Assembly: GCA_003050565.1 (NCBI GenBank)
Contig: PEBW01000007.1
Location: 1-64,000 of the forward strand
Reading direction: 5' to 3'
Source: Brockia lithotrophica
GTDB taxonomy: Bacteria; Bacillota; Bacilli; Thermicanales; DSM-22653
DNA: 64,000 nucleotides
Both the position numbers and the translations under genes were made by a program. Of this stretch, positions 1-64,000 are shown one piece after another. The notes under the pieces were generated by a model. That model did not search any database and was not told where the DNA came from. It was given only the letters and a program-made list of their open reading frames with translations. Every line of letters starts with the position of its first letter. Position 1 is the stretch's first letter.

Positions 1-375
1 GAGGGTTTACGGGAAGCGCGGGTCCGGGCGACGCGGCGGGGGAAAGCGCGCGTGCGTCGACTGGAGCAATACCTCCGTCACAACTGGGAAGGCATGATCG
101 CCCTGCCGGAGGCCTGGCGTCTTGGGGTGGTCGAAGGGGAAGTGTTTCACATCATCGCCCGCCGGATGAAACGACGCGGGGCGCGGTGGAGCCGTCCCGG
201 GGCGGATGCCCTGGCGCGGTTACTGACGGCCCGGGCGAACGGGCGCTTCGGGGAAGCGGGGCGTCAGAGGCGCAAGGGCGTCGGTCCGAGGCGAAAGAAG
301 CAAAGCCCCGTTGGCGGAAGCCGGATGTCCGGCAGGGGCTGGCTCACGCGGCCAGGGAGATGTACCAACACCTGA
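1..375 (+). CDS. C-terminal part of an ISLre2-like (UPF0236) transposase, cut by the window edge
   Basis: The frame is open from base 1, so the gene starts outside the window. The readable part has the feel of the ISLre2/UPF0236 transposase C-terminus: a segment YLRHNWEGM, then VEGEVFHIIARRM, then RWSRPGADALARLL, which match that family's 'EG..sHvls.R....gWs..Gad.mA.Lr' pattern. After about residue 95 (counting from 52) the sequence turns Arg/Gly-rich and stops, which looks degraded or frame-shifted compared with a normal end. A strong sigma-A-type promoter for the next gene lies 150 bp downstream. Family assignment is from memory of the motif; the truncation makes it uncertain. No terminal inverted repeat could be pinned down. 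Confidence 0.5.
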   Translation, partial: EGLREARVRATRRGKARVRRLEQYLRHNWEGMIALPEAWRLGVVEGEVFHIIARRMKRRGARWSRPGADALARLLTARANGRFGEAGRQRRKGVGPRRKKQSPVGGSRMSGRGWLTRPGRCTNT

Positions 376-524
376 AGCTTATTGCCGGCAACGGAGCGCT
401 CGTGCGGCCACACCTTTCGGGTGGTACTTTCGGACGAACCAATGTGTGTTTAGGCTCGATTTTGGCGCGCAGTGTGCACCGGCCATTTCATAAGGTGGGC
501 TCGAGAAGGCCAAATCATCCTAGG

Positions 525-553
525 TTGACGGACTTGCGTAAAGGGCGTATGCT
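525..553 (+). promoter_or_regulatory. sigma-A-type promoter upstream of the ABC gene
   Basis: TTGACG at 525-530 and TATGCT at 548-553 are separated by 17 bp. Transcription would start near 560, about 60 bases before the ATG at 621, which has a GAAGGGG ribosome binding site just upstream. Confidence 0.6.
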
Positions 554-620
554 TTAGCGTGTGGATTTCTTTTGATCCCCTACCTTTAGAATAGAATCCG
601 AACAAGAAGGGGAATGAGGC

Positions 621-1823
621 ATGGTCCTTTCCGTACAAAACGTCAGCAAGTCATTTGGAAAGTTGCGCGCGGTGGACGATCTCAGTTTCGAAGCCCATCC
701 CGGTCGGATCTTCGGCCTATTGGGAGCAAATGGGGCGGGAAAGACGACGACAATCCGGATGATCCTCGGGATCGTCTCTCCGGATGCGGGCCGGATCACG
801 TGGCGCGGCCAACCGGTCGATCGTGCGGTTCAACGGCGGATCGGGTATTTGCCGGAGGAGCTAAGCCTTGATGAAGAAATGAAGATCGAAGAAGTGCTCG
901 TGTACCTTGGAGAGCTTAAGGGACTGTCCGGGAGAGACGCAAAGGTGCGCGCTCGGGAGTGGCTCGAACGGTTTGGGCTCGGAGCGATGCGAAAACAGAA
1001 GATCGGAGTGCTCTCCAAGGGTAACCAGCAGAAGGTACAGTTTATCGCTGCGGTGCTCCACGATCCGGTTTCCCATCGTTCCTTGGAAGTTTCAGATGGA
1101 GGAAATTCACAAGAAAATCTAAGAATAGCGAGCGGAATCACCACTTTGTTCGTTTTGTTTTTTTACATAATAATAGGCGAGGGATTATTTTCGCTTGTGG
1201 CTGAGATTACAAAAGAAAAATCAAGTAGATTCATTGAACTTGTTATTCCTAGTGTTTCTCCTATAGGTTTTATGTTTGCAAAAATCATCGGTTACCTCGG
1301 ATTTTTTATAATTCAATATATTGCGATCGGATTAATTCTATTTATAATGAAAAGGATGGGGACTGTAAACATATTTGAAGAAGAGATTGATATTTCAAAA
1401 ATTCCGATTGAGCTCGTCCTGTATGCAGCTCTCTTGTTCATCCTGGGGTACTTGTTCTACGCGACGATAGGTGCGGTGGTCGGATCCATGGCCTCGCGAG
1501 TCGAAGATTCGGCCGTGGCAGTAAGCATTGTCATGCTCCCATTTTTCTTTGCCTTACTGATTACAACGCCCGCCTTCGCCATGCCGGATGCCGCGCTCGT
1601 CCGCGTACTTTCCTGGGTACCGCCGTTTACGCCGCTGCTTTTGTTCGTGCGGATTGCCCTTGGCGATATTTCCTGGTGGGAGATCGTCGGTGAGGTCGGC
1701 CTGCTCGGGTTGTCGACGATCGTTCTGCTTTTCGTTGCGGCACGCATATTTCGAAGGACCATCTTGAACTACGAGGGTGTAAGCTGGGGTCGCTTTTGGT
1801 CACTGTTGATGGATAGAGAATAG
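621..1823 (+). CDS. chimeric ABC protein: ATPase N-terminal half joined in frame to a NatB-like permease C-terminal half
   Basis: Residues 1 to about 150 are a NatA-like ABC ATPase with a Walker A (GANGAGKTT, near residue 40) and the signature loop LSKGNQQK. Immediately after LHDP the ATPase stops: Walker B, D-loop and switch His are absent. The rest is the membrane half of an ABC-2/NatB-type permease with about five hydrophobic segments, lacking its first membrane helix and large outer domain. Bases about 1085-1405 are AT-rich (about one third G+C by eye) against GC-rich flanks on both sides, including within the permease. This suggests deletion between neighbouring natA and natB genes plus recombination with a low-GC homologue. 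As it stands it should not hydrolyse ATP normally. ATG start with GAAGGGG upstream. Confidence 0.75.
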   Translation: MVLSVQNVSKSFGKLRAVDDLSFEAHPGRIFGLLGANGAGKTTTIRMILGIVSPDAGRITWRGQPVDRAVQRRIGYLPEELSLDEEMKIEEVLVYLGELKGLSGRDAKVRAREWLERFGLGAMRKQKIGVLSKGNQQKVQFIAAVLHDPVSHRSLEVSDGGNSQENLRIASGITTLFVLFFYIIIGEGLFSLVAEITKEKSSRFIELVIPSVSPIGFMFAKIIGYLGFFIIQYIAIGLILFIMKRMGTVNIFEEEIDISKIPIELVLYAALLFILGYLFYATIGAVVGSMASRVEDSAVAVSIVMLPFFFALLITTPAFAMPDAALVRVLSWVPPFTPLLLFVRIALGDISWWEIVGEVGLLGLSTIVLLFVAARIFRRTILNYEGVSWGRFWSLLMDRE

Positions 1824-2036
1824 CTTTCTGTAAGTTTTCGAAAGTAAAGTTAACTTAGATAAATATACGTCGAAGATGAGATTCTGAGTCGGCCACGGAT
1901 TCCGTTTTCCCCGGTAAAAGCCCCGGAATTGGTTCCGGAGAAGAATCCGGTCATACATTTTCAGACATTCTCGGCCTGCTCGTGCGCATGGTAGAATATG
2001 TGATGGGAGTCAAAGGTATAGGGAGGTGGGTCGCAT

Positions 2037-2594
2037 ATGTCCCGACGTGCCCTTGTCGTTGTGGATTACCTGAACGACTTCGCACATTCCGAGGGTGCCC
2101 TCACCGCCGGCGCTCCCGCTCAGGCGATCGACGAAGCCGTTCGCAAGGTCGTGGAAGAATTTCACAGGGTGGGGGACGTCGTCGTCTTCGCCTCGGACGC
2201 CCATACGCCGGACGATCCGGAATTTGCGCTTTGGCCGCCGCATGCCGTTAAAGGAACCTGGGGACAGGAGATTTACGGGAGGACGGGCGAACTTGCCCGG
2301 AGTTTGCGGGGTCGCAAGGGCGTGTACTTCGTAGACAAGACGAAGTACGACGCGTTCTACGGCACAGGTTTGGAAGGGATTTTGCGAGCGGAAGGGGTGG
2401 ACTCCGTCTACCTTGCGGGGATCAATACGTCGATCTGCGTGATGGCCACGGCGCAGGGAGCGTATTTCCGCGGGTTTCGCGTGTACGTCCTCCGCGACGC
2501 CGTAGCCGACATGTCGCGGGAAGCCCACGACTTTGCCCTTCGGCATATGGAAGCGATCTACCGGGCGGATCTCGTGGATTCCCGCACTTTTTGA
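2037..2594 (+). CDS. pncA: nicotinamidase/isochorismatase-family cysteine hydrolase
   Basis: This 185-residue protein has the full cysteine-hydrolase core. The likely triad is Asp10 (VVVDYLND), Lys101 (VDKTKYDAF) and Cys134 (NTSICVMA), and Asp54, His56 and His69 are in place to bind the metal that orients the pyridine ring in nicotinamidases. The segment SDAHTPDDPEF..WPPH is typical of the PncA/YueJ group, so hydrolysis of nicotinamide to nicotinate for NAD salvage is the best guess; other amides remain possible. The ATG is preceded by GGGAGGTGGG. It stands alone: a chimeric ABC gene lies upstream and a transposon relic directly downstream. Confidence 0.85.
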   Translation: MSRRALVVVDYLNDFAHSEGALTAGAPAQAIDEAVRKVVEEFHRVGDVVVFASDAHTPDDPEFALWPPHAVKGTWGQEIYGRTGELARSLRGRKGVYFVDKTKYDAFYGTGLEGILRAEGVDSVYLAGINTSICVMATAQGAYFRGFRVYVLRDAVADMSREAHDFALRHMEAIYRADLVDSRTF

Positions 2595-2599
2595 AATGC

Positions 2600-2850
2600 G
2601 CAAGGCTTCGGCCCCAAAGTTCGCTACGACGAGGTCTGGTACGCTGGCCCGCGTCCGACCGGGCTTTCTGCGCCTCGCCGACGTGGAGGGCATGGTCGCG
2701 ATCGAGGAATGTTGCCAGAAAGGCGGAGAAAAGATCCCGGTGCATCTCAACTCCGCATTCCGGACAGCGATGCATCCTCCGAGACAGCGGTTTGTGTTCC
2801 GCGCGGCCGCAGATGCACGTGCACCACCGGATCCGGCCGGTCGAAATTCT
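2600..2850 (-). pseudogene. relic of an IS605/IS1341-type tnpB, C-terminal zinc-ribbon end
   Basis: Read on the minus strand, this gap encodes CICG, about a dozen residues later CPECG, then HRDLFSAFLATF and LHVGEAQKAR. That order is what I recall of the C-terminal zinc ribbon and tail of one TnpB subgroup, in which 'RDLFSAFLA' replaces the usual 'DRDxNAA'. The frame is open but has no start of its own, and the N-terminal RuvC part of tnpB would have to lie where the GmrSD-like gene now begins (2975). It fills almost the whole 380-bp gap between the nicotinamidase and the nuclease. It is a fragment, not a working gene. No omega-RNA end could be defined. Confidence 0.5.
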
Positions 2851-2974
2851 CCGCGGCGCCCGAGGGTTTGTCAGCGAGAAGCGACCAATTTCAGAATATA
2901 AACGATGCAGGCGGTCGAAGCGATCCTCCCGGGCAAGATGCCGTTCTGGCCGGCAATTGAAGGGGGTTCGTACC

Positions 2975-4816
2975 TTGCAGGAGATTCGGGCCGATGCGAA
3001 AAACCTTCGGGCGCTTCTTGGCGGGACCAAGTTCAGCGTGGACTACTACCAGCGTGAGTACGGCTGGCAATCCGAACACGTCGCCGAGCTGATCAAAGAT
3101 CTGGCCGAGGAATTCAAGGAAAGCCATCGTCCGGGAAACGATCGGAGCGCCGTCGAACATTACCACCGTTACTTCCTCGGTTCAATCATCATCAGCAACC
3201 GGGACGGGAAAAAATTTATCGTCGACGGTCAGCAACGCCTCACGACGCTCACGCTTCTTCTGATCTTCCTGTACCGGCATCTGAATGATGAGGAGCAGAA
3301 AGCGCAGCTCGCTGACCTTATCTTTTCCCGGCGATTCGGCCGGCGCTCCTTCAATCTCGATATCGAGGAACGTTACGCATGCATGGACGCCCTTTTTACC
3401 GGGAAACCGTTCGATGAAACCGGGCAGCCTGAGTCTGTCGTCAATATTTATCGACGGTATCAGGACGTGGACGAATATTTTCCCGAGGAACTTCGAGGGG
3501 AGGCGCTCCCGTATTTTGCGGACTGGCTCATCGAGAACGTATACCTGGTAGAGATCACCGTCTACAGCGATGCGGACGCTTATCGAATCTTTGAGACGAT
3601 GAACGATCGCGGGCTACGCCTTACGCCTACGGATATGCTCAAAGGCTACCTTCTCGCGAATATCACCGATGAACGAGAGCGGAACGAGGCAAGCCGCGTC
3701 TGGCGCGAACAGGTAAGAAAGCTTCAGGAGATCGGCAAGGGAGAAGAAAGCGACGGAATCAAGGCGTGGTTGCGCAGCCAGTACGCCGAAAGCATTCGCG
3801 ACCGTAAAAACGGGACCAGGATCGGCGATTTTGAGCTGATCGGCTCACAATTTCACCGTTGGGTACGCGACAAGAAAGAAAGGATGGGCCTCACCAACGG
3901 CGCGGCCTTTGCGCGATTGGTCAAGGAAGATTTTTCCTTCTACTCCCGCTGGTACGCATATATTCGCGGTGAAGCCGAAAAAAACAAAATCCCAGGGCTC
4001 GAAGCGATCTATTACAATGCTCAGCTCAATTTCACGCTCCAGCACCCGGTCCTGCTTGCTCCGCTTCGGCGGGACGATTCCGAAGAGGAGATCCGGGCCA
4101 AGCTGAACGCTGTTGCGACTTATCTGGACATCCTGCTGGCCCGCCGCATCTGGAACTGGCGTGCCATCGATTATTCGACCATGCAGGACAGCATGTTTCA
4201 GATCATGCGTGAGATCCGGGGTCAGGATCTTCCCGCCCTCATCGATCGGTTGCTGGAGTGGCTGAATGCAGATAAGGAAACGTTTTCCAGCAATCCTGCG
4301 TTTCGGCTGCATGGAATGAACGGCCGACAGGTTCATTATCTGCTGGCGCGGATGACGGATTATGTCGAGACGCAATCGGGGCGTCCTTCCCGTTTTCACG
4401 AATACATTCAGCGACAGGGGGCGCAGGGATACGAAATCGAGCACATCTGGGCCAATCAGTACGACCGGCACGCCGATGAGTTTTCCCACCCCTCTGATTT
4501 CGCGGAATACCGAAATCGCCTCGGTGGTCTCCTCCTTCTCCCCAAAAGCTTCAACGCGAGTTACGGGGACCTCCCCTACGAAGAGAAGCGCAAACACTAC
4601 CTGAAGCAAAATCTTCTGGCTCAGAGCCTTCACGAGGAGGCGTACGAACATGATCCCGGGTTCGTCCGGTTCGTCAAGGAGAGCGGACTCCCGTTTCGTC
4701 CCCATGCCGAATTCAAGAAAGCCGATCTTGTCGAACGCCAGGAGCTTTATCGCCTCTTGGCCGAAAAGGTCTGGAGTCCAGAACGGCTGCTTCGGATCGA
4801 TCCTCTCCCTCAATAA
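2975..4816 (+). CDS. GmrSD-like DUF262/DUF1524 protein, candidate modification-dependent restriction enzyme
   Basis: A 613-residue protein. The N-terminal DUF262 domain has YYQREYGWQ near residue 26 and the nucleotide-binding-like motif VDGQQRLTTL, and a further conserved block ETMNDRG. The C-terminal DUF1524 domain has an HNH-type nuclease motif, YEIEHIWANQ, followed by NRLGGLLLLPKSFNASYG. In the family the first domain is linked to NTP binding and the second to DNA cleavage; characterised GmrSD enzymes cut glucosylated hydroxymethylcytosine DNA. The target here is unknown. The start chosen is TTG 2975, with GAAGGGGG eight bases upstream; the open frame continues further up but there it is the transposon relic in antisense. 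It stands alone, without modification genes. Confidence 0.8.
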   Translation: MQEIRADAKNLRALLGGTKFSVDYYQREYGWQSEHVAELIKDLAEEFKESHRPGNDRSAVEHYHRYFLGSIIISNRDGKKFIVDGQQRLTTLTLLLIFLYRHLNDEEQKAQLADLIFSRRFGRRSFNLDIEERYACMDALFTGKPFDETGQPESVVNIYRRYQDVDEYFPEELRGEALPYFADWLIENVYLVEITVYSDADAYRIFETMNDRGLRLTPTDMLKGYLLANITDERERNEASRVWREQVRKLQEIGKGEESDGIKAWLRSQYAESIRDRKNGTRIGDFELIGSQFHRWVRDKKERMGLTNGAAFARLVKEDFSFYSRWYAYIRGEAEKNKIPGLEAIYYNAQLNFTLQHPVLLAPLRRDDSEEEIRAKLNAVATYLDILLARRIWNWRAIDYSTMQDSMFQIMREIRGQDLPALIDRLLEWLNADKETFSSNPAFRLHGMNGRQVHYLLARMTDYVETQSGRPSRFHEYIQRQGAQGYEIEHIWANQYDRHADEFSHPSDFAEYRNRLGGLLLLPKSFNASYGDLPYEEKRKHYLKQNLLAQSLHEEAYEHDPGFVRFVKESGLPFRPHAEFKKADLVERQELYRLLAEKVWSPERLLRIDPLPQ

Positions 4817-4960
4817 GCAATAAGCGAGAGCGTTACGGGCGGGTAGCCCACCTGGCGACAGGAGCGCGGCGATCGGCGACGTTCAATGAGTAAGCGGAAG
4901 CCAGAGTGCCGCGTTTTGTCACCCTATCCGGGATAGAAGGAGCACGACAGACGTCCCGGA

Positions 4961-5001
4961 CCTGCCAGGGTGTTGAGGGTGGGAGTACTTGGCAGGTTTT
5001 T
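4961..5001 (+). terminator. hairpin with T-run, candidate terminator
   Basis: CCTGCCA (4961-4967) pairs with TGGCAGG (4990-4996), with a 22-base loop, followed by TTTTT. It could end transcription of the GmrSD-like gene 145 bp upstream. The large loop lowers confidence. Nothing else recognisable lies between 4817 and 5100. Confidence 0.35.
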
Positions 5002-5111
5002 AGAAGCAGACGCCGTCTTCCGGCAAACCGAGATCCCGGTAAAGCTGCTCTTTTTGGGTTACAAAACTCGTCGGCGAAAGCCCCCGAAATTCATACCGGG
5101 GAGGAGGTCAG

Positions 5112-5258
5112 GTGGAGGTAGCGTGGTGTACGTGGCATGGAGAAAAGTTCGTCACGTACTCCGTCTACCGAGGTCGGGCAAAGCGCGTAGGCGGCGCGAT
5201 TTTTCCCTTGACACGGGGAAAGATCTTCCGTACAATTACGATCAACGCGGAACCTTAG
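5112..5258 (+). CDS. possible 48-residue protein of unknown function
   Basis: GTG 5112 follows GGGGAGGAGGT (from 5097) and opens a 48-codon frame. The product is not low-complexity: it alternates aromatic and charged residues (VEVAWCTWHGEKFVTYSVY near the N-terminus, GKIFRTITIN near the C-terminus), which looks like a small beta-rich fold. I recognise no family. The sigma-A promoter of the methionine unit lies within its 3' half, so part of the frame must serve two functions, or the frame is accidental. It is as likely to be the tail of a decayed gene as a functional small gene. Confidence 0.25.
   Translation: MEVAWCTWHGEKFVTYSVYRGRAKRVGGAIFPLTRGKIFRTITINAEP
5208..5236 (+). promoter_or_regulatory. 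sigma-A-type promoter of the SAM-riboswitch metXY unit
   Basis: A perfect TTGACA (5208-5213), a 17-bp spacer and TACAAT (5231-5236). Transcription would start near 5243, leaving about 115 nt before the riboswitch. Confidence 0.75.
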
Positions 5259-5357
5259 GGGCCGCGCGGGCGTTTCGACCGACGGTCCCGGCGACGCCGA
5301 ACGCGCCCGTCGTCGGAGGGGCGAAAGCCCGTGGGGCGGCCGTTGACAACGGATTCA

Positions 5358-5480
5358 CCCTCTTATCGCGAGCGGCGGAGGGACTGGCCCGATGAAGCCC
5401 GGCAACCTGCCCCGTGTACGGCGCGGCGGGGCGAGGTGCTAAATCCTGCAGGAGAGGCGTTCTCCTGGGAGATAAGAGGG
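5358..5480 (+). promoter_or_regulatory. SAM-I (S-box) riboswitch
   Basis: CCCTCTTATC (5358-5367) and GATAAGAGGG (5471-5480) form a perfect 10-bp P1 stem. Between them are the S-box core blocks in order: GCGGAGGGACTGGCCCGATG, then AAGCCCGGCAACC, then GGTGCTAAATCC. These are the conserved SAM-binding and pseudoknot segments of the family. The element sits upstream of metX and metY and is followed by a strong terminator, the arrangement in which bound S-adenosylmethionine favours premature termination and so switches methionine synthesis off. Confidence 0.95.
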
Positions 5481-5531
5481 GTTTGCTTCGGCGAACCCTT
5501 CCGGAGGTGCCCGTTTCGGGTTCCCCGTTTC

Positions 5532-5564
5532 CCCCCTTCCTGCAGGGAAGGGGGTTGTTTTTTG
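5532..5564 (+). terminator. intrinsic terminator, expression platform of the SAM riboswitch
   Basis: CCCCCTTCC (5532-5540) pairs with GGAAGGGGG (5546-5554) around a five-base loop and is followed by TTGTTTTTT. A smaller GGGTTTGC/GCGAACCC hairpin lies between it and the aptamer (about 5478-5497). The 3' strand of P1 (AAGAGGGG) could pair imperfectly with the C-run of the terminator as the competing antiterminator. Confidence 0.85.
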
Positions 5565-5715
5565 CCTACGGCGGATGTTCGCGTACCGAGGGCGGTCTTG
5601 TCCGCGTGCCCGCGGACGGGCGGGTCGTCGGGGGCGGATCGAGCCGCCGAATCCGAAGATCCGGAAACGGAATTCTCTGCCGGCGCACGTTGCGCTGCGG
5701 GAAAGGAGGAGGGGG

Positions 5716-6891
5716 ATGGGCGAAAGCGTTCGCCGCGTCGAGGGCCGCGTGCACATCGGGCCGCTCACGTTGGAGTCGGGGGAAGTCCTCCCGGAAGTGG
5801 AGCTCGTATACGAAGACGTCGGTCCGCCGGAAGCCCCCGTCGTCCTCGTCTGCCACGCCCTTACGGGAAGCCACCGTACGGTGGGAACTTCCGCGGCGCC
5901 GGGATGGTGGCACCCGCTCGTCGGGGTGGGGAAGGCCATCGACCCCCGCCGCCTTCGCGTGATCACGTTCAACGTGCTCGGCGGGCAGGACGGTTCTACC
6001 GGCCCGCGGAGCGTAGACCCCCGCAGCGGAAGGCCGTACCGGGCTAAGTTTCCTTTCGTCACGATCCGCGACATGGTGCGGGCGCAGCGTTTGGGTCTCA
6101 TCGAGCTCGGGGTGGACCACCTTGTGGCGGTCATCGGAGGATCCATGGGGGGGATGCAGGTACTCGAGTGGGGACTCATGTACCCGGACTTCATGGACCT
6201 CCTCGTCCCTCTGGCCGTCACGCCGGCGACTTCGGCCTTCGCCATCGCCTTTAACGCCGTAGGCCGCCTGGCGATCACCTCCGACCCCGCCTGGCGCGAG
6301 GGGGAGTACACGGAAGACGACCCTCCGGCGGTCGGGTTGTCCCTCGCGCGCATGATCGGCGTCCTCACCTACCGTACGCCCGAGCAGTTCGCGCGGCGCT
6401 TCGGCCGTTCCCTCAAGCACGGATGGGGCCACGACCACCGGGAGGTGGCCTTCCAGGTGGAGAGCTACCTCCTCTACCAGGGAGAAAAGCTCGTCGAGCG
6501 CTTCGACGCGAACAGCTACCTCTACCTCCTCAAGGCGGTGGACTCCCACGACATCGGCCGCGGTCGCGGGGGATGGCGGGAAGCCGCCCGCGGGTACCGC
6601 GCCCGCCTCGTCGCCGTAGGCTTTCGCGGTGACCTTCTCTACCCTCCTGAGGAAATCCGAACCTTTGTCGAACACGCGCGCGCGCTCGGAAAGGACGCGG
6701 TCTACGCGGAGGTCGCCTCCGAATACGGGCACGACGCCTTTCTCGTGGAGGGAGAGCAGGTGGGTGAGATCCTCCGTCGCCACGCTCCCGAGCTCTTTCC
6801 CGTCCCCTCTTCGGGACGAGACGAACCGCCGCTTGTGGCCGTCTCTCGGAGCGCTTCCGGTAAAGCCGCGCCCTCGCCCGTCTTCGGCTGA
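5716..6891 (+). CDS. metX: homoserine O-acetyltransferase
   Basis: This alpha/beta-hydrolase-fold enzyme of 391 residues acylates homoserine for methionine synthesis. The nucleophile Ser143 lies in GGSMGGMQ, the family hallmark, and the catalytic His is in EYGHDAF near the C-terminus; the oxyanion segment CHALTGS and NVLGGQDGSTGP are also typical. ATG 5716 is chosen because AAGGAGGA lies just upstream; the frame stays open further up, but that stretch is riboswitch leader. MetX and HTS proteins are close relatives, so a succinyl donor cannot be excluded from sequence alone. It is controlled by the SAM-I riboswitch and precedes the sulfhydrylase gene by 68 bp. Confidence 0.93.
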   Translation: MGESVRRVEGRVHIGPLTLESGEVLPEVELVYEDVGPPEAPVVLVCHALTGSHRTVGTSAAPGWWHPLVGVGKAIDPRRLRVITFNVLGGQDGSTGPRSVDPRSGRPYRAKFPFVTIRDMVRAQRLGLIELGVDHLVAVIGGSMGGMQVLEWGLMYPDFMDLLVPLAVTPATSAFAIAFNAVGRLAITSDPAWREGEYTEDDPPAVGLSLARMIGVLTYRTPEQFARRFGRSLKHGWGHDHREVAFQVESYLLYQGEKLVERFDANSYLYLLKAVDSHDIGRGRGGWREAARGYRARLVAVGFRGDLLYPPEEIRTFVEHARALGKDAVYAEVASEYGHDAFLVEGEQVGEILRRHAPELFPVPSSGRDEPPLVAVSRSASGKAAPSPVFG

Positions 6892-6959
6892 GGGGCGGCT
6901 CGGAGGTTCCTTAGTTCCCGTCGTCTCAATCCGATCCTGCGAAGAGAGGTTGAAGTTCG

Positions 6960-8276
6960 ATGCATCCCGAAGGCGCTCCTTCTTCCGAACCTCTGCGCCG
7001 GTACGGATTCGCCACGCTCGCAATTCACGGGGACACGGAGCCGGACCCCGCTACCGGTGCGCGGGCGATTCCCGTCTACCTCTCGAGCTCCTTCGTCTTT
7101 CGGAGTCCCGAGCACGCTGCCCGCCTCTTCAGCCTCGAAGAAGAGGGGTACATCTACTCGCGGATCTCCAATCCGACGGTTCGCGCCGTCGAGCGCCGCC
7201 TCGCCCTCCTCGAAGGGGGAGTGGATGCGGTGCTCACCGCCAGCGGACAGTCCGCGCTCGCCCTCACCCTTCTCACCCTTGCCCGGGCAGGGGACGAGAT
7301 CGTAGCCTCGCCGTTTTTGTACGGGGGCACGTACAATCTCTTGGCCAACCTCCTTCCGCGCTACGGAATCCAAACGCGCTTTACGGAAAGCCTCGACCCC
7401 GAGGAGTTCGCCGCGCGGATCACCCCCCGGACCAAGGCGGTCCTCCTGGAGTCCGTAGGGAATCCATCGCTCCTCCTTCCGGATCTCCGGGAGATCGCCG
7501 CCGCCGCCCACGCCCGGGGCGTCCCCGTCGTCGTGGACAACACCTTTCCCACGCCTTACCTCTACCGTCCCCTGGAGTTCGGCGCCGACGTCGTGGTCTA
7601 CTCGGCGACGAAGTGGCTTTCGGGCAACGGGACGATCATCGCCGGTGCGGTGGTGGACGGCGGGCGCTTTCCCTGGCCGGAGGAGCGGTTCCCCGAATTC
7701 CACACGCCGGACGCCTCCTACCACGGGCTCGTCTTCGCCCGAGCCTTCGGCGCCGCCGCCTTCTCCGCCCGCCTGCGGGCGGTCGCGCTGCGCGATTTCG
7801 GTCCGTCGGCGAGTCCCGTGAGCGCCTTTCTCCTCGGGCTGGGGATCGAAACCCTTCCCCTCCGCATGGAACGCCACGTGGCCAACGCCCGCGCCGTGGC
7901 CGCCTTTTTGCGCGAACACCCCGACGTGGCCTGGGTGAACTTTCCTGAGTTTCCCGACCATCCTTCGCACGGGATCCTGCGGCGTGACTTTCCCCGGGGG
8001 GCGACATCCGTGGTCACCTTTGGACTCCAGGGTGGGAAGCGGCATGCCGAGGAGTTCCTCCGCCACGTCCGGCTGCATTCGCACCTCGCCAACGTGGGAG
8101 ACGCCAAGAGCCTCCTCATCCACCCGGCGTCCACGACCCACGGACAGCTTTCCGAAGAGGAGCTGCGTTCCGTCGGGGTGCTTCCGGAAATGATCCGCCT
8201 TTCCGTCGGCCTCGAGGACGTGGACGACATCCTCTGGGACCTCGCCCAGGCCCTTCGGAAGGCGCGAGAGGCATAG
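6960..8276 (+). CDS. metY: O-acetylhomoserine sulfhydrylase (Cys/Met-metabolism PLP enzyme)
   Basis: A 438-residue PLP enzyme of the cystathionine gamma-synthase superfamily. The PLP-binding lysine is Lys218 in YSATKWLSGNGT, and EEGYIYSRISNPT, TASGQSA and VDNTFPTPYL are the standard cofactor-site blocks. The length of about 430, longer than the roughly 380-400 of MetB/MetC proteins, and the pairing with metX favour direct sulfhydrylation of O-acetylhomoserine to homocysteine. This would fit an organism that assimilates sulfide directly. ATG start with an AGAGAGG site 11 bases upstream. Co-transcribed with metX under the SAM riboswitch; hairpins follow at 8428-8477. Confidence 0.88.
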   Translation: MHPEGAPSSEPLRRYGFATLAIHGDTEPDPATGARAIPVYLSSSFVFRSPEHAARLFSLEEEGYIYSRISNPTVRAVERRLALLEGGVDAVLTASGQSALALTLLTLARAGDEIVASPFLYGGTYNLLANLLPRYGIQTRFTESLDPEEFAARITPRTKAVLLESVGNPSLLLPDLREIAAAAHARGVPVVVDNTFPTPYLYRPLEFGADVVVYSATKWLSGNGTIIAGAVVDGGRFPWPEERFPEFHTPDASYHGLVFARAFGAAAFSARLRAVALRDFGPSASPVSAFLLGLGIETLPLRMERHVANARAVAAFLREHPDVAWVNFPEFPDHPSHGILRRDFPRGATSVVTFGLQGGKRHAEEFLRHVRLHSHLANVGDAKSLLIHPASTTHGQLSEEELRSVGVLPEMIRLSVGLEDVDDILWDLAQALRKAREA

Positions 8277-8427
8277 TTTGGATACGGGCTTGGCGAGGCC
8301 TTGGCGGAAACGCCTGGCGAGGTCATCGGCACGGCGGGAGGGATGCATCCATACTTTTGTAACAACCTCCTCCCGCTTCAGGAAATACGGGCATGAAAGC
8401 GGATTCACATTTTCCTCGGAGTTTCCA

Positions 8428-8479
8428 AAGCCGCGAAAACGCGGCTTCAGCCCCCTTGCAATTTTCGCAAGGGGGCTTT
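8428..8479 (+). terminator. two tandem hairpins after metY, candidate terminator
   Basis: AAGCCGCG-AAAA-CGCGGCTT (8428-8447) is followed at once by a second hairpin, AGCCCCCTTGC (8449-8459) pairing with GCAAGGGGGCT (8467-8477). The tail is only TTTAG, so termination may be partial. The second hairpin shares its bases with the next promoter. Confidence 0.55.
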
Positions 8480-8484
8480 AGAAT
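8456..8484 (+). promoter_or_regulatory. candidate promoter of the ilv-leu cluster, overlapping the upstream hairpin
   Basis: TTGCAA (8456-8461), 17 bp, TAGAAT (8479-8484). The -35 lies in the loop side of the second hairpin after metY, so the terminator of one unit and the promoter of the next use the same DNA. Start of transcription would be near 8491, about 460 nt before ilvE. Confidence 0.5.
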
Positions 8485-8490
8485 ACTCAG

Positions 8491-8895
8491 CAAAACCTAG
8501 GGCCTCTCAGCTGAAAACGCGTGAAACGCTCCTTCTGCCGGTTGTCGAACGGGGGTAGAAGGTGCACAGGAGGGGATCTAGGGTTCCGCTTTCCCCGGAC
8601 ACGCGGGCCGGTGCGCCTTCGAAGCATCGGGGAAAGGTCTGGACCGAGCGATCCCGGCGGGTCGTGTCGGCGGTGGGCAGCGCGGCGAACGGAAATGCGG
8701 ACCGTCGACGGGGCGGATGCGAACCTAATCCGCGGGACCTCTCGCGATCTCGCAGGGGGCGAGGGTCCACCTTTCGGCGGTCGGCTCCTCTGGAATGGTG
8801 CGCGAATGCCCAGCCGGCGTCGGGCCGTACACCGTAGGGACAAAAGCCCTTGCGGCAGGTCCTGTGCGGACGTGTGCTGCAGGGCTTTTGTTGTA
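8491..8895 (+). promoter_or_regulatory. long structured leader of the ilv-leu cluster, attenuator of undetermined type
   Basis: About 400 nt of GC-rich sequence without a convincing gene. It contains several hairpins (for example CCTTCT pairing with AGAAGG near 8530-8565) and ends in the terminator-like hairpin at 8840-8894. A T-box responding to a branched-chain aminoacyl-tRNA is what this position usually holds in Bacillota. A stretch TGGTGCGCG near 8797 resembles the T-box TGGNACCGCG but with a missing base and a substitution, and I could not place the stem I motifs or the specifier codon. A leader-peptide mechanism is not supported either: I saw no short frame rich in Leu, Val or Ile codons. 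Confidence 0.5.
8840..8894 (+). terminator. attenuator-like terminator hairpin upstream of ilvE
   Basis: ACAAAAGCCCT (8840-8850) pairs exactly with AGGGCTTTTGT (8881-8891), extended inward by GCGGCA with TGCTGC. It is followed by TGT and ends about 60 bases before ilvE. The A/T-rich outer stem is unlike the surrounding GC-rich DNA, which argues for selection. Confidence 0.7.
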
Positions 8896-8952
8896 CCCGC
8901 AGTTTTCGGACTCGTCCACAAATCGCGAAAACAGGGGACGGTGGAGTGAGCC

Positions 8953-9843
8953 ATGGCCTGGGTCTTCGTCGACGGGGACTTCGTGTCAAAAGAAGAGGCC
9001 AAACTTTCCGTCTACGACCACGGGCTTCTGTACGGGGACGGCGTATTCGAGGGCATTCGCGCCTACGAGGGAAAGGTCTTCCGCCTGCGCGAGCACATGG
9101 AACGCCTGTACGCGTCCGCCCGCGCAATCCTCCTCGAGGTGCCCTATCCCCTCGAGGACTTCGAAGAGATCGTCCTCGAGACGCTCCGGCGCAACGAGCT
9201 CGCGACCGGGTACATCCGCATCGTCGTCACGCGCGGTCGGGGAGACCTGGGCCTCGATCCGCGATCTTGCCCGCGTGCGAGCGTCGTCGTGGTCGCGGAA
9301 CCTCTCGCCCTTTTCCCCAGGGAACTGTACGAAAAGGGGATCCGGCTCTTTACGGTCGCCGTTCGTCGCCCGCGCCAAGACATCCTTCCTCCGCAGGTGA
9401 AGTCGCTGAACTACCTGAACAACGTGTACGCCAAGGTGCAGGCGCGCCGCGCCGGCTACGACGAGGCGCTCCTCCTCAACACGGAAGGGTACGTTACGGA
9501 AGGTTCGGGCGAAAACATCTTCCTGGTGAAGGACGGCGTCCTCCTCACGCCTCCTCCGTGGGTAGGGATCTTGAAGGGGATTACGCGGGCCGCGGTGCTC
9601 GAACTTGCGAACGGGCGGGGGATCCCGGCGCGGGAGGAAGTCCTCACGCTCACGGACGTCTACACCGCGGACGAGGTGTTCCTCACGGGGACGGCGGCGG
9701 AAATCGTCCCCGTCGTCGAGGTAGACGGGCGGACGATCGGTACAGGGAAGCCGGGCCCGATCACGGGCGAACTCCTCGAGGCTTTCCGCGAGCTCACGCG
9801 CGCAGAGGGGGTACCCGTCGCGCCTTCCGCCCGGAGGGCGTGA
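8953..9843 (+). CDS. ilvE: branched-chain amino acid aminotransferase (class IV PLP fold)
   Basis: The 296-residue enzyme transfers amino groups between glutamate and the keto acids of valine, leucine and isoleucine. Class IV marks: [19 protein letters not shown] at the N-terminus, Lys150 (VKSLNYLNN) as the PLP-binding lysine, [15 protein letters not shown], and the C-terminal [13 protein letters not shown]-amino acid aminotransferase and aminodeoxychorismate lyase are relatives, but the place at the head of an ilv-leu operon decides for IlvE. ATG follows GGTGGAG. It is the first gene after the attenuator-like hairpin. Confidence 0.92.
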
Positions 9844-9895
9844 GGGGTGGGGAAGGAGAGGCCCGGAAGACGAATACGAGCTGGGGGGGAGCGGC

Positions 9896-11650
9896 TTGCA
9901 CGGTGCCGATCGAGCATCCGAACGAGGAACCGCAGCGCAGGGGTCGGGGACGGAGGTCGCGGAGCGGCCGCGCCTTCGGAGCGAGACAATCAAGTTCGGT
10001 GTTGAGCGGGCGCCCCACCGGGGCCTCCTCTACGCCACGGGAAAGGTGACGCCGAGGGATCTCGACAAGCCGTTCATCGGCGTGGCGAACTCCTTCGTGG
10101 AGATCGTGCCCGGGCACGTTCACCTCAAAGAGTTCGCGGAAATCGTGAAGGAGGAGATCGTCCGGGCGGGGGGGATTCCCTTCGAATTCAACACGATCGG
10201 CGTCGACGACGGGATCGCCATGGGGCACATCGGGATGCGCTACTCGCTCCCGAGCCGGGAACTCATCGCCGACGCGGTGGAGACGGTCGTCACCGCCCAC
10301 TGGTTCGACGGGGTGTTCTTCATCCCGAACTGCGACAAGATCACGCCGGGGATGATCATGGCCGCCGTGCGCCTCGACGTTCCCTCCGTGTTCGTCACGG
10401 GCGGCCCCATGGAGGCGGGGATTCACCCGTGCACGGGGGAAAAGCTCTCCCTCGTCGACGTCTTTGAAGGGGTCGGGCGGTACCAGACGGGCGAAATCGA
10501 CGCCCGCGAGCTCCAAATCCTCGAGGAAAATGCCTGCCCTACGTACGGTTCTTGTTCGGGGATGTTTACGGCGAACTCCATGAACACCCTCCTCGAGGTC
10601 ATGGGGCTCGCTCCTTTCGGCAACGGGACGATCGTCGCCACGTCTCCCCGACGCCGCAAGCTCATCCGCGAGGCGGTGGAGCACCTCATGCGCATGATCC
10701 GCGAGGGTCTCACGCCGCGCAAGATCGTCACGGAAGAGACGATCGACGACGTCTTCGCCCTGGACATGGCCATGGGTGGGTCGACGAACACCGTGCTCCA
10801 CACGCTCGCCATCGCCCACGAAGCGGGAATCCGTTACGACCTCGATCGGATCAACCGCATCGCCGACCGGACGCCGTACCTTGCGAAGCTCGCCCCCGCC
10901 TCCCGCTACACGATGGACGACCTGGACCGCGCCGGCGGGGTACGGGCGATCGTGCGCGAGCTCATCCGCGTCGGGGCGATCCGCGGGGAACGGCCGACGA
11001 TTGCGGGCCGCCCCCTCAAGGATCTCGTAGCCGACGCGGAGATCCGCGACCCCGAGGTGATCCGCCCGGCAGAACGGGCGTACAGCCCGCGCGGCGGTTT
11101 GGCGGTGCTCTTCGGCAACCTCGCGCCGGACGGCGGCGTGATCAAGGTGGGGGCCGTGGATCCGTCCGTGCACCGTTTCCGCGGTCGGGCGATCGTCTAC
11201 AACTCGGAGGAGGACGCCATCCGCGGGATCTCCTCCGGCGAAGTGCAGCCCGGACACGTGGTCGTCATTCGCTACGAAGGTCCGCGGGGCGGCCCGGGGA
11301 TGCCGGAGATGCTCACGCCTACGTCGCTCATCGTCGGCCGGGGGCTCGGCACGCAGGTGGCGCTCATCACGGACGGGCGGTTTTCCGGAGCCACGCGGGG
11401 AATCGCCGTCGGCCACATTTCGCCGGAAGCGGCGGCCGGAGGCCCCATCGCCTACGTCGAGAACGGGGACGTGATCGAGATCGACCTCGACGCCCGCAGG
11501 ATTTCCTGGGAGATTTCGCCGGAAGAGTTTGAGGCGCGCAAGGCGCGTGTGCGCCCGCTCCCGCCCAAGATCGACCGCGGGTACCTGGCGCGCTACTCCC
11601 GACTCGTGACTTCGGCCAACACGGGAGCCGTACTTCGGGAAACGTGGTGA
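9896..11650 (+). CDS. ilvD: dihydroxy-acid dehydratase
   Basis: Dehydrates dihydroxy-isovalerate and dihydroxy-methylvalerate to the keto acids used by IlvE. The 584-residue sequence has the iron-sulfur cysteines in [10 protein letters not shown] and [19 protein letters not shown], and [19 protein letters not shown] near the C-terminus, all characteristic of the IlvD/Edd family. The start is TTG 9896 with a GGGGGGA site just upstream; the first 25 residues are variable and the conserved part begins at RSETIKFG. It lies 52 bp after ilvE in the same direction. Confidence 0.95.
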
Positions 11651-11777
11651 GGACGTTTCGGAAAGGTTCGAAGAACGCCGAAGGCGAATCCCCAAGCCGT
11701 CCGGAAACCCTGGCGGGGACTTCTCTCGGGCAAGCACATACACCGGCAGAGGCCGGAATTCGGGGAGGGTGAAGGAG

Positions 11778-13586
11778 ATGTCTTTCGAAGTCACGGAAGG
11801 CGCTCGCGCCGAGGCGCTTTCTCCCGATGCGGCCGCGCCGGTCGGGACGGAGGCACCTGCAGGAGAGGATTCTGAGCGGGGGGCCGAGCCCCGGCCTGAA
11901 CCGCCCCCCGTCTACCGCGGGGCCGACCTTCTCGTCGAGGTCCTCAAGGAAGAGGGCGCGGAGATGCTCTTCGGGATCCCCGGAGGGGCGACGATCAACT
12001 TTTACGACGCCCTATACAACTCCGGGATTCCGCACGTGCTGGCCCGCCACGAACAAGGGGCCATCCACGCCGCCGACGGCTACGCCCGGATCAGCGGCAA
12101 GGTTCCCGTGGTCACGGGCACGAGCGGTCCCGGTTCGACCAACCTCATGACGGGCATCGCCAACGCCTGGTTCGACTCTGTTCCCATGGTGATCTTCGCC
12201 GGTCAGGTGTCCACGAGCGTCATGGGAACGGACGCCTTTCAGGAATCCCCCATCTTCAGCATGACCATGGGGATCACGAAGCACAACTACCAGCTCATGC
12301 GCGGAGAAGACTTGCCGCGCGTCGTGAAGGAGTCGTTTTACCTCGCGCGTACGGGTCGCAAGGGCCCCGTCCTCATCGAACTTCCCAAGGACATGACGTC
12401 GAACGAAATTCCCTACCGGAAACCCGTAGAGATGCGGCTCCGCGCCTACAACCCCACGCCTAAGATCGATCGAGCGCTCGTGGAAAAGGTGAAACGCGAC
12501 CTCGCCCGGGCCAAGCGGCCGGTGATCGTCGCGGGGGCGGGGGTCGTCCACGCCGGGGCTTCGGAACTCCTGCGCGCCTTCGCGGAAAGGGCGCGGGTTC
12601 CCGTCGTGCACACGCTCCTCGGGCTCGGGACGCTCCCGTCGGATCACCCCCTTTCTCTCGGAATGGGCGGGATGCACGGAACCGTGTGGGCGAACATGGC
12701 CCTCCACGAGTGCGATTTCCTCCTCAACATCGGGTCGCGCTTCGACGACCGCCTCACGGGGGCGCTCGAGCACTTCGCACCGCGGGCGCGGATCGCCCAC
12801 GTGGACATCGACGAGGCGGAGCTCGGCAAGGTCCTCGACGAGGACTACCCGATTCACGGGGACGCGCGGGACGCCCTGGCGATCCTCTTGGACGGGGCCG
12901 TGGATCCGAGCCCTTCGGAAGAGTGGCTCGCCTACCTCGAGTCTCTTCGGCGGGAGTACCCGCTTTGGTACCGCACGGACCGGCCGTACCTCCAACCGCA
13001 GCGCGTCGTGCAGATCGCTTCGGACCTCGCTTCGGACGACGTGATCGTCGTCACGGACGTCGGGCAGCACCAGATGTGGGTGGCCCAGTTCTTCCGCTTC
13101 CGCCGCCCCGGGCGCTTCGTCACCTCGGGCGGACTGGGGGCCATGGGCTTCGGCCTTCCCGCGGCAATCGGCGCCCAGATCGCCGACCGCGACGCCCTCG
13201 TCCTCGCCTTCGTCGGCGACGGCGGCTTCCAGATGACCGTAGAGGAGCTCATCCTCCTCCGAGAGTACGACCTTCCGGTCAAGATCCTCCTCTTCAACAA
13301 CAACTCGCTGGGTATGGTGCGCCAGTGGCAGGAGCTCTTTTACGAGGAGCGCTACTCGGCGACGCTCTTCAACATCCAACCCGACTTCATGCGCCTGGCG
13401 GATGCCTACGGGATCGTCGGTCGGCGGGTGGAGACCGAAGAGGAAGCTCGCGCGGTGCTCGAAGAGGCCTTCCGCACGCGTGCGCCGTACCTCATCGAGT
13501 TCGTGATCGATCCCATGGCCAACGTCCTTCCCATGGTCCCCCCGGGCAACGGTGTCCACGAGATGCAAGGGGTGAAGCCAGAGTGA
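11778..13586 (+). CDS. ilvB: acetolactate synthase large subunit
   Basis: ThDP enzyme condensing pyruvate with pyruvate or 2-ketobutyrate. Order of domains: N-terminal ThDP-binding (GADLLVEVLKEEGAEMLFGIPGG, with the catalytic Glu in ARHEQGA), central FAD-like domain, C-terminal ThDP-binding with GDGGFQM followed by FNNNSLGM. 602 residues. A proline- and alanine-rich N-terminal extension of about 45 residues precedes the conserved start. ATG 11778 has GGGGAGGG eight bases upstream and is preferred to the GTG nine bases earlier. Its stop overlaps the start of ilvN by four bases (GTGA), which points to translational coupling of the two subunits. Confidence 0.95.
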   Translation: MSFEVTEGARAEALSPDAAAPVGTEAPAGEDSERGAEPRPEPPPVYRGADLLVEVLKEEGAEMLFGIPGGATINFYDALYNSGIPHVLARHEQGAIHAADGYARISGKVPVVTGTSGPGSTNLMTGIANAWFDSVPMVIFAGQVSTSVMGTDAFQESPIFSMTMGITKHNYQLMRGEDLPRVVKESFYLARTGRKGPVLIELPKDMTSNEIPYRKPVEMRLRAYNPTPKIDRALVEKVKRDLARAKRPVIVAGAGVVHAGASELLRAFAERARVPVVHTLLGLGTLPSDHPLSLGMGGMHGTVWANMALHECDFLLNIGSRFDDRLTGALEHFAPRARIAHVDIDEAELGKVLDEDYPIHGDARDALAILLDGAVDPSPSEEWLAYLESLRREYPLWYRTDRPYLQPQRVVQIASDLASDDVIVVTDVGQHQMWVAQFFRFRRPGRFVTSGGLGAMGFGLPAAIGAQIADRDALVLAFVGDGGFQMTVEELILLREYDLPVKILLFNNNSLGMVRQWQELFYEERYSATLFNIQPDFMRLADAYGIVGRRVETEEEARAVLEEAFRTRAPYLIEFVIDPMANVLPMVPPGNGVHEMQGVKPE

Positions 13587-14113
13587 AGCAGCTCCTCGCC
13601 CTCAAGGTAAACGACCATCCCGGCGTACTTCACCGGATTACGGGACTCTTTCTCCGTCGGGGGTTCAACATCGCGACGATCACCGTGGGCGCCTGCGAAG
13701 AACCCGGGGTGTCTCGGATGACGATCCTCCTCGAGGTTGCCGACGAGCGGGTCATGGACCAGGTGCGCAAGCAGCTCGCGAAGCAGGTGGACGTCCTCGA
13801 GGTCGAAGACCTCACAGACCGCGACGCGGTGACGCGAGAACTCTGTCTCGTCCGCGTGGAGGCGCCACTTAAGATGCGGAGCGACCTCCACAGCCTCATC
13901 CAGCCGTTTCGCGCCCAGCTCATCGACGTAGGTTTCGAGACGGTCGTCGTCGAGGTGACGGGAAGCCCGGCGAAGATCGATGCCCTTCTCGACCTCCTCC
14001 GTCCCTTCGGGGTACTGGAAATCGTTCGTACGGGTCTCGCTGCGCTCCCGCGCGAGCGCCAGACAGGGAACGGCGGCACGGCGCGCAGGGAAGCCCGAAG
14101 CGTGGAGGTGTAA
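13583..14113 (+). CDS. ilvN: acetolactate synthase small (regulatory) subunit
   Basis: The 176-residue subunit carries an N-terminal ACT domain (LLALKVNDHPGVLHRITGL, then RGFNIATITVG) that in this family binds valine for feedback inhibition, followed by the IlvH C-terminal domain (ELCLVRVEAP; GSPAKIDALLDLLRPFGVLEI). It starts at GTG 13583, overlapping the ilvB stop by four bases. About 20 extra charged residues follow the conserved end. Confidence 0.93.
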   Translation: MKQLLALKVNDHPGVLHRITGLFLRRGFNIATITVGACEEPGVSRMTILLEVADERVMDQVRKQLAKQVDVLEVEDLTDRDAVTRELCLVRVEAPLKMRSDLHSLIQPFRAQLIDVGFETVVVEVTGSPAKIDALLDLLRPFGVLEIVRTGLAALPRERQTGNGGTARREARSVEV

Positions 14114-14248
14114 CGAGGGCGGGCGGCGTCCTTCTCCTCCGCGCCTCAAGCGGCGGGAGGAGCGGCTCCCTCGGGAAGGACCCGCAGCCCCTTAGCCCGG
14201 AGTTCGTTCGAAGGATCGGTCGTGCACACGAGGAAAGGAGCGATTCGG

Positions 14249-15241
14249 ATGGCCCACATGTACTTCGACGAAGATCTGTCCCTCGAACCCCTCGTAGGTC
14301 GCACCGTGGCAATCCTCGGCTACGGTTCCCAGGGCCACGCCCACGCCCAAAACCTTCGCGACTCGGGGCTCGACGTGCTCGTCGGCCTCAGGCCCGGGAA
14401 TTCCTGGGAGCGGGCGGTGGAGGACGGCTTCGACGTTCGGCCCGTGGCCGACGTCGTGCGCGAGGCGGACCTCGTCATGTTCCTCCTCCCCGACGAGGCG
14501 CAGCCCAAGGTGTACGAGCAGGAAGTCCGGCCCAACCTCCGGGCCGGACAGGTCCTCGCCTTTGCCCACGGGTTCAACATCCACTTCGGCCAAATTCGTC
14601 CCCCGGCGGACGTGGACGTGATCCTCGTCGCACCTAAGGGACCGGGGCACCTCGTGCGCCGAGTGTACACGGAAGGCGGCGGTGTTCCCGCCCTCGTCGC
14701 CGTCCACCAAGATGCGAGCGGGCGCGCCATGGAAACGGCCCTCGCCTACGCCAAGGCCCTCGGTGCGGGGCGCGCCGCCGTGCTTACGACGACGTTCCGC
14801 GAGGAGACGGAAACGGACCTCTTCGGCGAGCAGGCCGTCCTCTGCGGCGGCGTGAGCCATCTCGTCCAGGCGGGGTTTGAGACGCTCGTCGAGGCCGGCT
14901 ACCAGCCGGAGGTCGCCTATTTCGAAGTGCTCCACGAGCTCAAGCTCATCGTCGACCTCATCTACGAAAAGGGGCTTTCGGGCATGCGCGAGTCCATCTC
15001 CGACACGGCGGAATTCGGGGACTACGTGAGCGGTCCCAAGGTCATCGGCGAAGCTTCGCGCAAGGCGATGCGGGAAATCCTCGCGGACATCCAGAGCGGA
15101 CGCTTCGCTCGGGAGTGGATCTTGGAAAACGCCTTGGGTCGTCCCATGTTTTCCGCGATGCGCGCCCGCGAGCGCACTCACCCCGTAGAGGTCGTCGGGC
15201 AGGCGCTTCGGGAAAAAATGCCCTTCATTCGGAGGAGGTAA
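14249..15241 (+). CDS. ilvC: ketol-acid reductoisomerase
   Basis: Class I enzyme of 330 residues that isomerises and reduces acetolactate. Rossmann motif [13 protein letters not shown], the magnesium-site and catalytic segments VAPKGPGH and [14 protein letters not shown], and the C-terminal knotted domain ending [14 protein letters not shown]. The residues after the glycine motif (VGLRPGNSW, with an Arg) suit NADPH. ATG 14249 follows AAAGGAG at a spacing of eight. A 135-bp gap with a GC-rich hairpin separates it from ilvN. Confidence 0.95.
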
Positions 15242-15245
15242 GGCG

Positions 15246-16901
15246 ATGCGGCGGGTGGAGATCTTCGACACGACGCTCCGCGACGGCGAGCAGTCGGCGG
15301 GGGTCAACTTGCACCTCCCGGAAAAGCTCGAAATCGCCCGCGCCCTCGTCGCGTACGGCGTGGACACGATCGAGGCGGGGTTTCCCGCTTCTTCGCCGGA
15401 AGACTTCCGCTCCGTTCAGGCGATCGCCCGCGAGGTTCGGGGCGTGCGCGTCGCCGCCCTCGCCCGCTCACTTCCCGCCGACATCGACGCCGCGTACGAG
15501 GCCCTCCGGGAGGCGGAGGAGCCGCGGATCCACGTGTTCATCGCCACTTCGCCGATCCACATGGAATACAAGCTGCGTCTGAGTCCGGACGCCGTCGTCG
15601 AGCGCGCGGTGGCGAGCGTCCTTCACGCGAAGCGCTACGTCTCCGACGTGGAGTGGTCCGCGGAAGACGCCACGCGGAGCGACTGGGACTTCCTCGTGCG
15701 GATCATCTCCGCGGTGATCGCCGCCGGGGCAACGGTCGTGAACCTCCCGGACACGGTCGGATACGTGCAGCCGGAGGAGTACGCGGCGATGTTTCGCTAC
15801 ATCATGGAGCGTGTGCCCGGGGCGGAGCGCGTGAAGTTTTCCACCCACTGCCACGACGACCTCGGCCTTGCCGTTGCGAATTCCCTCGCAGCCGTGCGCG
15901 CGGGGGCCACGCAGGTGGAGGGGACGATCAACGGCATCGGGGAGCGCGCGGGAAACGCCGCCCTTGAGGAAGTGGGCGTCGCCCTTTACGTCCGTCGCGA
16001 CTTCTACGGTGTGGAGACGGGACTCAACTTGCGGGAGACCGTGCGCGTCTCCAAGCTCGTAAGCCGCCTCACGGGGTTTCCCGTGCCGCCGAACAAGGCG
16101 GTGGTCGGGGCCAACGCCTTTGCCCACGAGTCCGGGATCCATCAGGACGGTGTGCTCAAGCACGCTGCGACGTACGAGATCATGTCGCCGGAGCTCGTCG
16201 GTCTGAGCTCCAACCGCCTCGTGCTCGGCAAGCACTCGGGGCGGCACGCCTTCCGCGAGAAGCTCGCGGAGCTCGGGCTTACCGTCACGGAAGCGGAGTT
16301 CGAAGACCTCTTTCGCGCCTTCAAGGAGCTCACGGGAAAGAAGAAGACGATCACCGACGACGACATCCTCGCCCTCGCCTTCGACATGGCGCACGACGGC
16401 GAGCGCCTCGAGATCGCCTCCCTCCAGTGTTCCTTCGGTTCGCACGTGATCCCCACGGCGACCGTCTCCCTCCACGTCCCCGGAGAGGCTCCCCGCCTGG
16501 AGTCGGCGACGGGAAAGGGGATCGTAGAGGCCGTGTACAACGCCATCGAACGCCTCGTCGGCGGACCGATCGAGCTCCTCGACTACCGCCTGCAGTCGAC
16601 TTCCGAAGGGCCCGATGCTTTGGGCGAGGTGTTCGTCAAGGTCCGCTGGCACGGCCTCGTCTCCACGGGTCGCGGCGTCGATTCCGACGTCGTCCTCGCT
16701 TCCGCGAAGGCCTACGTAGACGCCTTAAACCGCATCCTCATTCGCGAGAAGACCCTCGGCGATCGGGCGAACGCCCTCGATGAGGTCGGAGGTGAAGTCG
16801 CCGCCCTCACCTCCCCTTCCGGTTCGCGGGCCGGCGATTTGGAAGCGGCAAACGCGCGCGCCGAAGAACCCCCGGCATCGGGGCCTGCGCAGGTAAGGTG
16901 A
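15246..16901 (+). CDS. leuA: 2-isopropylmalate synthase
   Basis: First committed step to leucine: acetyl-CoA plus 2-ketoisovalerate. The TIM-barrel domain starts with [16 protein letters not shown] and contains the metal-binding [15 protein letters not shown] and the substrate loop [14 protein letters not shown]. The C-terminal LeuA dimer/regulatory domain follows from about residue 390 ([16 protein letters not shown]), the site of leucine feedback in this family. 551 residues, slightly long; the last 40 are low-complexity. ATG lies five bases after ilvC; its GGAGG site is inside the end of ilvC. Confidence 0.94.
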
Positions 16902-16905
16902 TCCC

Positions 16906-18093
16906 ATGTTCGCGTACGGTTCTTCCGACCCCGGTGCATCCCCTGCGCCCACCCGCCCCCGCCTCGATCTCCTCGTTCTCCCCGGCGACGGCATCGGTCC
17001 CGAGGTCGTGCGGGAAGGCGTGCTCCTCCTTCGGGAACTCGCCCCCGCGTTGCCCGTGGACCTGCGCGTCCGCGAGGGTGCGATCGGCGGATTTGCCGTA
17101 GATGAGACGGGAGATCCCCTTCCCGCCGACACCCTCGCCGCCGCCCTCTCGGCGGATGCCGTCTTTCTCGGCGCCGTCGGAGGACCGCGCTGGGAAGACG
17201 TGCCCTCCGAAAGGCGCCCGGAACAGGGGCTTCTTCGCCTCCGCAAGGAGATGCGCGTCTTCGCCAACCTCCGCCCGCTCAGGCTTCCTCCGGAACTTTC
17301 CTTCCTTTCTCCCCTCCGTCCCGAGGTGCTCGGCGAAGGCGGCCTCGACGTCCTCATCGTCCGCGAACTCGTGGGAGGAATCTACTTCGGCGAGCCGCGG
17401 GGAATCTTCGTCGAAGAAGGGGCCCGCGTGGCGGTAGACACGCTCCGCTACCGGGAGGAGGAAATCGCCCGCGTCGTCGACATCGCCTTTCGCATCGCCC
17501 GCACGCAGGGGAAGCCCCTCGCTTCCGTGGACAAGGCAAACGTCCTCGCCTCGAGCCGCCTGTGGCGGGAAATCGTCGAGGCGAAGCGGGCGGACTACCC
17601 GGCAGTGCCCGTACGCCACGTCCTCGTCGACGCCTTTGCCATGGACCTCGTCCGGAGGCCTACGGCCTACGGCGTCGTCGTTACGGAAAACCTCTTCGGC
17701 GACATCTTGAGCGACCTCGGAGGGGCGCTCGTCGGCTCCCTCGGCCTTCTCCCGTCGGCGAGCCTGAGCGAAGGCGGATCCCACCTCTACGAACCCGTGC
17801 ACGGTTCCGCGCCGGACATCGCCGGGAAGGGGATCGCGAACCCGGCGGGAATGCTCCTCACCGTGGCGATGTTCCTCCGCCACACGCTTTCGGCGGAGGA
17901 CGCGGCGGCGGCCGTAGAGGCGGCCGTCTTCGCCACCATCGCCCGCGGGCGGGTCACGCCGGACCTCGCGGAGGCCTGTCGGCGGGCGCACGCTCTGGGC
18001 CAATGTCCCGCCCCCGAGGTTCTTTCGACGGCGGAATTCGGGGCCGCCGTGCGCGAAGAGGTCGTGCGCAGGGTCATGCGAGAACGGGGGTGA
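16906..18093 (+). CDS. leuB: 3-isopropylmalate dehydrogenase
   Basis: NAD-dependent oxidative decarboxylation of 3-isopropylmalate. 395 residues; [11 protein letters not shown] at the start, the substrate loop [27 protein letters not shown], and [16 protein letters not shown] with the metal-binding aspartate. The usual LVDNAAM block reads [10 protein letters not shown], close to the Thermus form. The N-terminus has about 20 extra residues before the conserved strand. The gap to leuA is four bases. Confidence 0.94.
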
Positions 18094-18097
18094 ACGC

Positions 18098-19525
18098 GTG
18101 GCTGCAAAGCACATCGTCGACAAGATCTGGGAGGCGCACACGGTCGTCCACGGGGAAGGCGGCGTCGACCTCCTCTACGTCGACCTCCACCTCGTGCACG
18201 AAGTCACGTCGCCTCAAGCGTTTGAAGGCCTCCGCCTCGCGGGGCGGCGCGTGCGGCGGCCGGACCGCACGTTTGCCACGATCGACCACAACGTCCCGAC
18301 GGACGACCCGCACACCTTTACGGACGAGATCGCCAGACGTCAGGTGGAGGCGCTGCGGGAAAACGCCCGGACCTTCGGCGTAACGCTCTTCGACCTCGAC
18401 GATCCGCGGCGGGGGATCGTGCACGTCATAGGCCCCGAGCTCGGTCTCACTTGGCCGGGGATGACCGTCGTGTGCGGCGACAGCCACACGTCCACCCACG
18501 GCGCCTTCGGCGCCCTCGCCTTCGGCATCGGGACGAGCGAGGTGGAGCACGTACTCGCCACCCAGACGCTCTGGCAGAAGCGGCCCAAGGCGATGGAGGT
18601 ACGTCTCGTGGGGAAGCGCCGTCCCGGGGTGACGGCGAAGGACATCGTCCTCGCGTTCATCGCCCGTTTCGGTCCCGACGTCGGGCAGGGGTACGCCATC
18701 GAGTACACGGGCGAGGTCGTTCGGGAGATGAGCATGGAGGAGCGGATGACCCTCTGCAACATGAGCATCGAGGCGGGCGCGCGGGCCGGCCTCGTCTCCC
18801 CCGACGCGACGACCGTGGAATACCTGCGGGGACGTCCCTACGTCCCCACGGGGGCGGCGTTCGAAGAGCTCGTCCGCATCTGGCTGTCCTTCGCCTCCGA
18901 CCCCGGCGCGACGTACGATCGCGTCCTCGAGTTCGACGTTTCCGACGTGCGCCCGTTCGTGACGTGGGGGACGCACCCGGGACTCGGGGTTCCCCTGGGG
19001 GCGGCGGTTCCCGAGCCGTCTTCGGATCCCGCCCGTCGCCCGCAGGAACTCCGCGCCCTCGAGTACATGGGTCTCGGACCGGGGACGCCCCTTTCCGAGG
19101 TGGGGGTCGACGTCGTGTTCATCGGTTCGTGCACGAACGGACGCCTGGAAGACCTGCGCTTGGCCGCACGGGTTGTGCGCGGCCGCAAGGTGCACCCGGG
19201 CGTGCGGGCGCTCGTCGTTCCGGGATCCATGGGCGTCAAGCTTCGCGCGGAGGCGGAGGGGATCGACCGCATCTTCCGCGAGGCCGGGTTCGAATGGCGT
19301 TACCCGGGTTGCAGCATGTGCCTCGGGATGAACCCCGACATCGTGCCGCCCAAGAAGCGCGCCGTTTCCACGTCCAACCGGAACTTCGAAGGTCGCCAAG
19401 GACGCGACGCCCGAACGCACCTGGCGAGCCCTCCCGTCGCCGCCCTCGCCGCGGTCCTCGGACGGATTCCCACCGAAGAAGAGCTCCTCGAGGCCCTCGG
19501 GCCCGCCGAACGGGAAGGCGCTTGA
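18098..19525 (+). CDS. leuC: 3-isopropylmalate dehydratase large subunit
   Basis: Aconitase-family subunit of 475 residues carrying the [4Fe-4S] cluster. Cluster ligands are the Cys of [11 protein letters not shown] and the pair in [13 protein letters not shown]. Other family blocks: [41 protein letters not shown] and [21 protein letters not shown] start at 18098, directly after leuB. It works as a heterodimer with LeuD, whose gene follows after about 100 bp. Confidence 0.95.
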
Positions 19526-19624
19526 AATCCCTGGGCCTCGCCCGTTCGTCCGTACCGCCTTCTGCCGCCCGGGCCTCCCGCGCCTTCGGCAGAAGGAAGG
19601 CCTCTGCTCAGAGGAGGAGAGATC

Positions 19625-20272
19625 GTGGAACCCTTTCTCCGGCACACGGGAGACGTACTCCCCGTCGACCGCGCCCACGTGGACACGGACCAGATCGTGC
19701 CCAAGCAGTTTTTGAAGCGCATCGAGCGGACGGGGTACGGCGCCTTTCTGTTCTACAACTGGCGGTACCGCCCCGACGGCACGCCCGACCCTTCCTGCCT
19801 CCTCAACGATCCGGCGTACGCCAAGGCGTCGATTCTCCTCGCGCGGGAGAACTTCGGAAGCGGGTCCTCGCGCGAGCACGCCGTGTGGGCAATTCGCGAC
19901 TACGGCTTCCGCGCGGTGATCGCCCCTTCCTTTGCCGACATCTTCTACACGAATGCCGTGAAGAACGGTCTTCTTCCCGTGCGGCTTTCCCCCCGGGAGG
20001 TGGAGGAGCTCTTCCGCCTTGCGCGCCGCGGCCGCCTTACCCTCACCGTGGACTTGGTGGCGCAGGAAGTTCGCGTCGTGCGCGTAGGGGACGAGGTGCC
20101 GAGGGAACCCCGGTCGTTTTCGTTTGCGATTTCCCCCGTGGAAAAGGACCGCCTCACGAGCGGACTCGACGACATCGCCCTCACGGAACGCCATCTCGCC
20201 GCCATCGAACGCTTCGAGCGCGAACGGGACGTCTACCGGAATTTTGCCTATCCGACGCCGCCCGTATCGTGA
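19625..20272 (+). CDS. leuD: 3-isopropylmalate dehydratase small subunit
   Basis: The swivel-domain partner of LeuC, 215 residues. VDTDQIVPKQFLKRI near the N-terminus and the substrate-loop motif ARENFGSGSSREHAVWAI are diagnostic, followed by SFADIFYTNAVKNGLLPV. Its length fits the bacterial LeuD type (about 200). GTG start behind a GAGGAGGAGA site. Confidence 0.95.
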   Translation: MEPFLRHTGDVLPVDRAHVDTDQIVPKQFLKRIERTGYGAFLFYNWRYRPDGTPDPSCLLNDPAYAKASILLARENFGSGSSREHAVWAIRDYGFRAVIAPSFADIFYTNAVKNGLLPVRLSPREVEELFRLARRGRLTLTVDLVAQEVRVVRVGDEVPREPRSFSFAISPVEKDRLTSGLDDIALTERHLAAIERFERERDVYRNFAYPTPPVS

Positions 20273-20284
20273 GGGACGATTCCG

Positions 20285-21397
20285 GTGTACAATGAAGGGG
20301 AAAGACTCGAGGACGGTGATGGCGGAGATGGGGATTACGCGGTAACGCCGCAGGACGTCTTTGCCGCCCGCGCGCGGCTCGCGGGCGTCGTCCACCGAAC
20401 GCCCTTCAAGAGCTCGCGCACGCTCTCGGAGCGCTTCGGCGCGTCGGTCTACCTGAAGCTGGAGAACCTCCAGCGGACGGGATCGTACAAGATCCGCGGC
20501 GCGTACAACAAGCTCGCGACGCTGCTCGAGCCCCAGCGCGCCCGCGGGGTGATCGCCGCCTCCGCAGGGAACCACGCCCAGGGAGTAGCCTGGAGCGCCC
20601 GTACCTTTGGCGTTCCGTGCATCATCGTGATGCCTGAGACGGCGCCCCTCGCCAAGATCCAAGCTACGGAGTCCTACGGAGCGCGCGTCGTCCTCCACGG
20701 GAAGGGGTACGACGACGCCTACGAGCACGCCCTTCGCCTCGCAGAACGCGAAGGGTACACGTTTGTCCACGCCTTCGACGACCCGGCGGTGATCGCCGGA
20801 CAGGGGACGGTTGCCGTGGAAATGTGGGAGGACGTGAAGGAACTCGATCTTGTCCTCGTCCCCGTCGGCGGAGGCGGGCTCATTTCCGGCATTGCCGTCG
20901 CCCTCAAGTTTTTGCGCCCGGACGTGCGCGTCGTCGGCGTGCAGGCGCAAGGGGCTCCCGCCCTAGCCCTTTCCTTTCGCGCCGGCCGCCGCATCGTGCT
21001 CTCGGACGTGCACACGATCGCGGACGGGATCGCCGTGCGCGCGCCCGGGGAGATCACCTTTCCCCTGATTCGCGCATTGGTAGACGATTTCGTCGTCGTC
21101 CGCGAAGCAGACATCGTCCGGGCGATATCCTTCGCCCTCGAGCGCGAGAAGCTCCTCCTCGAAGGAGCGGGGGCGGTCACCCTTGCCGCTCTCCTAGCCG
21201 CCGCCGACGCCCTGGACGTGCGGGGGAAGGCGGTGGGGCTCGTCTTAAGCGGCGGCAACATCGACTTGAGCCGCCTGTCCACGCTCCTCGCCCGCGCCGC
21301 CCAGGACGAAGGGAAGCATAGAGGGGAAACGTCGCCCCCCGCGGCGCCGGAGCGCTTTTCCCAGGACACCCCGGAAGTTCACGAGATTTCCCCGTAG
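20285..21397 (+). CDS. ilvA: threonine dehydratase, short form without ACT domain
   Basis: PLP enzyme deaminating threonine to 2-ketobutyrate, the entry into isoleucine. The PLP lysine is Lys69 in TGSYKIRGAYNKL; ASAGNHAQGVAW and the phosphate-binding PVGGGGLISG follow. The catalytic domain ends near residue 325 and the rest is a disordered-looking tail. The C-terminal ACT-like regulatory domain of long IlvA is missing, so this is the TdcB/short type, probably not inhibited by isoleucine in the usual manner. GTG 20285 has GAGGGA eight bases upstream. It closes the ilv-leu cluster, 12 bp after leuD. Confidence 0.9.
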   Translation: MYNEGERLEDGDGGDGDYAVTPQDVFAARARLAGVVHRTPFKSSRTLSERFGASVYLKLENLQRTGSYKIRGAYNKLATLLEPQRARGVIAASAGNHAQGVAWSARTFGVPCIIVMPETAPLAKIQATESYGARVVLHGKGYDDAYEHALRLAEREGYTFVHAFDDPAVIAGQGTVAVEMWEDVKELDLVLVPVGGGGLISGIAVALKFLRPDVRVVGVQAQGAPALALSFRAGRRIVLSDVHTIADGIAVRAPGEITFPLIRALVDDFVVVREADIVRAISFALEREKLLLEGAGAVTLAALLAAADALDVRGKAVGLVLSGGNIDLSRLSTLLARAAQDEGKHRGETSPPAAPERFSQDTPEVHEISP

Positions 21398-21492
21398 GCA
21401 GCGGGAGCCCGGTGTTTTCCTTCCTTCGCCATACATGCCGACCGCCCACGTGCGCACGCTAGAGAAAGGCACCCCGGTGGGGCGCCGTGGCG

Positions 21493-21505
21493 AAGGAGGT
21501 GATCA
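21493..21505 (+). promoter_or_regulatory. full-length Shine-Dalgarno sequence
   Basis: AAGGAGGTGATCA is complementary over 13 bases to the 3' end expected for bacterial 16S rRNA (TGATCACCTCCTT). The GGAGG core is nine bases from the GTG at 21509. Most sites in this window match only 5-7 bases. Confidence 0.8.
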
Positions 21506-21508
21506 CGC

Positions 21509-21736
21509 GTGCGCACGGCGGTGCTCATCCTCCTCATCATCGGAGGGTTGAACTGGCTTCTGTACGGGCTCTTTCAGTGGGATCTCGTGGGCGGCCTCCT
21601 GGGCGGGATGACGTCGTGGTGGGCGCGGGCCGTGTACGTCCTCGTCGGCCTGGCGGCCCTTTACGCCTTTTCCTTCCTCGCCGAGGAACCGCGGGAGCGG
21701 CGCGAGGAAGGCCGCCAAGCAGCCGGAACCGCCTAG
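21509..21736 (+). CDS. DUF378 (YuzA-like) small membrane protein
   Basis: A 75-residue protein with two predicted membrane helices: residues 3-20 (LILLIIGGLNWLLYGLF) and about 38-58 (ARAVYVLVGLAALYAFSFL). The GLNWLLYGLF segment and the two-helix size are the mark of DUF378. Function unknown in the family. The start at GTG 21509 is fixed by the perfect 13-base ribosome binding site. A charged Arg/Glu tail follows the second helix. It lies alone between ilvA and a HIT-protein gene. Confidence 0.82.
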   Translation: MRTAVLILLIIGGLNWLLYGLFQWDLVGGLLGGMTSWWARAVYVLVGLAALYAFSFLAEEPRERREEGRQAAGTA

Positions 21737-21811
21737 CCGCGTCTCGCACTTCGGGCAAGCGCGCACCCCTTGGTTCTTTTGCCCGGAGAGGTTCCCTGAA
21801 GGGCGGAGCTC

Positions 21812-21841
21812 TCGACCCTGCGCCGCACGGCGCAGGGTCGA
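21812..21841 (+). repeat. perfect 13-bp inverted repeat
   Basis: TCGACCCTGCGCC-GCAC-GGCGCAGGGTCGA with a four-base loop. There is no T-run on either side, so it is either a U-less terminator after DUF378 or a site for a protein. The rest of the gap to the HIT promoter (21842-21991) shows nothing I recognise. Confidence 0.6.
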
Positions 21842-21991
21842 AGTATTGGCGTGAATGCCTTTCCGGGCGATCGCGCGCTTTTCCATAAATGCGCCATCTT
21901 CGAAGTGTGGACTCGGGGTCCGTGATCCCGGGAAACCCGAGGTCGAGAGGTCTTCCGGTTCCTTTGGGCCTCCGGCATCCGGACCGCAGTG

Positions 21992-22021
21992 TTGCCCTTG
22001 TCCGCGAGTTCTTGGTATACT
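21992..22021 (+). promoter_or_regulatory. extended -10 promoter of the HIT gene
   Basis: TTGCCC (21992-21997), 18 bp, then TGG directly followed by TATACT (22016-22021). The TGn makes it an extended -10 type. Transcription would start near 22028, about 115 nt before the gene. Confidence 0.55.
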
Positions 22022-22141
22022 TACCCACAAGTGTGCGGGAAACGGAGCTTCCCCGCGTTGCCCGGTGAGCGCCCGTCCTGCGGAATGCGCCCTGCGTTCG
22101 GCCTTACGGCGGTCTGGGACCGGAGAGGGAGGGAAAGAGCC

Positions 22142-22489
22142 GTGAGCCAAGACTGCATCTTCTGCAAGATCGCCCGCAAGGAAGCCCCGTCCACGGTGGT
22201 CTACGAAGACGAGGACGTTCTCGCCTTTCGCGACATCAACCCCATCGCCCCTGTGCACGTTCTCGTCATCCCCAAAAAGCACGTCGAGAAGCTGAGCGAC
22301 TTCGATCCCGAGGCGGAGCGGGAGCTCTGGGCGAAGCTCCTCCGTGCCGTGCAGAAGGTCGCCGAGCTCACGGGGGTCAAGGATTCCGGATATCGGGTCG
22401 TGATCAACGAAGGTCCCCATGGGCAACAGACCGTGTTTCACCTCCACCTCCACGTGATCGGCGGCCGGCAACTACGGTGGACGATGTGA
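22142..22489 (+). CDS. HIT-family (HINT-type) purine nucleoside phosphoramidase-like protein
   Basis: 115 residues with the C-terminal histidine triad HLHLHVIGGR and the N-terminal CIFCKIARKEAPSTVVYEDEDVLAF of the HINT branch. Family members hydrolyse nucleoside phosphoramidates and aminoacyl-adenylates; the middle His of the triad is the nucleophile. GTG 22142 lies after GGAGAGGGAGGG; the frame is open further upstream but that part includes the promoter. It is a single-gene unit closed by the terminator at 22536. Confidence 0.88.
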   Translation: MSQDCIFCKIARKEAPSTVVYEDEDVLAFRDINPIAPVHVLVIPKKHVEKLSDFDPEAERELWAKLLRAVQKVAELTGVKDSGYRVVINEGPHGQQTVFHLHLHVIGGRQLRWTM

Positions 22490-22535
22490 GCGGTACGTCC
22501 GAGGAAACCGCGGCGCCGCCGGTGCGGCGCGTAAG

Positions 22536-22564
22536 GCGTCCGTCCCGTAGGGCGGGCGCTTTTT
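22536..22564 (+). terminator. intrinsic terminator after the HIT gene
   Basis: GCGTCCGTCC (22536-22545) pairs with GGGCGGGCGC (22550-22559), two G-U pairs included, around CGTA, and is followed by TTTTT. Confidence 0.75.
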
Positions 22565-22842
22565 CGTGTGTCCTCGCGCTTCCGGAGCGGACGGCCGACT
22601 ACGCTTCCCGTAGGGCCTTCGCCGCCGAAGGACGGAAGTTCCCAAGCGTTTGCCTTTCCGCACGGTCCCTGCGCGGCGGAGGAGGAGTTGCCGGTCGCTC
22701 CGTATGTGGCGCATTCCGTCGAAGCCGATCTCCTCGGCGGATCTTCGGGCAAAAATCCTATTCAAATTAGGTAGGAAGAAAGAAGGAATTCCCGCCTTTG
22801 CGTCGAAGAAAAATGCGAGGCGGGAGAGAGGGAGGGGTGACC
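22565..22842 (+). other. non-coding gap before dnaG
   Basis: I see no gene here. The last 80 bases turn A/T-rich (around AAAAATCCTATTCAAATTAG, 22750-22770), which is where a promoter for dnaG could sit, but no -35/-10 pair is convincing. Confidence 0.4.
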
Positions 22843-24819
22843 ATGCCCCTGTCTCCGGAGTTCATCGAACGGGTGCGCGCCGCCAATCCCATCGAAGAAG
22901 TGGTCGGGGAATACGTGCAGCTCAAGCGCCAGGGGAAGAACCTCATGGGGCTCTGCCCGTTCCACGAGGAAAGGACGCCGTCCTTTTCCGTCTCCCCGGA
23001 CAAGCAGTTCTTCTACTGTTTTGGCTGCCACCGCGGCGGAGACGTGGTGAAGTTCCTCATGGAACTGGAGGGTCTCGCGTACGTGGAGGCCCTGCGCAAG
23101 CTCGCGGCGCGGGCAGGAATTCCCTGGCCGGAGGACGAAGGGGTACGTAGCGACCCGGAAGCCGAGAGGCGCGCGCGCCTCCTCGCCCTCCTCGACCTCG
23201 CGGGAGAGTATTACCACCGCGTTTTAGTGAACACTCGTTGTGGAAAGACTGCAAGGGAATATCTCCAGGGGCGCGGCCTTTCTCCGGAAACTTGGCGGCG
23301 GTACCGTTTGGGATATGCCCCTCCCGCGGAAGGTTGTCCTGGGGAAGGGATTCCTCCCCTCGTAGATTTCCTCCGCCGGCGGGGATACCGGGACGACGAG
23401 ATGCGTGCGGCCGGTCTCGTGACGGGGGGAGAAGGCGGGGATGGGCCCGATGGGGGAGGAGAAGGATTTCGGGAAGGTTCCCTGCTGCGCGACCGCATGT
23501 CCGGCCGCGTCGTACTCCCCCTTCAGGATCTCGAGGGGCGGATCGTCGCCTTCAGCGGTCGCCTCCTCGGAGATCGGTCGCGGTCGCCGAAGTACCTGAA
23601 TACGCCGGAGACGGAGCTCTTTCGCAAGGGAAACTTCCTCTTCCACCTCTTTCACGCCCGCGGGAAGATCCGCCGAGAGGGTTATGCGGTGCTCGTGGAG
23701 GGTCCGATGGACGCCCTCACCTTGGCGCAGGCGGGGCTCGAGAACGTCGTCGCCTCGCAAGGTACGGCGTTCACGGAGGAAATGCTCCGACTGCTCCGTC
23801 GTTACGCCCCTCGCGTCGTCCTCGTTTACGATGGCGACGATTCGGGGAGGGAGGCCGCCGCCTCGGTAGGACGGAACCTCGCCCGGGCGGGATTTGACGT
23901 GCGCATCGCCCTCCTTCCGGACGGACTCGATCCGGACGCCTTTGTCCGGCGTTTCGGGATCGAGCGCTTCCGGGAGGAGGCGATCGAGCGGGCCGAAGGG
24001 TACGTTGCGTTCCAGCTTCGTCTTTTGGAGCGCGGGCACGACCTTCGCGACCCGCAGGACCGGGTGGCCTACTTGCGTGCGGCCCTTGCGCTTTTGGCCG
24101 AGCTGGGGGATTCCTTTTTGGCGGAGGAGACCGCCCGCGACCTCGCGGCGCGCCTCGGCCGCCCCGCGGAAGAAGTCCTTGGCATGCTGAACGAAGCGCG
24201 GCGCGCGCTTTCCCTTTCCCGAGAGAGGCGACCTTCGGCTTCGGTTGGGCCGCGGGTTCGCCTTGCCGGCAAGCATAGGGAAACGCGCTCGCGCATAGGA
24301 ACGACTGAACCTTTGCTGGATGTGGCTCCCCTCCGGGCGGAGACGCTCCTCATGCGAGCGCTCCTCGAGGAACCCGCACGCATCCCCGAGGTTTTGGAAG
24401 CGCTCGGTATGCGCCTTCTCCTTCCGGAGGACGAAATCCTCTTGGCCGAACTCCACGCCCTCGATGCCGAGGAAGGAAAAAACGCGTCGGCGCCGACTGC
24501 CGTGGAGAGGGCGGCCCGACTTTTGGGCCGCCTTTCGGAGGAGCGGGCGCGCGAGCGGCTGCTCGAACTCATGCGGCGGGAAGACGTGCGGGAACCGGTG
24601 AGCGAAGAGGTTTTTTGGGACTGGGTGGAGCGCGTACGGGAAGAGCTCGACGTGCGCACGCGATTGCCCGCGTTGGAGGCGGCTTACCGGCAGGCGGTCG
24701 CCGCAGGCAACGCGGCCGAGGCCTCCCGTTTGGCCAGAGAAATCCTCGCGCTCAGGCGCAAACACTCGAGCGGGAAGGGCGTAGCCGTGGGACAGCAGTT
24801 CCCGCGAAGGGAGGGATGA
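22843..24819 (+). CDS. dnaG: DNA primase
   Basis: Makes RNA primers for replication. Domains: CHC2 zinc finger ([13 protein letters not shown] then [14 protein letters not shown], residues about 40-75), the RNA polymerase core with the TOPRIM motif [14 protein letters not shown] and the acidic [11 protein letters not shown], then the helicase-binding C-terminal region. 658 residues, about 50 longer than common DnaG proteins because of Gly-rich and Arg/Glu-rich linkers. ATG 22843 lies behind GGAGGGG. It is followed by sigA after two bases, the macromolecular-synthesis operon order. Confidence 0.95.
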
Positions 24820-24821
24820 CG

Positions 24822-25976
24822 ATGTCCGAGACGCTCGGAACGTCCGGCGATTCCGCTCGGGAGACGGTCTCTGAGGTACAAGGCGATCTCGAACGGGCAA
24901 AGGCCGAACTCATCGAGCTCGGAAAGGAGCAAGGCTACCTCACGATTCAGGCCATCACGGAGAAACTCGCCCCCTTCGACATCTCGAGCGAAGCCCTCGA
25001 CGAGTTCTACGAGAGGCTCGCCGATCTCGGGATCGAGGTCGTCCACACGGCGGACGAGCGCGAGCTCTTTACCGACTTCGATCCCGACGACCTCGAGACG
25101 CTGCAGAGGGAGCTCGAAGAGCCCGACCTCGCCCTGCCGCCGGGTTTCAAGATCAACGATCCCGTGCGGATGTACCTCAAGGAAATCGGGCGCGTTCCTC
25201 TCCTCACGCCCGAGGAGGAGGTCGAGCTCGCCAAGCGGATCGAGCAAGGGGACGAGGAGGCGAAGCGCCGCCTCACGGAGGCGAACCTCCGCCTCGTCGT
25301 GAGCATCGCCAAGCGCTACGTGGGACGGGGGATGCTCTTCCTCGATCTCATTCAGGAGGGGAACCTCGGCCTCCTCAAGGCGGTGGAGAAGTTCGACTAC
25401 CGCAAGGGGTACAAGTTCTCCACCTACGCCACGTGGTGGATTCGCCAGGCGATCACGCGGGCGATCGCCGATCAGGCGCGGACGATCCGAATCCCCGTGC
25501 ACATGGTGGAGACGATCAACAAAATGGTTCGGGTTTCGCGCCAGCTCCTCCAGGAGCTCGGGCGCGAGCCGACGGCGGAGGAAATTGCGAGGGAGATGGG
25601 GATCACCCCGGAACGGGTGCGCGAAATTCAAAAGATCGCCCAAGAACCCGTGTCCTTGGAGACCCCCATCGGGGAGGAAGACGACTCCCACTTGGGGGAC
25701 TTCATCGAAGACCAAGATGCCGTGTCGCCCGTGGACGCGGCCTCGTACGAGCTCCTCAAGGAGCAGCTCGAAAAGGTCCTCGACGAGCTCTCCGAACGGG
25801 AAGAAAACGTTCTCCGCCTCCGCTTCGGCCTCGACGACGGAAAGATGCGCACGCTCGAGGAGGTAGGCAAGGTCTTCGGCGTGACGCGGGAGCGGATTCG
25901 CCAGATCGAGGCCAAGGCCTTGCGAAAGCTGCGGCATCCGAGCCGGAGCAAGAAGCTTCGGGACTTCCTGGAATGA
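24822..25976 (+). CDS. sigA: RNA polymerase primary sigma factor (sigma-A/RpoD)
   Basis: 384 residues, the size of Bacillota SigA. N-terminal region 1.1 (about 25-85), region 1.2 ([11 protein letters not shown]), region 2 with the -10 recognition and melting block ([22 protein letters not shown]), region 3 ([14 protein letters not shown]), region 4 helix-turn-helix ([24 protein letters not shown]). An alternative ATG six bases earlier overlaps the dnaG stop; ATG 24822 is preferred because of its spacing to AGGGAGGG. The TTGACA/TATAAT-like promoters in the window are its expected targets. Confidence 0.97.
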
Positions 25977-26071
25977 GGGGTCGTCCGGGACGCGGGATTT
26001 CGGGCGAAGGGCGGTTTGGCGGGGTGTTGTTCCGTGCGCCGGGAAGCGAAAAAACCGTTGACGCTCGCGCA

Positions 26072-26109
26072 GGCGGCTCGGCCGATAGGGCTCGGCCGCC
26101 GTTTGGTTT
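26072..26109 (+). terminator. terminator hairpin after sigA
   Basis: GGCGGCTCGGCC (26072-26083) pairs with GGCTCGGCCGCC (26089-26100) with one mismatch and two wobbles around GATAG, followed by GTTTGGTTT. It probably ends the dnaG-sigA transcript. Confidence 0.6.
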
Positions 26110-26114
26110 ATAAT
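26109..26114 (+). promoter_or_regulatory. consensus -10 element seven bases before trmK
   Basis: A perfect TATAAT directly after the sigA terminator. No -35 match lies 16-18 bases upstream, where the terminator hairpin sits. If used, transcription would begin at or next to the A of the trmK ATG (26121). Confidence 0.4.
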
Positions 26115-26120
26115 GAAAAC

Positions 26121-26864
26121 ATGGGCCGACTACCTCCGCGTCTGTCCGCCCTCGTCCGATGGATCGAGCCGGGCTCACGCCTCGCCGACGTAGGAACGGA
26201 TCACGCTTTGCTCCCACGCGCCCTCCTCCGAAGCGGTCGCATCGTCCGCGCCGTCGGCGTAGAGGTTTTGCCCCACGTGGTACGGGACTTGGAGGTGGAG
26301 CTCCGGCGCGAGGGATACGGGGACGAGCTGGAAGTGCGTCAGGGAAGCGGCCTTTCTCCCCTGGCCCCCGGAGAGGTCGACGTCGTCGTGATTGCCGGGC
26401 TCGGTGCGGAGACCGTGCGCGCGATCCTCGAGGAGGCGGGGGAGAAGCTTGCGACGTACCGACGCCTCCTCGTCGTGCCTACGGACGAAGCCGCCCCGCT
26501 CCGGCGTTGGTTTTACCGCCACGCCGTCCCCCTCCTCGACGAAGAGGTCGTCTGGGACGGAGGTCGTGGGTACGAAGTTCTCGTCGCTTCCCTCGCCGCG
26601 TATGGCGATCGCGCGGCGGCGCGCGCGCCTTACGACGCCCTCGTCCCCCATCCCCTCCATCTCCTGTTTGCCCTCGGACCTCATCTCTACGCCCGCCGGC
26701 CGGAGGCGTGGTGCACCTTGTGGGCGATGCGGCTTTCCCGCAGGGCCGGCCGCCTCGAGTCGATGGCGCGTGCGCGAACCCCGGAGGGCATACGCCGGTA
26801 TCGGCGCTTCCGCGCCGCCTACGACCTCCTGCGGCGTGCCCTCGGTGCGGAAAACTTTTCCTGA
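26121..26864 (+). CDS. trmK: tRNA (adenine-22-N1)-methyltransferase TrmK
   Basis: SAM-dependent enzyme that methylates A22 of tRNA. 247 residues; motif I reads SRLADVGTDHALLPRAL (family: LADIGSDHAYLP) and motif IV VVVIAGLGAETV. The C-terminal half is the helical domain of the YqfN/TrmK family. ATG 26121 gives the N-terminus MGRLPPRLSALVRWI that matches family length, but there is no ribosome binding site before it and a TATAAT box lies seven bases upstream, so the message may be leaderless. The TTG at 26016 in the same frame would add 35 residues across the sigA terminator and is rejected. Next gene is nif3, as in Bacillus. Confidence 0.9.
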   Translation: MGRLPPRLSALVRWIEPGSRLADVGTDHALLPRALLRSGRIVRAVGVEVLPHVVRDLEVELRREGYGDELEVRQGSGLSPLAPGEVDVVVIAGLGAETVRAILEEAGEKLATYRRLLVVPTDEAAPLRRWFYRHAVPLLDEEVVWDGGRGYEVLVASLAAYGDRAAARAPYDALVPHPLHLLFALGPHLYARRPEAWCTLWAMRLSRRAGRLESMARARTPEGIRRYRRFRAAYDLLRRALGAENFS

Positions 26865-26883
26865 GAAGCTTCCGATGCGTAGG

Positions 26884-26924
26884 AGAAAGGAGGATGTCCG
26901 AGCCGGGCCGGGCACCTCCTTTCT
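26884..26924 (+). repeat. 10-bp inverted repeat that hides a Shine-Dalgarno-like sequence
   Basis: AGAAAGGAGG (26884-26893) pairs exactly with CCTCCTTTCT (26915-26924), with an inner TGTCC/GGGCA helix. It lies between trmK and nif3. It could be a weak terminator, since its 3' arm is T-rich, or a fold that shields an unused AAAGGAGG. Confidence 0.5.
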
Positions 26925-26972
26925 TCGCCGGGACGTCGGTGAAAAGGAGAGAGAGGCAGAGGGGGGAAATCC

Positions 26973-28094
26973 TTGCTACGCGTTCGCGACGTTGTGGACA
27001 TCCTCGAAGACCTCGCCCCGCGGGCTTTCGCCCTCCGCGACGATCCGGTTGGGTTGCAGGTCGGGCGTCCGGATAAGCCCGTCCGTCGGCTTCTCGTCGC
27101 CCTGGAAGTAGACCGACGGGTGCTCGCAGAGGCCGATGCGGCAGGGGCCGACCTTCTCGTCGTCCACCACCCGCCGATCTTCCGCCCGCTGACCGAGCTT
27201 CGCACAGATCGCGGCAACGTCGCCATCCTCGCCCGCCTGCTCGCCGAGGACCGTTCCGTGTACGCGATGCACACGAACTACGACGCCGCTCCGGGTGGGA
27301 TGAACGACGTTCTCGCCCGACGTATCGGGCTCGCGAACGTGCGCCCCTTCGGTGCGGGGAGCGAGGTGGGCTACGCGAAGGTCGTCGTCTTCGTCCCCGA
27401 GACCCATGCCCGCGACGTTCTGAAGGCGATGGCGGAAGCCGGAGCGGGGCACATCGGGAATTACGACCACGCGGCCTTTCTGGGTCGGGGAACGGGCACC
27501 TTCCGCCCCCTCCCCGGGGCCGATCCGTTCGTGGGGGAGGTGGGGCGGCTCGAGGAGGTCGAGGAGCGCCGCCTGGAGATGATCGTACCGGAGGAACGCC
27601 TTTCCCGCGTCCTCGCGGCCATGCGCCGAGTCCACCCGTACGAAGAGATCGCCTACGACGTGTACCCGCTTCGGGAACCCCGGCGCGAGGTTGGGCTCGG
27701 CCGCATCGGAGAGCTCGGGGCCCCTGTAACTCTCGCCGAATTCGCCCGCGAAGTCGGGCAGCGTCTCGCGCGTTCCTCCGTCCGTGTCGTAGGTCCCCTC
27801 GAGCTGACGGTGCGCCGCGTCGCCGTGGTGGGCGGAGCGGGGAGTTCCTGGGCGGCTGCGGCGCGCGAAGCGGGGGCCGACGTCCTCGTCACGGGCGACG
27901 TGGGGTATCACCGCGCGCGCGAAGCTTTGGATGCGGGGATTGCCCTCCTCGACGTGGGCCACGACGTGGAGGCGATTTTCGTTCCCGAGGTAGCCGCGTA
28001 CCTCCGGCGGGCTTTTGCGGAGCGAGGGTGGGAGGTCGAGGTGCGGGAAAGCGGCGTGACGTGGGATCCGTTCGCGACGATCGGGTGCGGGTGA
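26973..28094 (+). CDS. Nif3-like dinuclear metal-centre protein (YqfO type)
   Basis: 373 residues, the long form in which a PII-like insert (about residues 130-240, from VGYAKVVVFVPETH to the YEEIAYDVYPL block) splits the two Nif3 halves. Metal ligands are in VVHHPPIF near residue 63, HTNYDAAPGGMN near 100 and DVGHDVEAIFVP near the end. The exact reaction is unknown; it is annotated as GTP cyclohydrolase 1 type 2-like from fold only. TTG start behind a GGGGGGAAA run. The pairing with trmK is conserved in Bacillota. Confidence 0.92.
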   Translation: MLRVRDVVDILEDLAPRAFALRDDPVGLQVGRPDKPVRRLLVALEVDRRVLAEADAAGADLLVVHHPPIFRPLTELRTDRGNVAILARLLAEDRSVYAMHTNYDAAPGGMNDVLARRIGLANVRPFGAGSEVGYAKVVVFVPETHARDVLKAMAEAGAGHIGNYDHAAFLGRGTGTFRPLPGADPFVGEVGRLEEVEERRLEMIVPEERLSRVLAAMRRVHPYEEIAYDVYPLREPRREVGLGRIGELGAPVTLAEFAREVGQRLARSSVRVVGPLELTVRRVAVVGGAGSSWAAAAREAGADVLVTGDVGYHRAREALDAGIALLDVGHDVEAIFVPEVAAYLRRAFAERGWEVEVRESGVTWDPFATIGCG

Positions 28095-28258
28095 AGCCGA
28101 AAGGCGCACCGCCCCCGCCGTGGCGAAAGCCGCGGGAGGAAAACCCCGCCGGAGGAACCGGTTGGGACGGCACGAAGGAGTACACCGGCTTCGGCACACG
28201 GGCTTTGGTGTTGCGCAAGGGAAGTCCGGGGGCTTGAAGGGGAAAGAGGTGGGTCGCG

Positions 28259-29428
28259 GTGTCGTGGAAGCCGGTGAATGGGAGTCGCAAGTCGACTTCG
28301 GAACTCGCGCGTACGGGAATCATCCTCTTTCTTCTCGTGTCGTTTTCCGCAGCCGCGGGCTACGGCGTAGCGTGGCTCAAGGCAAACCATACCCACTCTT
28401 TTTCCCCCGGAGATCCGAGCGGGACGCCCGGGGCCTTCCCTTCGTTTGACCGCGCGGCGGCCGTCACCGACGGCACCGTGGTGAGCATCGTCGGAAAGCG
28501 AAAGGGGGAGGGAGGTCGAGACGAGGAGTACTACGCTTCCGGGGTGTTCGTCGTCCGCGAAAGCGGGATGGCCTACATCGCCACGAACGCCCACGTCGTC
28601 GAAGGAGCGACTTCGCTCGAGATTCGCGTAAGCGGAGATGAGGGGCAAAAGGTGGTAGCCGACGTCGTCGGCTACGATCCGCTCACCGACCTCGCGGTGC
28701 TTCGCGTTCCGATTCGCTACGCACAAAACGTCGCCGTTTGGGGCGATTCCGACGCGTTGCGCAAGGGCGAGTGGGTCATGGCCCGCGGGTCCGCCCTCGG
28801 TCGTTACCTGGACACGGTGACGCACGGGATCGTCTCCAATCCCGCGCAGCCGCTGCCGGTGTACCTGGGCCCGGAGGATCGGGGTCCGGACTGGGAACTC
28901 AAGGTGATCCAGGTGGACGCTCCGATGAACCGGGGGTACTCCGGAGGTGCGCTCATCAACCTGAGCGGGGAGCTCGTGGGGATTAACGCCTCCAAGGTCA
29001 TCGAGCAGGGGGTAGAAGGCATCGCCTTTGCCATCCCGAGCAACGTCGCCCGGCCCGTCGTCGAGGACATCATCGCGCACGGCTACGTACGGCGACCGTA
29101 CATCGGCCTCGTCGTCGACAACCTCATGAATCTCTCCGAGGACAACTTCCGAAACCTCCACCTACCGGCGACCGTGTACCAGGGCGTGTACATCAAGGAA
29201 CCGCCGCAAAAGCCGGCGGAGGAAGCCGGACTCAAACCTTTCGACGTGATCGTGGCCGTCGACGACACGCCCGTGACGGACAAGTTGCGGTTTCGCCAAG
29301 TCCTGTACACGAAGCGCATCGGAGACACCGTGACGCTCACCGTCTACCGCGGCAAGGTGAAGCTGACGGCACAGGTGCACCTCCTGGAGCCCCCGCAAAA
29401 TTGGGTGCAGAAGAAGGAACGCCTGTGA
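28259..29428 (+). CDS. membrane-anchored HtrA/DegP-like serine protease with PDZ domain
   Basis: 389 residues. One N-terminal membrane helix (about 18-40) with no cleavage site, then a trypsin-like domain outside the cell with His112 (TNAHVVEG), Asp144 (PLTDLAVL) and Ser228. The serine loop reads GYSGGAL where HtrA proteins have GNSGGPL, so the nucleophile is kept but its neighbours differ. A single PDZ domain follows (about 285-380; YIGLVVDNLMNLSED..., AEEAGLKPFDVIVAVD). The likely job is quality control of exported proteins. GTG start after AAAGAGG. Its stop overlaps the start of the next gene (GTGA). Confidence 0.9.
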   Translation: MSWKPVNGSRKSTSELARTGIILFLLVSFSAAAGYGVAWLKANHTHSFSPGDPSGTPGAFPSFDRAAAVTDGTVVSIVGKRKGEGGRDEEYYASGVFVVRESGMAYIATNAHVVEGATSLEIRVSGDEGQKVVADVVGYDPLTDLAVLRVPIRYAQNVAVWGDSDALRKGEWVMARGSALGRYLDTVTHGIVSNPAQPLPVYLGPEDRGPDWELKVIQVDAPMNRGYSGGALINLSGELVGINASKVIEQGVEGIAFAIPSNVARPVVEDIIAHGYVRRPYIGLVVDNLMNLSEDNFRNLHLPATVYQGVYIKEPPQKPAEEAGLKPFDVIVAVDDTPVTDKLRFRQVLYTKRIGDTVTLTVYRGKVKLTAQVHLLEPPQNWVQKKERL

Positions 29429-30453
29429 ACCGCGGGGGATGGGCGGACGTCCCCGGCGTTTCGTTCCGAGTGGTCACGTGGGAAGCGGGGAAGGACGTCC
29501 GCGCTTTCCTCCGGGGAAGGGGGTTCTCCAGGCGCCTCGTTCGGCAGCTTGCGGAGGCGGGAAGCGTACGCGTAGACGGTTTGCCCTGGACGCCGGGTGG
29601 GCGACCCTTTCTCTTGTCCGCGGGGCAACGCGTCGACGTCGCCTTTCCGCCGCCGCCGGAGAGGCACGTGGAGCCGGTTTCGGGTCCACTGGCCGTGGCT
29701 TACGAAGACGAGGACATCCTCGTGGTCGATAAGCCCCCGGGGCTCCTCGTACACCCCCTCCCTTGGGAACGAGGGGACAGCCTCCTTGGCCGCGTGTACG
29801 CGTACCTGCTGTCGACCCGCGGCCCCTCGTGGTACCCGCACCTCGTGCACCGCCTCGATCGCCCCACGTCCGGCCTCGTCCTCGTAGCGCTGCACCCTAG
29901 GGCAAAGCACGCCCTTTCGCGCGCCCTTGCCGCAGGTCGAGTACGCCGGGGCTACGCCGCCCTGTTGACCGGGGACCTTCCCGCCGACGCGGGGACGATC
30001 GAAGGAGGGATCCGCCGTCGTACGGGATCTCTCCTCTTGCGCGAGGTGCACCCCCAAGGGCGGGCGGCGCAGACGCACTTCGAGGTCGTGAGGCGTTGCG
30101 GCCGGGCCACGTGGGTGCGGGCGATTTTGGGAAGCGGACGAACGCACCAAATCCGCGTTCACTTCTCGTCCTTGGGGTACCCCGTGGTCGGAGACGGTTT
30201 GTACGGAGGGAGATACGGAGGGAGAGAGGAAGTCGGGGAAAACCGCACCGCTCCGGACAAATTCGGGGACGAAGCTTCGAAGGCCGAACCGCCGGTCCTC
30301 CGGCGCATCGCCCTGCACGCGGAAGTCCTCCGCTTTCCCGACCTCCGCGGGAGGGGGGAACGCGCGGTCGTGTCGCCGGTGCCGGGCGACCTACGCGCGA
30401 TCTGGGAAGAGATCTGCGGGCGCGGACCCGCGGCGGGGGAGGGTGGCGCATGA
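29425..30453 (+). CDS. RluA-family pseudouridine synthase
   Basis: 342 residues. An S4-like RNA-binding segment (about 25-75, with SRRLVRQLAEAGSVRVDG) precedes the catalytic domain with Asp in HRLDRPTSGLVLVA, then GSGRTHQIRVHFSSLGYPVVGD. The isomerisation of uridine in rRNA or tRNA is the family reaction; which position cannot be told. Starts at GTG 29425 inside the stop of the protease gene and ends overlapping the next gene by four bases (ATGA), so the three are likely translated in sequence. Confidence 0.92.
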   Translation: MNRGGWADVPGVSFRVVTWEAGKDVRAFLRGRGFSRRLVRQLAEAGSVRVDGLPWTPGGRPFLLSAGQRVDVAFPPPPERHVEPVSGPLAVAYEDEDILVVDKPPGLLVHPLPWERGDSLLGRVYAYLLSTRGPSWYPHLVHRLDRPTSGLVLVALHPRAKHALSRALAAGRVRRGYAALLTGDLPADAGTIEGGIRRRTGSLLLREVHPQGRAAQTHFEVVRRCGRATWVRAILGSGRTHQIRVHFSSLGYPVVGDGLYGGRYGGREEVGENRTAPDKFGDEASKAEPPVLRRIALHAEVLRFPDLRGRGERAVVSPVPGDLRAIWEEICGRGPAAGEGGA

Positions 30454-30857
30454 ACGCCGAAGGCTTGGGTATGCCGCTTCGTTTTTCTTGCGGCGACGGT
30501 CCGTACCGCGTGGAGGCACTTCTCGTCCACGTGGGTGAGGACCTCGTAGTCGTGGTGGGCGGCGGGACCCGACCTCACGTAGGAGCCGTGGAGATCGCCG
30601 TACCGGAAGGACCTGGCTCTTCGGTGAGATCGTTCCTGCGGGAGGGCCACCGGGAAGACGTGGTGGTGAAGCGCCTTCTCCAGGCCATAGGCACTCGCGT
30701 GCGCGGCGCCGCAGTCGTGACGGCGGGGATCCACATCGACGCCGCCACTCCCGAGGAAATCCGACGCCTTCTCGCACATGTCGACTGCCTCGCGGAGGAC
30801 ATCGCGCGCTACCTGGAGGGAAACCTCCGCGCAGCAGACAACCGCAAGGGGAGGTGA
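30450..30857 (+). CDS. LpdD-like (prenylated-flavin chaperone-like) protein
   Basis: 135 residues. The pattern VGEDLVVVVGGGTRPHVGAVEIAVPE, then FLREGHREDVVVKRLLQAI and VTAGIHIDAATPEEI matches the LpdD-like family, whose members occur with UbiD-type decarboxylases and are thought to help the prenylated flavin cofactor. No ubiD or ubiX is visible here. It overlaps the pseudouridine synthase by four bases and stands 36 bp before moaC, so a role with the molybdenum genes is possible but only inferred from position. Family call is from memory of the motif. Confidence 0.6.
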   Translation: MNAEGLGMPLRFSCGDGPYRVEALLVHVGEDLVVVVGGGTRPHVGAVEIAVPEGPGSSVRSFLREGHREDVVVKRLLQAIGTRVRGAAVVTAGIHIDAATPEEIRRLLAHVDCLAEDIARYLEGNLRAADNRKGR

Positions 30858-30893
30858 ATCCCGCCCCCGCCTGCGGCGGGACGGGAGCCGGAC

Positions 30894-31397
30894 ATGGAGC
30901 GCGAACTGAGCCACATCGGAGAGCACGGGCGGGCGCGCATGGTGGACGTCACCGCAAAACCGGAGACCGAACGCGTTGCCGTAGCCGTGGCCCGCGTACA
31001 GATGCAGGCGGAAACCCTTCGCAGGATCCAAGAAGGGGGAATCGCCAAAGGAGACGTCCTCGCCGTCGCCCAGGTTGCGGGGGTCCTGGCCGCGAAGCGC
31101 ACGTGGGAACTCATCCCCATGTGCCACCCCCTACCCATCACCTCCGTGGACATCGACTTCGCCTTCTTCCCCGAGGAGCGCGTCCTCGAGATTCGCGCCG
31201 AAGTGAAGACGACGGCGAAGACGGGCGTGGAAATGGAAGCGCTTACGGCCGTGCAGGTTGCGGCGCTTACGGTGTATGATATGGTCAAGGCGATCGATCG
31301 GACGCTCGTCCTCGGTCCGGCGTACCTCCTCGAAAAGCGAGGCGGGAAGTCCGGCGACTACGTAAGGACCGAGCCGCTCCCGCGATCGTGCGTCTAG
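30894..31397 (+). CDS. moaC: cyclic pyranopterin monophosphate synthase
   Basis: Second half of the first step in molybdenum-cofactor synthesis, acting on the MoaA product. 167 residues, complete: LSHIGEHGRARMVDVTAKPET, the active-site LIPMCHPLPITSVD, EVKTTAKTGVEMEALTAVQVAALTVYDM and the C-terminal EKRGGKSGDY. ATG follows GGGAG. moaA is not in the window. It opens the Mo/W gene block. Confidence 0.95.
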   Translation: MERELSHIGEHGRARMVDVTAKPETERVAVAVARVQMQAETLRRIQEGGIAKGDVLAVAQVAGVLAAKRTWELIPMCHPLPITSVDIDFAFFPEERVLEIRAEVKTTAKTGVEMEALTAVQVAALTVYDMVKAIDRTLVLGPAYLLEKRGGKSGDYVRTEPLPRSCV

Positions 31398-31557
31398 AGC
31401 GGAGGAGAGTGCGAAATCCCGCCGCCCTACCGCCCCGCGATTTTCGCCCGCAGGAAGTAAGTTTACGAGGCGGAGAAAGCGACGCGCGGGATGGGAATCC
31501 TTCGGGAGGAGAGCGCCGGCCGCCCGTTCCGCCCGGGAAAAGAGAGAGGTGTGTTGT

Positions 31558-32802
31558 ATGCCCGTAACCGAACGTACGCCGATTCCCTACGAGGAGGCCA
31601 TCGCGAGGATCTTGGCCCACGTGCCGCCGCCGAAGCCGGTGGAAGTTCCGCTGGCGGAGGCAGCGGGACGCGTGTTCCTCGACACCCTCGTGGCGGACTT
31701 CTCCCTTCCTCCGTTTCGTCGTGCGGGTGCCGACGGGTTTGCCGTCCGGAGCCGTGACGTCGAGAGGGCTTCCCCGGAACGGCCCGTTCGCCTGCGCATC
31801 GTCGCGGAACTCCCCGCGGGACGGACGTACGACGCACCGCTTGGCGCGGCGGAGGCCGTGCGCCTCATGACCGGCGCGGCCTTTCCGGAAGGAGCCGATA
31901 CCCTCGTACGCCTCGAGGACGGGGAAGTCGAGGGCGAGGCGCTCGTCGTCCGACGTCCGGTCCCCCCGGGGCGCGACGTGTTTGAGGCGGGAGAGGACAT
32001 CCGCCAGGGTGAAGTTCTCCTCCGCCCCGGCGATTTCCTCACGCCGGGGGCGATTTCCGTGCTTGCGACGTTTGGCCGAACGCGTGTCCGCGTAGGGCGT
32101 CGACCCCGCGTAGGAATCCTCGTCACGGGCGACGAACTCCTCGCCCCCGACGAACCGCTCGTGCCGGGTAAGATCCGCGAGTCCAACTCCTTCATGCTCG
32201 GGGCTCAGCTCGCCATGCTGGGGATGGGTGCCCACGCCTACGGCGTCGTCCCCGACGAACGAGAGCTCCTCTACGCCCGCGTCCGCTCGGCGCTCGAGGA
32301 AGTCGACGTGCTCATCACGACGGGGGGCGTTGCCGTCGGCGACTACGACTTGATTCCCGAGACGTTCCGGCGCGTGGGCGGGGAAATCCTCTTTGACTGC
32401 CTCGCCTTTCGTCCCGGACAACTCACGACGGTCGCACACGTCGACGGGCGCATGCTCTTCGGCCTTTCGGGCAACCCCGGGGCCGCCTTTGTCGGCTTCC
32501 ACATCTTCGTGCGTCCCTACGTCCTCGCCTTCATGGGCCTTTCCCCGGAACGCGCTCGACCCCCCCGGGTGGCCGCCGTACTCGAGGAGGCGATTCCGGG
32601 ACGCAGGCGGCTCCCCGTCTACGCCCGCGGTTGCTACCGCTGGGAAAGCGGTCGCGTCTTGGCGCGGACGCTCGGACCCGGTTCCTCTTCTTACCTTTCC
32701 ACCCTCGTCCGTGCCAACGCCCTCCTCTACCTGCCCGCAGGGGAAGATCTGCCCAAGGGGACAGAGGTGGAAACCGTCCTCCTCGATGTTTCCCCGCACT
32801 GA
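31558..32802 (+). CDS. moeA: molybdopterin molybdenumtransferase MoeA (first of three)
   Basis: Inserts metal into adenylylated pterin. 414 residues with the MoeA domain order: N-terminal domains I/II (RRAGADGFAVRS; TGAAFPEGADTLVRLED), the MogA-like domain III (GILVTGDELLAPDEPLVPGKIRESN, TTGGVAVGDYD, GLSGNPGAAFV) and C-terminal domain IV. ATG 31558 after AGAGAGG; a GTG nine bases earlier is less likely. Among the three MoeA proteins here this is the ordinary form beside moaC and moaE. Confidence 0.92.
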   Translation: MPVTERTPIPYEEAIARILAHVPPPKPVEVPLAEAAGRVFLDTLVADFSLPPFRRAGADGFAVRSRDVERASPERPVRLRIVAELPAGRTYDAPLGAAEAVRLMTGAAFPEGADTLVRLEDGEVEGEALVVRRPVPPGRDVFEAGEDIRQGEVLLRPGDFLTPGAISVLATFGRTRVRVGRRPRVGILVTGDELLAPDEPLVPGKIRESNSFMLGAQLAMLGMGAHAYGVVPDERELLYARVRSALEEVDVLITTGGVAVGDYDLIPETFRRVGGEILFDCLAFRPGQLTTVAHVDGRMLFGLSGNPGAAFVGFHIFVRPYVLAFMGLSPERARPPRVAAVLEEAIPGRRRLPVYARGCYRWESGRVLARTLGPGSSSYLSTLVRANALLYLPAGEDLPKGTEVETVLLDVSPH

Positions 32803-33010
32803 ACGTCTGCCGTCCGGCCTTTCGCCGCCGGAGGTTACCCCGGGCTCCCGCAGGCCGCTCACACCCGGAACGCCCCGTGGCCTGGGGGTCACGTAGAGCG
32901 CAGGAGCCCGCGCATCCAGGACGGCCACGAGGCAGGGGAGTTTTTCGCGCGGATGCCCGATCCCACAAGGGCGGAAAGGCGCACAATCCGGAAAGGAGAG
33001 ATCCGCAACG

Positions 33011-33508
33011 ATGGACCAACGGGGAACGGTGGGGGATTTGGAACTCCCCCTCTGGCGAGAGGTGGAATGGGGGCGCTTCGGGCTCGTCCGGGAACCGATC
33101 GACCCCGGCCCTCTTTTGGAGTTCGTAACCCGTCCGGAGATGGGGGCGGTGGTCCTCTTTTTGGGAGTCGGCCGTGAATGGACGGAAGGGCGGCGCACGC
33201 TTTCCCTTTCCTACGAGGCGTACGAGTCCATGGCGCTGAAGACCCTTGAGGAAATCGGCGGCGAGGTGCGCGCGCGCTGGCCGGAGGTGCGGATGGCCGT
33301 CGTCCACCGCCTCGGCCCGATCGCGATTTCCGAAGCCTCTGTCGCGATTGCTACGGCTTCTCCTCACCGCGCCGAAGCGTACGCGGCCAACCGCTACGTG
33401 ATCGATCGCGTGAAGGAGATCACGCCGATCTGGAAAAAGGAACACCGGGAGGACGGGGAGGCTTGGATTTTGGGGCACACGCCGGGCGTGTCCCCGAAAG
33501 GCAGGTGA
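33011..33508 (+). CDS. moaE: molybdopterin synthase catalytic (large) subunit
   Basis: 165 residues. With MoaD it places the dithiolene sulfurs. GAVVLFLGVGREWTEGR replaces the usual 'GAvv.FlGtVR...G', LSYEAYESMA is standard, and the conserved active-site lysines lie in PIWKKEHREDGEAWI. ATG follows AAAGGAGAG. The 200-bp gap before it holds no gene. tatC follows after six bases. Confidence 0.92.
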   Translation: MDQRGTVGDLELPLWREVEWGRFGLVREPIDPGPLLEFVTRPEMGAVVLFLGVGREWTEGRRTLSLSYEAYESMALKTLEEIGGEVRARWPEVRMAVVHRLGPIAISEASVAIATASPHRAEAYAANRYVIDRVKEITPIWKKEHREDGEAWILGHTPGVSPKGR

Positions 33509-33514
33509 GGCGCC

Positions 33515-34426
33515 GTGGTGCGCAAACGCGAGGATCCCTACGGACCGGAAAAGCGGATGACCATCACGGAACACCTGGGGGAACTGCGGCAGCGGCTCAT
33601 CCGCATCCTCTTCTTTTTCCTCTTTTCCGGCGTCCTCGGGATTTTTCTTTCCAGCAAGATCCTCCCGCTTTTAAACCCCGTGGGGATTCCGTGGTACGCC
33701 TTCGCACCTTCGGACGCGATCACCCTCTACCTCAAGGTGGGGATTTACTTTGCCCTGTTCGTGACCATTCCGTACGCCCTGTGGGAGATCTACCTCTTCG
33801 TTCGCCCGGGGCTCACGGAGGAAGAGGCGAAGATCGCCATCCGCTACATCCCCCTTACGGTCCTCGCGTTCCTCGTGGGCATCCTGTTCACCTACGCGGT
33901 TCTCTTTCCCGTCCTCTTCGACGTCCTCACCTGGTTCAACAACCAACTCGACTTGCCCCTCCTCCTCAGCGCCAATGCGTACATCAGCTTCTTCTTCCGC
34001 CTCGCCCTACCGGTGTCCCTCATCTTCGAGGTTCCCGTGATCGTACTCTTCTTCGGGCAGATCGGCGTCTTCGACCACGCCTCCCTCGTGCGCCTTCGTC
34101 CTTACGTGTACTTCGCCGGCGCACTTCTCGTGGTCTTCGGCTTCCGCGGGGATCTCTTGTCGAGCTTCTTCGCCCTTCTGCCGTTTTTCTTCCTCTTCGA
34201 GCTGAGCGTCTTCGTCGCCTGGCTCGCCGAAAAGCTCCACCTGTATCGGGGAAAGTCGCCCCCTCCCTCGGCGGGTGGGGGAAGTTCTGCGGCGCCGGAG
34301 GCGACGGAAACTCCCCCCCGTTTCGAAGGAAGTGGTGGGCAAGGAGAGGCAGGTGGGGTGTACGAGGGCAACCCTCCCTTCCCCTCGGCCGCCGAAGTCG
34401 TCTCCGATCCTCCGCTTCGTCCCTAA
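33515..34426 (+). CDS. tatC: Sec-independent (Tat) translocase subunit TatC
   Basis: The receptor of the twin-arginine pathway. 303 residues; cytoplasmic start MTITEHLGELRQRLIRI, six membrane helices between residues about 28 and 240, and the FFFRLALPVSLIFEVPVIV region typical of TatC. A Pro/Gly-rich soluble tail of about 60 residues follows the last helix and is unusual. tatA is not in the window, so it must lie elsewhere. Being set between moaE and moaD suits export of the formate dehydrogenase encoded downstream, which has a twin-arginine signal. Confidence 0.93.
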   Translation: MVRKREDPYGPEKRMTITEHLGELRQRLIRILFFFLFSGVLGIFLSSKILPLLNPVGIPWYAFAPSDAITLYLKVGIYFALFVTIPYALWEIYLFVRPGLTEEEAKIAIRYIPLTVLAFLVGILFTYAVLFPVLFDVLTWFNNQLDLPLLLSANAYISFFFRLALPVSLIFEVPVIVLFFGQIGVFDHASLVRLRPYVYFAGALLVVFGFRGDLLSSFFALLPFFFLFELSVFVAWLAEKLHLYRGKSPPPSAGGGSSAAPEATETPPRFEGSGGQGEAGGVYEGNPPFPSAAEVVSDPPLRP

Positions 34427-34462
34427 CTCCACCTTCGGTTCGCAAGAGGAGGTTGAGGACCC

Positions 34463-34717
34463 GTGTCCGCTCCTTGGATCCGCATTCGCCTCTTTTCCGC
34501 CGTCTCCGAGCGCATCGGCCGGCGTGAACTTGAGTTTCCCTTCCGGGAAGGAATCACCGTAGGAGATCTCCGGGCCGCTCTCGCGGAACGTTACCCCGAA
34601 GCCCAAGACCTGTGGGAGATTTCCGCGTTTGCCGTGGACGAAGCGTACGCCTCGGATGAAGACCCGGTTGCCCCGGGAGCCCTTGTGGCCGTGATCCCCC
34701 CGGTGAGCGGCGGTTGA
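34463..34717 (+). CDS. moaD: molybdopterin synthase sulfur carrier subunit
   Basis: 84-residue ubiquitin-like protein ending in the Gly-Gly tail (PPVSGG) that carries the thiocarboxylate used by MoaE. RIRLFSAVSERIGRRELEF and the closing VAVIPPVSGG are typical. GTG start after AGGAGG. Last gene before the terminator at 34782. Confidence 0.92.
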   Translation: MSAPWIRIRLFSAVSERIGRRELEFPFREGITVGDLRAALAERYPEAQDLWEISAFAVDEAYASDEDPVAPGALVAVIPPVSGG

Positions 34718-34781
34718 GGCTTGGCGGAAGTAACGGGTAAACCGGACATCTTGTTTTCCATTTGTTTTTCATTTTTTCATT

Positions 34782-34819
34782 CGCGGCAGGTGCGAGAGCG
34801 TCTGCCGCGTTTTCGTTTC
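34782..34819 (+). terminator. intrinsic terminator after moaD
   Basis: CGCGGCAG (34782-34789) pairs with CTGCCGCG (34802-34809), followed by TTTTCGTTT. The gap 34820-35110 beyond it is comparatively A/T-rich with several T-runs but shows no gene. Confidence 0.7.
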
Positions 34820-35116
34820 GCGGGTTTCTCGGGAACGGCCCCGGCAAGGGACGAAGATGTCGTGGGAAGGGGCCTGTAAGGAGCGAAATCGTCCGCCGTT
34901 GCGGCGGAAGCGGTGGGAGCTTTTGTCCCCGGAACAGGGGGGCGGGGCTCTGTGAAAGGTCGTTCACGAGAACCTTTCTCAGGCGGGAACTTTTTTGTCC
35001 TGTTCTCCCACAGAATGTACTTTTCTTCTTGATTCCGCAATCCCGACTTCGTTTCTCATTTTTTTCATACCTATTGTCGAATCAAGGGTGAAAAAGGTAA
35101 AGTGAGGCTGAATCCG

Positions 35117-35130
35117 TGTAAGCGCTTGCA
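35117..35130 (+). promoter_or_regulatory. cre-like operator (CcpA-type) upstream of fdhD
   Basis: TGTAAGCGCTTGCA matches the catabolite-responsive element consensus TGWAANCGNTNWCA at every fixed position but one and is nearly palindromic. It lies 58 bp before fdhD; its right part (TTGCAT) could serve as a -35. No CcpA gene is in the window. Confidence 0.45.
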
Positions 35131-35148
35131 TATCGAGCGGTTTCCGAG

Positions 35149-35164
35149 ATACCTATGGAGGTAT
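35149..35164 (+). repeat. palindrome ATACCT-ATGG-AGGTAT before fdhD
   Basis: A perfect 6-bp inverted repeat around four bases, eight bases upstream of the AAGGAGGTGA ribosome binding site. It could be an operator or a small mRNA hairpin near the site. Confidence 0.5.
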
Positions 35165-35187
35165 ACGCCCGAAGGAGGTGAAGGGCG

Positions 35188-35961
35188 ATGAAGGGCATGC
35201 CCGAGGAGTACACGCTGGAGCTCATCGTGGAGGGGGTCGCTGCGGGGTCGTTTCAGATCACGCCGGAAGATCTCGAGGATTGGCTCGCCGGCTTTTTGTA
35301 TGCCAACCGGATGATCGAAGTGCCCGAAGACATCCGCGACGTGGGGTTCGTGCGGCGCGGTTACGTCCTCGAGGCTCGCGTGGCGCTTCGCGACCCGCTG
35401 CGGGCGCGGCGCACCTGGGAGCGGGCGGGCCAGGAACTCGCCCGATTCATCGGCGTCGGGGACGGATGCGAGAGCTTGCGCTCGGCTTTGCGGGCTTCGG
35501 AGGTCTACCCCGTGCGCGGCGCTTGGCGCGGCACGATTGACGAGGTCAAGGACTACATGACGATGATGGTGCGCTCCATGGAGAAGTACAAGGCCACGGG
35601 TGGGGTGCACGGGGCGGCCATCGTCACCCAAGGGGGTGAGCTCGTCCTTCGGGAAGATGTGGGACGACACAACGCGGTGGACAAGGTGATCGGCTACGCC
35701 TTGCGGCACGGGATACCCGGGGAGGAAATCCTCCTCCTCGGAACGGGGAGGCTCACGCTCCAAATGATCCTCAAGGCGGCGCGCTACGGCATCGGGATCG
35801 CCGCTTCACGCAGTGCGGCGACGCATCAGGCGGTCCTCCTTGCGAGAGAACTCGGGATGGACGTCCTCGGCTACGTCCGCGGCGGCAATGCAATCCTCTA
35901 CACCTCGGGCGGCCGGCTCGAGGGGGGCAAGGTGGGAAGAGAGCTCGCCAGCTCACTCTAA
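35188..35961 (+). CDS. fdhD: FdhD-type sulfurtransferase for formate dehydrogenase
   Basis: FdhD passes sulfur to the metal-pterin cofactor of formate dehydrogenase. 257 residues; the family blocks GGVHGAAIV, REDVGRHNAVDKVIGYAL and GMDVLGYVRGGNAILYT are intact. The Cys-x-x-Cys loop of the E. coli protein is replaced by GDGCES; Cys94 is the only cysteine in the protein. A single cysteine at this place occurs in other Bacillota FdhD as far as I recall. ATG behind a perfect AAGGAGGTGA. It directly precedes the catalytic subunit gene (21 bp). Confidence 0.9.
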   Translation: MKGMPEEYTLELIVEGVAAGSFQITPEDLEDWLAGFLYANRMIEVPEDIRDVGFVRRGYVLEARVALRDPLRARRTWERAGQELARFIGVGDGCESLRSALRASEVYPVRGAWRGTIDEVKDYMTMMVRSMEKYKATGGVHGAAIVTQGGELVLREDVGRHNAVDKVIGYALRHGIPGEEILLLGTGRLTLQMILKAARYGIGIAASRSAATHQAVLLARELGMDVLGYVRGGNAILYTSGGRLEGGKVGRELASSL

Positions 35962-35982
35962 ACGCGACTGGGGGGGAGTTCC

Positions 35983-38900
35983 ATGGCCGTCATCACGAGA
36001 CGCGAATTTCTGAAGCGCGCGGGATTTGCCGTGACCGCCGCTTCGATCTTTGGCCTTTCGGGGGCGCAAAAGGCCTTTGCCCGAACGGCGAAGATCCAGC
36101 TCGACATCAAGAAGGGCAAGACGTACCCGACGGTGTGCCCCTACTGCTCGGTAGGGTGCGGCATGCTTGCGACGTCCGTAGACGGCAAGATCGTCCACAT
36201 CGAGGGCAACCCCGACAGCCCGATCAACCGCGGTACCCTGTGCTCGAAAGGTTCGGCCGCCCTCCAACTCGTGAACAACCCCGCGCGCAACACGAAGGTT
36301 CTCTACCGCCGCCCGGGAGGGACGGAGTGGGAAGAAAAGCCGTACGATTGGGCCCTCGACCGCGTTGCCCAGCTCATCAAGGAGACGCGTGACCGCACGT
36401 TTGTCGAGAAGGACAACGACGGAAACCTCATCATGGCCACGCCGGCCATCGCCCACCTCGGCGGCTCGACGAACGAAAACGAGTGGATCTACCTCCACAT
36501 CAAGCTCCTTCGCGCCCTCGGTGTCGTGAACGTCGACGACAACGCCCGCCTCTGCCACGCCTCCACCGTTCCCGCCCTCTCGGCTTCCTTAGGCCGTGGT
36601 GCGATGACTCTCGCCGTGCAGGATCTGTACAACAGCGACGTGGTCGTCATCATGGGGTCGAACATGGCGGAAAACCACCCCGTAGGCTTCCGCTGGGTGC
36701 TCAAAGCCAAGGAGGAACGCGGGGCGAAGCTCATCGTCGTCGATCCGCGCTTCACGCGCACCGCTTCCGCGGCGGACAAGTACGTCCCCATTCGGCCGGG
36801 TACGGACATCGTCTTTCTCGGGGCGCTCGTGAACTACATCTTGCAAAACGACCTGTACTTCAAGGAATACGTCGTGAACTACACGAACGCTCCCTTCCTC
36901 GTGAACGAGAACTTCAAGGATACGGAGGATCTGGAAGGGCTCTTCGTCGGCTACGATCCGGAGAAAGGTGTCTACAACCAGAAACTCTGGGACTTTGAGC
37001 GCGAAGAGCTCGTTCCCGCTTCTCAAGAGCCCAAGACGCTTACGGAACGCGTCGCCCAAAAGCTCCGCGTCGGGCTGCCGAAGCGCGACGACACCTTGCA
37101 GCACCCGCGGACGGTCTTCCAGATCCTGAAGCGCCACTACAGCCGCTACACGCCGGAGATGGTGGAAAAGATCTGCGGCGTCTCCAAAGAGGACTTCCTC
37201 TACGTCGCCAAGACGCTTGCGGAGGTAGGTCGTCCGGACAAGACGGCGGCTTTTGTCTACTCCATGGGCTGGACACAGCACACGGTGGGAGCGCAGATCA
37301 TCCGAACGTCGACGATCCTCCTCGGTCTTTTGGGGAGCATCGGGCGCCCCGGCGGCGGTATCGCCGCAATGCGCGGGCATTCCAACGTGCAGGGCGCTTC
37401 GGACTTCCCGCTCCTCGCCAACTACCTCATGGGCTACATCGCCTTCCCGCAGAAGGGCGCCAACAGCCTCGAGGAGTACCTCCTCAAGGTGACGAAGCCC
37501 ACGGGGTGGTGGGCGAACACCCCGAAGTACGTCGTGAGTCTCCTCAAGGCGTGGTTTGGCGAACATGCCACGCCGGACAACGACTTCGGATTTAACTCCC
37601 TCCCGCGGGCCTTCGGCGACCACACGACCTTCGGGATCCTCGACCAGATGCGGCAGGGAATCGTCGAGGGTCTCATCCAGATGGGGCAAAACATCGCCGC
37701 GAGCGGGGTGCACGCTTCGTTCATCCGCACGGACGCTCTGCCCAAGCTCAAGTGGATGGTGATCGTCGACCCGTTCCTCACGGAGTCGGCGACCTTCTGG
37801 AAGGACGCGCCGGAGGTCGCGGAGGGGAAGCTCAAGCCCGAGGAAATTCAGACGGAGATCTTCGTCTTCCCCGCGGCCGCCTTTGCCGAAAAGACCGGGA
37901 GCATCACGAACACCGGACGCACGGCGCAGTGGCGGGAAAAGGCAGGAAAGTCTCCGGAAGACGCACGCGGCGACTTGTACTTCACGTACGAACTCGGGAA
38001 GCGGCTCAAGAAACTCTACGCGAACAGCACGAACCCCCGCGATTGGGCGATTCAGCACCTCACGTGGGACTACGAGGGAAGCGATCCGAACGAAGGTCCG
38101 GACATCCTCAAGATCCTCAAGGAGATCAACGGCTACAACGTTGCCGACGGCTCCCACGTGAAGGGCTTCCTCGAGCTCAAGGACGACGGCTCCACGGCGT
38201 GCGGGAACTGGATCTACGCGGGGATCTACCCGGACCCCACGACGAACCGCGCCGCTTCCCGCGATCCTCAGGGGCGCTACGCCCTGAACTGGGGCTTCAC
38301 CTGGCCGGCGAACCGCCACATCCTCTACAACCGCGCCTCCGCCGACCCGAGCGGGCGCCCGTGGGCGGAAAACAAGAAGCTCATTTGGTGGGACGAGGCG
38401 CAAAAGAAGTGGGTCGGGGACGACGTGCCGGACTTCCCGGCGGCCAAGGCACCTACCGCGGAGGCGAAGCCCGACGGGATCGGCCTCGACGCCCATTCCG
38501 GAAGGGACCCGTTCATCATGATGGCCGACGGGCGCTTGGGGATCTTTGCCTCGCTCGCCGACGGGCCGCTTCCGACGCACTACGAACCCGTGGAGACGCC
38601 CGTGGGGAACCTCCTGTACCCGAAGTACCCGCACAACCCCGTGACGGTCTACTACAAGAAGATCCCGCGGAACGTCCTCCACGGGGTGGCGAACGAGAAG
38701 TACCCGTACATCATCTCCACGTACCGCCTCACGGAGCACTGGCACGGCGGCGCCATGTCGCGTAACCTCCCGTGGCTTTCGGAGCTCATGCCGGAACTCT
38801 TCGCGGAGATTTCGCCGGAGCTCGCCAAGACGATCGGAGTGAAGAACGGCGACTGGGTGGAGATCACCACCGAGCGCGGCCACGTGCGTGCCCGCGCCCT

Positions 38901-39099
38901 CGTCACGCGGCGCATCCGCCCCTACGTCGTCGACGGTCGGGTCTACCAGGTCGTGGGACTCCCGATCCACTGGGGGTTTGCCGGTGCGGTGGTGAAGGGC
39001 GACATCACGAACGACCTGACGGCCATCGTCGGCGAGCCGAACTCGCGCATCCACGAGGCCAAAGTCTTCACGTGCAACATCCGCAAGGTCGAAGGCTAA
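35983..39099 (+). CDS. fdnG: formate dehydrogenase catalytic subunit, Cys type, Tat-exported (FDH-N/O class)
   Basis: 1038 residues. Twin-arginine signal TRREFLKRAG at 5-14; [4Fe-4S] ligands Cys52, Cys55, Cys59 and Cys87; the active-site block NARLCHASTVPAL holds Cys191 (codon TGC) followed by His192, where E. coli FdnG has selenocysteine. The bis-pterin cofactor domains follow to the end, closing with the molybdopterin dinucleotide-binding domain (about 930-1038). The metal could be W or Mo; the tungstate importer nearby makes W plausible. Oxidises formate outside the membrane and passes electrons to the next subunit. ATG behind GGGGGGAG. Confidence 0.94.
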   Translation: MAVITRREFLKRAGFAVTAASIFGLSGAQKAFARTAKIQLDIKKGKTYPTVCPYCSVGCGMLATSVDGKIVHIEGNPDSPINRGTLCSKGSAALQLVNNPARNTKVLYRRPGGTEWEEKPYDWALDRVAQLIKETRDRTFVEKDNDGNLIMATPAIAHLGGSTNENEWIYLHIKLLRALGVVNVDDNARLCHASTVPALSASLGRGAMTLAVQDLYNSDVVVIMGSNMAENHPVGFRWVLKAKEERGAKLIVVDPRFTRTASAADKYVPIRPGTDIVFLGALVNYILQNDLYFKEYVVNYTNAPFLVNENFKDTEDLEGLFVGYDPEKGVYNQKLWDFEREELVPASQEPKTLTERVAQKLRVGLPKRDDTLQHPRTVFQILKRHYSRYTPEMVEKICGVSKEDFLYVAKTLAEVGRPDKTAAFVYSMGWTQHTVGAQIIRTSTILLGLLGSIGRPGGGIAAMRGHSNVQGASDFPLLANYLMGYIAFPQKGANSLEEYLLKVTKPTGWWANTPKYVVSLLKAWFGEHATPDNDFGFNSLPRAFGDHTTFGILDQMRQGIVEGLIQMGQNIAASGVHASFIRTDALPKLKWMVIVDPFLTESATFWKDAPEVAEGKLKPEEIQTEIFVFPAAAFAEKTGSITNTGRTAQWREKAGKSPEDARGDLYFTYELGKRLKKLYANSTNPRDWAIQHLTWDYEGSDPNEGPDILKILKEINGYNVADGSHVKGFLELKDDGSTACGNWIYAGIYPDPTTNRAASRDPQGRYALNWGFTWPANRHILYNRASADPSGRPWAENKKLIWWDEAQKKWVGDDVPDFPAAKAPTAEAKPDGIGLDAHSGRDPFIMMADGRLGIFASLADGPLPTHYEPVETPVGNLLYPKYPHNPVTVYYKKIPRNVLHGVANEKYPYIISTYRLTEHWHGGAMSRNLPWLSELMPELFAEISPELAKTIGVKNGDWVEITTERGHVRARALVTRRIRPYVVDGRVYQVVGLPIHWGFAGAVVKGDITNDLTAIVGEPNSRIHEAKVFTCNIRKVEG

Positions 39100-39125
39100 A
39101 CGCGGGAGCACAGGGGGTGTAGGCA

Positions 39126-39908
39126 TTGGGAGCCAAGGGGATGCTCGTCGACACGTCGTTGTGCATCGGATGTAAGGCGTGTCAGGTAGCCTGCAAGGAG
39201 TGGAACGACCTCCCCATGGAAGAGCACGTCGGCTTTTCCGGGGACAGCTACGACAACACGCTCCGCCTCACGGCGACCACCTGGCGCCACGTGAAGTTCA
39301 TCGAGCAGTTCGACGAAAACCACAACGGGCGCTGGCTCTTCCTTTCCGATTCCTGCAAGCACTGTACGGACGCCGCGTGCATGAGCGTCTGCCCGACCGG
39401 TGCCATCGTGCGCACGGAGTTCGGCTCGGTGTACGTGCAGGAGGACGTGTGCATCGGCTGCGGTTCGTGCGAAAAAGCGTGCCCGTTTGGCGTCATCCAC
39501 GTGGATGCCAGGAAGCGCGTGGCGCAGAAGTGCACGCTTTGCTACGACCGCCTGCAGCACGGGATGCAGCCGGCGTGCGCCCAGGCCTGCCCGACGGACG
39601 CCATCCGGTTCGGCGACGTGGACGAGCTCCGGAAGCACGCCCGCGAACGTGTGGCCCAGCTGCAGGCGCGCGGCGAGGACAAGGCGCGCGTCTACGGCGA
39701 GGACATCGCCGGCGGGCTGAACGTCTTCTACATCCTGCTGGACGAGCCCAAGGTGTACGGCCTGCCGGAAGAGGTTTCCGTGCCGAACCGCGAGAACGAG
39801 CTTCCCGTCCTCGGCGTCGTCGGCGCCGTTGCGGCAGGTCTCGTCGGCCTCGCCGCCGTCGCGGACGCGCGGTCGGACGCGCCGACGATCAAGGAAGAAG
39901 GCGAGTGA
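39126..39908 (+). CDS. fdnH: formate dehydrogenase iron-sulfur (beta) subunit
   Basis: 260 residues with four cysteine clusters for [4Fe-4S] centres: CIGCKACQVACKEWN, CKHCTDAACMSVCP, CIGCGSCEKACP and CTLCYDRL....CAQACP. A single C-terminal membrane helix (about 222-245) anchors it, as in FdnH. It has no export signal and would travel with the catalytic subunit. TTG start at 39126 after AGGGGGTG. The gap to fdnG is 26 bp. Confidence 0.92.
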   Translation: MGAKGMLVDTSLCIGCKACQVACKEWNDLPMEEHVGFSGDSYDNTLRLTATTWRHVKFIEQFDENHNGRWLFLSDSCKHCTDAACMSVCPTGAIVRTEFGSVYVQEDVCIGCGSCEKACPFGVIHVDARKRVAQKCTLCYDRLQHGMQPACAQACPTDAIRFGDVDELRKHARERVAQLQARGEDKARVYGEDIAGGLNVFYILLDEPKVYGLPEEVSVPNRENELPVLGVVGAVAAGLVGLAAVADARSDAPTIKEEGE

Positions 39909-39962
39909 GCGCGTGAGGCGGTAGATTGCACGAAAATGCGCAGGGAACGGGGGTGGCGGCCG

Positions 39963-40667
39963 ATGGCCGAAAACCGGCGGTGGATCCTCAAGCATCGCCT
40001 GCCGAGCCAGACGATGCACTTTGTCCTCCTTCTTTCCTGGTTTACGCTTGCGGTGACGGGGTTTGGGGTAAAATTCGGGTGGGTGAGTGGACCTACGGCG
40101 GTGTCCTTCATCCAGTGGCACGTGTACGCCGGGGCGCTCCTCACCTTTGCGTCGCTCGGGTACGTCCTCTTTTCCTGGCGCAGCTTCAAAACCCTCGTGC
40201 GCGAGATGTTCACCTGGGATCGCGATACGTGGCTGTGGTGGACGAACCTGGGCGGGTATCCGCAGAAAATCCTTCGCCTCGGAAAGCCCAAAAAATACCC
40301 GCAGACGAAGTACAACGCCGGCCAAAAGTTCTTCGGGATCGTCGTTCTCTTGGCCGTCCCCACCGCGATCGTCACAGGATGGCAGATGTACTTCTTTCCC
40401 GGCGCGTTGCCGCCCGTGTGGAACAAAATCTTCTTCGACGTGCACGTGTGGTCCACCCTCTTCGTGACGCTCTTCGTGCTCGTGGTCCACATCCCCCTCG
40501 CCCTCTACCTCTTCGACGACTTCAAGGCGATGTTCCGCTTTGGGGCGGGCTACGTCCCTCTGGAGTTTGCCGAAGAGCACAGCCCGAAGTGGGTGAAGCA
40601 AGTGCTCGCCCGGGAAGAAGCCCCGGGTACCCGAGGAACCGGCGGAAAGGTCGCGGGAGGGGCTTAG
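39963..40667 (+). CDS. fdnI: formate dehydrogenase cytochrome b (gamma) subunit
   Basis: 234 residues, four membrane helices. Likely haem ligands by position are His19 (SQTMHFVLL), His53 (QWHVYAG), His161 (FDVHVW) and His176 (VVHIPLA), the arrangement of the FdnI/HydC family that moves electrons to the quinone pool. The segment YNAGQKFFG is a family mark. ATG 39963 follows GGGGGTGG; an ATG 27 bases earlier has a poor site. Completes the membrane formate dehydrogenase. Confidence 0.9.
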   Translation: MAENRRWILKHRLPSQTMHFVLLLSWFTLAVTGFGVKFGWVSGPTAVSFIQWHVYAGALLTFASLGYVLFSWRSFKTLVREMFTWDRDTWLWWTNLGGYPQKILRLGKPKKYPQTKYNAGQKFFGIVVLLAVPTAIVTGWQMYFFPGALPPVWNKIFFDVHVWSTLFVTLFVLVVHIPLALYLFDDFKAMFRFGAGYVPLEFAEEHSPKWVKQVLAREEAPGTRGTGGKVAGGA

Positions 40668-40812
40668 GGATTCGGCGCCCTCGCAGGCGCACGAGCCCGC
40701 CCTCTTTCGAAGCCGGTGGTCGGCGTGGTTCCAAGATGTGCGGGAGATTTCGACCTTCCCGAAACAAGGCTTCGAGTCCTCAAGGAGTGGAAGGAAACGG
40801 ACGATACCCGAA

Positions 40813-40857
40813 GGGGCTCCTCTTCCCTGGAACGGGGAAACGGGGCAGTGGAGCCCC
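40813..40857 (+). repeat. two-tier hairpin in the fdnI-fdhE gap
   Basis: GGGGCTCC (40813-40820) pairs exactly with GGAGCCCC (40850-40857); inside it TTCCC pairs with GGGAA (40823-40839), leaving an unpaired ACGGGGCAGT on the 3' side. It lies in a 285-bp gap within an otherwise tight gene group. No T-run follows, so it is not a simple terminator. It matches no riboswitch class that I can name. Confidence 0.4.
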
Positions 40858-40952
40858 GCCTTTCTCGCCAAAGGAAGAACGGCGTTGGGGGCGGTCCGAC
40901 GAGAGCGGGCGCTTCCCGAATCGGGCAAGTACGCGTCAAAGGAGCGACGGAC

Positions 40953-41831
40953 GTGGACGTACAGCGCATTGTGCAGATGTGGGAGACGATGCCTTTCCCC
41001 GAGGAGATCAAAGAAGACGAAGGATTTGCGAGGCTCCGGGAAGCGTACGTCGACCTCCTCGATGTGTACGCGGCGCACCCGTTTGCCGCTTCGGTTCCCC
41101 GGGTGCCCGCAGAAGAGGTTCAGGCGCAGCTTCGTTCGGGGACACCCCTTCTACGGGGGATCGAAGCCCGGGTCGACTTCTCCCACGCGGAAAGCTTGCT
41201 CCCCTCCGTTGCCGCCTGGGAGGGCTTTTCCGAGGAAGTGCGTGCTTCCCTCCAAGAGGTTTTGGGGCGAACGTCTCCCGAGGAGCGCGAGGCGCTCCTC
41301 GCCGCGGCGTGGGCGGGAGACGGAGCGGCCATCCACGAGATGGCGGAGCGCTTGGAGGTTCAGCCCAAGGCGTTCGAGGCGTGGCTCTTCTTCGCCTTGT
41401 ACCCGACGCGTGTGGCCGTGCGGGAGGCGTGGTTGGGCAAGGAGCGGGTACCGCTCGAGGCGTGGGGTCACGGAAGCTGTCCCTTTTGCGGCGTCCTCCC
41501 GCACCTGGGAGAATTCGTGGGGGACCGTGGAGAGCGGACCCTCCGCTGTCCGAGCTGCGGCGCCGCCTGGGAATTTCCGCGGCTACGGTGCCCTGCGTGC
41601 GGCGAGGACGACCCGAACCGCCTCGAAGCCCTCTTCTTCGACGTTGATCGCGACAAGGTACGCGTCGACGTCTGCGAGCGCTGCGGCCACTACGTGAAGG
41701 GAGTCCCCGCGCTCGAACTCACCGACCCCTACGGGCTCCTCCTCCTGGATGCCTTTACCTACCCCCTGGACGTCGCCGCCGAAGAAGAAGGTTACGGCAG
41801 ACCGCAGGCAGAAGAGAGGCGGGAGAGCTAG
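40953..41831 (+). CDS. fdhE: FdhE-like formate dehydrogenase maturation protein
   Basis: 292 residues. The C-terminal half has the rubredoxin-like zinc/iron-binding cysteine pairs CPFCG, CPSCG, CPACG and CERCG that define FdhE; the N-terminal half is helical and acidic. FdhE is needed for activation of Tat-exported formate dehydrogenases, which fits the twin-arginine catalytic subunit upstream. GTG 40953 is chosen for the AAAGGAG eight bases before it; the frame stays open for 79 codons further up, but that stretch is the structured gap. Confidence 0.85.
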   Translation: MDVQRIVQMWETMPFPEEIKEDEGFARLREAYVDLLDVYAAHPFAASVPRVPAEEVQAQLRSGTPLLRGIEARVDFSHAESLLPSVAAWEGFSEEVRASLQEVLGRTSPEEREALLAAAWAGDGAAIHEMAERLEVQPKAFEAWLFFALYPTRVAVREAWLGKERVPLEAWGHGSCPFCGVLPHLGEFVGDRGERTLRCPSCGAAWEFPRLRCPACGEDDPNRLEALFFDVDRDKVRVDVCERCGHYVKGVPALELTDPYGLLLLDAFTYPLDVAAEEEGYGRPQAEERRES

Positions 41832-41909
41832 CGCCCGCGCTTGGTTCCCTTGTTTCCGGGGGAACTCCGGGCTTGGCTTCCTCCAAGTCCTGCGAAAGGA
41901 GGGAAGTGC

Positions 41910-42512
41910 GTGCGGAGCGCGTGCATCTTGTCCGGCGGAAAATCTTCGCGCATGGGGCGCAACAAGGCGTTTCTCCCCGTCGGCGGGCTTCCCAACATTC
42001 GACGTATCGTGGAGACCTTGCGCCCGCACTTTCCCGATATCTGCCTGGTCACCAACGATCCCGAAGCGTACGAAGACCTCGGCCTTCCGACGACGCGGGA
42101 TCGCTATCCGGGGCAGGGGCCCGTCGCCGGCGTGCACGCGGGACTTCTCCTCGCGCGCTTCGACCGGGTCTTCGTCGTGGCAAACGACATGCCCTTCGTT
42201 TCCGCAGACGTCGCCCTCCGCCTCGTGGAGCTTTCCGAAGGGTACGACGCCGCGGTCCCCGAAGTAGGGGGGCAGGTGCACACCCTCTACGCGGTGTACC
42301 GCAAGGAAACGGCGCCGCACTTCGAGGCCGTGCTTCTCGCGGGGCGTCGGCGCATGGTCGACGTCTACAAGCGGATCCGCGTGCGCTACGTCCGGTCGGG
42401 AGAACTCGGGCTCACGTCGGAGGAGGCGGAACGCACCTTTTTCAACATGAACACGCCCGAAGAGTACGCCCGCGTCCTCGCGTGGACGGAGGAGGGAGGA
42501 CCCCGCGCGTAG
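41910..42512 (+). CDS. mobA: molybdenum cofactor guanylyltransferase
   Basis: 200 residues. Nucleotidyltransferase start CILSGGKSSRMGRNKAFLPV, then VVANDMPFVSADV with the metal-binding aspartate, and FFNMNTPEEYA at the C-terminus. It joins GMP to the metal-pterin to form the dinucleotide needed by the bis-MGD formate dehydrogenase. GTG 41910 with AAAGGAGG six bases upstream. The second glycine-rich position is GGKSS, an acceptable variant. Confidence 0.88.
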   Translation: MRSACILSGGKSSRMGRNKAFLPVGGLPNIRRIVETLRPHFPDICLVTNDPEAYEDLGLPTTRDRYPGQGPVAGVHAGLLLARFDRVFVVANDMPFVSADVALRLVELSEGYDAAVPEVGGQVHTLYAVYRKETAPHFEAVLLAGRRRMVDVYKRIRVRYVRSGELGLTSEEAERTFFNMNTPEEYARVLAWTEEGGPRA

Positions 42513-42559
42513 ACGTGCGTAGTCGTGTGGGAAAAGTACCTCTCCCTCCCCCTTGCCTG

Positions 42560-42581
42560 CCGGTACGAGGCCGGTACGAGG
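42560..42581 (+). repeat. tandem 11-bp repeat in the tupA leader
   Basis: CCGGTACGAGG occurs twice back to back (42560-42570, 42571-42581), about 100 bp before tupA. It may be a recent duplication or a pair of binding sites. Confidence 0.6.
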
Positions 42582-42680
42582 AAAGAAGGGCAATCCCGCA
42601 CGCAGACGTTTCGGAAGACCGGGCAAAGGAGAACAAAGGCGGTACCCCGCCAAGACGAGGAAAATTCGGAGGGTTACCCG

Positions 42681-43604
42681 ATGTTCGGAACGATTGCGAG
42701 GAAGCGCCGCTGGGCGATCGCCGCCCTTGTCCTCTGGTTTGCCGCTTGGGGAGCTCTTGCCGGCTGCGGCAAGTCGACTTCTCCCGAGTTTTCTCCGGGG
42801 ACGGAAGCCCCCACCGGGAAGACGCCGCAGCCGACACCCGCCGCGCGGGACGTCGTCCTCGCGACGACGACGAGCACGCAGGACACGGGGCTTCTCGACT
42901 ACCTCGTACCGATCTTCGAGGAGCAGACGGGCTACAAGGTCAAGGTTGTGGCGGTGGGTACGGGACAGGCGCTGGAGATGGGAAAGCGCGGCGAGGCCGA
43001 CGTGCTCCTCACGCACGCTCCCTCTTCCGAAAAGCCGCTCGTGGACGACGGTACGGTGACGAACTACCGCCTCGTCATGCACAACGACTTCGTCCTCGTC
43101 GGACCTCCCAACGATCCGGCTAAGGTCGAGGAAGCCCAGGATTTGAAGGCTGCCATGAAGGCGATCGCCGCTTCCGGCGCAGGCTTCGTCTCTCGCGGCG
43201 ACGATTCGGGCACGCACAAGAAAGAACTCGACCTCTGGAAGGCGGCCGGCGTCGATCCTAAGGGGCAGGCGTGGTACACGGAGAGCGGTACGGGGATGGG
43301 GCAGACGCTCCTCATCGCCAACGAAAGGCGCGCGTATACCTTGACGGATCGCGGGACGTACCTCGCCTACAAGGACAGGCTCGACCTCGCCATCGTCCGC
43401 GAGGGAGACGAGGACCTCCTCAACATTTACCACGTGATGCAGGTGAACGCCGAGAAGTACCCCAAGGTGAACGCCGAGGGCGCCAAGGCCTTTGTCGAGT
43501 TCCTCGTATCCCCAGAAACGCAAAAGCTCATCGGCGAGTTCGGCGTCGACAAGTACGGGCAACCCCTCTTCTTCCCCGATGCGGCGAAGGAGGGGAAGGA
43601 GTAA
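42681..43604 (+). CDS. tupA: tungstate-binding lipoprotein of an ABC importer
   Basis: 307 residues. Signal peptide with lipobox LAGC (Cys29), then a Pro/Thr-rich linker and the binding domain starting VVLATTTSTQDTGLLDYLVP, the TTTST-DTGLL signature of TupA, with VVAVGTGQALEMGKRGEADVLLTHAP after it. TupA proteins bind tungstate far more tightly than molybdate; this is known for the family and inferred here. ATG after GGAGGG. Followed by its permease after six bases. Confidence 0.9.
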   Translation: MFGTIARKRRWAIAALVLWFAAWGALAGCGKSTSPEFSPGTEAPTGKTPQPTPAARDVVLATTTSTQDTGLLDYLVPIFEEQTGYKVKVVAVGTGQALEMGKRGEADVLLTHAPSSEKPLVDDGTVTNYRLVMHNDFVLVGPPNDPAKVEEAQDLKAAMKAIAASGAGFVSRGDDSGTHKKELDLWKAAGVDPKGQAWYTESGTGMGQTLLIANERRAYTLTDRGTYLAYKDRLDLAIVREGDEDLLNIYHVMQVNAEKYPKVNAEGAKAFVEFLVSPETQKLIGEFGVDKYGQPLFFPDAAKEGKE

Positions 43605-43610
43605 AGAGAC

Positions 43611-44309
43611 GTGGATCTCGTGTGGTCGGGCCTTCACGAGGCGGTGCGGATCCTCCTGGCAAAAGACCCGGAAATTTTGGCGATCTTCGGGCTCTCCCTG
43701 CGCATCGCGGTCTGGGCGCTCGGGATCAGCCTCCTCATCGGCCTTCCGCTGGGCGTCTTCCTCGGCGTCGTGAACTTTCGCGGCCGCGGGGTACTCCTCA
43801 GCGTCTTCAACGCCGGGATGGGACTGCCGCCTACGGTCGTCGGGCTGTGGGTGGCCCTCTTTCTCTGGCGCAACGGGCCTTTGGGCGACCTCCACCTCAT
43901 CTACACGCCCACGGCCATCGTAATCGCCGAAGTGATCCTCACGACGCCGATCCTCGTCTCCCTCGTCGCGGCGGCGGCCGCGGGAGCCAAAGAGAGGCTT
44001 CACGAGTTCTTCCTCTCCCTGGGGGCGACGCCGGAGACGTACCTCTACCTCCTTTTGCGGGAGATCCGCATGCCGCTCCTCGCCGCGGTGATCGCCGGCT
44101 TCGGACGGGTGATTTCCGAGGTGGGGGCGGCGATGATCGTCGGCGGCAACATCCGCGGGGAGACGCGGACGCTCACGACGGCGATCGTGCTCGAGGTGTC
44201 GAGGGGGGCGTTCGACCGGGCGCTGGCGATCGGCTTTCTCCTCCTCGCCCTGTCCTTCGCCGTAACCGCATTTCTCACCTACCTCCAGCACCGCGTCCGG
44301 GAAGGTTGA
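43611..44309 (+). CDS. tupB: tungstate ABC importer permease
   Basis: 232 residues with five or six membrane helices and the ABC coupling motif EFFLSLGATPETYLYLLLREI (family EAA...G). The N-terminus LRIAVWALGISLLIGLPLGVFLG and GLPPTVVGLWVALFLWRNGPLG are typical of TupB/ModB proteins. GTG start after GGGAAGGAG. Confidence 0.9.
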   Translation: MDLVWSGLHEAVRILLAKDPEILAIFGLSLRIAVWALGISLLIGLPLGVFLGVVNFRGRGVLLSVFNAGMGLPPTVVGLWVALFLWRNGPLGDLHLIYTPTAIVIAEVILTTPILVSLVAAAAAGAKERLHEFFLSLGATPETYLYLLLREIRMPLLAAVIAGFGRVISEVGAAMIVGGNIRGETRTLTTAIVLEVSRGAFDRALAIGFLLLALSFAVTAFLTYLQHRVREG

Positions 44310-44371
44310 TCGTCCCGCCGTTCCACCGTGCGGCTCCCGGGTTTCGAAGAGTTGCCGAAGGGGGGATCGCC

Positions 44372-45079
44372 GTGGGAGACGTCCTCCGCGTGCAGGGCGT
44401 GCGCGTCGTGCGCGCCGGACGCACCATCCTGGACGGGATCGACCTCAGCCTCGCCGCGGGGGAGCGCCTCGGGCTCGCGGGCCCGAACGGCTCGGGAAAG
44501 ACGACGCTCCTCAAGGTCCTCGCCCTCCTCCTCGCGCCGACGGAGGGGAAGCGCGAGGTCTTCGGCGTACCCGTGGGCCGCTCCGTCCCGGTGGAATTCC
44601 GCCGGCGCATGGCCGTCGTCTTTCAAGACTCGCCTCTCCTCGCGGGAAGCGTCCTGGCCAACGTCTACCTCCCCCTGCGCATTCGCGGCCTCGGGAGGAG
44701 GAAAGCCCGTGAAGAGGCGTACGCCTGGCTCGAGCGGTTTGGGTTGGAAGTCTTTGCGGGGCGAGATGCCCGCTCTCTTTCGGGAGGGGAGCGGGCGCGT
44801 CTCGCCCTCGCCCGCGCGCTGGCGCTTCGGCCCGAAGTGCTCTTTTTGGACGAGCCCTTTGCCGCCGTAGACGCCACGTCGCGCGGTCCCCTCAAGGCGA
44901 GTCTCCGGGAGATCTTCCGAGAACACGGGACGAGCCTCCTTCTCATCAGCCACGACTACCGCGATCTGGAAGACCTCACGGACCGTACGGTCGTCCTCGT
45001 GCGCGGCCGCGTGCTCGCCTCCGGCCCGACGGCGACCCTTCGGCGGGAAAATCCCCTCGTGCGCGAACTCTTCCCCTGA
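44372..45079 (+). CDS. tupC: tungstate ABC importer ATPase
   Basis: 235 residues with a complete nucleotide-binding domain: Walker A GPNGSGKTT, Q-loop VVFQDSPLL, signature LSGGERARLALARAL, Walker B VLFLDEPFAAVDA and switch His in LLISHDYRD. Substrate is inferred from tupA and tupB. GTG 44372 behind GAAGGGGGG. A short extra domain such as the ModC TOBE is absent, as in TupC. Confidence 0.9.
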   Translation: MGDVLRVQGVRVVRAGRTILDGIDLSLAAGERLGLAGPNGSGKTTLLKVLALLLAPTEGKREVFGVPVGRSVPVEFRRRMAVVFQDSPLLAGSVLANVYLPLRIRGLGRRKAREEAYAWLERFGLEVFAGRDARSLSGGERARLALARALALRPEVLFLDEPFAAVDATSRGPLKASLREIFREHGTSLLLISHDYRDLEDLTDRTVVLVRGRVLASGPTATLRRENPLVRELFP

Positions 45080-45124
45080 GGCTGAGGCGGATCCGACGGC
45101 GCGAAACGGAAGCCCGTCTTCGAG

Positions 45125-45147
45125 GGAACGGAGCGCCGTTCCTTCCC
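45125..45147 (+). terminator. hairpin after tupC, candidate terminator
   Basis: GGAACGG (45125-45131) pairs with CCGTTCC (45136-45142) around AGCG, followed by TTCCCC. The tail is weak. The rest of 45148-45270 shows nothing definite; a small inverted repeat ACTC-N5-GAGT lies at about 45238-45250. Confidence 0.35.
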
Positions 45148-45274
45148 CTTCGGGATTCGCCCGTGCACTGCCGTCCGATGTGCTTTCTCTTGGGTCGTGC
45201 GGTCGTCCGGCGAGAGCAAGGCCGAAATCTTGAAACGACTCTCGTCGAGTAACCGCTTTCGGGGAAAAATAGGT

Positions 45275-45280
45275 TATACT
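45275..45280 (+). promoter_or_regulatory. -10-like element upstream of aor
   Basis: TATACT in an A/T-rich patch (AAAAATAGGTTATACTAAAAAG) with no clear -35 at 16-18 bp. If real, the aor message has a leader of about 95 nt. The lack of a -35 would fit an activator-dependent promoter. Confidence 0.35.
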
Positions 45281-45382
45281 AAAAAGTAGACACCCCCATC
45301 CGTATTGCGCTGCCTTTGCGGCTTTGCGGCGATCCAACACCCATTGCGCCGAAACTTGTCTCGAGAAGGAGGCGTTCGCACT

Positions 45383-47206
45383 ATGCTGCGCGGGTACAAC
45401 AACCGCGAGATCCTCGTGGACCTCACGCGGGGTACGGTGGAGGAACGGCCGCTCGACCGGGAACTCGTTCGAAAGTACATCGGCGGCCGCGGTCTCGGGG
45501 TGAAGTACGTCTTCGACAACGGACCGCACGTGGAGCCCTTCTCGCCCGAGAACCTGCTCGCGATCATGACGGGCCCGCTCACGGGGACGCGCTCGCCCAT
45601 GAGCGGACGGTTGGCCGTCGTCACGAAGTCTCCCCTCACGGGGACGGTGACGGATTCGCACATGGGTGGGTGGACGGCCGCCCGGATCAAGTGGGCGGGC
45701 GTGGACAACATCCTCATCCGCGGGCGAAGCGAGAGGCCGGTCTACCTGTACGTCGAAAACGGAAGCGCGGAAATCCGCGACGCGTCGGACATCTGGGGTC
45801 TCGGCGTGCGGGAGACCGTGCGGGTCTTGCGGGAACGCCACGGCGGCGGTCGCCCGGAGGACGTGAGCGTGATGGCCATCGGCCCCGCGGGCGAACAGCT
45901 CGTGCGCTTTGCCGCGTTCATCAACGAGGACGATCGGGCGGCAGGACGCGGCGGTACGGGGGCCGTAGCCGGCTACAAGCGGCTCAAGGCGATCGTCGTA
46001 AAGGGGACGCCCCGCGACCGCGACTTCGTCGTCTACGACGAGTCCGCCTACCACAAGGCGAATCAAGACGGGCTGCGGGCGATCCTTCAGGGGGCGGTCA
46101 CGGCGCCCAAAAAGGGCGGCCTCTCCGTGTACGGGACGAACGTGCTCATGAACATCATCGACGGCGTGAGCGGCCTTCCCGTGTACAACGCCAAGACGAC
46201 GGTGATCGAGGGGGCGGCGGAGATCGGCGGAGAGCGCGTGCGGGAGACGATCCTCTACCGCGACCACACCTGCCACGCCTGCCCCGTGGCCTGTAAAAAA
46301 GACGTCGTCGTGCGGGAAGGGAAGTACCGGACGACGGTTCCCGCGGGGAGCATGGAGTTCGAGTCCGCGTGGGCCCTCGGTGCGCTCATCGGGATCACGG
46401 ACCGCGAAGCGGTGGCGCGGATGATCGACCTCGCGAACGAATTCGGCATGGACACCATCGAGACGGGGCACGCCATCGCCGTGGCGATGGAAGCCTACGA
46501 GCGCGGGCTGATCGGGTACGCGATTCGCTGGGGCGACGCCGACCGCGCGATCGAACTCCTCCGTTCGATCGCCGAGCGAAGCGGGGTGGGCGACGACCTC
46601 GCCGAGGGACCGGCCCGCTTCGCCAAGTCCATCGGAGCGCCCGAGATCTCCATGTCCGTGAAGGGGCAGTCCATCCCCGCGTACGACCCGCGGGCCATCC
46701 AGGGGATCGGCCTCGGGTACGCGACGAGCAACCGAGGCGCGTGCCACCTCCGCGGCTACACGATCAGCGCCGAGATCCTGGGGATCCCCTACTCCGTGGA
46801 CCGCACGGCCGTGGCCGGGAAGGGCGAGCTCCAAAAGTGGTTCCAGGACCTCTTCGCCTTTACGGATTCCCTCGACGTGTGCAAGTTCTCGACGTTTTCC
46901 GAAACGCCGGAGCACTACGCGCGGCAGTTTTCTGCGCTCACGGGGATGGAGATTACGGAAGAGGAGCTCTTCCGCATCGGGGAGCGCATCTACAACCTCG
47001 AGCGCTACTACAACAACCTCGCCGGCTTCAACCGCCGCGAAGACGACTACCTGCCGGAACGCCTCCTCAAGGAGCCGGCGGCGGGGAAGTCCGAGGGAAT
47101 GGTGAGCCACCTCGACGAGATGCTCGACGAGTACTACCGCGTCCGTGGCTGGCGGGAAGGCATCGTGCCCGAGGAGAAGCTTCGCGAGCTCGAGATCATC
47201 GCCTGA
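45383..47206 (+). CDS. aor: tungsten-containing aldehyde:ferredoxin oxidoreductase
   Basis: 607 residues. Cluster ligands Cys297, Cys300, Cys304 (HTCHACPVAC) and Cys500 (SLDVCKF); the pterin-binding motif DPRAIQGIGLGYATSNRGACH near 435-454; N-terminal beta-domain MLRGYNNREILVDLTRGTVE. All are standard for the AOR family, whose known members use tungsten bis-pterin. Role: reversible oxidation of aldehydes to acids with ferredoxin. The tungstate importer lies directly upstream. ATG with AAGGAGG ten bases before. Substrate range cannot be read from sequence. Confidence 0.93.
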   Translation: MLRGYNNREILVDLTRGTVEERPLDRELVRKYIGGRGLGVKYVFDNGPHVEPFSPENLLAIMTGPLTGTRSPMSGRLAVVTKSPLTGTVTDSHMGGWTAARIKWAGVDNILIRGRSERPVYLYVENGSAEIRDASDIWGLGVRETVRVLRERHGGGRPEDVSVMAIGPAGEQLVRFAAFINEDDRAAGRGGTGAVAGYKRLKAIVVKGTPRDRDFVVYDESAYHKANQDGLRAILQGAVTAPKKGGLSVYGTNVLMNIIDGVSGLPVYNAKTTVIEGAAEIGGERVRETILYRDHTCHACPVACKKDVVVREGKYRTTVPAGSMEFESAWALGALIGITDREAVARMIDLANEFGMDTIETGHAIAVAMEAYERGLIGYAIRWGDADRAIELLRSIAERSGVGDDLAEGPARFAKSIGAPEISMSVKGQSIPAYDPRAIQGIGLGYATSNRGACHLRGYTISAEILGIPYSVDRTAVAGKGELQKWFQDLFAFTDSLDVCKFSTFSETPEHYARQFSALTGMEITEEELFRIGERIYNLERYYNNLAGFNRREDDYLPERLLKEPAAGKSEGMVSHLDEMLDEYYRVRGWREGIVPEEKLRELEIIA

Positions 47207-47246
47207 CGGCCGTCGGGTGACTCTTTTCGGCTTTGGCAACGGAGAT

Positions 47247-47268
47247 GGCGCCGGGGCAACCCGGCGCC
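47247..47268 (+). repeat. 9-bp hairpin with GCAA loop between aor and moeA
   Basis: GGCGCCGGG-GCAA-CCCGGCGCC, a very stable fold with a GNRA tetraloop and no T-run. It may protect the aor message end or slow transcription into moeA. Confidence 0.55.
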
Positions 47269-47294
47269 GTCCTTGCGAGGAAGGGGTGCGCGCG

Positions 47295-48599
47295 GTGGAA
47301 CTCTTTCGCGTCCTGTCCGTCGCCGACGTCCGGAAGCTCCTCGATGCGCTTCCCGTGCCTTCGCGCCGGGTAGAGGAAGTCCCCCTCCTTCGGGCGGCGG
47401 GGCGCGTGCTCGCGCGCGGCGTACGCGCTCCGGAGGACGTCCCCGCGTTTTCCCGCTCTACCGTAGACGGGTACGCCGTGATCGCCCGGGAGACCTTCGG
47501 TGCGGGGGAATCCACTCCCACGCTCCTCGAGGTCGTCGGCGAGGTGCGCATGGGCGAAATCCCCCGGCGCCGTCTCGAAGAAGGAGAGGCGATGTACGTC
47601 CCCACGGGGGGGATGTTGCCCGAGGGGGCGGACGCCGTCGTCGCCGTGGAGCACGTGGAGGTCATGGGGGCGCTTCTCAACGTCTACCGCGCCGTTTCGC
47701 CGGGGCAGAACGTGATCTTCCGCGGGGAAGACGCCCTCGCCGGGGAGGACGTCCTCGGACCGGGAATGCGTCTTCGCGCCTACGAAATCGCCTACCTCGC
47801 CGGCCTCGGGGTACGCGAGGTTCCCGTGTACGTGCCTCCTACCGTGACCGTGTTTTCCACGGGCGACGAACTTGTCCCGCACGAAACGCGCGACCTCCGG
47901 CTGGGGCAGGTGCGCGACACAAACGCCCCGGCGATCTGCCTCCTTGCCGAGGAGTTCGGCGCGCACGTTCGCTGCGGCGGCATCGTACGCGACGACGAAG
48001 ACGACTTTGCCCGGGCGATCGACGGCGCCCTCGAAGATTCCGACCTCGTGGTCCTCTCCGGCGGGAGCTCCGTCGGAGTTCGCGACCTCACGTTGCGGGT
48101 CCTCGAGGAGCGTTTCGGTGCGGAAGTCTTCTTCCACGGGATCTCCCTCCACCCGGGGAAGCCCACCCTGCTCGCGCGCGTGGGCGAGCGCTTCGTCCTC
48201 GGTCTTCCCGGGAACCCCACTTCGGCCACGGTCGTCTTTTTCCTCTTCGGCCGCCACCTCCTCGCGCGCCTGGCCGGAGAGGCGGTTTTTGCCCCGATCG
48301 CCCTCGAGGCGAAGCTTCGCCGCCCCCTCGCCTCCGTCGCCGGTCGCACGGATTACTACCGCGTGCGCCTCGTGCGCGAGGCGGACGGTTGGTGGGCGGA
48401 GCCGGTGCTCGGAAAGTCGGGCCTCCTCTTTACCCTCCTGGGGAGCGACGGTCTTGCGGAGGTGCCTGAGGAAAAGGAAGGGTACCTCGCCGGAGAGTCG
48501 GCCCGCGTGTACCTTCTGCACACGCGGCAGGTGGCAGCCCCGCCCTCCCGCAAGCCGCGAGAAGGGCTCGCCGCCCGCTGGATGGAAAAGGAGGAGTGA
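47295..48599 (+). CDS. moeA: MoeA-like molybdopterin metal insertase (second of three)
   Basis: 434 residues with all MoeA domains: RSTVDGYAVIARE, PTGGMLPEGADAVVAVEHVE, VFSTGDELVPHETRDLRLGQVRDTN, SGGSSVGVRDLT and LPGNPTSATV. Compared with the MoeA at 31558 it is a separate branch with the DTN variant of the domain III end. Next to aor and the tup genes, it may be the insertase for tungsten, in line with organisms that keep paired MoeA proteins for Mo and W; that is inference. GTG 47295 chosen for the AGGAAGGGG nine bases upstream. Confidence 0.9.
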   Translation: MELFRVLSVADVRKLLDALPVPSRRVEEVPLLRAAGRVLARGVRAPEDVPAFSRSTVDGYAVIARETFGAGESTPTLLEVVGEVRMGEIPRRRLEEGEAMYVPTGGMLPEGADAVVAVEHVEVMGALLNVYRAVSPGQNVIFRGEDALAGEDVLGPGMRLRAYEIAYLAGLGVREVPVYVPPTVTVFSTGDELVPHETRDLRLGQVRDTNAPAICLLAEEFGAHVRCGGIVRDDEDDFARAIDGALEDSDLVVLSGGSSVGVRDLTLRVLEERFGAEVFFHGISLHPGKPTLLARVGERFVLGLPGNPTSATVVFFLFGRHLLARLAGEAVFAPIALEAKLRRPLASVAGRTDYYRVRLVREADGWWAEPVLGKSGLLFTLLGSDGLAEVPEEKEGYLAGESARVYLLHTRQVAAPPSRKPREGLAARWMEKEE

Positions 48600-48601
48600 G
48601 C

Positions 48602-50521
48602 GTGGCGCGCAAGGTGTTTCTCGACGAAGAGCCCCTCGACGACGTTCGCCGGCGTTGGCTCGCCCGCGCGGACATCCCCCGGCGGACGGAACGAATTCCC
48701 ACGGCGGAAGCGCTGAACCGTGTCGCCGCCACGGACCTCTACGCCCGCGTGTCCATGCCCAACTACAACGCGGCGGCGATGGATGGCTTTGCCGTGCGCG
48801 CAGAACGGACGTTCTTTGCTTCGGAAACAAACCCCGTGCGCCTGCGCGTCGGGGAAGAGGCGCTCGTCGTCGACACCGGCGACCCCCTCCCCGAAGGGAC
48901 GGACGCCGTGATCGCCGTCGAGCGCGTCCACCTTCTCGACGACGGGCGGACGATCGAAGTCCTCGCCCCCGTTGCCCCGTGGCAGGACGTGCGACCGATC
49001 GGCGAAGACGTCGTGGTGGGGGAGATGATCCTCCCCGCCTTCCGCCGCCTCCGCCCCTACGACCTCGGGGCACTCCTCGCGGGCGGCGTCCTCGAGATCG
49101 AGGTCCTCGCGCGCCCTCGCGTGGCCGTTCTCCCTACGGGCGACGAGCTCGTCCCTCCCAAGGTAGACATTGGTCTCGGGGAAATCCCCGAGTTCAACGG
49201 CGCCATGCTCCGCGGCCTTGCGGAGTCCTGGGGAGCGGTCGCCGACGTCTTTCCGATCACGCCCGACGAGCCGGAGCTCCTTCGGGAGCGCGTGGCAACC
49301 GCCCTCGAGCGCTACGACGTCGTTGTCTTGAACGCCGGTTCGAGCGCCGGACGCGACGACTACACCGCGGACATCCTCGGGTCCTTCGGCGAGATCGTCG
49401 CCCACGGCGTCGCCACCCGGCCGGGAAAACCCGTCGTCCTCGCAGTGACCCCAGAGGGGCGCCCCCTTCTCGGAATCCCCGGCTTTCCCGTCTCCGCCTT
49501 CCTCGCCATGGAATGGTTTTTGAAACCCCTCCTCGATCGCTACTACGGAGAGGGCGCGCCTCCGCGACCGCGCGTGCGCGCGCTCCTCGGGCGGCGCCTC
49601 GTATCCGCCGTCGGCCGCGACGAATTCGTCCGTGTGACCGTGGGCAAGGTGGAGGGACGCTACGTCGTCCAACCCCTCTCGCGCGGCGCCGGCGTGACGA
49701 TGTCCCTTGTCCGCGCCGACGGGCTCCTCGTCGTTCCGCGGGAAACGGAGGGCTTCGAGCAGGGAACGGAGGTCGAAGTCGAGCTCTTCCGCGACCCGTC
49801 GCAGATCGACCGTACCGTCGTCCTTGCGGGGAGTCACGACTTCGCCCTCGACCTCTTGCGATCGCACCTCCGGCGGAAGGACCCTACGTGCGATCTTTCG
49901 TCCTCGCACGTGGGAAGCACGGCGGGGCTTCAGGCGATCGCCCGCCGCGAGGCCCACGGCGCCGGCATCCACCTCCTCGATCCGGAGGACGGCACGTACA
50001 ACGTCTCCTACGTCCGACGCCACATCCGCGGCGTCCCCGTCGTCCTCGTCCACCTTGCCACGCGCGTTCAGGGCTTCCTCGTCGCCAAGGGGAATCCTTT
50101 GGGGATCCGAAGCCTTGAGGACATCGCCCGTCCGGGCGTGCGCTACGTCAACCGTCAGCGCGGCGCGGGGACGCGAATCCTGTTCGACCACCTCTTGCGC
50201 AAGGCGGGCATTCCCCGGGAGTCCGTGTACGGCTACGACCGCGAAGTTCCCACCCACCTCGCCGTAGCAGTCGCCATCCGCGAGGGAAGCGCCGACGTGG
50301 GGTTGGGGATCTACGCGGCGGCCAAGGCCTTCGAACTCGACTTCGTCCCCGTGGGAGAGGAGCAGTACGACCTTCTCCTCTTGCGCTCCTTTGCGGAAAG
50401 CCCGCTGGGCGCCTGCTTCCTCGAAATCCTGCGAAGCGCCGCCTTTCGCGAGGAGCTCCGGCGCTTCGGCGGCTACGACCTCTCCCGCAGCGGAGAGGTG
50501 GTGTACGCGCAGGACGACTGA
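48602..50521 (+). CDS. MoeA fused to a periplasmic-binding-protein-like domain (third MoeA)
   Basis: 639 residues. Residues 1 to about 400 are MoeA (NYNAAAMDGFAVRAE, LPEGTDAVIAVERV, VLPTGDELVPPKVDIGLGEIPEFN, LNAGSSAGRDDYT, LGIPGFPVSAFLAMEWF). Residues about 405-639 are a PBP-like domain of the kind fused to MoeA or to HTH regulators (VVLAGSHDFALDLLRSHL, GSTAGLQAIARREAHGAGIHLLD, RQRGAGTRILFDHLL, GSADVGLGIYAAAKAF). The second domain is thought to bind oxyanion or pterin ligands. The cytoplasmic fusion could match metal supply to insertion. GTG 48602 follows AAAAGGAGG and the previous stop by two bases. Confidence 0.9.
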   Translation: MARKVFLDEEPLDDVRRRWLARADIPRRTERIPTAEALNRVAATDLYARVSMPNYNAAAMDGFAVRAERTFFASETNPVRLRVGEEALVVDTGDPLPEGTDAVIAVERVHLLDDGRTIEVLAPVAPWQDVRPIGEDVVVGEMILPAFRRLRPYDLGALLAGGVLEIEVLARPRVAVLPTGDELVPPKVDIGLGEIPEFNGAMLRGLAESWGAVADVFPITPDEPELLRERVATALERYDVVVLNAGSSAGRDDYTADILGSFGEIVAHGVATRPGKPVVLAVTPEGRPLLGIPGFPVSAFLAMEWFLKPLLDRYYGEGAPPRPRVRALLGRRLVSAVGRDEFVRVTVGKVEGRYVVQPLSRGAGVTMSLVRADGLLVVPRETEGFEQGTEVEVELFRDPSQIDRTVVLAGSHDFALDLLRSHLRRKDPTCDLSSSHVGSTAGLQAIARREAHGAGIHLLDPEDGTYNVSYVRRHIRGVPVVLVHLATRVQGFLVAKGNPLGIRSLEDIARPGVRYVNRQRGAGTRILFDHLLRKAGIPRESVYGYDREVPTHLAVAVAIREGSADVGLGIYAAAKAFELDFVPVGEEQYDLLLLRSFAESPLGACFLEILRSAAFREELRRFGGYDLSRSGEVVYAQDD

Positions 50522-50819
50522 GGACGACGATGTGCTTTTCCGGGGAAGGGACCGCCATCGACGATTGCCGTCGTCCGACGGTGCGCTCCTGCGGGGGAGA
50601 CCGCGGGACGGACGAAGAGGTGCCGTACGCTCGCTCGCGTCGGGGTCGGGTTGCCGTACGCGCCTTTTGCGGCCGGTCGCAAGGGATTGCGGCCGTGATT
50701 TTGCCGACAAGTTTTTGCGAAAAACGCGCACCCTACGGGTGAGACGCAAAGCGCTTTGCCCTTCTCGGGGCTTCCGGGACACCGCGCTCCGGAAGGCGAT
50801 GGCGGAGGTGGCATGAAGC
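50522..50819 (+). other. gap between the Mo/W island and sleB
   Basis: No gene is supported. There is a short A/T-rich patch (GCCGACAAGTTTTTGCGAAA, about 50703-50722) and a small ACCCTACGGGT palindrome just after it. A sporulation promoter for sleB would be expected in this region, but I could not identify one. Confidence 0.4.
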
Positions 50820-51614
50820 GTGCGTTCCCGGTGGGTGCGCGTCGTCGCGTTTGGGCTTGCCTTCCTCCTCGCGTGCCTTGTGCCTCTCGAATTTTGGGGT
50901 CAGGCGCCCTTGGCGCCGGGGGACGCGGGGAAGGTAGGCGAACCTCCAAGGGTCGAAGCCTTTGGTCAGGAGATTCTTCGCGTAGGTTCGCGCGGGGGAG
51001 ACGTGTACGAACTTCAAGGGAGGCTTCGGTACCTCGGGTACTACCACGGGGCGATCGACGGGATCTTTGGTTGGCGCACGTACTGGGCGGTGCGCAACTT
51101 TCAATACCAATTCGGCATCCGCGTGGACGGGATCGTCGGGCCCCAGACGAAGTACAAGCTCTGGTTGGCGACCAAAAACTGGCGCCCTACGAGCACCGCC
51201 TCGGCACCCGCTCCTTCCGCACCGAAACCCACGTACGTCTCGTACACCTCGCAGCCGATCACGAGCCGCGACATCGACCTCATGGCCCGTACGGTGTACG
51301 GGGAGGCGCGGGGAGAGCCGTACGTCGGGCAGGTCGCCGTGGCGGCGGTCATCTTGAACCGCCTGCGACATCCCGCGTTTCCCAAAACGATCCCCGGGAT
51401 CATCTTTCAGCCCGGTGCCTTCACGTCCGTCTCGGACGGGCAGATCTGGCTCACGCCGGACGCGACGGCGCGCCGCGCGGTGTACGACGCGCTCAACGGA
51501 TGGGACCCAAGCGGCGGAGCCCTCTACTACTTCAACCCCAAGACCGCGACTTCTGCGTGGATCTGGTCGCGGCCGCAGATCAAGCGCATCGGCAACCACA
51601 TCTTCACCCGCTGA
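50820..51614 (+). CDS. sleB: SleB-like spore cortex-lytic enzyme
   Basis: 264 residues: N-terminal signal/anchor helix (about 7-25), a peptidoglycan-binding domain with GSRGGDVYELQGRLRYLGYY and DGIVGPQTKYKLW (about 56-118), a short Ala/Pro linker, and the hydrolase_2 lytic domain (about 152-264) with the catalytic Glu in MARTVYGEARGEP. Such enzymes degrade cortex muramic-lactam peptidoglycan at germination, so the host likely forms spores. The usual partner ypeB is not next to it. GTG 50820 after GGAGGTG. Confidence 0.9.
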   Translation: MRSRWVRVVAFGLAFLLACLVPLEFWGQAPLAPGDAGKVGEPPRVEAFGQEILRVGSRGGDVYELQGRLRYLGYYHGAIDGIFGWRTYWAVRNFQYQFGIRVDGIVGPQTKYKLWLATKNWRPTSTASAPAPSAPKPTYVSYTSQPITSRDIDLMARTVYGEARGEPYVGQVAVAAVILNRLRHPAFPKTIPGIIFQPGAFTSVSDGQIWLTPDATARRAVYDALNGWDPSGGALYYFNPKTATSAWIWSRPQIKRIGNHIFTR

Positions 51615-51636
51615 GCCGCTTTCTTTCCGTTTCCCG

Positions 51637-51667
51637 CGTGGGGGCCCTTTGCCCCCGCGTCCTTTAT
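51637..51667 (+). terminator. intrinsic terminator after sleB
   Basis: CGTGGGGGC (51637-51645) pairs with GCCCCCGCG (51651-51659) around CCTTT, then TCCTTTATT. It lies between two converging genes and touches the stop codon of the minus-strand one. Confidence 0.65.
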
Positions 51668-51918
51668 TCGTCCTCCCACTTGGGGAGGAAGAGACTCGCC
51701 TTCACGTTGGGGAGCGCTTCCAGTTCGGCGACGAGCGTGCCGAGTTCGTTGTCCGTACCGCGAACGATGAGGGAGATGGCGACGTCGCCGCCGGCATCCG
51801 CGAGTTCCACGCGCCCGAGGATCAGGTGCGCCTTGCGCGCCAGAATTTCGTTTACGGCAGCGAGGGATACGCGGTCGTAGTGTACGTGAACGGAAGCGGT
51901 TCCGAAGTGCGTCTTCAC
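51664..51918 (-). CDS. TM1266-like small ACT/ferredoxin-fold protein
   Basis: 84 residues. The pattern 'VNEILARKAHLILGRVELADAGG...AISLIVRGTDNELGTLVAELEALPNVKAS' resembles the TM1266 family, named as a putative iron-only hydrogenase system regulator, with the conserved N-x-x-L...I-x-GR turn (ILGRVEL). No hydrogenase gene is in the window. GTG 51918 is chosen because AAAGGA lies 11 bases upstream on the minus strand; the open frame goes 44 codons further but is Arg-rich and unconvincing. It converges on sleB and diverges from the polymerase gene. Confidence 0.55.
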   Translation of the reverse strand: MKTHFGTASVHVHYDRVSLAAVNEILARKAHLILGRVELADAGGDVAISLIVRGTDNELGTLVAELEALPNVKASLFLPKWEDE

Positions 51919-52112
51919 GGAAAAGCCCGTCCTTTCGTCCGTCGTGTATCCCTCTTTCTTTCGGGTTCTTTCGGGTCGAGAGGCGCATGCGGGAACGCAA
52001 TCCCGCCGTGTCCCTCGTCTCCGACGGGTGGCGTGCGGAAGGTCGGCCACGGGGATCGATATCTTCAGTGTAGCATACGCACCGTGCGGCGCGCGTACCC
52101 CTTCCCGCTCTC

Positions 52113-52142
52113 TTGTGTTCTTCCGGCGCGGCGTGCTATCCT
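52113..52142 (+). promoter_or_regulatory. weak sigma-A-type promoter of the Y-family polymerase gene
   Basis: TTGTGT (52113-52118), 18 bp, TATCCT (52137-52142). Start would be near 52149, inside the LexA box. The rest of the divergent gap to the minus-strand gene (51919-52112) shows nothing definite. Confidence 0.45.
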
Positions 52143-52147
52143 AAAAA

Positions 52148-52161
52148 CGAACTAAAGTTCA
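52148..52161 (+). promoter_or_regulatory. LexA (SOS) box
   Basis: CGAAC-TAAA-GTTCA matches the Bacillota LexA/DinR operator CGAAC-N4-GTTCG in nine of ten half-site bases. It starts six bases after the -10 and so covers the transcription start, the ideal place to repress. Confidence 0.75.
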
Positions 52162-52210
52162 ACGAATCTTTGTTTGTCGATCGGCCGGTTCGAGGTGGAG
52201 GGATTCTCGG

Positions 52211-53512
52211 ATGGGCGGAGGAACGGGAGAAGCCCGCGCGGGGGCCGAGGGAACACCCGTGAAGGGCGCGGCCGAAACGAGGGAACGCGTCGTCCTCCTG
52301 GTGGACATGGAGTCGTTTTTCGCCTCTGTGGAGGTGGCGGCACGTCCCGATCTTCGGGGGCGTCCGGTGGTCGTCGCGGGGGATCCCGAGCGGCGCCACG
52401 GGGTCGTCCTCGCGGCAACGCGGGAAGCCAAGGCGTGCGGCGTCTCTACGGCGATGACTTTAGGGGAAGCGCTCCTCCTCTGTCCCGAGGCGGTCGTCGT
52501 GCGCCCGCACATGGCCCGCTACCTTGCCACCTCCCTCCAAATCACCGGTCTTCTCGAAGCGTTTTCCGACCTCGTGGAGCCGTACTCGATCGATGAGCAG
52601 TTCGTGGAACTCACGCCGACCCTGCACCTCTTCGGGACGGCGGAAGCGGCCGCACAGGAGATCCGTCGGCGCATCCGCGAGGTCACGGGCATCAACGCCC
52701 GCGTGGGCATCGGGCCGAACAAGCTCGCCGCAAAAATGGCCTGCGACGTGTACGCGAAAAAGATCTCCGAGGGGGTATTCCGCGTCTCCCCAGGGGAGTT
52801 CGCCGAAGCCTTCTGGCATCGGCCGGTGGAAGACCTCTTCGGCGTCGCCCGCCGCCTCGGCGCCCACCTTCGGGGGATGGGGATTCGGACGATCGGCCAA
52901 CTCGCTCAGACGCCCGAGGAACTCCTCCGCCGCCGTTTCGGCAAGCTCGGAGCGCGCCTCCACCGATACGCGAACGGCATCGATCCTTCCCCCGTCGACC
53001 CCTCCCTGATTTGGCGGCAAAAAGGGGTAGGGCGGGGGATCACCCTCCCGCGCGATTACCGCGAAGGGCGGGACGTGGAGATCGTGATCCTCGAACTCGC
53101 CGACGAGGTGGCGCACCGCGCCCGCGCATTGGGCGTCCTCGGGAAGGTCGTCGGTGTAGGCATCGGGGGCGCCTACGGCCTCGAAGGGCGGCACGGATTT
53201 TTCCGCCAGACGCACCTGCCCGCGCCCACGCGCTCCCCGGCGGAAATCGCCGCGGCGGCCCGCGCCCTCTTTCGTCGCCACTGGTCGGGGTTTCCCGTGC
53301 GCCACGTATCCGTGTTCCTCGGCGGGCTTTCCGACGACCACGTCTTTCCCCTCGAGCTCTTTCGGGACCGGCTGCGGGAGGAAAAGATGTACCGGACGGT
53401 GGACTACATCTGGGCGCGGTTTGGACGGGCGAGCCTCCTACGCGCTTCTTCCCTCACCCCTGCGGGTCAGGCGCGGGAGCGCGCGCGCAAGATCGGCGGC
53501 CACGAGGCGTGA
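52211..53512 (+). CDS. Y-family (UvrX/YqjW-like) translesion DNA polymerase
   Basis: 433 residues. The catalytic acids are Asp32 (LLVDMESFFASVE) and Asp128-Glu129 in YSIDEQFVEL; the Q after SIDE is typical of the UvrX/YqjW branch rather than DinB proper (SIDEAY). The fingers/thumb block NARVGIGPNKLAAKMACDVYAK and the little-finger domain follow. No beta-clamp motif was obvious. ATG 52211 with GAGGTGGAGGG upstream; an extra 25 residues precede the conserved start. A LexA box at the transcription start and the YolD-like gene downstream mark it as a damage-inducible polymerase cassette. Confidence 0.9.
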   Translation: MGGGTGEARAGAEGTPVKGAAETRERVVLLVDMESFFASVEVAARPDLRGRPVVVAGDPERRHGVVLAATREAKACGVSTAMTLGEALLLCPEAVVVRPHMARYLATSLQITGLLEAFSDLVEPYSIDEQFVELTPTLHLFGTAEAAAQEIRRRIREVTGINARVGIGPNKLAAKMACDVYAKKISEGVFRVSPGEFAEAFWHRPVEDLFGVARRLGAHLRGMGIRTIGQLAQTPEELLRRRFGKLGARLHRYANGIDPSPVDPSLIWRQKGVGRGITLPRDYREGRDVEIVILELADEVAHRARALGVLGKVVGVGIGGAYGLEGRHGFFRQTHLPAPTRSPAEIAAAARALFRRHWSGFPVRHVSVFLGGLSDDHVFPLELFRDRLREEKMYRTVDYIWARFGRASLLRASSLTPAGQARERARKIGGHEA

Positions 53513-53593
53513 GCTCGCGATTCGAAAGCACCCGTGCGCTCGCGCGGGAGAGGCCTTCTTCGAGGAGTTCGGCCGGGAGAGGAGGAAGGACGC

Positions 53594-53971
53594 ATGTTCG
53601 GAAGTGTCCGAGGCGGAAGCGATCCGGCGTCCATCTGGGAGGGGAGTCGCATGCTCCTCCCGGAACACCGGGAGGCGCTCGTCGCTCACTTCCTGCGCCG
53701 TGGCGCGGAAGCCCCGCCTAAGCCGGACCGGGAAAGGCTCGCCGAGGTGGAAGAGCGCCTGCGCCGTGCGCTGGCCACGGGGCGGGAAGTCGTCCTCACC
53801 GCGTACACCCCGCAAGGGGACGTCCGCTTTGCCGGGCGTCCGCTCGGATGGAGGGAACGCCCCCGCGGGTCCGGCGGCCGCCCCGGACCTTGCGTGCTCG
53901 TGCGGAAGGAAGGCGGAGAAGAGGTCGAGCTGCCGCTTGCCTACGTGCGTTGGGTGGAGGAGGTAGAATGA
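53594..53971 (+). CDS. YolD-like protein, partner of the Y-family polymerase
   Basis: 125 residues. WEGSRMLLPEHREALVAHF near the N-terminus is the YolD hallmark (W..aRMmLPEH), followed by a charged helix (RLAEVEERLRRALATG) and a beta-rich C-terminus ending VELPLAYVRWVEEVE. YolD-like genes are usually found right after uvrX/yqjW polymerases; the role is probably regulatory but not settled. ATG 53594 after GGAGGAAGGA; gap to the polymerase is 81 bp, no promoter seen, so it should share the LexA control. Confidence 0.82.
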   Translation: MFGSVRGGSDPASIWEGSRMLLPEHREALVAHFLRRGAEAPPKPDRERLAEVEERLRRALATGREVVLTAYTPQGDVRFAGRPLGWRERPRGSGGRPGPCVLVRKEGGEEVELPLAYVRWVEEVE

Positions 53972-54085
53972 GCGGCGTTCGCGCGCCGTCCCGACGGGGA
54001 GAGCCGCACGCTTCGACATGTGCGGTTGCAAGGAGGGATGGAAAGCCGGTCGCAGGGCCCTATCGCGGGGAGGTTTGAAGAGGTC

Positions 54086-55432
54086 CTACCGGAGAAAAAC
54101 GACCGCCAGCACGCCCAAGGCCAGGACTTCCAAGACCGCCACCCCGAGCACGACGTACGTTCCCCCTAGGCCGTAGAGGATGCCGAAGAGAATGCCGCTC
54201 GCAAAGAGGGCGAGGCCGTACACCGTATTGAAGACCCCGTACCCGAACCCTCGCCGCTCCGGGGGAGTGAGGTCGGCGACCGCGGCGCGGAGGACGCTTT
54301 CGTGTAACCCCATGGCGCCTCCCCAGAGAACCATCCCCAGGAGGGAGACACCCAGGCCTGCCTCGGAAGGCAAAAAGAGGGCGGCGGCTGCGCCCACGGT
54401 GAGGAAGGGGACGATCCCCAGAACGAGGATCCCGATTCGGTCGTACAGGAGTCCGGCGACGAGGGCGAATACGGCGTCTACCCCCATGGCGAGGGCGTAG
54501 AGGAGGGGGGTGATCTCCGGAGCGAGCCCGCCGCGCGCGAAGTGAAACCCGATGAGCTGGAAGTGGAGAAACCCCGCCGCGGCCAGGGCGGCAAAGAGGA
54601 GGAACCCCCAAAACTCTCGGGAGAAGGCGCGGGGAGGAGCCGTGCCGTCTTGGGCGGACGTTTCGTGCGGGGGGAGGATTTGGGAGCGGGGTTCTCGGGG
54701 GGAGCCCTCCTTTTCGGCGGAAGGCTCTCCCGCCCCGGGTTCGAGGAGATCGGGACGGGGGAAGAAGCGCCAGACGAGGAAAAGGGCGAGGAGGGCGAGG
54801 GTTGCCGGGAGGGCGTAGGCGAAGAGCGTCGTCCGGTATCCGAAGCCGAGGCCGAGGAGGAGGGCGGCGAAGAGGGGACCGGTGAGCGCCCCGATCTGGT
54901 CCATGGCCTCGTGAATCCCGAAGCCTTTGCCGCGGCCCACCTGTTTCGTGGCGTACGAGAGGAGGGCGTCCCGCGGCGGCGTGCGCAGGCCTTTCCCTGC
55001 CCGTTCCGCAAGGACGAGGGCTGCTGCCGGCGGCCACGAGTGCACGAGGCCGAGGGCGGGCACGGAGAAGAGGTTGATCGCGTAGCCCACGGCGGTGAGG
55101 AGCCAGTGGTGGCGCGTGCGGTCGGCGAGGTACCCGCCGACGAGACGGAGGAGGTACCCGAGGAGTTCACCCAACCCGGCGAGCGTCCCGACGACGGCGG
55201 CGCTCGCCCCGAGGAGGGCGAGGTATTGGCCTACGACACTTCGGAGGCCTTCGTACGTGACGTCGGCGAAGAGGCTTACGATTCCGAAGAGGAGGACGAT
55301 CCGCCAGGCGGCGCTCCGAAGGCGATCGCTTTCCGTCCCCGAGGCGGAGGGCGACTCGGACGTGCGGGCCCCCTCCTCGCGGGGCGCTCCGTTTGCCGGG
55401 GAATTCGGGTCCCTCGGAGGAGATGGCGACAT
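54086..55432 (-). CDS. major facilitator superfamily transporter
   Basis: 448 residues with about 12 membrane helices in two groups of six, split by a charged loop (about residues 228-270). The inter-helix 2-3 motif reads GGYLADRTRHHW, an MFS motif A, and GLRTPPRDALLS follows helix 4. The N-terminal 38 residues are Pro/Ser/Glu-rich and cytoplasmic. The pattern resembles the RhmT/YcaD-like 'MFS_1' group with drug or sugar exporters; the substrate is unknown. Divergent from lepA, with its own promoter at 55498-55526. Confidence 0.85.
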   Translation of the reverse strand: MSPSPPRDPNSPANGAPREEGARTSESPSASGTESDRLRSAAWRIVLLFGIVSLFADVTYEGLRSVVGQYLALLGASAAVVGTLAGLGELLGYLLRLVGGYLADRTRHHWLLTAVGYAINLFSVPALGLVHSWPPAAALVLAERAGKGLRTPPRDALLSYATKQVGRGKGFGIHEAMDQIGALTGPLFAALLLGLGFGYRTTLFAYALPATLALLALFLVWRFFPRPDLLEPGAGEPSAEKEGSPREPRSQILPPHETSAQDGTAPPRAFSREFWGFLLFAALAAAGFLHFQLIGFHFARGGLAPEITPLLYALAMGVDAVFALVAGLLYDRIGILVLGIVPFLTVGAAAALFLPSEAGLGVSLLGMVLWGGAMGLHESVLRAAVADLTPPERRGFGYGVFNTVYGLALFASGILFGILYGLGGTYVVLGVAVLEVLALGVLAVVFLR

Positions 55433-55497
55433 TTCGGCTTCCCTCCCGCGGGCGAGGCATGGGGAAATCGCGTCCGGGTTTCCACGAAATCGAAGCT

Positions 55498-55526
55498 ATT
55501 GTATCCCAGTCCTTCGGGCGTGTCGA
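55498..55526 (-). promoter_or_regulatory. sigma-A-type promoter of the MFS gene
   Basis: On the minus strand TCGACA (55526-55521), 17 bp, TACAAT (55503-55498). It lies about 65 bp before the MFS start codon. Confidence 0.6.
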
Positions 55527-55647
55527 TTCGCCCGCACCGGAACTCCCCTCCGACTCCGGGTTGTGGTAGGATTGGACGCAGGACTTTTGCGCGGCGCGGC
55601 GCCGACCGGGATTCCGCGCTTTCGCATCGCGTTGGAGGGGGTCTTCT

Positions 55648-57495
55648 TTGGCACGGGGGTTGGAACGCAGCGAAGACGGAGCGCTTCCACGAGGGCGGAT
55701 CCGCAATTTCTCCATCATCGCCCACATCGACCACGGCAAGTCGACCCTTGCCGACCGCCTCATCGAGCGCACGGGGGCGCTTTCGGCGCGGGAGATGCGC
55801 GAACAGGTGCTCGACGTCCTCGAACTCGAGCGCGAGCGAGGGATTACGATCAAGCTGAACACCGTGCGGCTCCTCTACACGGCGCGGAATGGAGAGACGT
55901 ACGTCCTCAACCTCATCGATACACCGGGGCACGTGGACTTCACGTACGAGGTGTCCCGTTCCCTTGCCGCTTGCGAGGGGGCTTTACTCGTGGTAGACGC
56001 CACCCAGGGAGTGGAGGCGCAGACCTTGGCCAACGTCTACCTCGCCCTGGAGCACGACCTGGAGATCGTTCCCGTTCTCAACAAGATCGACCTGCCGAGC
56101 GCCGAACCGGAGCGGGTAAGGCGGGAGATCGAAGAGCGCATCGGCCTTCCCGCCGGCGAAGCCCTCCTCGTCTCGGCCAAGGAGGGGATCGGGATCGACG
56201 AGCTCCTCGAAGCGATCGTCGAGCGGATCCCGCCCCCGAAGGGCGATCCCCGATCCCCCTTGCGGGCGCTCATCTTCGACTCCTACTACGACAGCTACCG
56301 GGGAGCGGTGGCCTTTGTACGCGTGTTTGACGGCGTCCTCCGGGCGGGCGACGAGATCCTCATGATGGCCACGGGGAAGCGCTACGAGGTGCAGGAGGTC
56401 GGCGTGCGGACACCGTACCCGGTGGCGCAGGAAGCCCTCGGCCCGGGCGAAGTGGGGTACCTCGTGGCGAACATCAAGGAAATCCGCGACATTCGCATCG
56501 GCGACACGATCACGCACGCCGCGCGACCGGCTGGCCAGCCGCTTCCCGGCTATCGCCCCGTAAAGCCCATGGTGTTTGCGGGGATTTTCCCCGTCGATCC
56601 CGACCGCTACGAGGACCTCAAGGAAGCTTTGGAGAAACTCGCCTTGAGCGACGCCGCCCTCGTCTTCGAGCCGGAGACGAGCGCCGCTTTGGGGTTTGGG
56701 TTCCGCGCGGGCTTTTTGGGGCTTCTCCACATGGAGGTGGTGCAGGAACGCCTCGAACGCGAATACGGCCTGGAACTCATCATGACGGCGCCGAGCGTCG
56801 TCTACCACGTCTACTTGAGAAACGGAGAGCGGCTCGAGATCGACAACCCCGCAAAGTTTCCCGAGGCGTCGAGGATCGAGCACATCGAAGAACCATACGT
56901 CACCGCGCGGATCCTCGTCCCCTCGGACTACGTGGGTGCGGTCATGGACCTCGCGCAGAAGAAGCGCGGCGAGTTCGTCACGATGGAGTACCTTGACGAA
57001 CGGCGCGTGGAGCTCACGTACGAGCTTCCCTTGGCGGAGATCATGTTCGACTTCTTCGACCTCCTCAAGTCGCGCACGCGCGGGTACGCGTCGTTGGACT
57101 ACGAGTTTTCCGGCTACCGTCGGTCGGAACTCGTCAAGCTCGACATCCTCATCGCTGGGGAGGCGGTGGACGCCCTCTCCACGATCGTCCACCGCGACTT
57201 TGCCTACGAGCGCGGGCGAAAGCTCTGCGAGCGCCTTCGGGACATCATCCCCCGTCAGCTCTTCGAGGTTCCCATCCAGGCTGCCATCGGAACGCGGGTG
57301 ATCGCCCGCGAGACGATCAAGCCGCTCCGCAAAAACGTGCTCGCGAAGTGCTACGGCGGTGACGTCTCCCGGAAGAAGAAGCTCTTGGAGAAGCAAAAGG
57401 AAGGGAAAAAGCGGCTCAAGGCCATCGGGCGGGTGGAGGTCCCCCAAGAAGCCTTCCTCGCCGTGCTGCGCGTGGGCGAGGACGAGGGAGAATGA
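55648..57495 (+). CDS. lepA: elongation factor 4 (LepA)
   Basis: Ribosome-binding GTPase, 615 residues. G-motifs [17 protein letters not shown] and [13 protein letters not shown] switch I; domains II-V follow and the LepA-specific C-terminal domain holds [27 protein letters not shown] 55648 starts it, 13 residues longer at the N-terminus than many LepA proteins. It opens the lepA-hemW-hrcA-grpE-dnaK-dnaJ run found in Bacillus and relatives. Confidence 0.96.
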
Positions 57496-58712
57496 CGGGA
57501 GCGACCGGGTCTCCTTCGGAAGGATCTGCACCTTTCGTCCACCCGGAGCCCGCCCGAGCCCTCTACGTGCACGTCCCCTTTTGTCGCGCGCGCTGCGCGT
57601 TTTGCGACTTTCCCGTCGTGTCCGGGAGGACGGAGCACCTGCACGGTCCTTACGTAGATGCCCTCCTTCAGGAACTCGAGCTTCTCTTTTCCCTCTTTCC
57701 GCCGGACCCGTCGCGTCCGCTCCGCACCCTGTACGTAGGCGGGGGGACGCCGTCCTTCCTCGCGCGTGCGGAGTGGGAGCGCCTTGCCGAGGGGCTCGAA
57801 CGCGTCGCACCGGGAGGTCTGGCGTCTTTCGAAGAGTGGACGGTGGAACTCAACCCGGAAGACGCCGAGGCCGACCTCTTGCGCATGTTGCGCAGTTTCG
57901 GTGTGACCCGCGTGAGCATAGGGGTGCAGTCCTTCGACGACGCCCTCCTCGCCGCACTCGGGCGCGTCCACGACGCCGCCCGCGCGGTGCACGCCGTGGA
58001 ACTCGCTGCTGGTCTGGGTTTTCCCCACATCTCCCTCGACCTCATGTACGGCCTTCCGTCCCAGACGATTTCCGCGTGGCTGCGCGACGTCGAGCGGGCT
58101 CTCGACCTTCCCGTCGACCACATTTCGGCCTACGCCCTAGGCGTAGAGCCGGGAACGCGCTTCTTCGGGGAGCTGCGCCGGGGCCGTATCGCCTTGCCCG
58201 AGGACGACGTGGTGGCGGAGATGTACGAGCGCTTCGCGGAGCGCGCGCAGGCCCGGGGATTTCGCCGCTACGAGGTGAGCAACTTCGCCCGCCCCGGAGG
58301 CGAGTCGCGGCACAACCTCGCGTACTGGCGCTACGAGCCGTACTACGCCGCGGGCCTGGGAGCCCACGGCTTTCTCCGGGGCATTCGGACGGCGAATTCG
58401 CGGCACCTCCACACCTACCTTCGCCGTTTGGCACCCGACTCCGGGCCGGACCTTCCGTGGGTCGAAGTGCGGTCGATTTCCCGGGCCGAGGCGATGGGGG
58501 AATTTGCCTTTCTCGGCCTTCGCCTCGCGGAGGGCGTGGACTTTGAGCGTTTTCGGCGCCTCTTCGGCGTTCCGTTTTCCGACGTCTTCGCGCCGACGCT
58601 CGCGCGTCTTACCGAGGCGGGAGTCCTGTCCGTGCGCGACGGCCGCGCGTACGTAGAGGAGAGGTGGGTGTACGTGCAAAATACCTTCCTGTCGGACTTC
58701 CTCCTCGCCTAG
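57492..58712 (+). CDS. hemW: HemW-like radical SAM protein (formerly 'oxygen-independent coproporphyrinogen oxidase')
   Basis: 406 residues. Radical SAM cluster [10 protein letters not shown] (Cys-x3-Cys-x2-Cys), the SAM-binding [10 protein letters not shown] and [13 protein letters not shown], and the HemN C-terminal domain. Found next to lepA, such proteins are HemW, a haem-handling protein; true HemN activity is less likely. ATG 57492 overlaps the lepA stop by four bases (ATGA). Confidence 0.9.
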
Positions 58713-58727
58713 CTTCCGTGCCCTTCG

Positions 58728-58757
58728 TTGACAGGAGGTCCCCGCGCCTGGTATCCT
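58728..58757 (+). promoter_or_regulatory. sigma-A-type promoter of the hrcA heat-shock operon
   Basis: TTGACA (58728-58733), 18 bp, TATCCT (58752-58757). Start near 58764, just before the CIRCE element. Confidence 0.75.
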
Positions 58758-58767
58758 ACCCTTGGGA

Positions 58768-58794
58768 TTAGCACTCTTTCCCTCTGAGTGCTAA
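58768..58794 (+). promoter_or_regulatory. CIRCE operator (HrcA-binding site)
   Basis: TTAGCACTC (58768-58776), nine bases, GAGTGCTAA (58786-58794): a perfect match to the CIRCE inverted repeat. It lies in the untranslated leader, about 110 bp before hrcA. HrcA bound here represses the operon; heat titrates HrcA away. Confidence 0.98.
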
Positions 58795-58904
58795 CATGTA
58801 CGAGAAGAGGGGGAAGGCGGCCGTACGGCCGTACCGAAGGCAGTCCGGAACGCGAAACGGCCGCCCGGGCGTACGCCGGGGTTGCGCGGGAGGGGGTGGT
58901 TCCC

Positions 58905-60113
58905 GTGGAGCTGCTCAACGAACGTCAAGAGGCCATCCTTCGGGCCGTGGTGGAGCTTCACGTGCGCTTTGCGGAGCCGATCGGTTCGCGGACGATCGCC
59001 AAGCTCGCGGGAATCCCCCTGAGCCCGGCGACGATCCGCAACGAAATGGCCGACCTGGAAGAGATGGGCTACCTGGAGCAGCCGCACACGTCCGCAGGGA
59101 GGATCCCGTCGGAAAAGGGCTACCGGTATTACGTAGACCACATCCTCCCGGCGGTGGAGGAGGCCTTTTCCGTAGAGGAAGGCGTTCTCGAGCGTCTGCT
59201 CCGCCTCCCGTACGAGGAGGCAGAGCGCGCCTTGCGCGAGGCGGCGGAGGTGCTCGCGGCGCTCACGGACTACGCGGTGGTGGCCCTCGGTCCGGACGTA
59301 GACGAGGCGAAGCTCTACCACCTGGAGGTCATTCCCCTGGAGGGGAACCGCGTCGTCGCGATCCTTGTGACGGAGGACGGCCGCGTCTTCCACCGCACGT
59401 CCCTCCTCCCCGAGGGTGTACCTCGGGACGTCGTAGAGGATTTCGTGCGCACGGCGGCGCGCCACCTGCGGGGGAAGGACCTGCGCCACGTGCCGCCGGC
59501 GATCTATGCGGAGCTGGCGGAAGCCCTCGCCCGCAACGCCGAGGCGCGGGAGCGGGCGGCGGAGTTTCTCCGCCGGATTTTCGACTTTCCGTCGACGTCT
59601 CCGGTGCACCTCGAAGGGACGACCCGCCTCCTCGCCCATCCGGAGTTTCGGAGCGTGGAGGCCGTGCGGGAGTTTCTCGGACTCGTCGAACGGGAAGAGC
59701 TCCTTCGCAGCCTGCTCGAACCCCCGGCACCGGGGATCGTCGTACGCATCGGAGGGGAAAACGAGTTCCGCGAGGCGCGCCGCTACGCAATCGTCTCGGC
59801 GGCCCTCGTCGAAGGAGGGACGCGGCTGGGGACGATTGGCGTGATCGGCCCCGTGCGCATGGAATACGGGCGCGTTCTCGCGCTCCTCAATACCCTCCTC
59901 GGCTTTTTCTTCGACCGCGGTCGGGAGGTGGAGGTCGGAGAGGATCGCCTTAGGGACGGGGTATCGGGCGGCGGCCTCTCCTCGCGGGGCGGAGAGGCGC
60001 GCCGGATTCCCGAAGGAGAAGGAGAGCGGAGGGAGGCCGAGAAAGTTCCGAGGCGGAGTAGTGCCGCGCGAGAGACTCCCGGAAGCGAATCGGGAGCGCA
60101 AAGGGCGAGGTGA
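58905..60113 (+). CDS. hrcA: heat-inducible transcription repressor HrcA
   Basis: 402 residues. Winged-helix N-terminus (LNERQEAILRAVVELHVRFAEPIGSRTIAK, then LSPATIRNEMADLEEMGYLEQPHTSAGRIPSEKGYRYYVD) and the GAF-like domain ending YGRVLALLNTLLGFFFDRG. Family proteins have about 340-350 residues; here a charged tail of about 60 residues follows the conserved end. GTG 58905 with GGAGGGGG before it; a GTG nine bases earlier is a second choice. Represses its own operon through CIRCE. Confidence 0.94.
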   Translation: MELLNERQEAILRAVVELHVRFAEPIGSRTIAKLAGIPLSPATIRNEMADLEEMGYLEQPHTSAGRIPSEKGYRYYVDHILPAVEEAFSVEEGVLERLLRLPYEEAERALREAAEVLAALTDYAVVALGPDVDEAKLYHLEVIPLEGNRVVAILVTEDGRVFHRTSLLPEGVPRDVVEDFVRTAARHLRGKDLRHVPPAIYAELAEALARNAEARERAAEFLRRIFDFPSTSPVHLEGTTRLLAHPEFRSVEAVREFLGLVEREELLRSLLEPPAPGIVVRIGGENEFREARRYAIVSAALVEGGTRLGTIGVIGPVRMEYGRVLALLNTLLGFFFDRGREVEVGEDRLRDGVSGGGLSSRGGEARRIPEGEGERREAEKVPRRSSAARETPGSESGAQRAR

Positions 60114-60857
60114 GTGGACGTGCGCGGAGAGGATATAGAACGCGAGACCTTTGGCGAAGGCCCGAAGATGGGCGGGCAAGATGGTGTTCCGGAAGCACCG
60201 TCTTTTCCGGGTAAAGAGGCGAGCATGGACGAGGCAGAAGGAGGAGACGAAGGGGCGCCCGCGGAGGGAGGTGCGCCGTGCGAAGAGAGGGTGAGGGAAC
60301 TCACGGCACAGCTCGAGGCGTGTGAGGCGTCCCTTTCCTCGCTCGAGGGGCGCCTGCGGGAGCTTCAGGACGCCTACCTCCGCTCCCGCGCCGATTTCGA
60401 CAACTACCGCAAGCGCGTCCGGCGCGAGCGGGAAGAACTCGTGGCGTACCGCGCGTGGGACCTTGCGGGGCGACTCCTCCCCATCCTCGACGACTTCGAG
60501 CGGGCCCTCACGGCAGAACGAGAATTTTCTCCGTCGGAGGGCGAGGCCGCAGCCGAGGCGGTCGCCCGCCTTCGGAGCTTTGTCGAGGGGGTGGAGATGA
60601 TCTACCGCCGCCTCCTCGAGGCCTTAGCCGAAGAGGGGATTACCCCCTTCGGGTCCGTGGGAGATCCTTTCGATCCCCACCTGCACGAGGCGATGCTTCG
60701 GGTGGAAACCGCGGACGTTCCGCCGGGTAGGCTGGTACAGGTCTTCACGAAAGGGTACACCTACAAGGAAAAGCTCCTGCGCCCCGCGCGCGTGGCGGTA
60801 GCCGCTTCTCCGGAAGTTTCGGAAGAAGGGGGAGAAGGCGCGGAAGCGCGTCCGTAG
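60114..60857 (+). CDS. grpE: nucleotide exchange factor GrpE
   Basis: 247 residues. A long acidic N-terminus (first 55) leads to the coiled coil (RELTAQLEACEASLSSLEG to RADFDNYRKRVRREREEL) and the beta domain with FDPHLHEAML, VVQVFTKGYTYKEKLLRPA-like end. It releases ADP from DnaK. GTG directly follows the hrcA stop, and GAGG in the end of hrcA serves as binding site. Confidence 0.95.
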   Translation: MDVRGEDIERETFGEGPKMGGQDGVPEAPSFPGKEASMDEAEGGDEGAPAEGGAPCEERVRELTAQLEACEASLSSLEGRLRELQDAYLRSRADFDNYRKRVRREREELVAYRAWDLAGRLLPILDDFERALTAEREFSPSEGEAAAEAVARLRSFVEGVEMIYRRLLEALAEEGITPFGSVGDPFDPHLHEAMLRVETADVPPGRLVQVFTKGYTYKEKLLRPARVAVAASPEVSEEGGEGAEARP

Positions 60858-60920
60858 GCTGGGTGCGGCAAAAACCCGCGGGCAACCGCAGGGACTTCGT
60901 CACGAAAAGGGGGAATCCGC

Positions 60921-62753
60921 ATGGGCAAGGTCGTGGGCATCGACCTGGGGACGACGAACTCCGTGATCGCCTACTTGGAAAACGGAGAACCCGTGATCAT
61001 TCCCAACAGCGAGGGATCGCGTACGACGCCTTCCGTCGTGGCCTTTAAACCAGACGGCGAGCGCCTCGTGGGCGAGGCGGCCAAGCGGCAGGCCGTCCTC
61101 AACCCCGAGCGAACGGTGATTTCCATCAAGCGGCACATGGGGACGAACTACCGGGTGAAGATCGACGACAAGGAGTACACGCCTCAGGAGATCTCGGCGA
61201 TGATCCTCATGAAGCTCAAGGCGGATGCCGAGGCGTACCTGGGCGAGCCGGTGACGCAGGCGGTGATCACCGTCCCCGCCTACTTTTCCGACGCCCAGCG
61301 TCAGGCGACGAAGGATGCCGGACGCATCGCCGGTCTCGAGGTCCTTCGGATCATCAACGAACCCACGGCGGCCGCTTTGGCCTACGGCCTGGACAAAGAA
61401 GAAGAACAGACGATCCTCGTGTACGACCTGGGCGGAGGTACGTTCGACGTCTCGATCCTCGAGATCGGAGACGGGGTGATCGAGGTCAAGGCCACGGCGG
61501 GGAACAACCGCTTGGGCGGAGACGACTTCGACCAGGCGATTGTCGACTACCTCGTCGCCGAATTCCGCCGCGATGCGGGGATCGACCTGTCGCAGGACCG
61601 CATGGCGCTTCAGCGCCTGCGCGAGGCGGCGGAAAAGGCCAAGAAGGAGCTCTCTACGTCCCTCTCCACGACGATCAGCCTGCCGTTCATCGCCGCAGAC
61701 GCCACCGGTCCCAAGCACCTGGAGATGACGCTCACGCGGGCGAAGTTCGAAGAGCTCACCCGCCACCTCGTGGAGAAGACCCTCGGACCCGTGCGCCAGG
61801 CGCTTGAGGACGCCAAGCTCCGCCCGGAGGACGTCGACAAGGTGATCCTCGTCGGCGGTTCGACGCGCATGCCCCAGGTGCAGGAGGCCATCCGGAACTT
61901 CCTCGGCAAAGAACCCTTTCGGGGGATCAACCCGGACGAAGTCGTGGCCATGGGTGCGGCGATCCAGGCGGGGGTTCTCGCGGGAGAGGTCAAGGACGTC
62001 GTCCTCCTCGACGTGACGCCTCTGTCTTTGGGCCTCGAAACCCTCGGAGGCGTGTTCACCAAGATCATCGAGCGCAACACGACGATCCCTACGCGGAAGT
62101 CGCAGATCTTCACCACGGCGGCGGACAACCAGACGCAGGTGGAAATCCACGTCCTTCAGGGCGAACGCCCCATGGCCAAGGACAACATCTCCCTCGGGCG
62201 CTTCATCTTGGACGGAATCCCCCCGGCGCCGCGCGGCGTCCCCAAAATCGAGGTCACCTTCGACATCGACGCGAACGGCATCGTAAACGTCTCGGCGAAG
62301 GACCTCGCGACGGGGAAGGAGCAGAGGATCATCGTTCAGCCGTCGAGCGGGCTCTCGGAAGCGGACATCGAGCGCATGATCCGGGAAGCGGAGAAGTACC
62401 GCGAGGAAGACGAGAAACTCCGCAAGAAAATCGAAGCGCGGAACGAGGCGGACGCCGCCGTCTACACCGCGGAAAAGACGCTCCGCGACCTGGGCGACAA
62501 GGTCACCGCAGACGAGAAGCGGCGCGTGGAAGAGGCGATCGAGCGCGTGCGCAAGGCGTTGGAAAAGGACGACGTCGAAGAGATCCGCACCGCCAAGGAC
62601 GACCTCCTGCGCGCGGTGGGGGAAGTTTCCGTGCGCCTGTACGGGCAGGCGACGGGCGACGGCTCCGCAGGCGCTTCCCCCGGCGGGGCGGGTGGCGCGG
62701 GGAAGCGCGTCGTCGACGCGGACTACGAAGAGCCAAAGGGCAAGGAAGCGTAG
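60921..62753 (+). CDS. dnaK: Hsp70 chaperone DnaK
   Basis: 610 residues. N-terminal ATPase with [17 protein letters not shown], the phosphate-2 motif [15 protein letters not shown] and [13 protein letters not shown]; linker [18 protein letters not shown]; beta substrate-binding domain and helical lid; acidic-lysine tail. The roughly 25-residue insertion that Gram-negative DnaK has in the ATPase is absent, as usual for Bacillota. ATG after AAAAGGGGG. Confidence 0.97.
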
Positions 62754-62835
62754 GAGCGCGGTGGGCTTCCGGTGTCGTGCGGTCTGCCGCCGGCTCCGCC
62801 CGGCCGCGTGAGCCGCGGAGGGAGGTGGTCGGCCG

Positions 62836-64000
62836 GTGAAACGCGACTACTACGAAGTGCTCGGAGTTTCGCGGGATGCATCTCCCGAAGAAATCAAAAA
62901 GGCGTACCGCCGCCTCGCCCGGCAGTACCACCCGGACGTAAACAAGTCTCCCGACGCGGCGGAGAAATTCAAGGAAATCCAGGAGGCCTACGAGGTCTTG
63001 AGCGACGCGGAAAAGCGCGCGCTCTACGACCGGTTCGGCCACGCCGCCTTCGACCCTCAAGCTCAGGCCCGGGCTTCCGGGGCGGGCGGCTTCGAAGGGT
63101 TCGGCCGGCGCGCGGAAGACCCGTTTTTCGGCTTCGGCGGGTTCGAGGACCTCTTCGACCTGTTTTTCGGCGGGCGTTCCCGAGAAGGGGCGATCCCCGA
63201 GCGGGGAGAAGACATCCACGTCACGGTGACCGTAGACCTCGAGGACGCGTACTTCGGACGTACGGTGGAAGTTCCCGTCACGCGCCTCGGCGTCTGCAAG
63301 GCGTGCGGCGGTACGGGGGCGAGGCCCGGTTCGTCGGCGGAGGTCTGCCCGACGTGCCGCGGCACGGGATTCGTGGAGCACGCGCAGCGTACGGTGTTCG
63401 GCCGGATCACGCGCCGGGAGGTGTGCCCGACGTGCGGCGGCGCGGGCCGCGTCGTCCGCAACCCGTGCCCCGTATGCCGCGGCACGGGCGTGGTCCGGGA
63501 GGCGGTGCGCCTGAACGTCCGCGTGCCCCCGGGGATCGACGAAGATACGCCCGTCCGTCTGCGGGAGCAGGGGCACGCGGGCCCCTTCGGCCGTCCGCCG
63601 GGCGATTTGTACGTGACGTTTCGCTTCCGGCCGCATCCGCGCTTTCGGCGCGAGGGTTCCGACCTGTACACGCGCCTCGAGCTCAACTTCGCCCAAGCTG
63701 CGCTGGGGGGGAGCGTGGAGGTTCCCACGTTCGAGGGTCCCGTGCGCCTCAAAATCCCTCCGGGAACCCAGACGGGCACGGTCTTCCGCTTGCGCGGCAA
63801 GGGGTTTCCGCGGCTGGGCGGTGACGGCCAGGGCGACCTCCACGTGGAGGCGGTCGTCGTGACGCCGACGCGGCTCACGGAGCGGCAAAAGGAGCTTCTG
63901 CGGGAGGCCTTCGGGTACGCGGAGGAGGAGCGGTCCTCGGAAGCCGACGATGGGGAAAAGCGAGGCCCGCGTGCACCGCGGGGGGACGGCGGGGAAACGC
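62836..64000 (+). CDS. dnaJ: chaperone DnaJ (Hsp40), runs off the window end
   Basis: 388 codons are visible and no stop is reached. J-domain at 1-70 with [21 protein letters not shown] and HPDVNK (the HPD that stimulates DnaK); Gly/Phe-rich linker; four zinc-finger repeats [24 protein letters not shown] and CPVCRGTG; then the C-terminal substrate domains. The third repeat has Ala for Thr, which is harmless. DnaJ is usually about 375 residues, so the charged end beyond about 360 ([13 protein letters not shown]...) is an extension. GTG 62836 follows GGAGGTGG by eight bases. Confidence 0.95.

Follow-up and report, generated by a model that had tools for sequence, protein, structure and literature searches.

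Results

The window, by which we mean the whole 64-kb stretch of DNA that was analysed from the thermophile Brockia lithotrophica, carries close to its start a three-piece ABC gene (621–1823, + strand). Its open frame is intact over 400 codons (400 amino acids), and an AAGGGGA stretch resembling a ribosome-binding site, read from the sequence, precedes its ATG (606–613, +). The first piece (621–1067, +) is the 5′ half of natA and is 71–72% identical, at the amino acid level, to the natA of the family up to residue 149. The second (1068–1403, +) is an AT-rich fragment of a foreign natB, with 33% G+C, a GC3 of 0.28, and 43–49% amino acid identity to family natB. The third (1404–1823, +) is the 3′ end of the resident natB, with 61% amino acid identity to family natB. 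The initial annotation of this DNA had described a mosaic frame of 400 codons open through both joints, and the reading frame on the + strand confirmed this description.

Domain searches agreed with the proposal that the first half of an ABC ATPase had been joined to the second half of an ABC-2 permease. Residues 19–149 match the Pfam family ABC_tran (PF00005) and end at position 127 of a 137-position profile, while residues 148–374 match ABC2_membrane_3 (PF12698) over profile positions 144–346 of 347. The ATPase part spans codons 1–149 of a NatA-type ATPase and retains Walker A (GANGAGKT at residue 35) and the signature motif (LSKGN at residue 131). A motif search found no match to the Walker B and H-loop motif anywhere in the 400-amino acid product. 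In the NatA proteins of relatives, LVIFDEP or IIIFDEP begins at residue 151 and SSH lies at residue 186; with 149 as the last shared natA residue, the cut falls just before Walker B and, as originally noted, just after the signature loop. The permease part is also incomplete, as the N-terminal helix and outer domain of NatB-type PF12698 proteins are missing, and hydropathy indicates about five hydrophobic segments in the product. Because the ATPase part has no Walker B, D-loop or H-loop, and the NatB part no first membrane helix or outer domain, the fusion is probably non-functional; judged by its sequence, it is very probably an in-frame pseudogene rather than a working transporter.

The left joint lies at a CGATCCG stretch (1061–1068, +), and DNA alignments to the natA genes at all three relative loci stop at base 1068. 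The right joint (1399–1424, +) lies within homologous natB sequence, where DNA alignments to Carbobacillus natB resume at 1404; besides this restart, one short stretch of conserved natB DNA was found at 1212–1285. In Hydrogenibacillus, CGATCCG occurs in natA and also near the matching point of natB. The 7-base microhomology was seen in the natB of this relative, not in the donor, and a two-residue length difference follows it. Measured against the natAB coordinates of relatives, approximately 1.4 kb is missing at the locus, with approximately 336 foreign bases in its place.

The three pieces differ strongly in base composition. G+C content is 57% over 621–1070, 33% over 1071–1406, and 55% over 1407–1820, with GC3 values of 0.66, 0.28 and 0.67 for the 5′, middle and 3′ parts, respectively. 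A three-segment fit placed the best change-points at 1103 and 1403 (2-lnL ranges 1068–1114 and 1399–1424), with a log-likelihood gain of 31.0 relative to a maximum of 15.9 over 1000 codon shuffles. A composition step of this size is well outside what chance would give. Of all 330-base stretches in the window, the AT-rich piece has the lowest G+C content (31.8% versus a mean of 65.3%, SD 4.7%), about seven standard deviations under the mean, and it is the sole region of the window at or below 42% G+C.

These values match the middle of about one third G+C that had first been estimated by eye. The accompanying view that the outer parts are GC-rich like the chromosome held only in part: they stand above the middle, but at 55–57% G+C they are clearly under the 65% mean of the window. 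Their composition is nearer that of Carbobacillus natA (60% G+C) and natB (56–61% by part) than that of the window. Given this lower G+C, the natAB pair itself may have been imported, and the history of the locus may involve more steps. We also asked whether AT-richness might be a normal trait of this region of natB, and rejected it; over the stretch matching the AT-rich piece, the natB genes of relatives have 58–61% G+C and a GC3 of 0.77–0.80. The composition step is therefore private to this gene, and the earlier proposal that a low-GC homologue had contributed was upheld.

In Hydrogenibacillus schlegelii (one locus) and Candidatus Carbobacillus altaicus (two loci), natA and natB are two complete genes that follow one another in the same order and contain no AT-rich patch; the full-length proteins comprise 314–358 (NatA) and 418–477 (NatB) amino acids. 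Among 398 genomes of the class, no match crossed the natA/natB joint, each being confined to one side of it, natA or natB. Likewise, when the whole protein was searched against 61 genomes, the best matches to the two halves sat in separate frames. The fusion is unique among the genomes tested, and the same architecture without a composition step, which the initial annotation had named as evidence against its reading, was not found. An intact natAB elsewhere in the B. lithotrophica genome was considered and rejected; a search for a second natB in this genome returned a single natB match only. natB was not found in the sister species (G001) nor in another genome of the family (G002), and a tblastn search upstream of the isochorismatase-family gene of the sister species detected no natAB remnant. 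With no other natB in this genome, and none in those two relatives, the transporter appears to be dispensable in the family.

The AT-rich piece shares 48.6% of its amino acids with Hydrogenibacillus and 43% with Carbobacillus, which share 60.7% with each other over this stretch. In the 3′ piece, all pairs among the fusion, Hydrogenibacillus and Carbobacillus are approximately 61% identical. The difference in identity between the two pieces is of modest significance (Fisher p = 0.067 and 0.013). In trees, both permease pieces fell inside the natB clade of the family (support 98/95 and 99/96), and these short pieces do not separate placements within the family (AU p = 0.40–0.43 for the AT-rich piece and 0.14 for the 3′ piece). 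Searches of 398 genomes of the class, 398 genomes of the phylum, viral contigs, phages and plasmids did not find the donor, and the closest match across them was the family's own natB, at 48.6%. From the placement of the piece, the most likely donor is low in G+C and either belongs to this natB clade or is closely related to it.

Several features surround the fusion. An open-ended fragment at the contig start (1–375, +) has dispersed copies in Hydrogenibacillus (G004) at 91–96% DNA identity, a far higher similarity than that of the surrounding genes; it has no Pfam match, and it is probably a recently exchanged piece of an insertion-sequence transposase. An insertion sequence at this position, if so identified, would explain the contig break at position 1. 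Upstream of the fusion, a non-coding stretch of approximately 110 bases (411–522) is 74–82% identical to single places in contig 5 of the same genome, in the sister species and in Hydrogenibacillus. Downstream, an isochorismatase-family (nicotinamidase-like) gene (2037–2594, +) is 87% identical in DNA to its counterpart in the sister species and lies at the edge of the shared chromosome. In the sister species, a different ABC exporter (L135, 3615–5246) lies upstream of the isochorismatase-family gene and is 90% identical to an ABC exporter (L021, 3038–4663) that follows natB in Carbobacillus. The spot upstream of the isochorismatase-family gene has thus gained different Carbobacillus-like transporter genes.

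Farther downstream, the region of a GmrSD-type (DUF262) restriction gene (2878–4936) is 96% identical in DNA to Hydrogenibacillus, with no close match in the sister species, and is likely to reflect a recent cross-genus transfer of a defence gene. A 45-base stretch at 2946–2990 has three closely spaced copies (89%) elsewhere in the same genome, on contig 2. A stretch of about 50 bases at 5053–5112 recurs at 81–93% identity in many places in the genome and the family as a dispersed short repeat. At 5360–5478, a SAM riboswitch (RF00162, 86 bits) lies upstream of a homoserine acetyltransferase-like frame; related copies occur elsewhere in the family.

Discussion

We propose, with a probability of roughly 0.6, that natA and natB collapsed in a single homology-facilitated illegitimate event with a low-GC natB fragment, leaving an in-frame pseudogene. 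The starting state would have been a natA-natB pair encoding a NatAB-type ABC-2 exporter, and the incoming DNA a natB fragment from a relative that is low in G+C and whose natB belongs to the same clade. The right end of the fragment would have recombined inside natB by homology at about 1404, while its left end would have joined natA at the few bases of microhomology at 1061–1068. The 3′ half of natA and the 5′ half of natB would have been deleted in the process, the foreign bases left in their stead, and the joint would have stayed in frame by chance.

Homology-facilitated illegitimate recombination (HFIR) is known in the transformable species Streptococcus pneumoniae, Acinetobacter baylyi and Pseudomonas stutzeri and in E. 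coli; its products combine a homologous joint at one end with a microhomology of 3–10 bp at the other, and they have lost about 1 kb of DNA (PMC3240628). The joint at about 1404, inside aligned natB, is a homologous joint on one side, as in an HFIR product. An HFIR product would form from incoming linear DNA in a RecA-dependent manner. The genome contains members of the ComEC and DprA families, which makes DNA uptake plausible, though it is not thereby shown.

The initial annotation had reasoned that a deletion between natA and natB would leave composition unchanged, so that a second exchange was needed. The first part of this argument stands. The second is not compelling, since the natA/natB joint (1061–1068) touches the edge of the range for the left composition step (1068–1114); joint and step coincide within error, and one HFIR event can explain both. 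It is nonetheless conceivable, at a distinctly lower probability, that the locus records two separate events, a homologous exchange that patched natB and a natA-natB deletion, later or earlier, that ended at the left edge of the patch, with the same non-functional product. Both types of event are common, and because the left change-point is uncertain by 46 bases, its exact coincidence with the joint is unproved. However, on this course the deletion must either have stopped, by chance, no more than about 50 bases from the edge of the patch, or have ended within a patch that was once longer and then lost its left part.

An assembly join is unlikely as the source of the fusion. The DNA very probably belongs to B. 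lithotrophica AL31, a genome assembled from a metagenome; its published bin has a GC content of 64.3%, and Carbobacillus and Hydrogenibacillus were present in the same sample (PMC5928048). The distance from the gene to the contig end is 620 bases. An assembler, or the library itself, could in principle have stitched together natA, a low-GC natB belonging to a different organism and the end of natB. However, short-read assemblers need tens of identical bases, whereas the natA and natB of relatives share few at the left joint, and at the right joint family natB DNA is about 68% similar; neither joint shows an extended shared sequence. The reading frame continues through both joints, the natAB genes of co-assembled relatives are too divergent (about 70% DNA identity) to have served as sources, and the AL31 bin was reported at 435-fold coverage with 0% strain heterogeneity (PMC5928048).

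We regard as very improbable a functional new fusion protein, retained because its membrane half or its ATP-binding half acts alone. A frame of 400 codons kept open over two joints, a ribosome-binding-site-like stretch ahead of its ATG and about five hydrophobic segments could reflect function, but a recent in-frame pseudogene would look alike, the Walker B and H-loop motif is missing, two genomes of the same family do without natB, and the architecture occurs in no other genome tested. Similarly improbable is that one-step recombination between a low-GC fragment and a two-gene operon made a new gene, the hybrid being expressed in a new role such as that of a nucleotide-binding membrane protein without hydrolysis.

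In sum, the three-piece fusion is real and is what remains of an ABC exporter operon; DNA uptake and recombination most likely left it behind as a dead by-product. The single collapse that we favour is a real but fairly ordinary event whose mechanism is of a known kind, and as yet nothing of wider functional importance follows from one gene that is probably dead. The value of the fusion is that of a clean natural case: a fused gene, a deletion within an operon and imported low-GC DNA are all legible in one 1.2-kb gene. If a strain with an intact pair, or the donor, is found, the locus would become a test of whether HFIR makes fusion genes in nature.

The gene order matches that of the NatA/NatB-type ABC-2 exporter (PF00005 and PF12698) of H. 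schlegelii and Ca. C. altaicus. In those relatives the exporter consists of two full genes of even composition, whereas the fusion is one gene that has lost the 3′ half of natA and the 5′ half of natB and carries a low-GC piece. Natural one-chain ABC proteins also place an ATP-binding part before an ABC-2 membrane part; in contrast to the fusion, they keep a complete nucleotide-binding domain, including both Walker B and the H-loop. HFIR products were observed directly in experiments, whereas the event described here is inferred, and, unlike in those products, the foreign DNA in the fusion is itself homologous to natB. In their overall form the two are alike: the fusion and the HFIR products (PMC3240628) share a homologous joint at one end, a foreign insert, and a deletion on the order of 1 kb, and the CGATCCG stretch at the other end of the fusion may correspond to their short microhomology.
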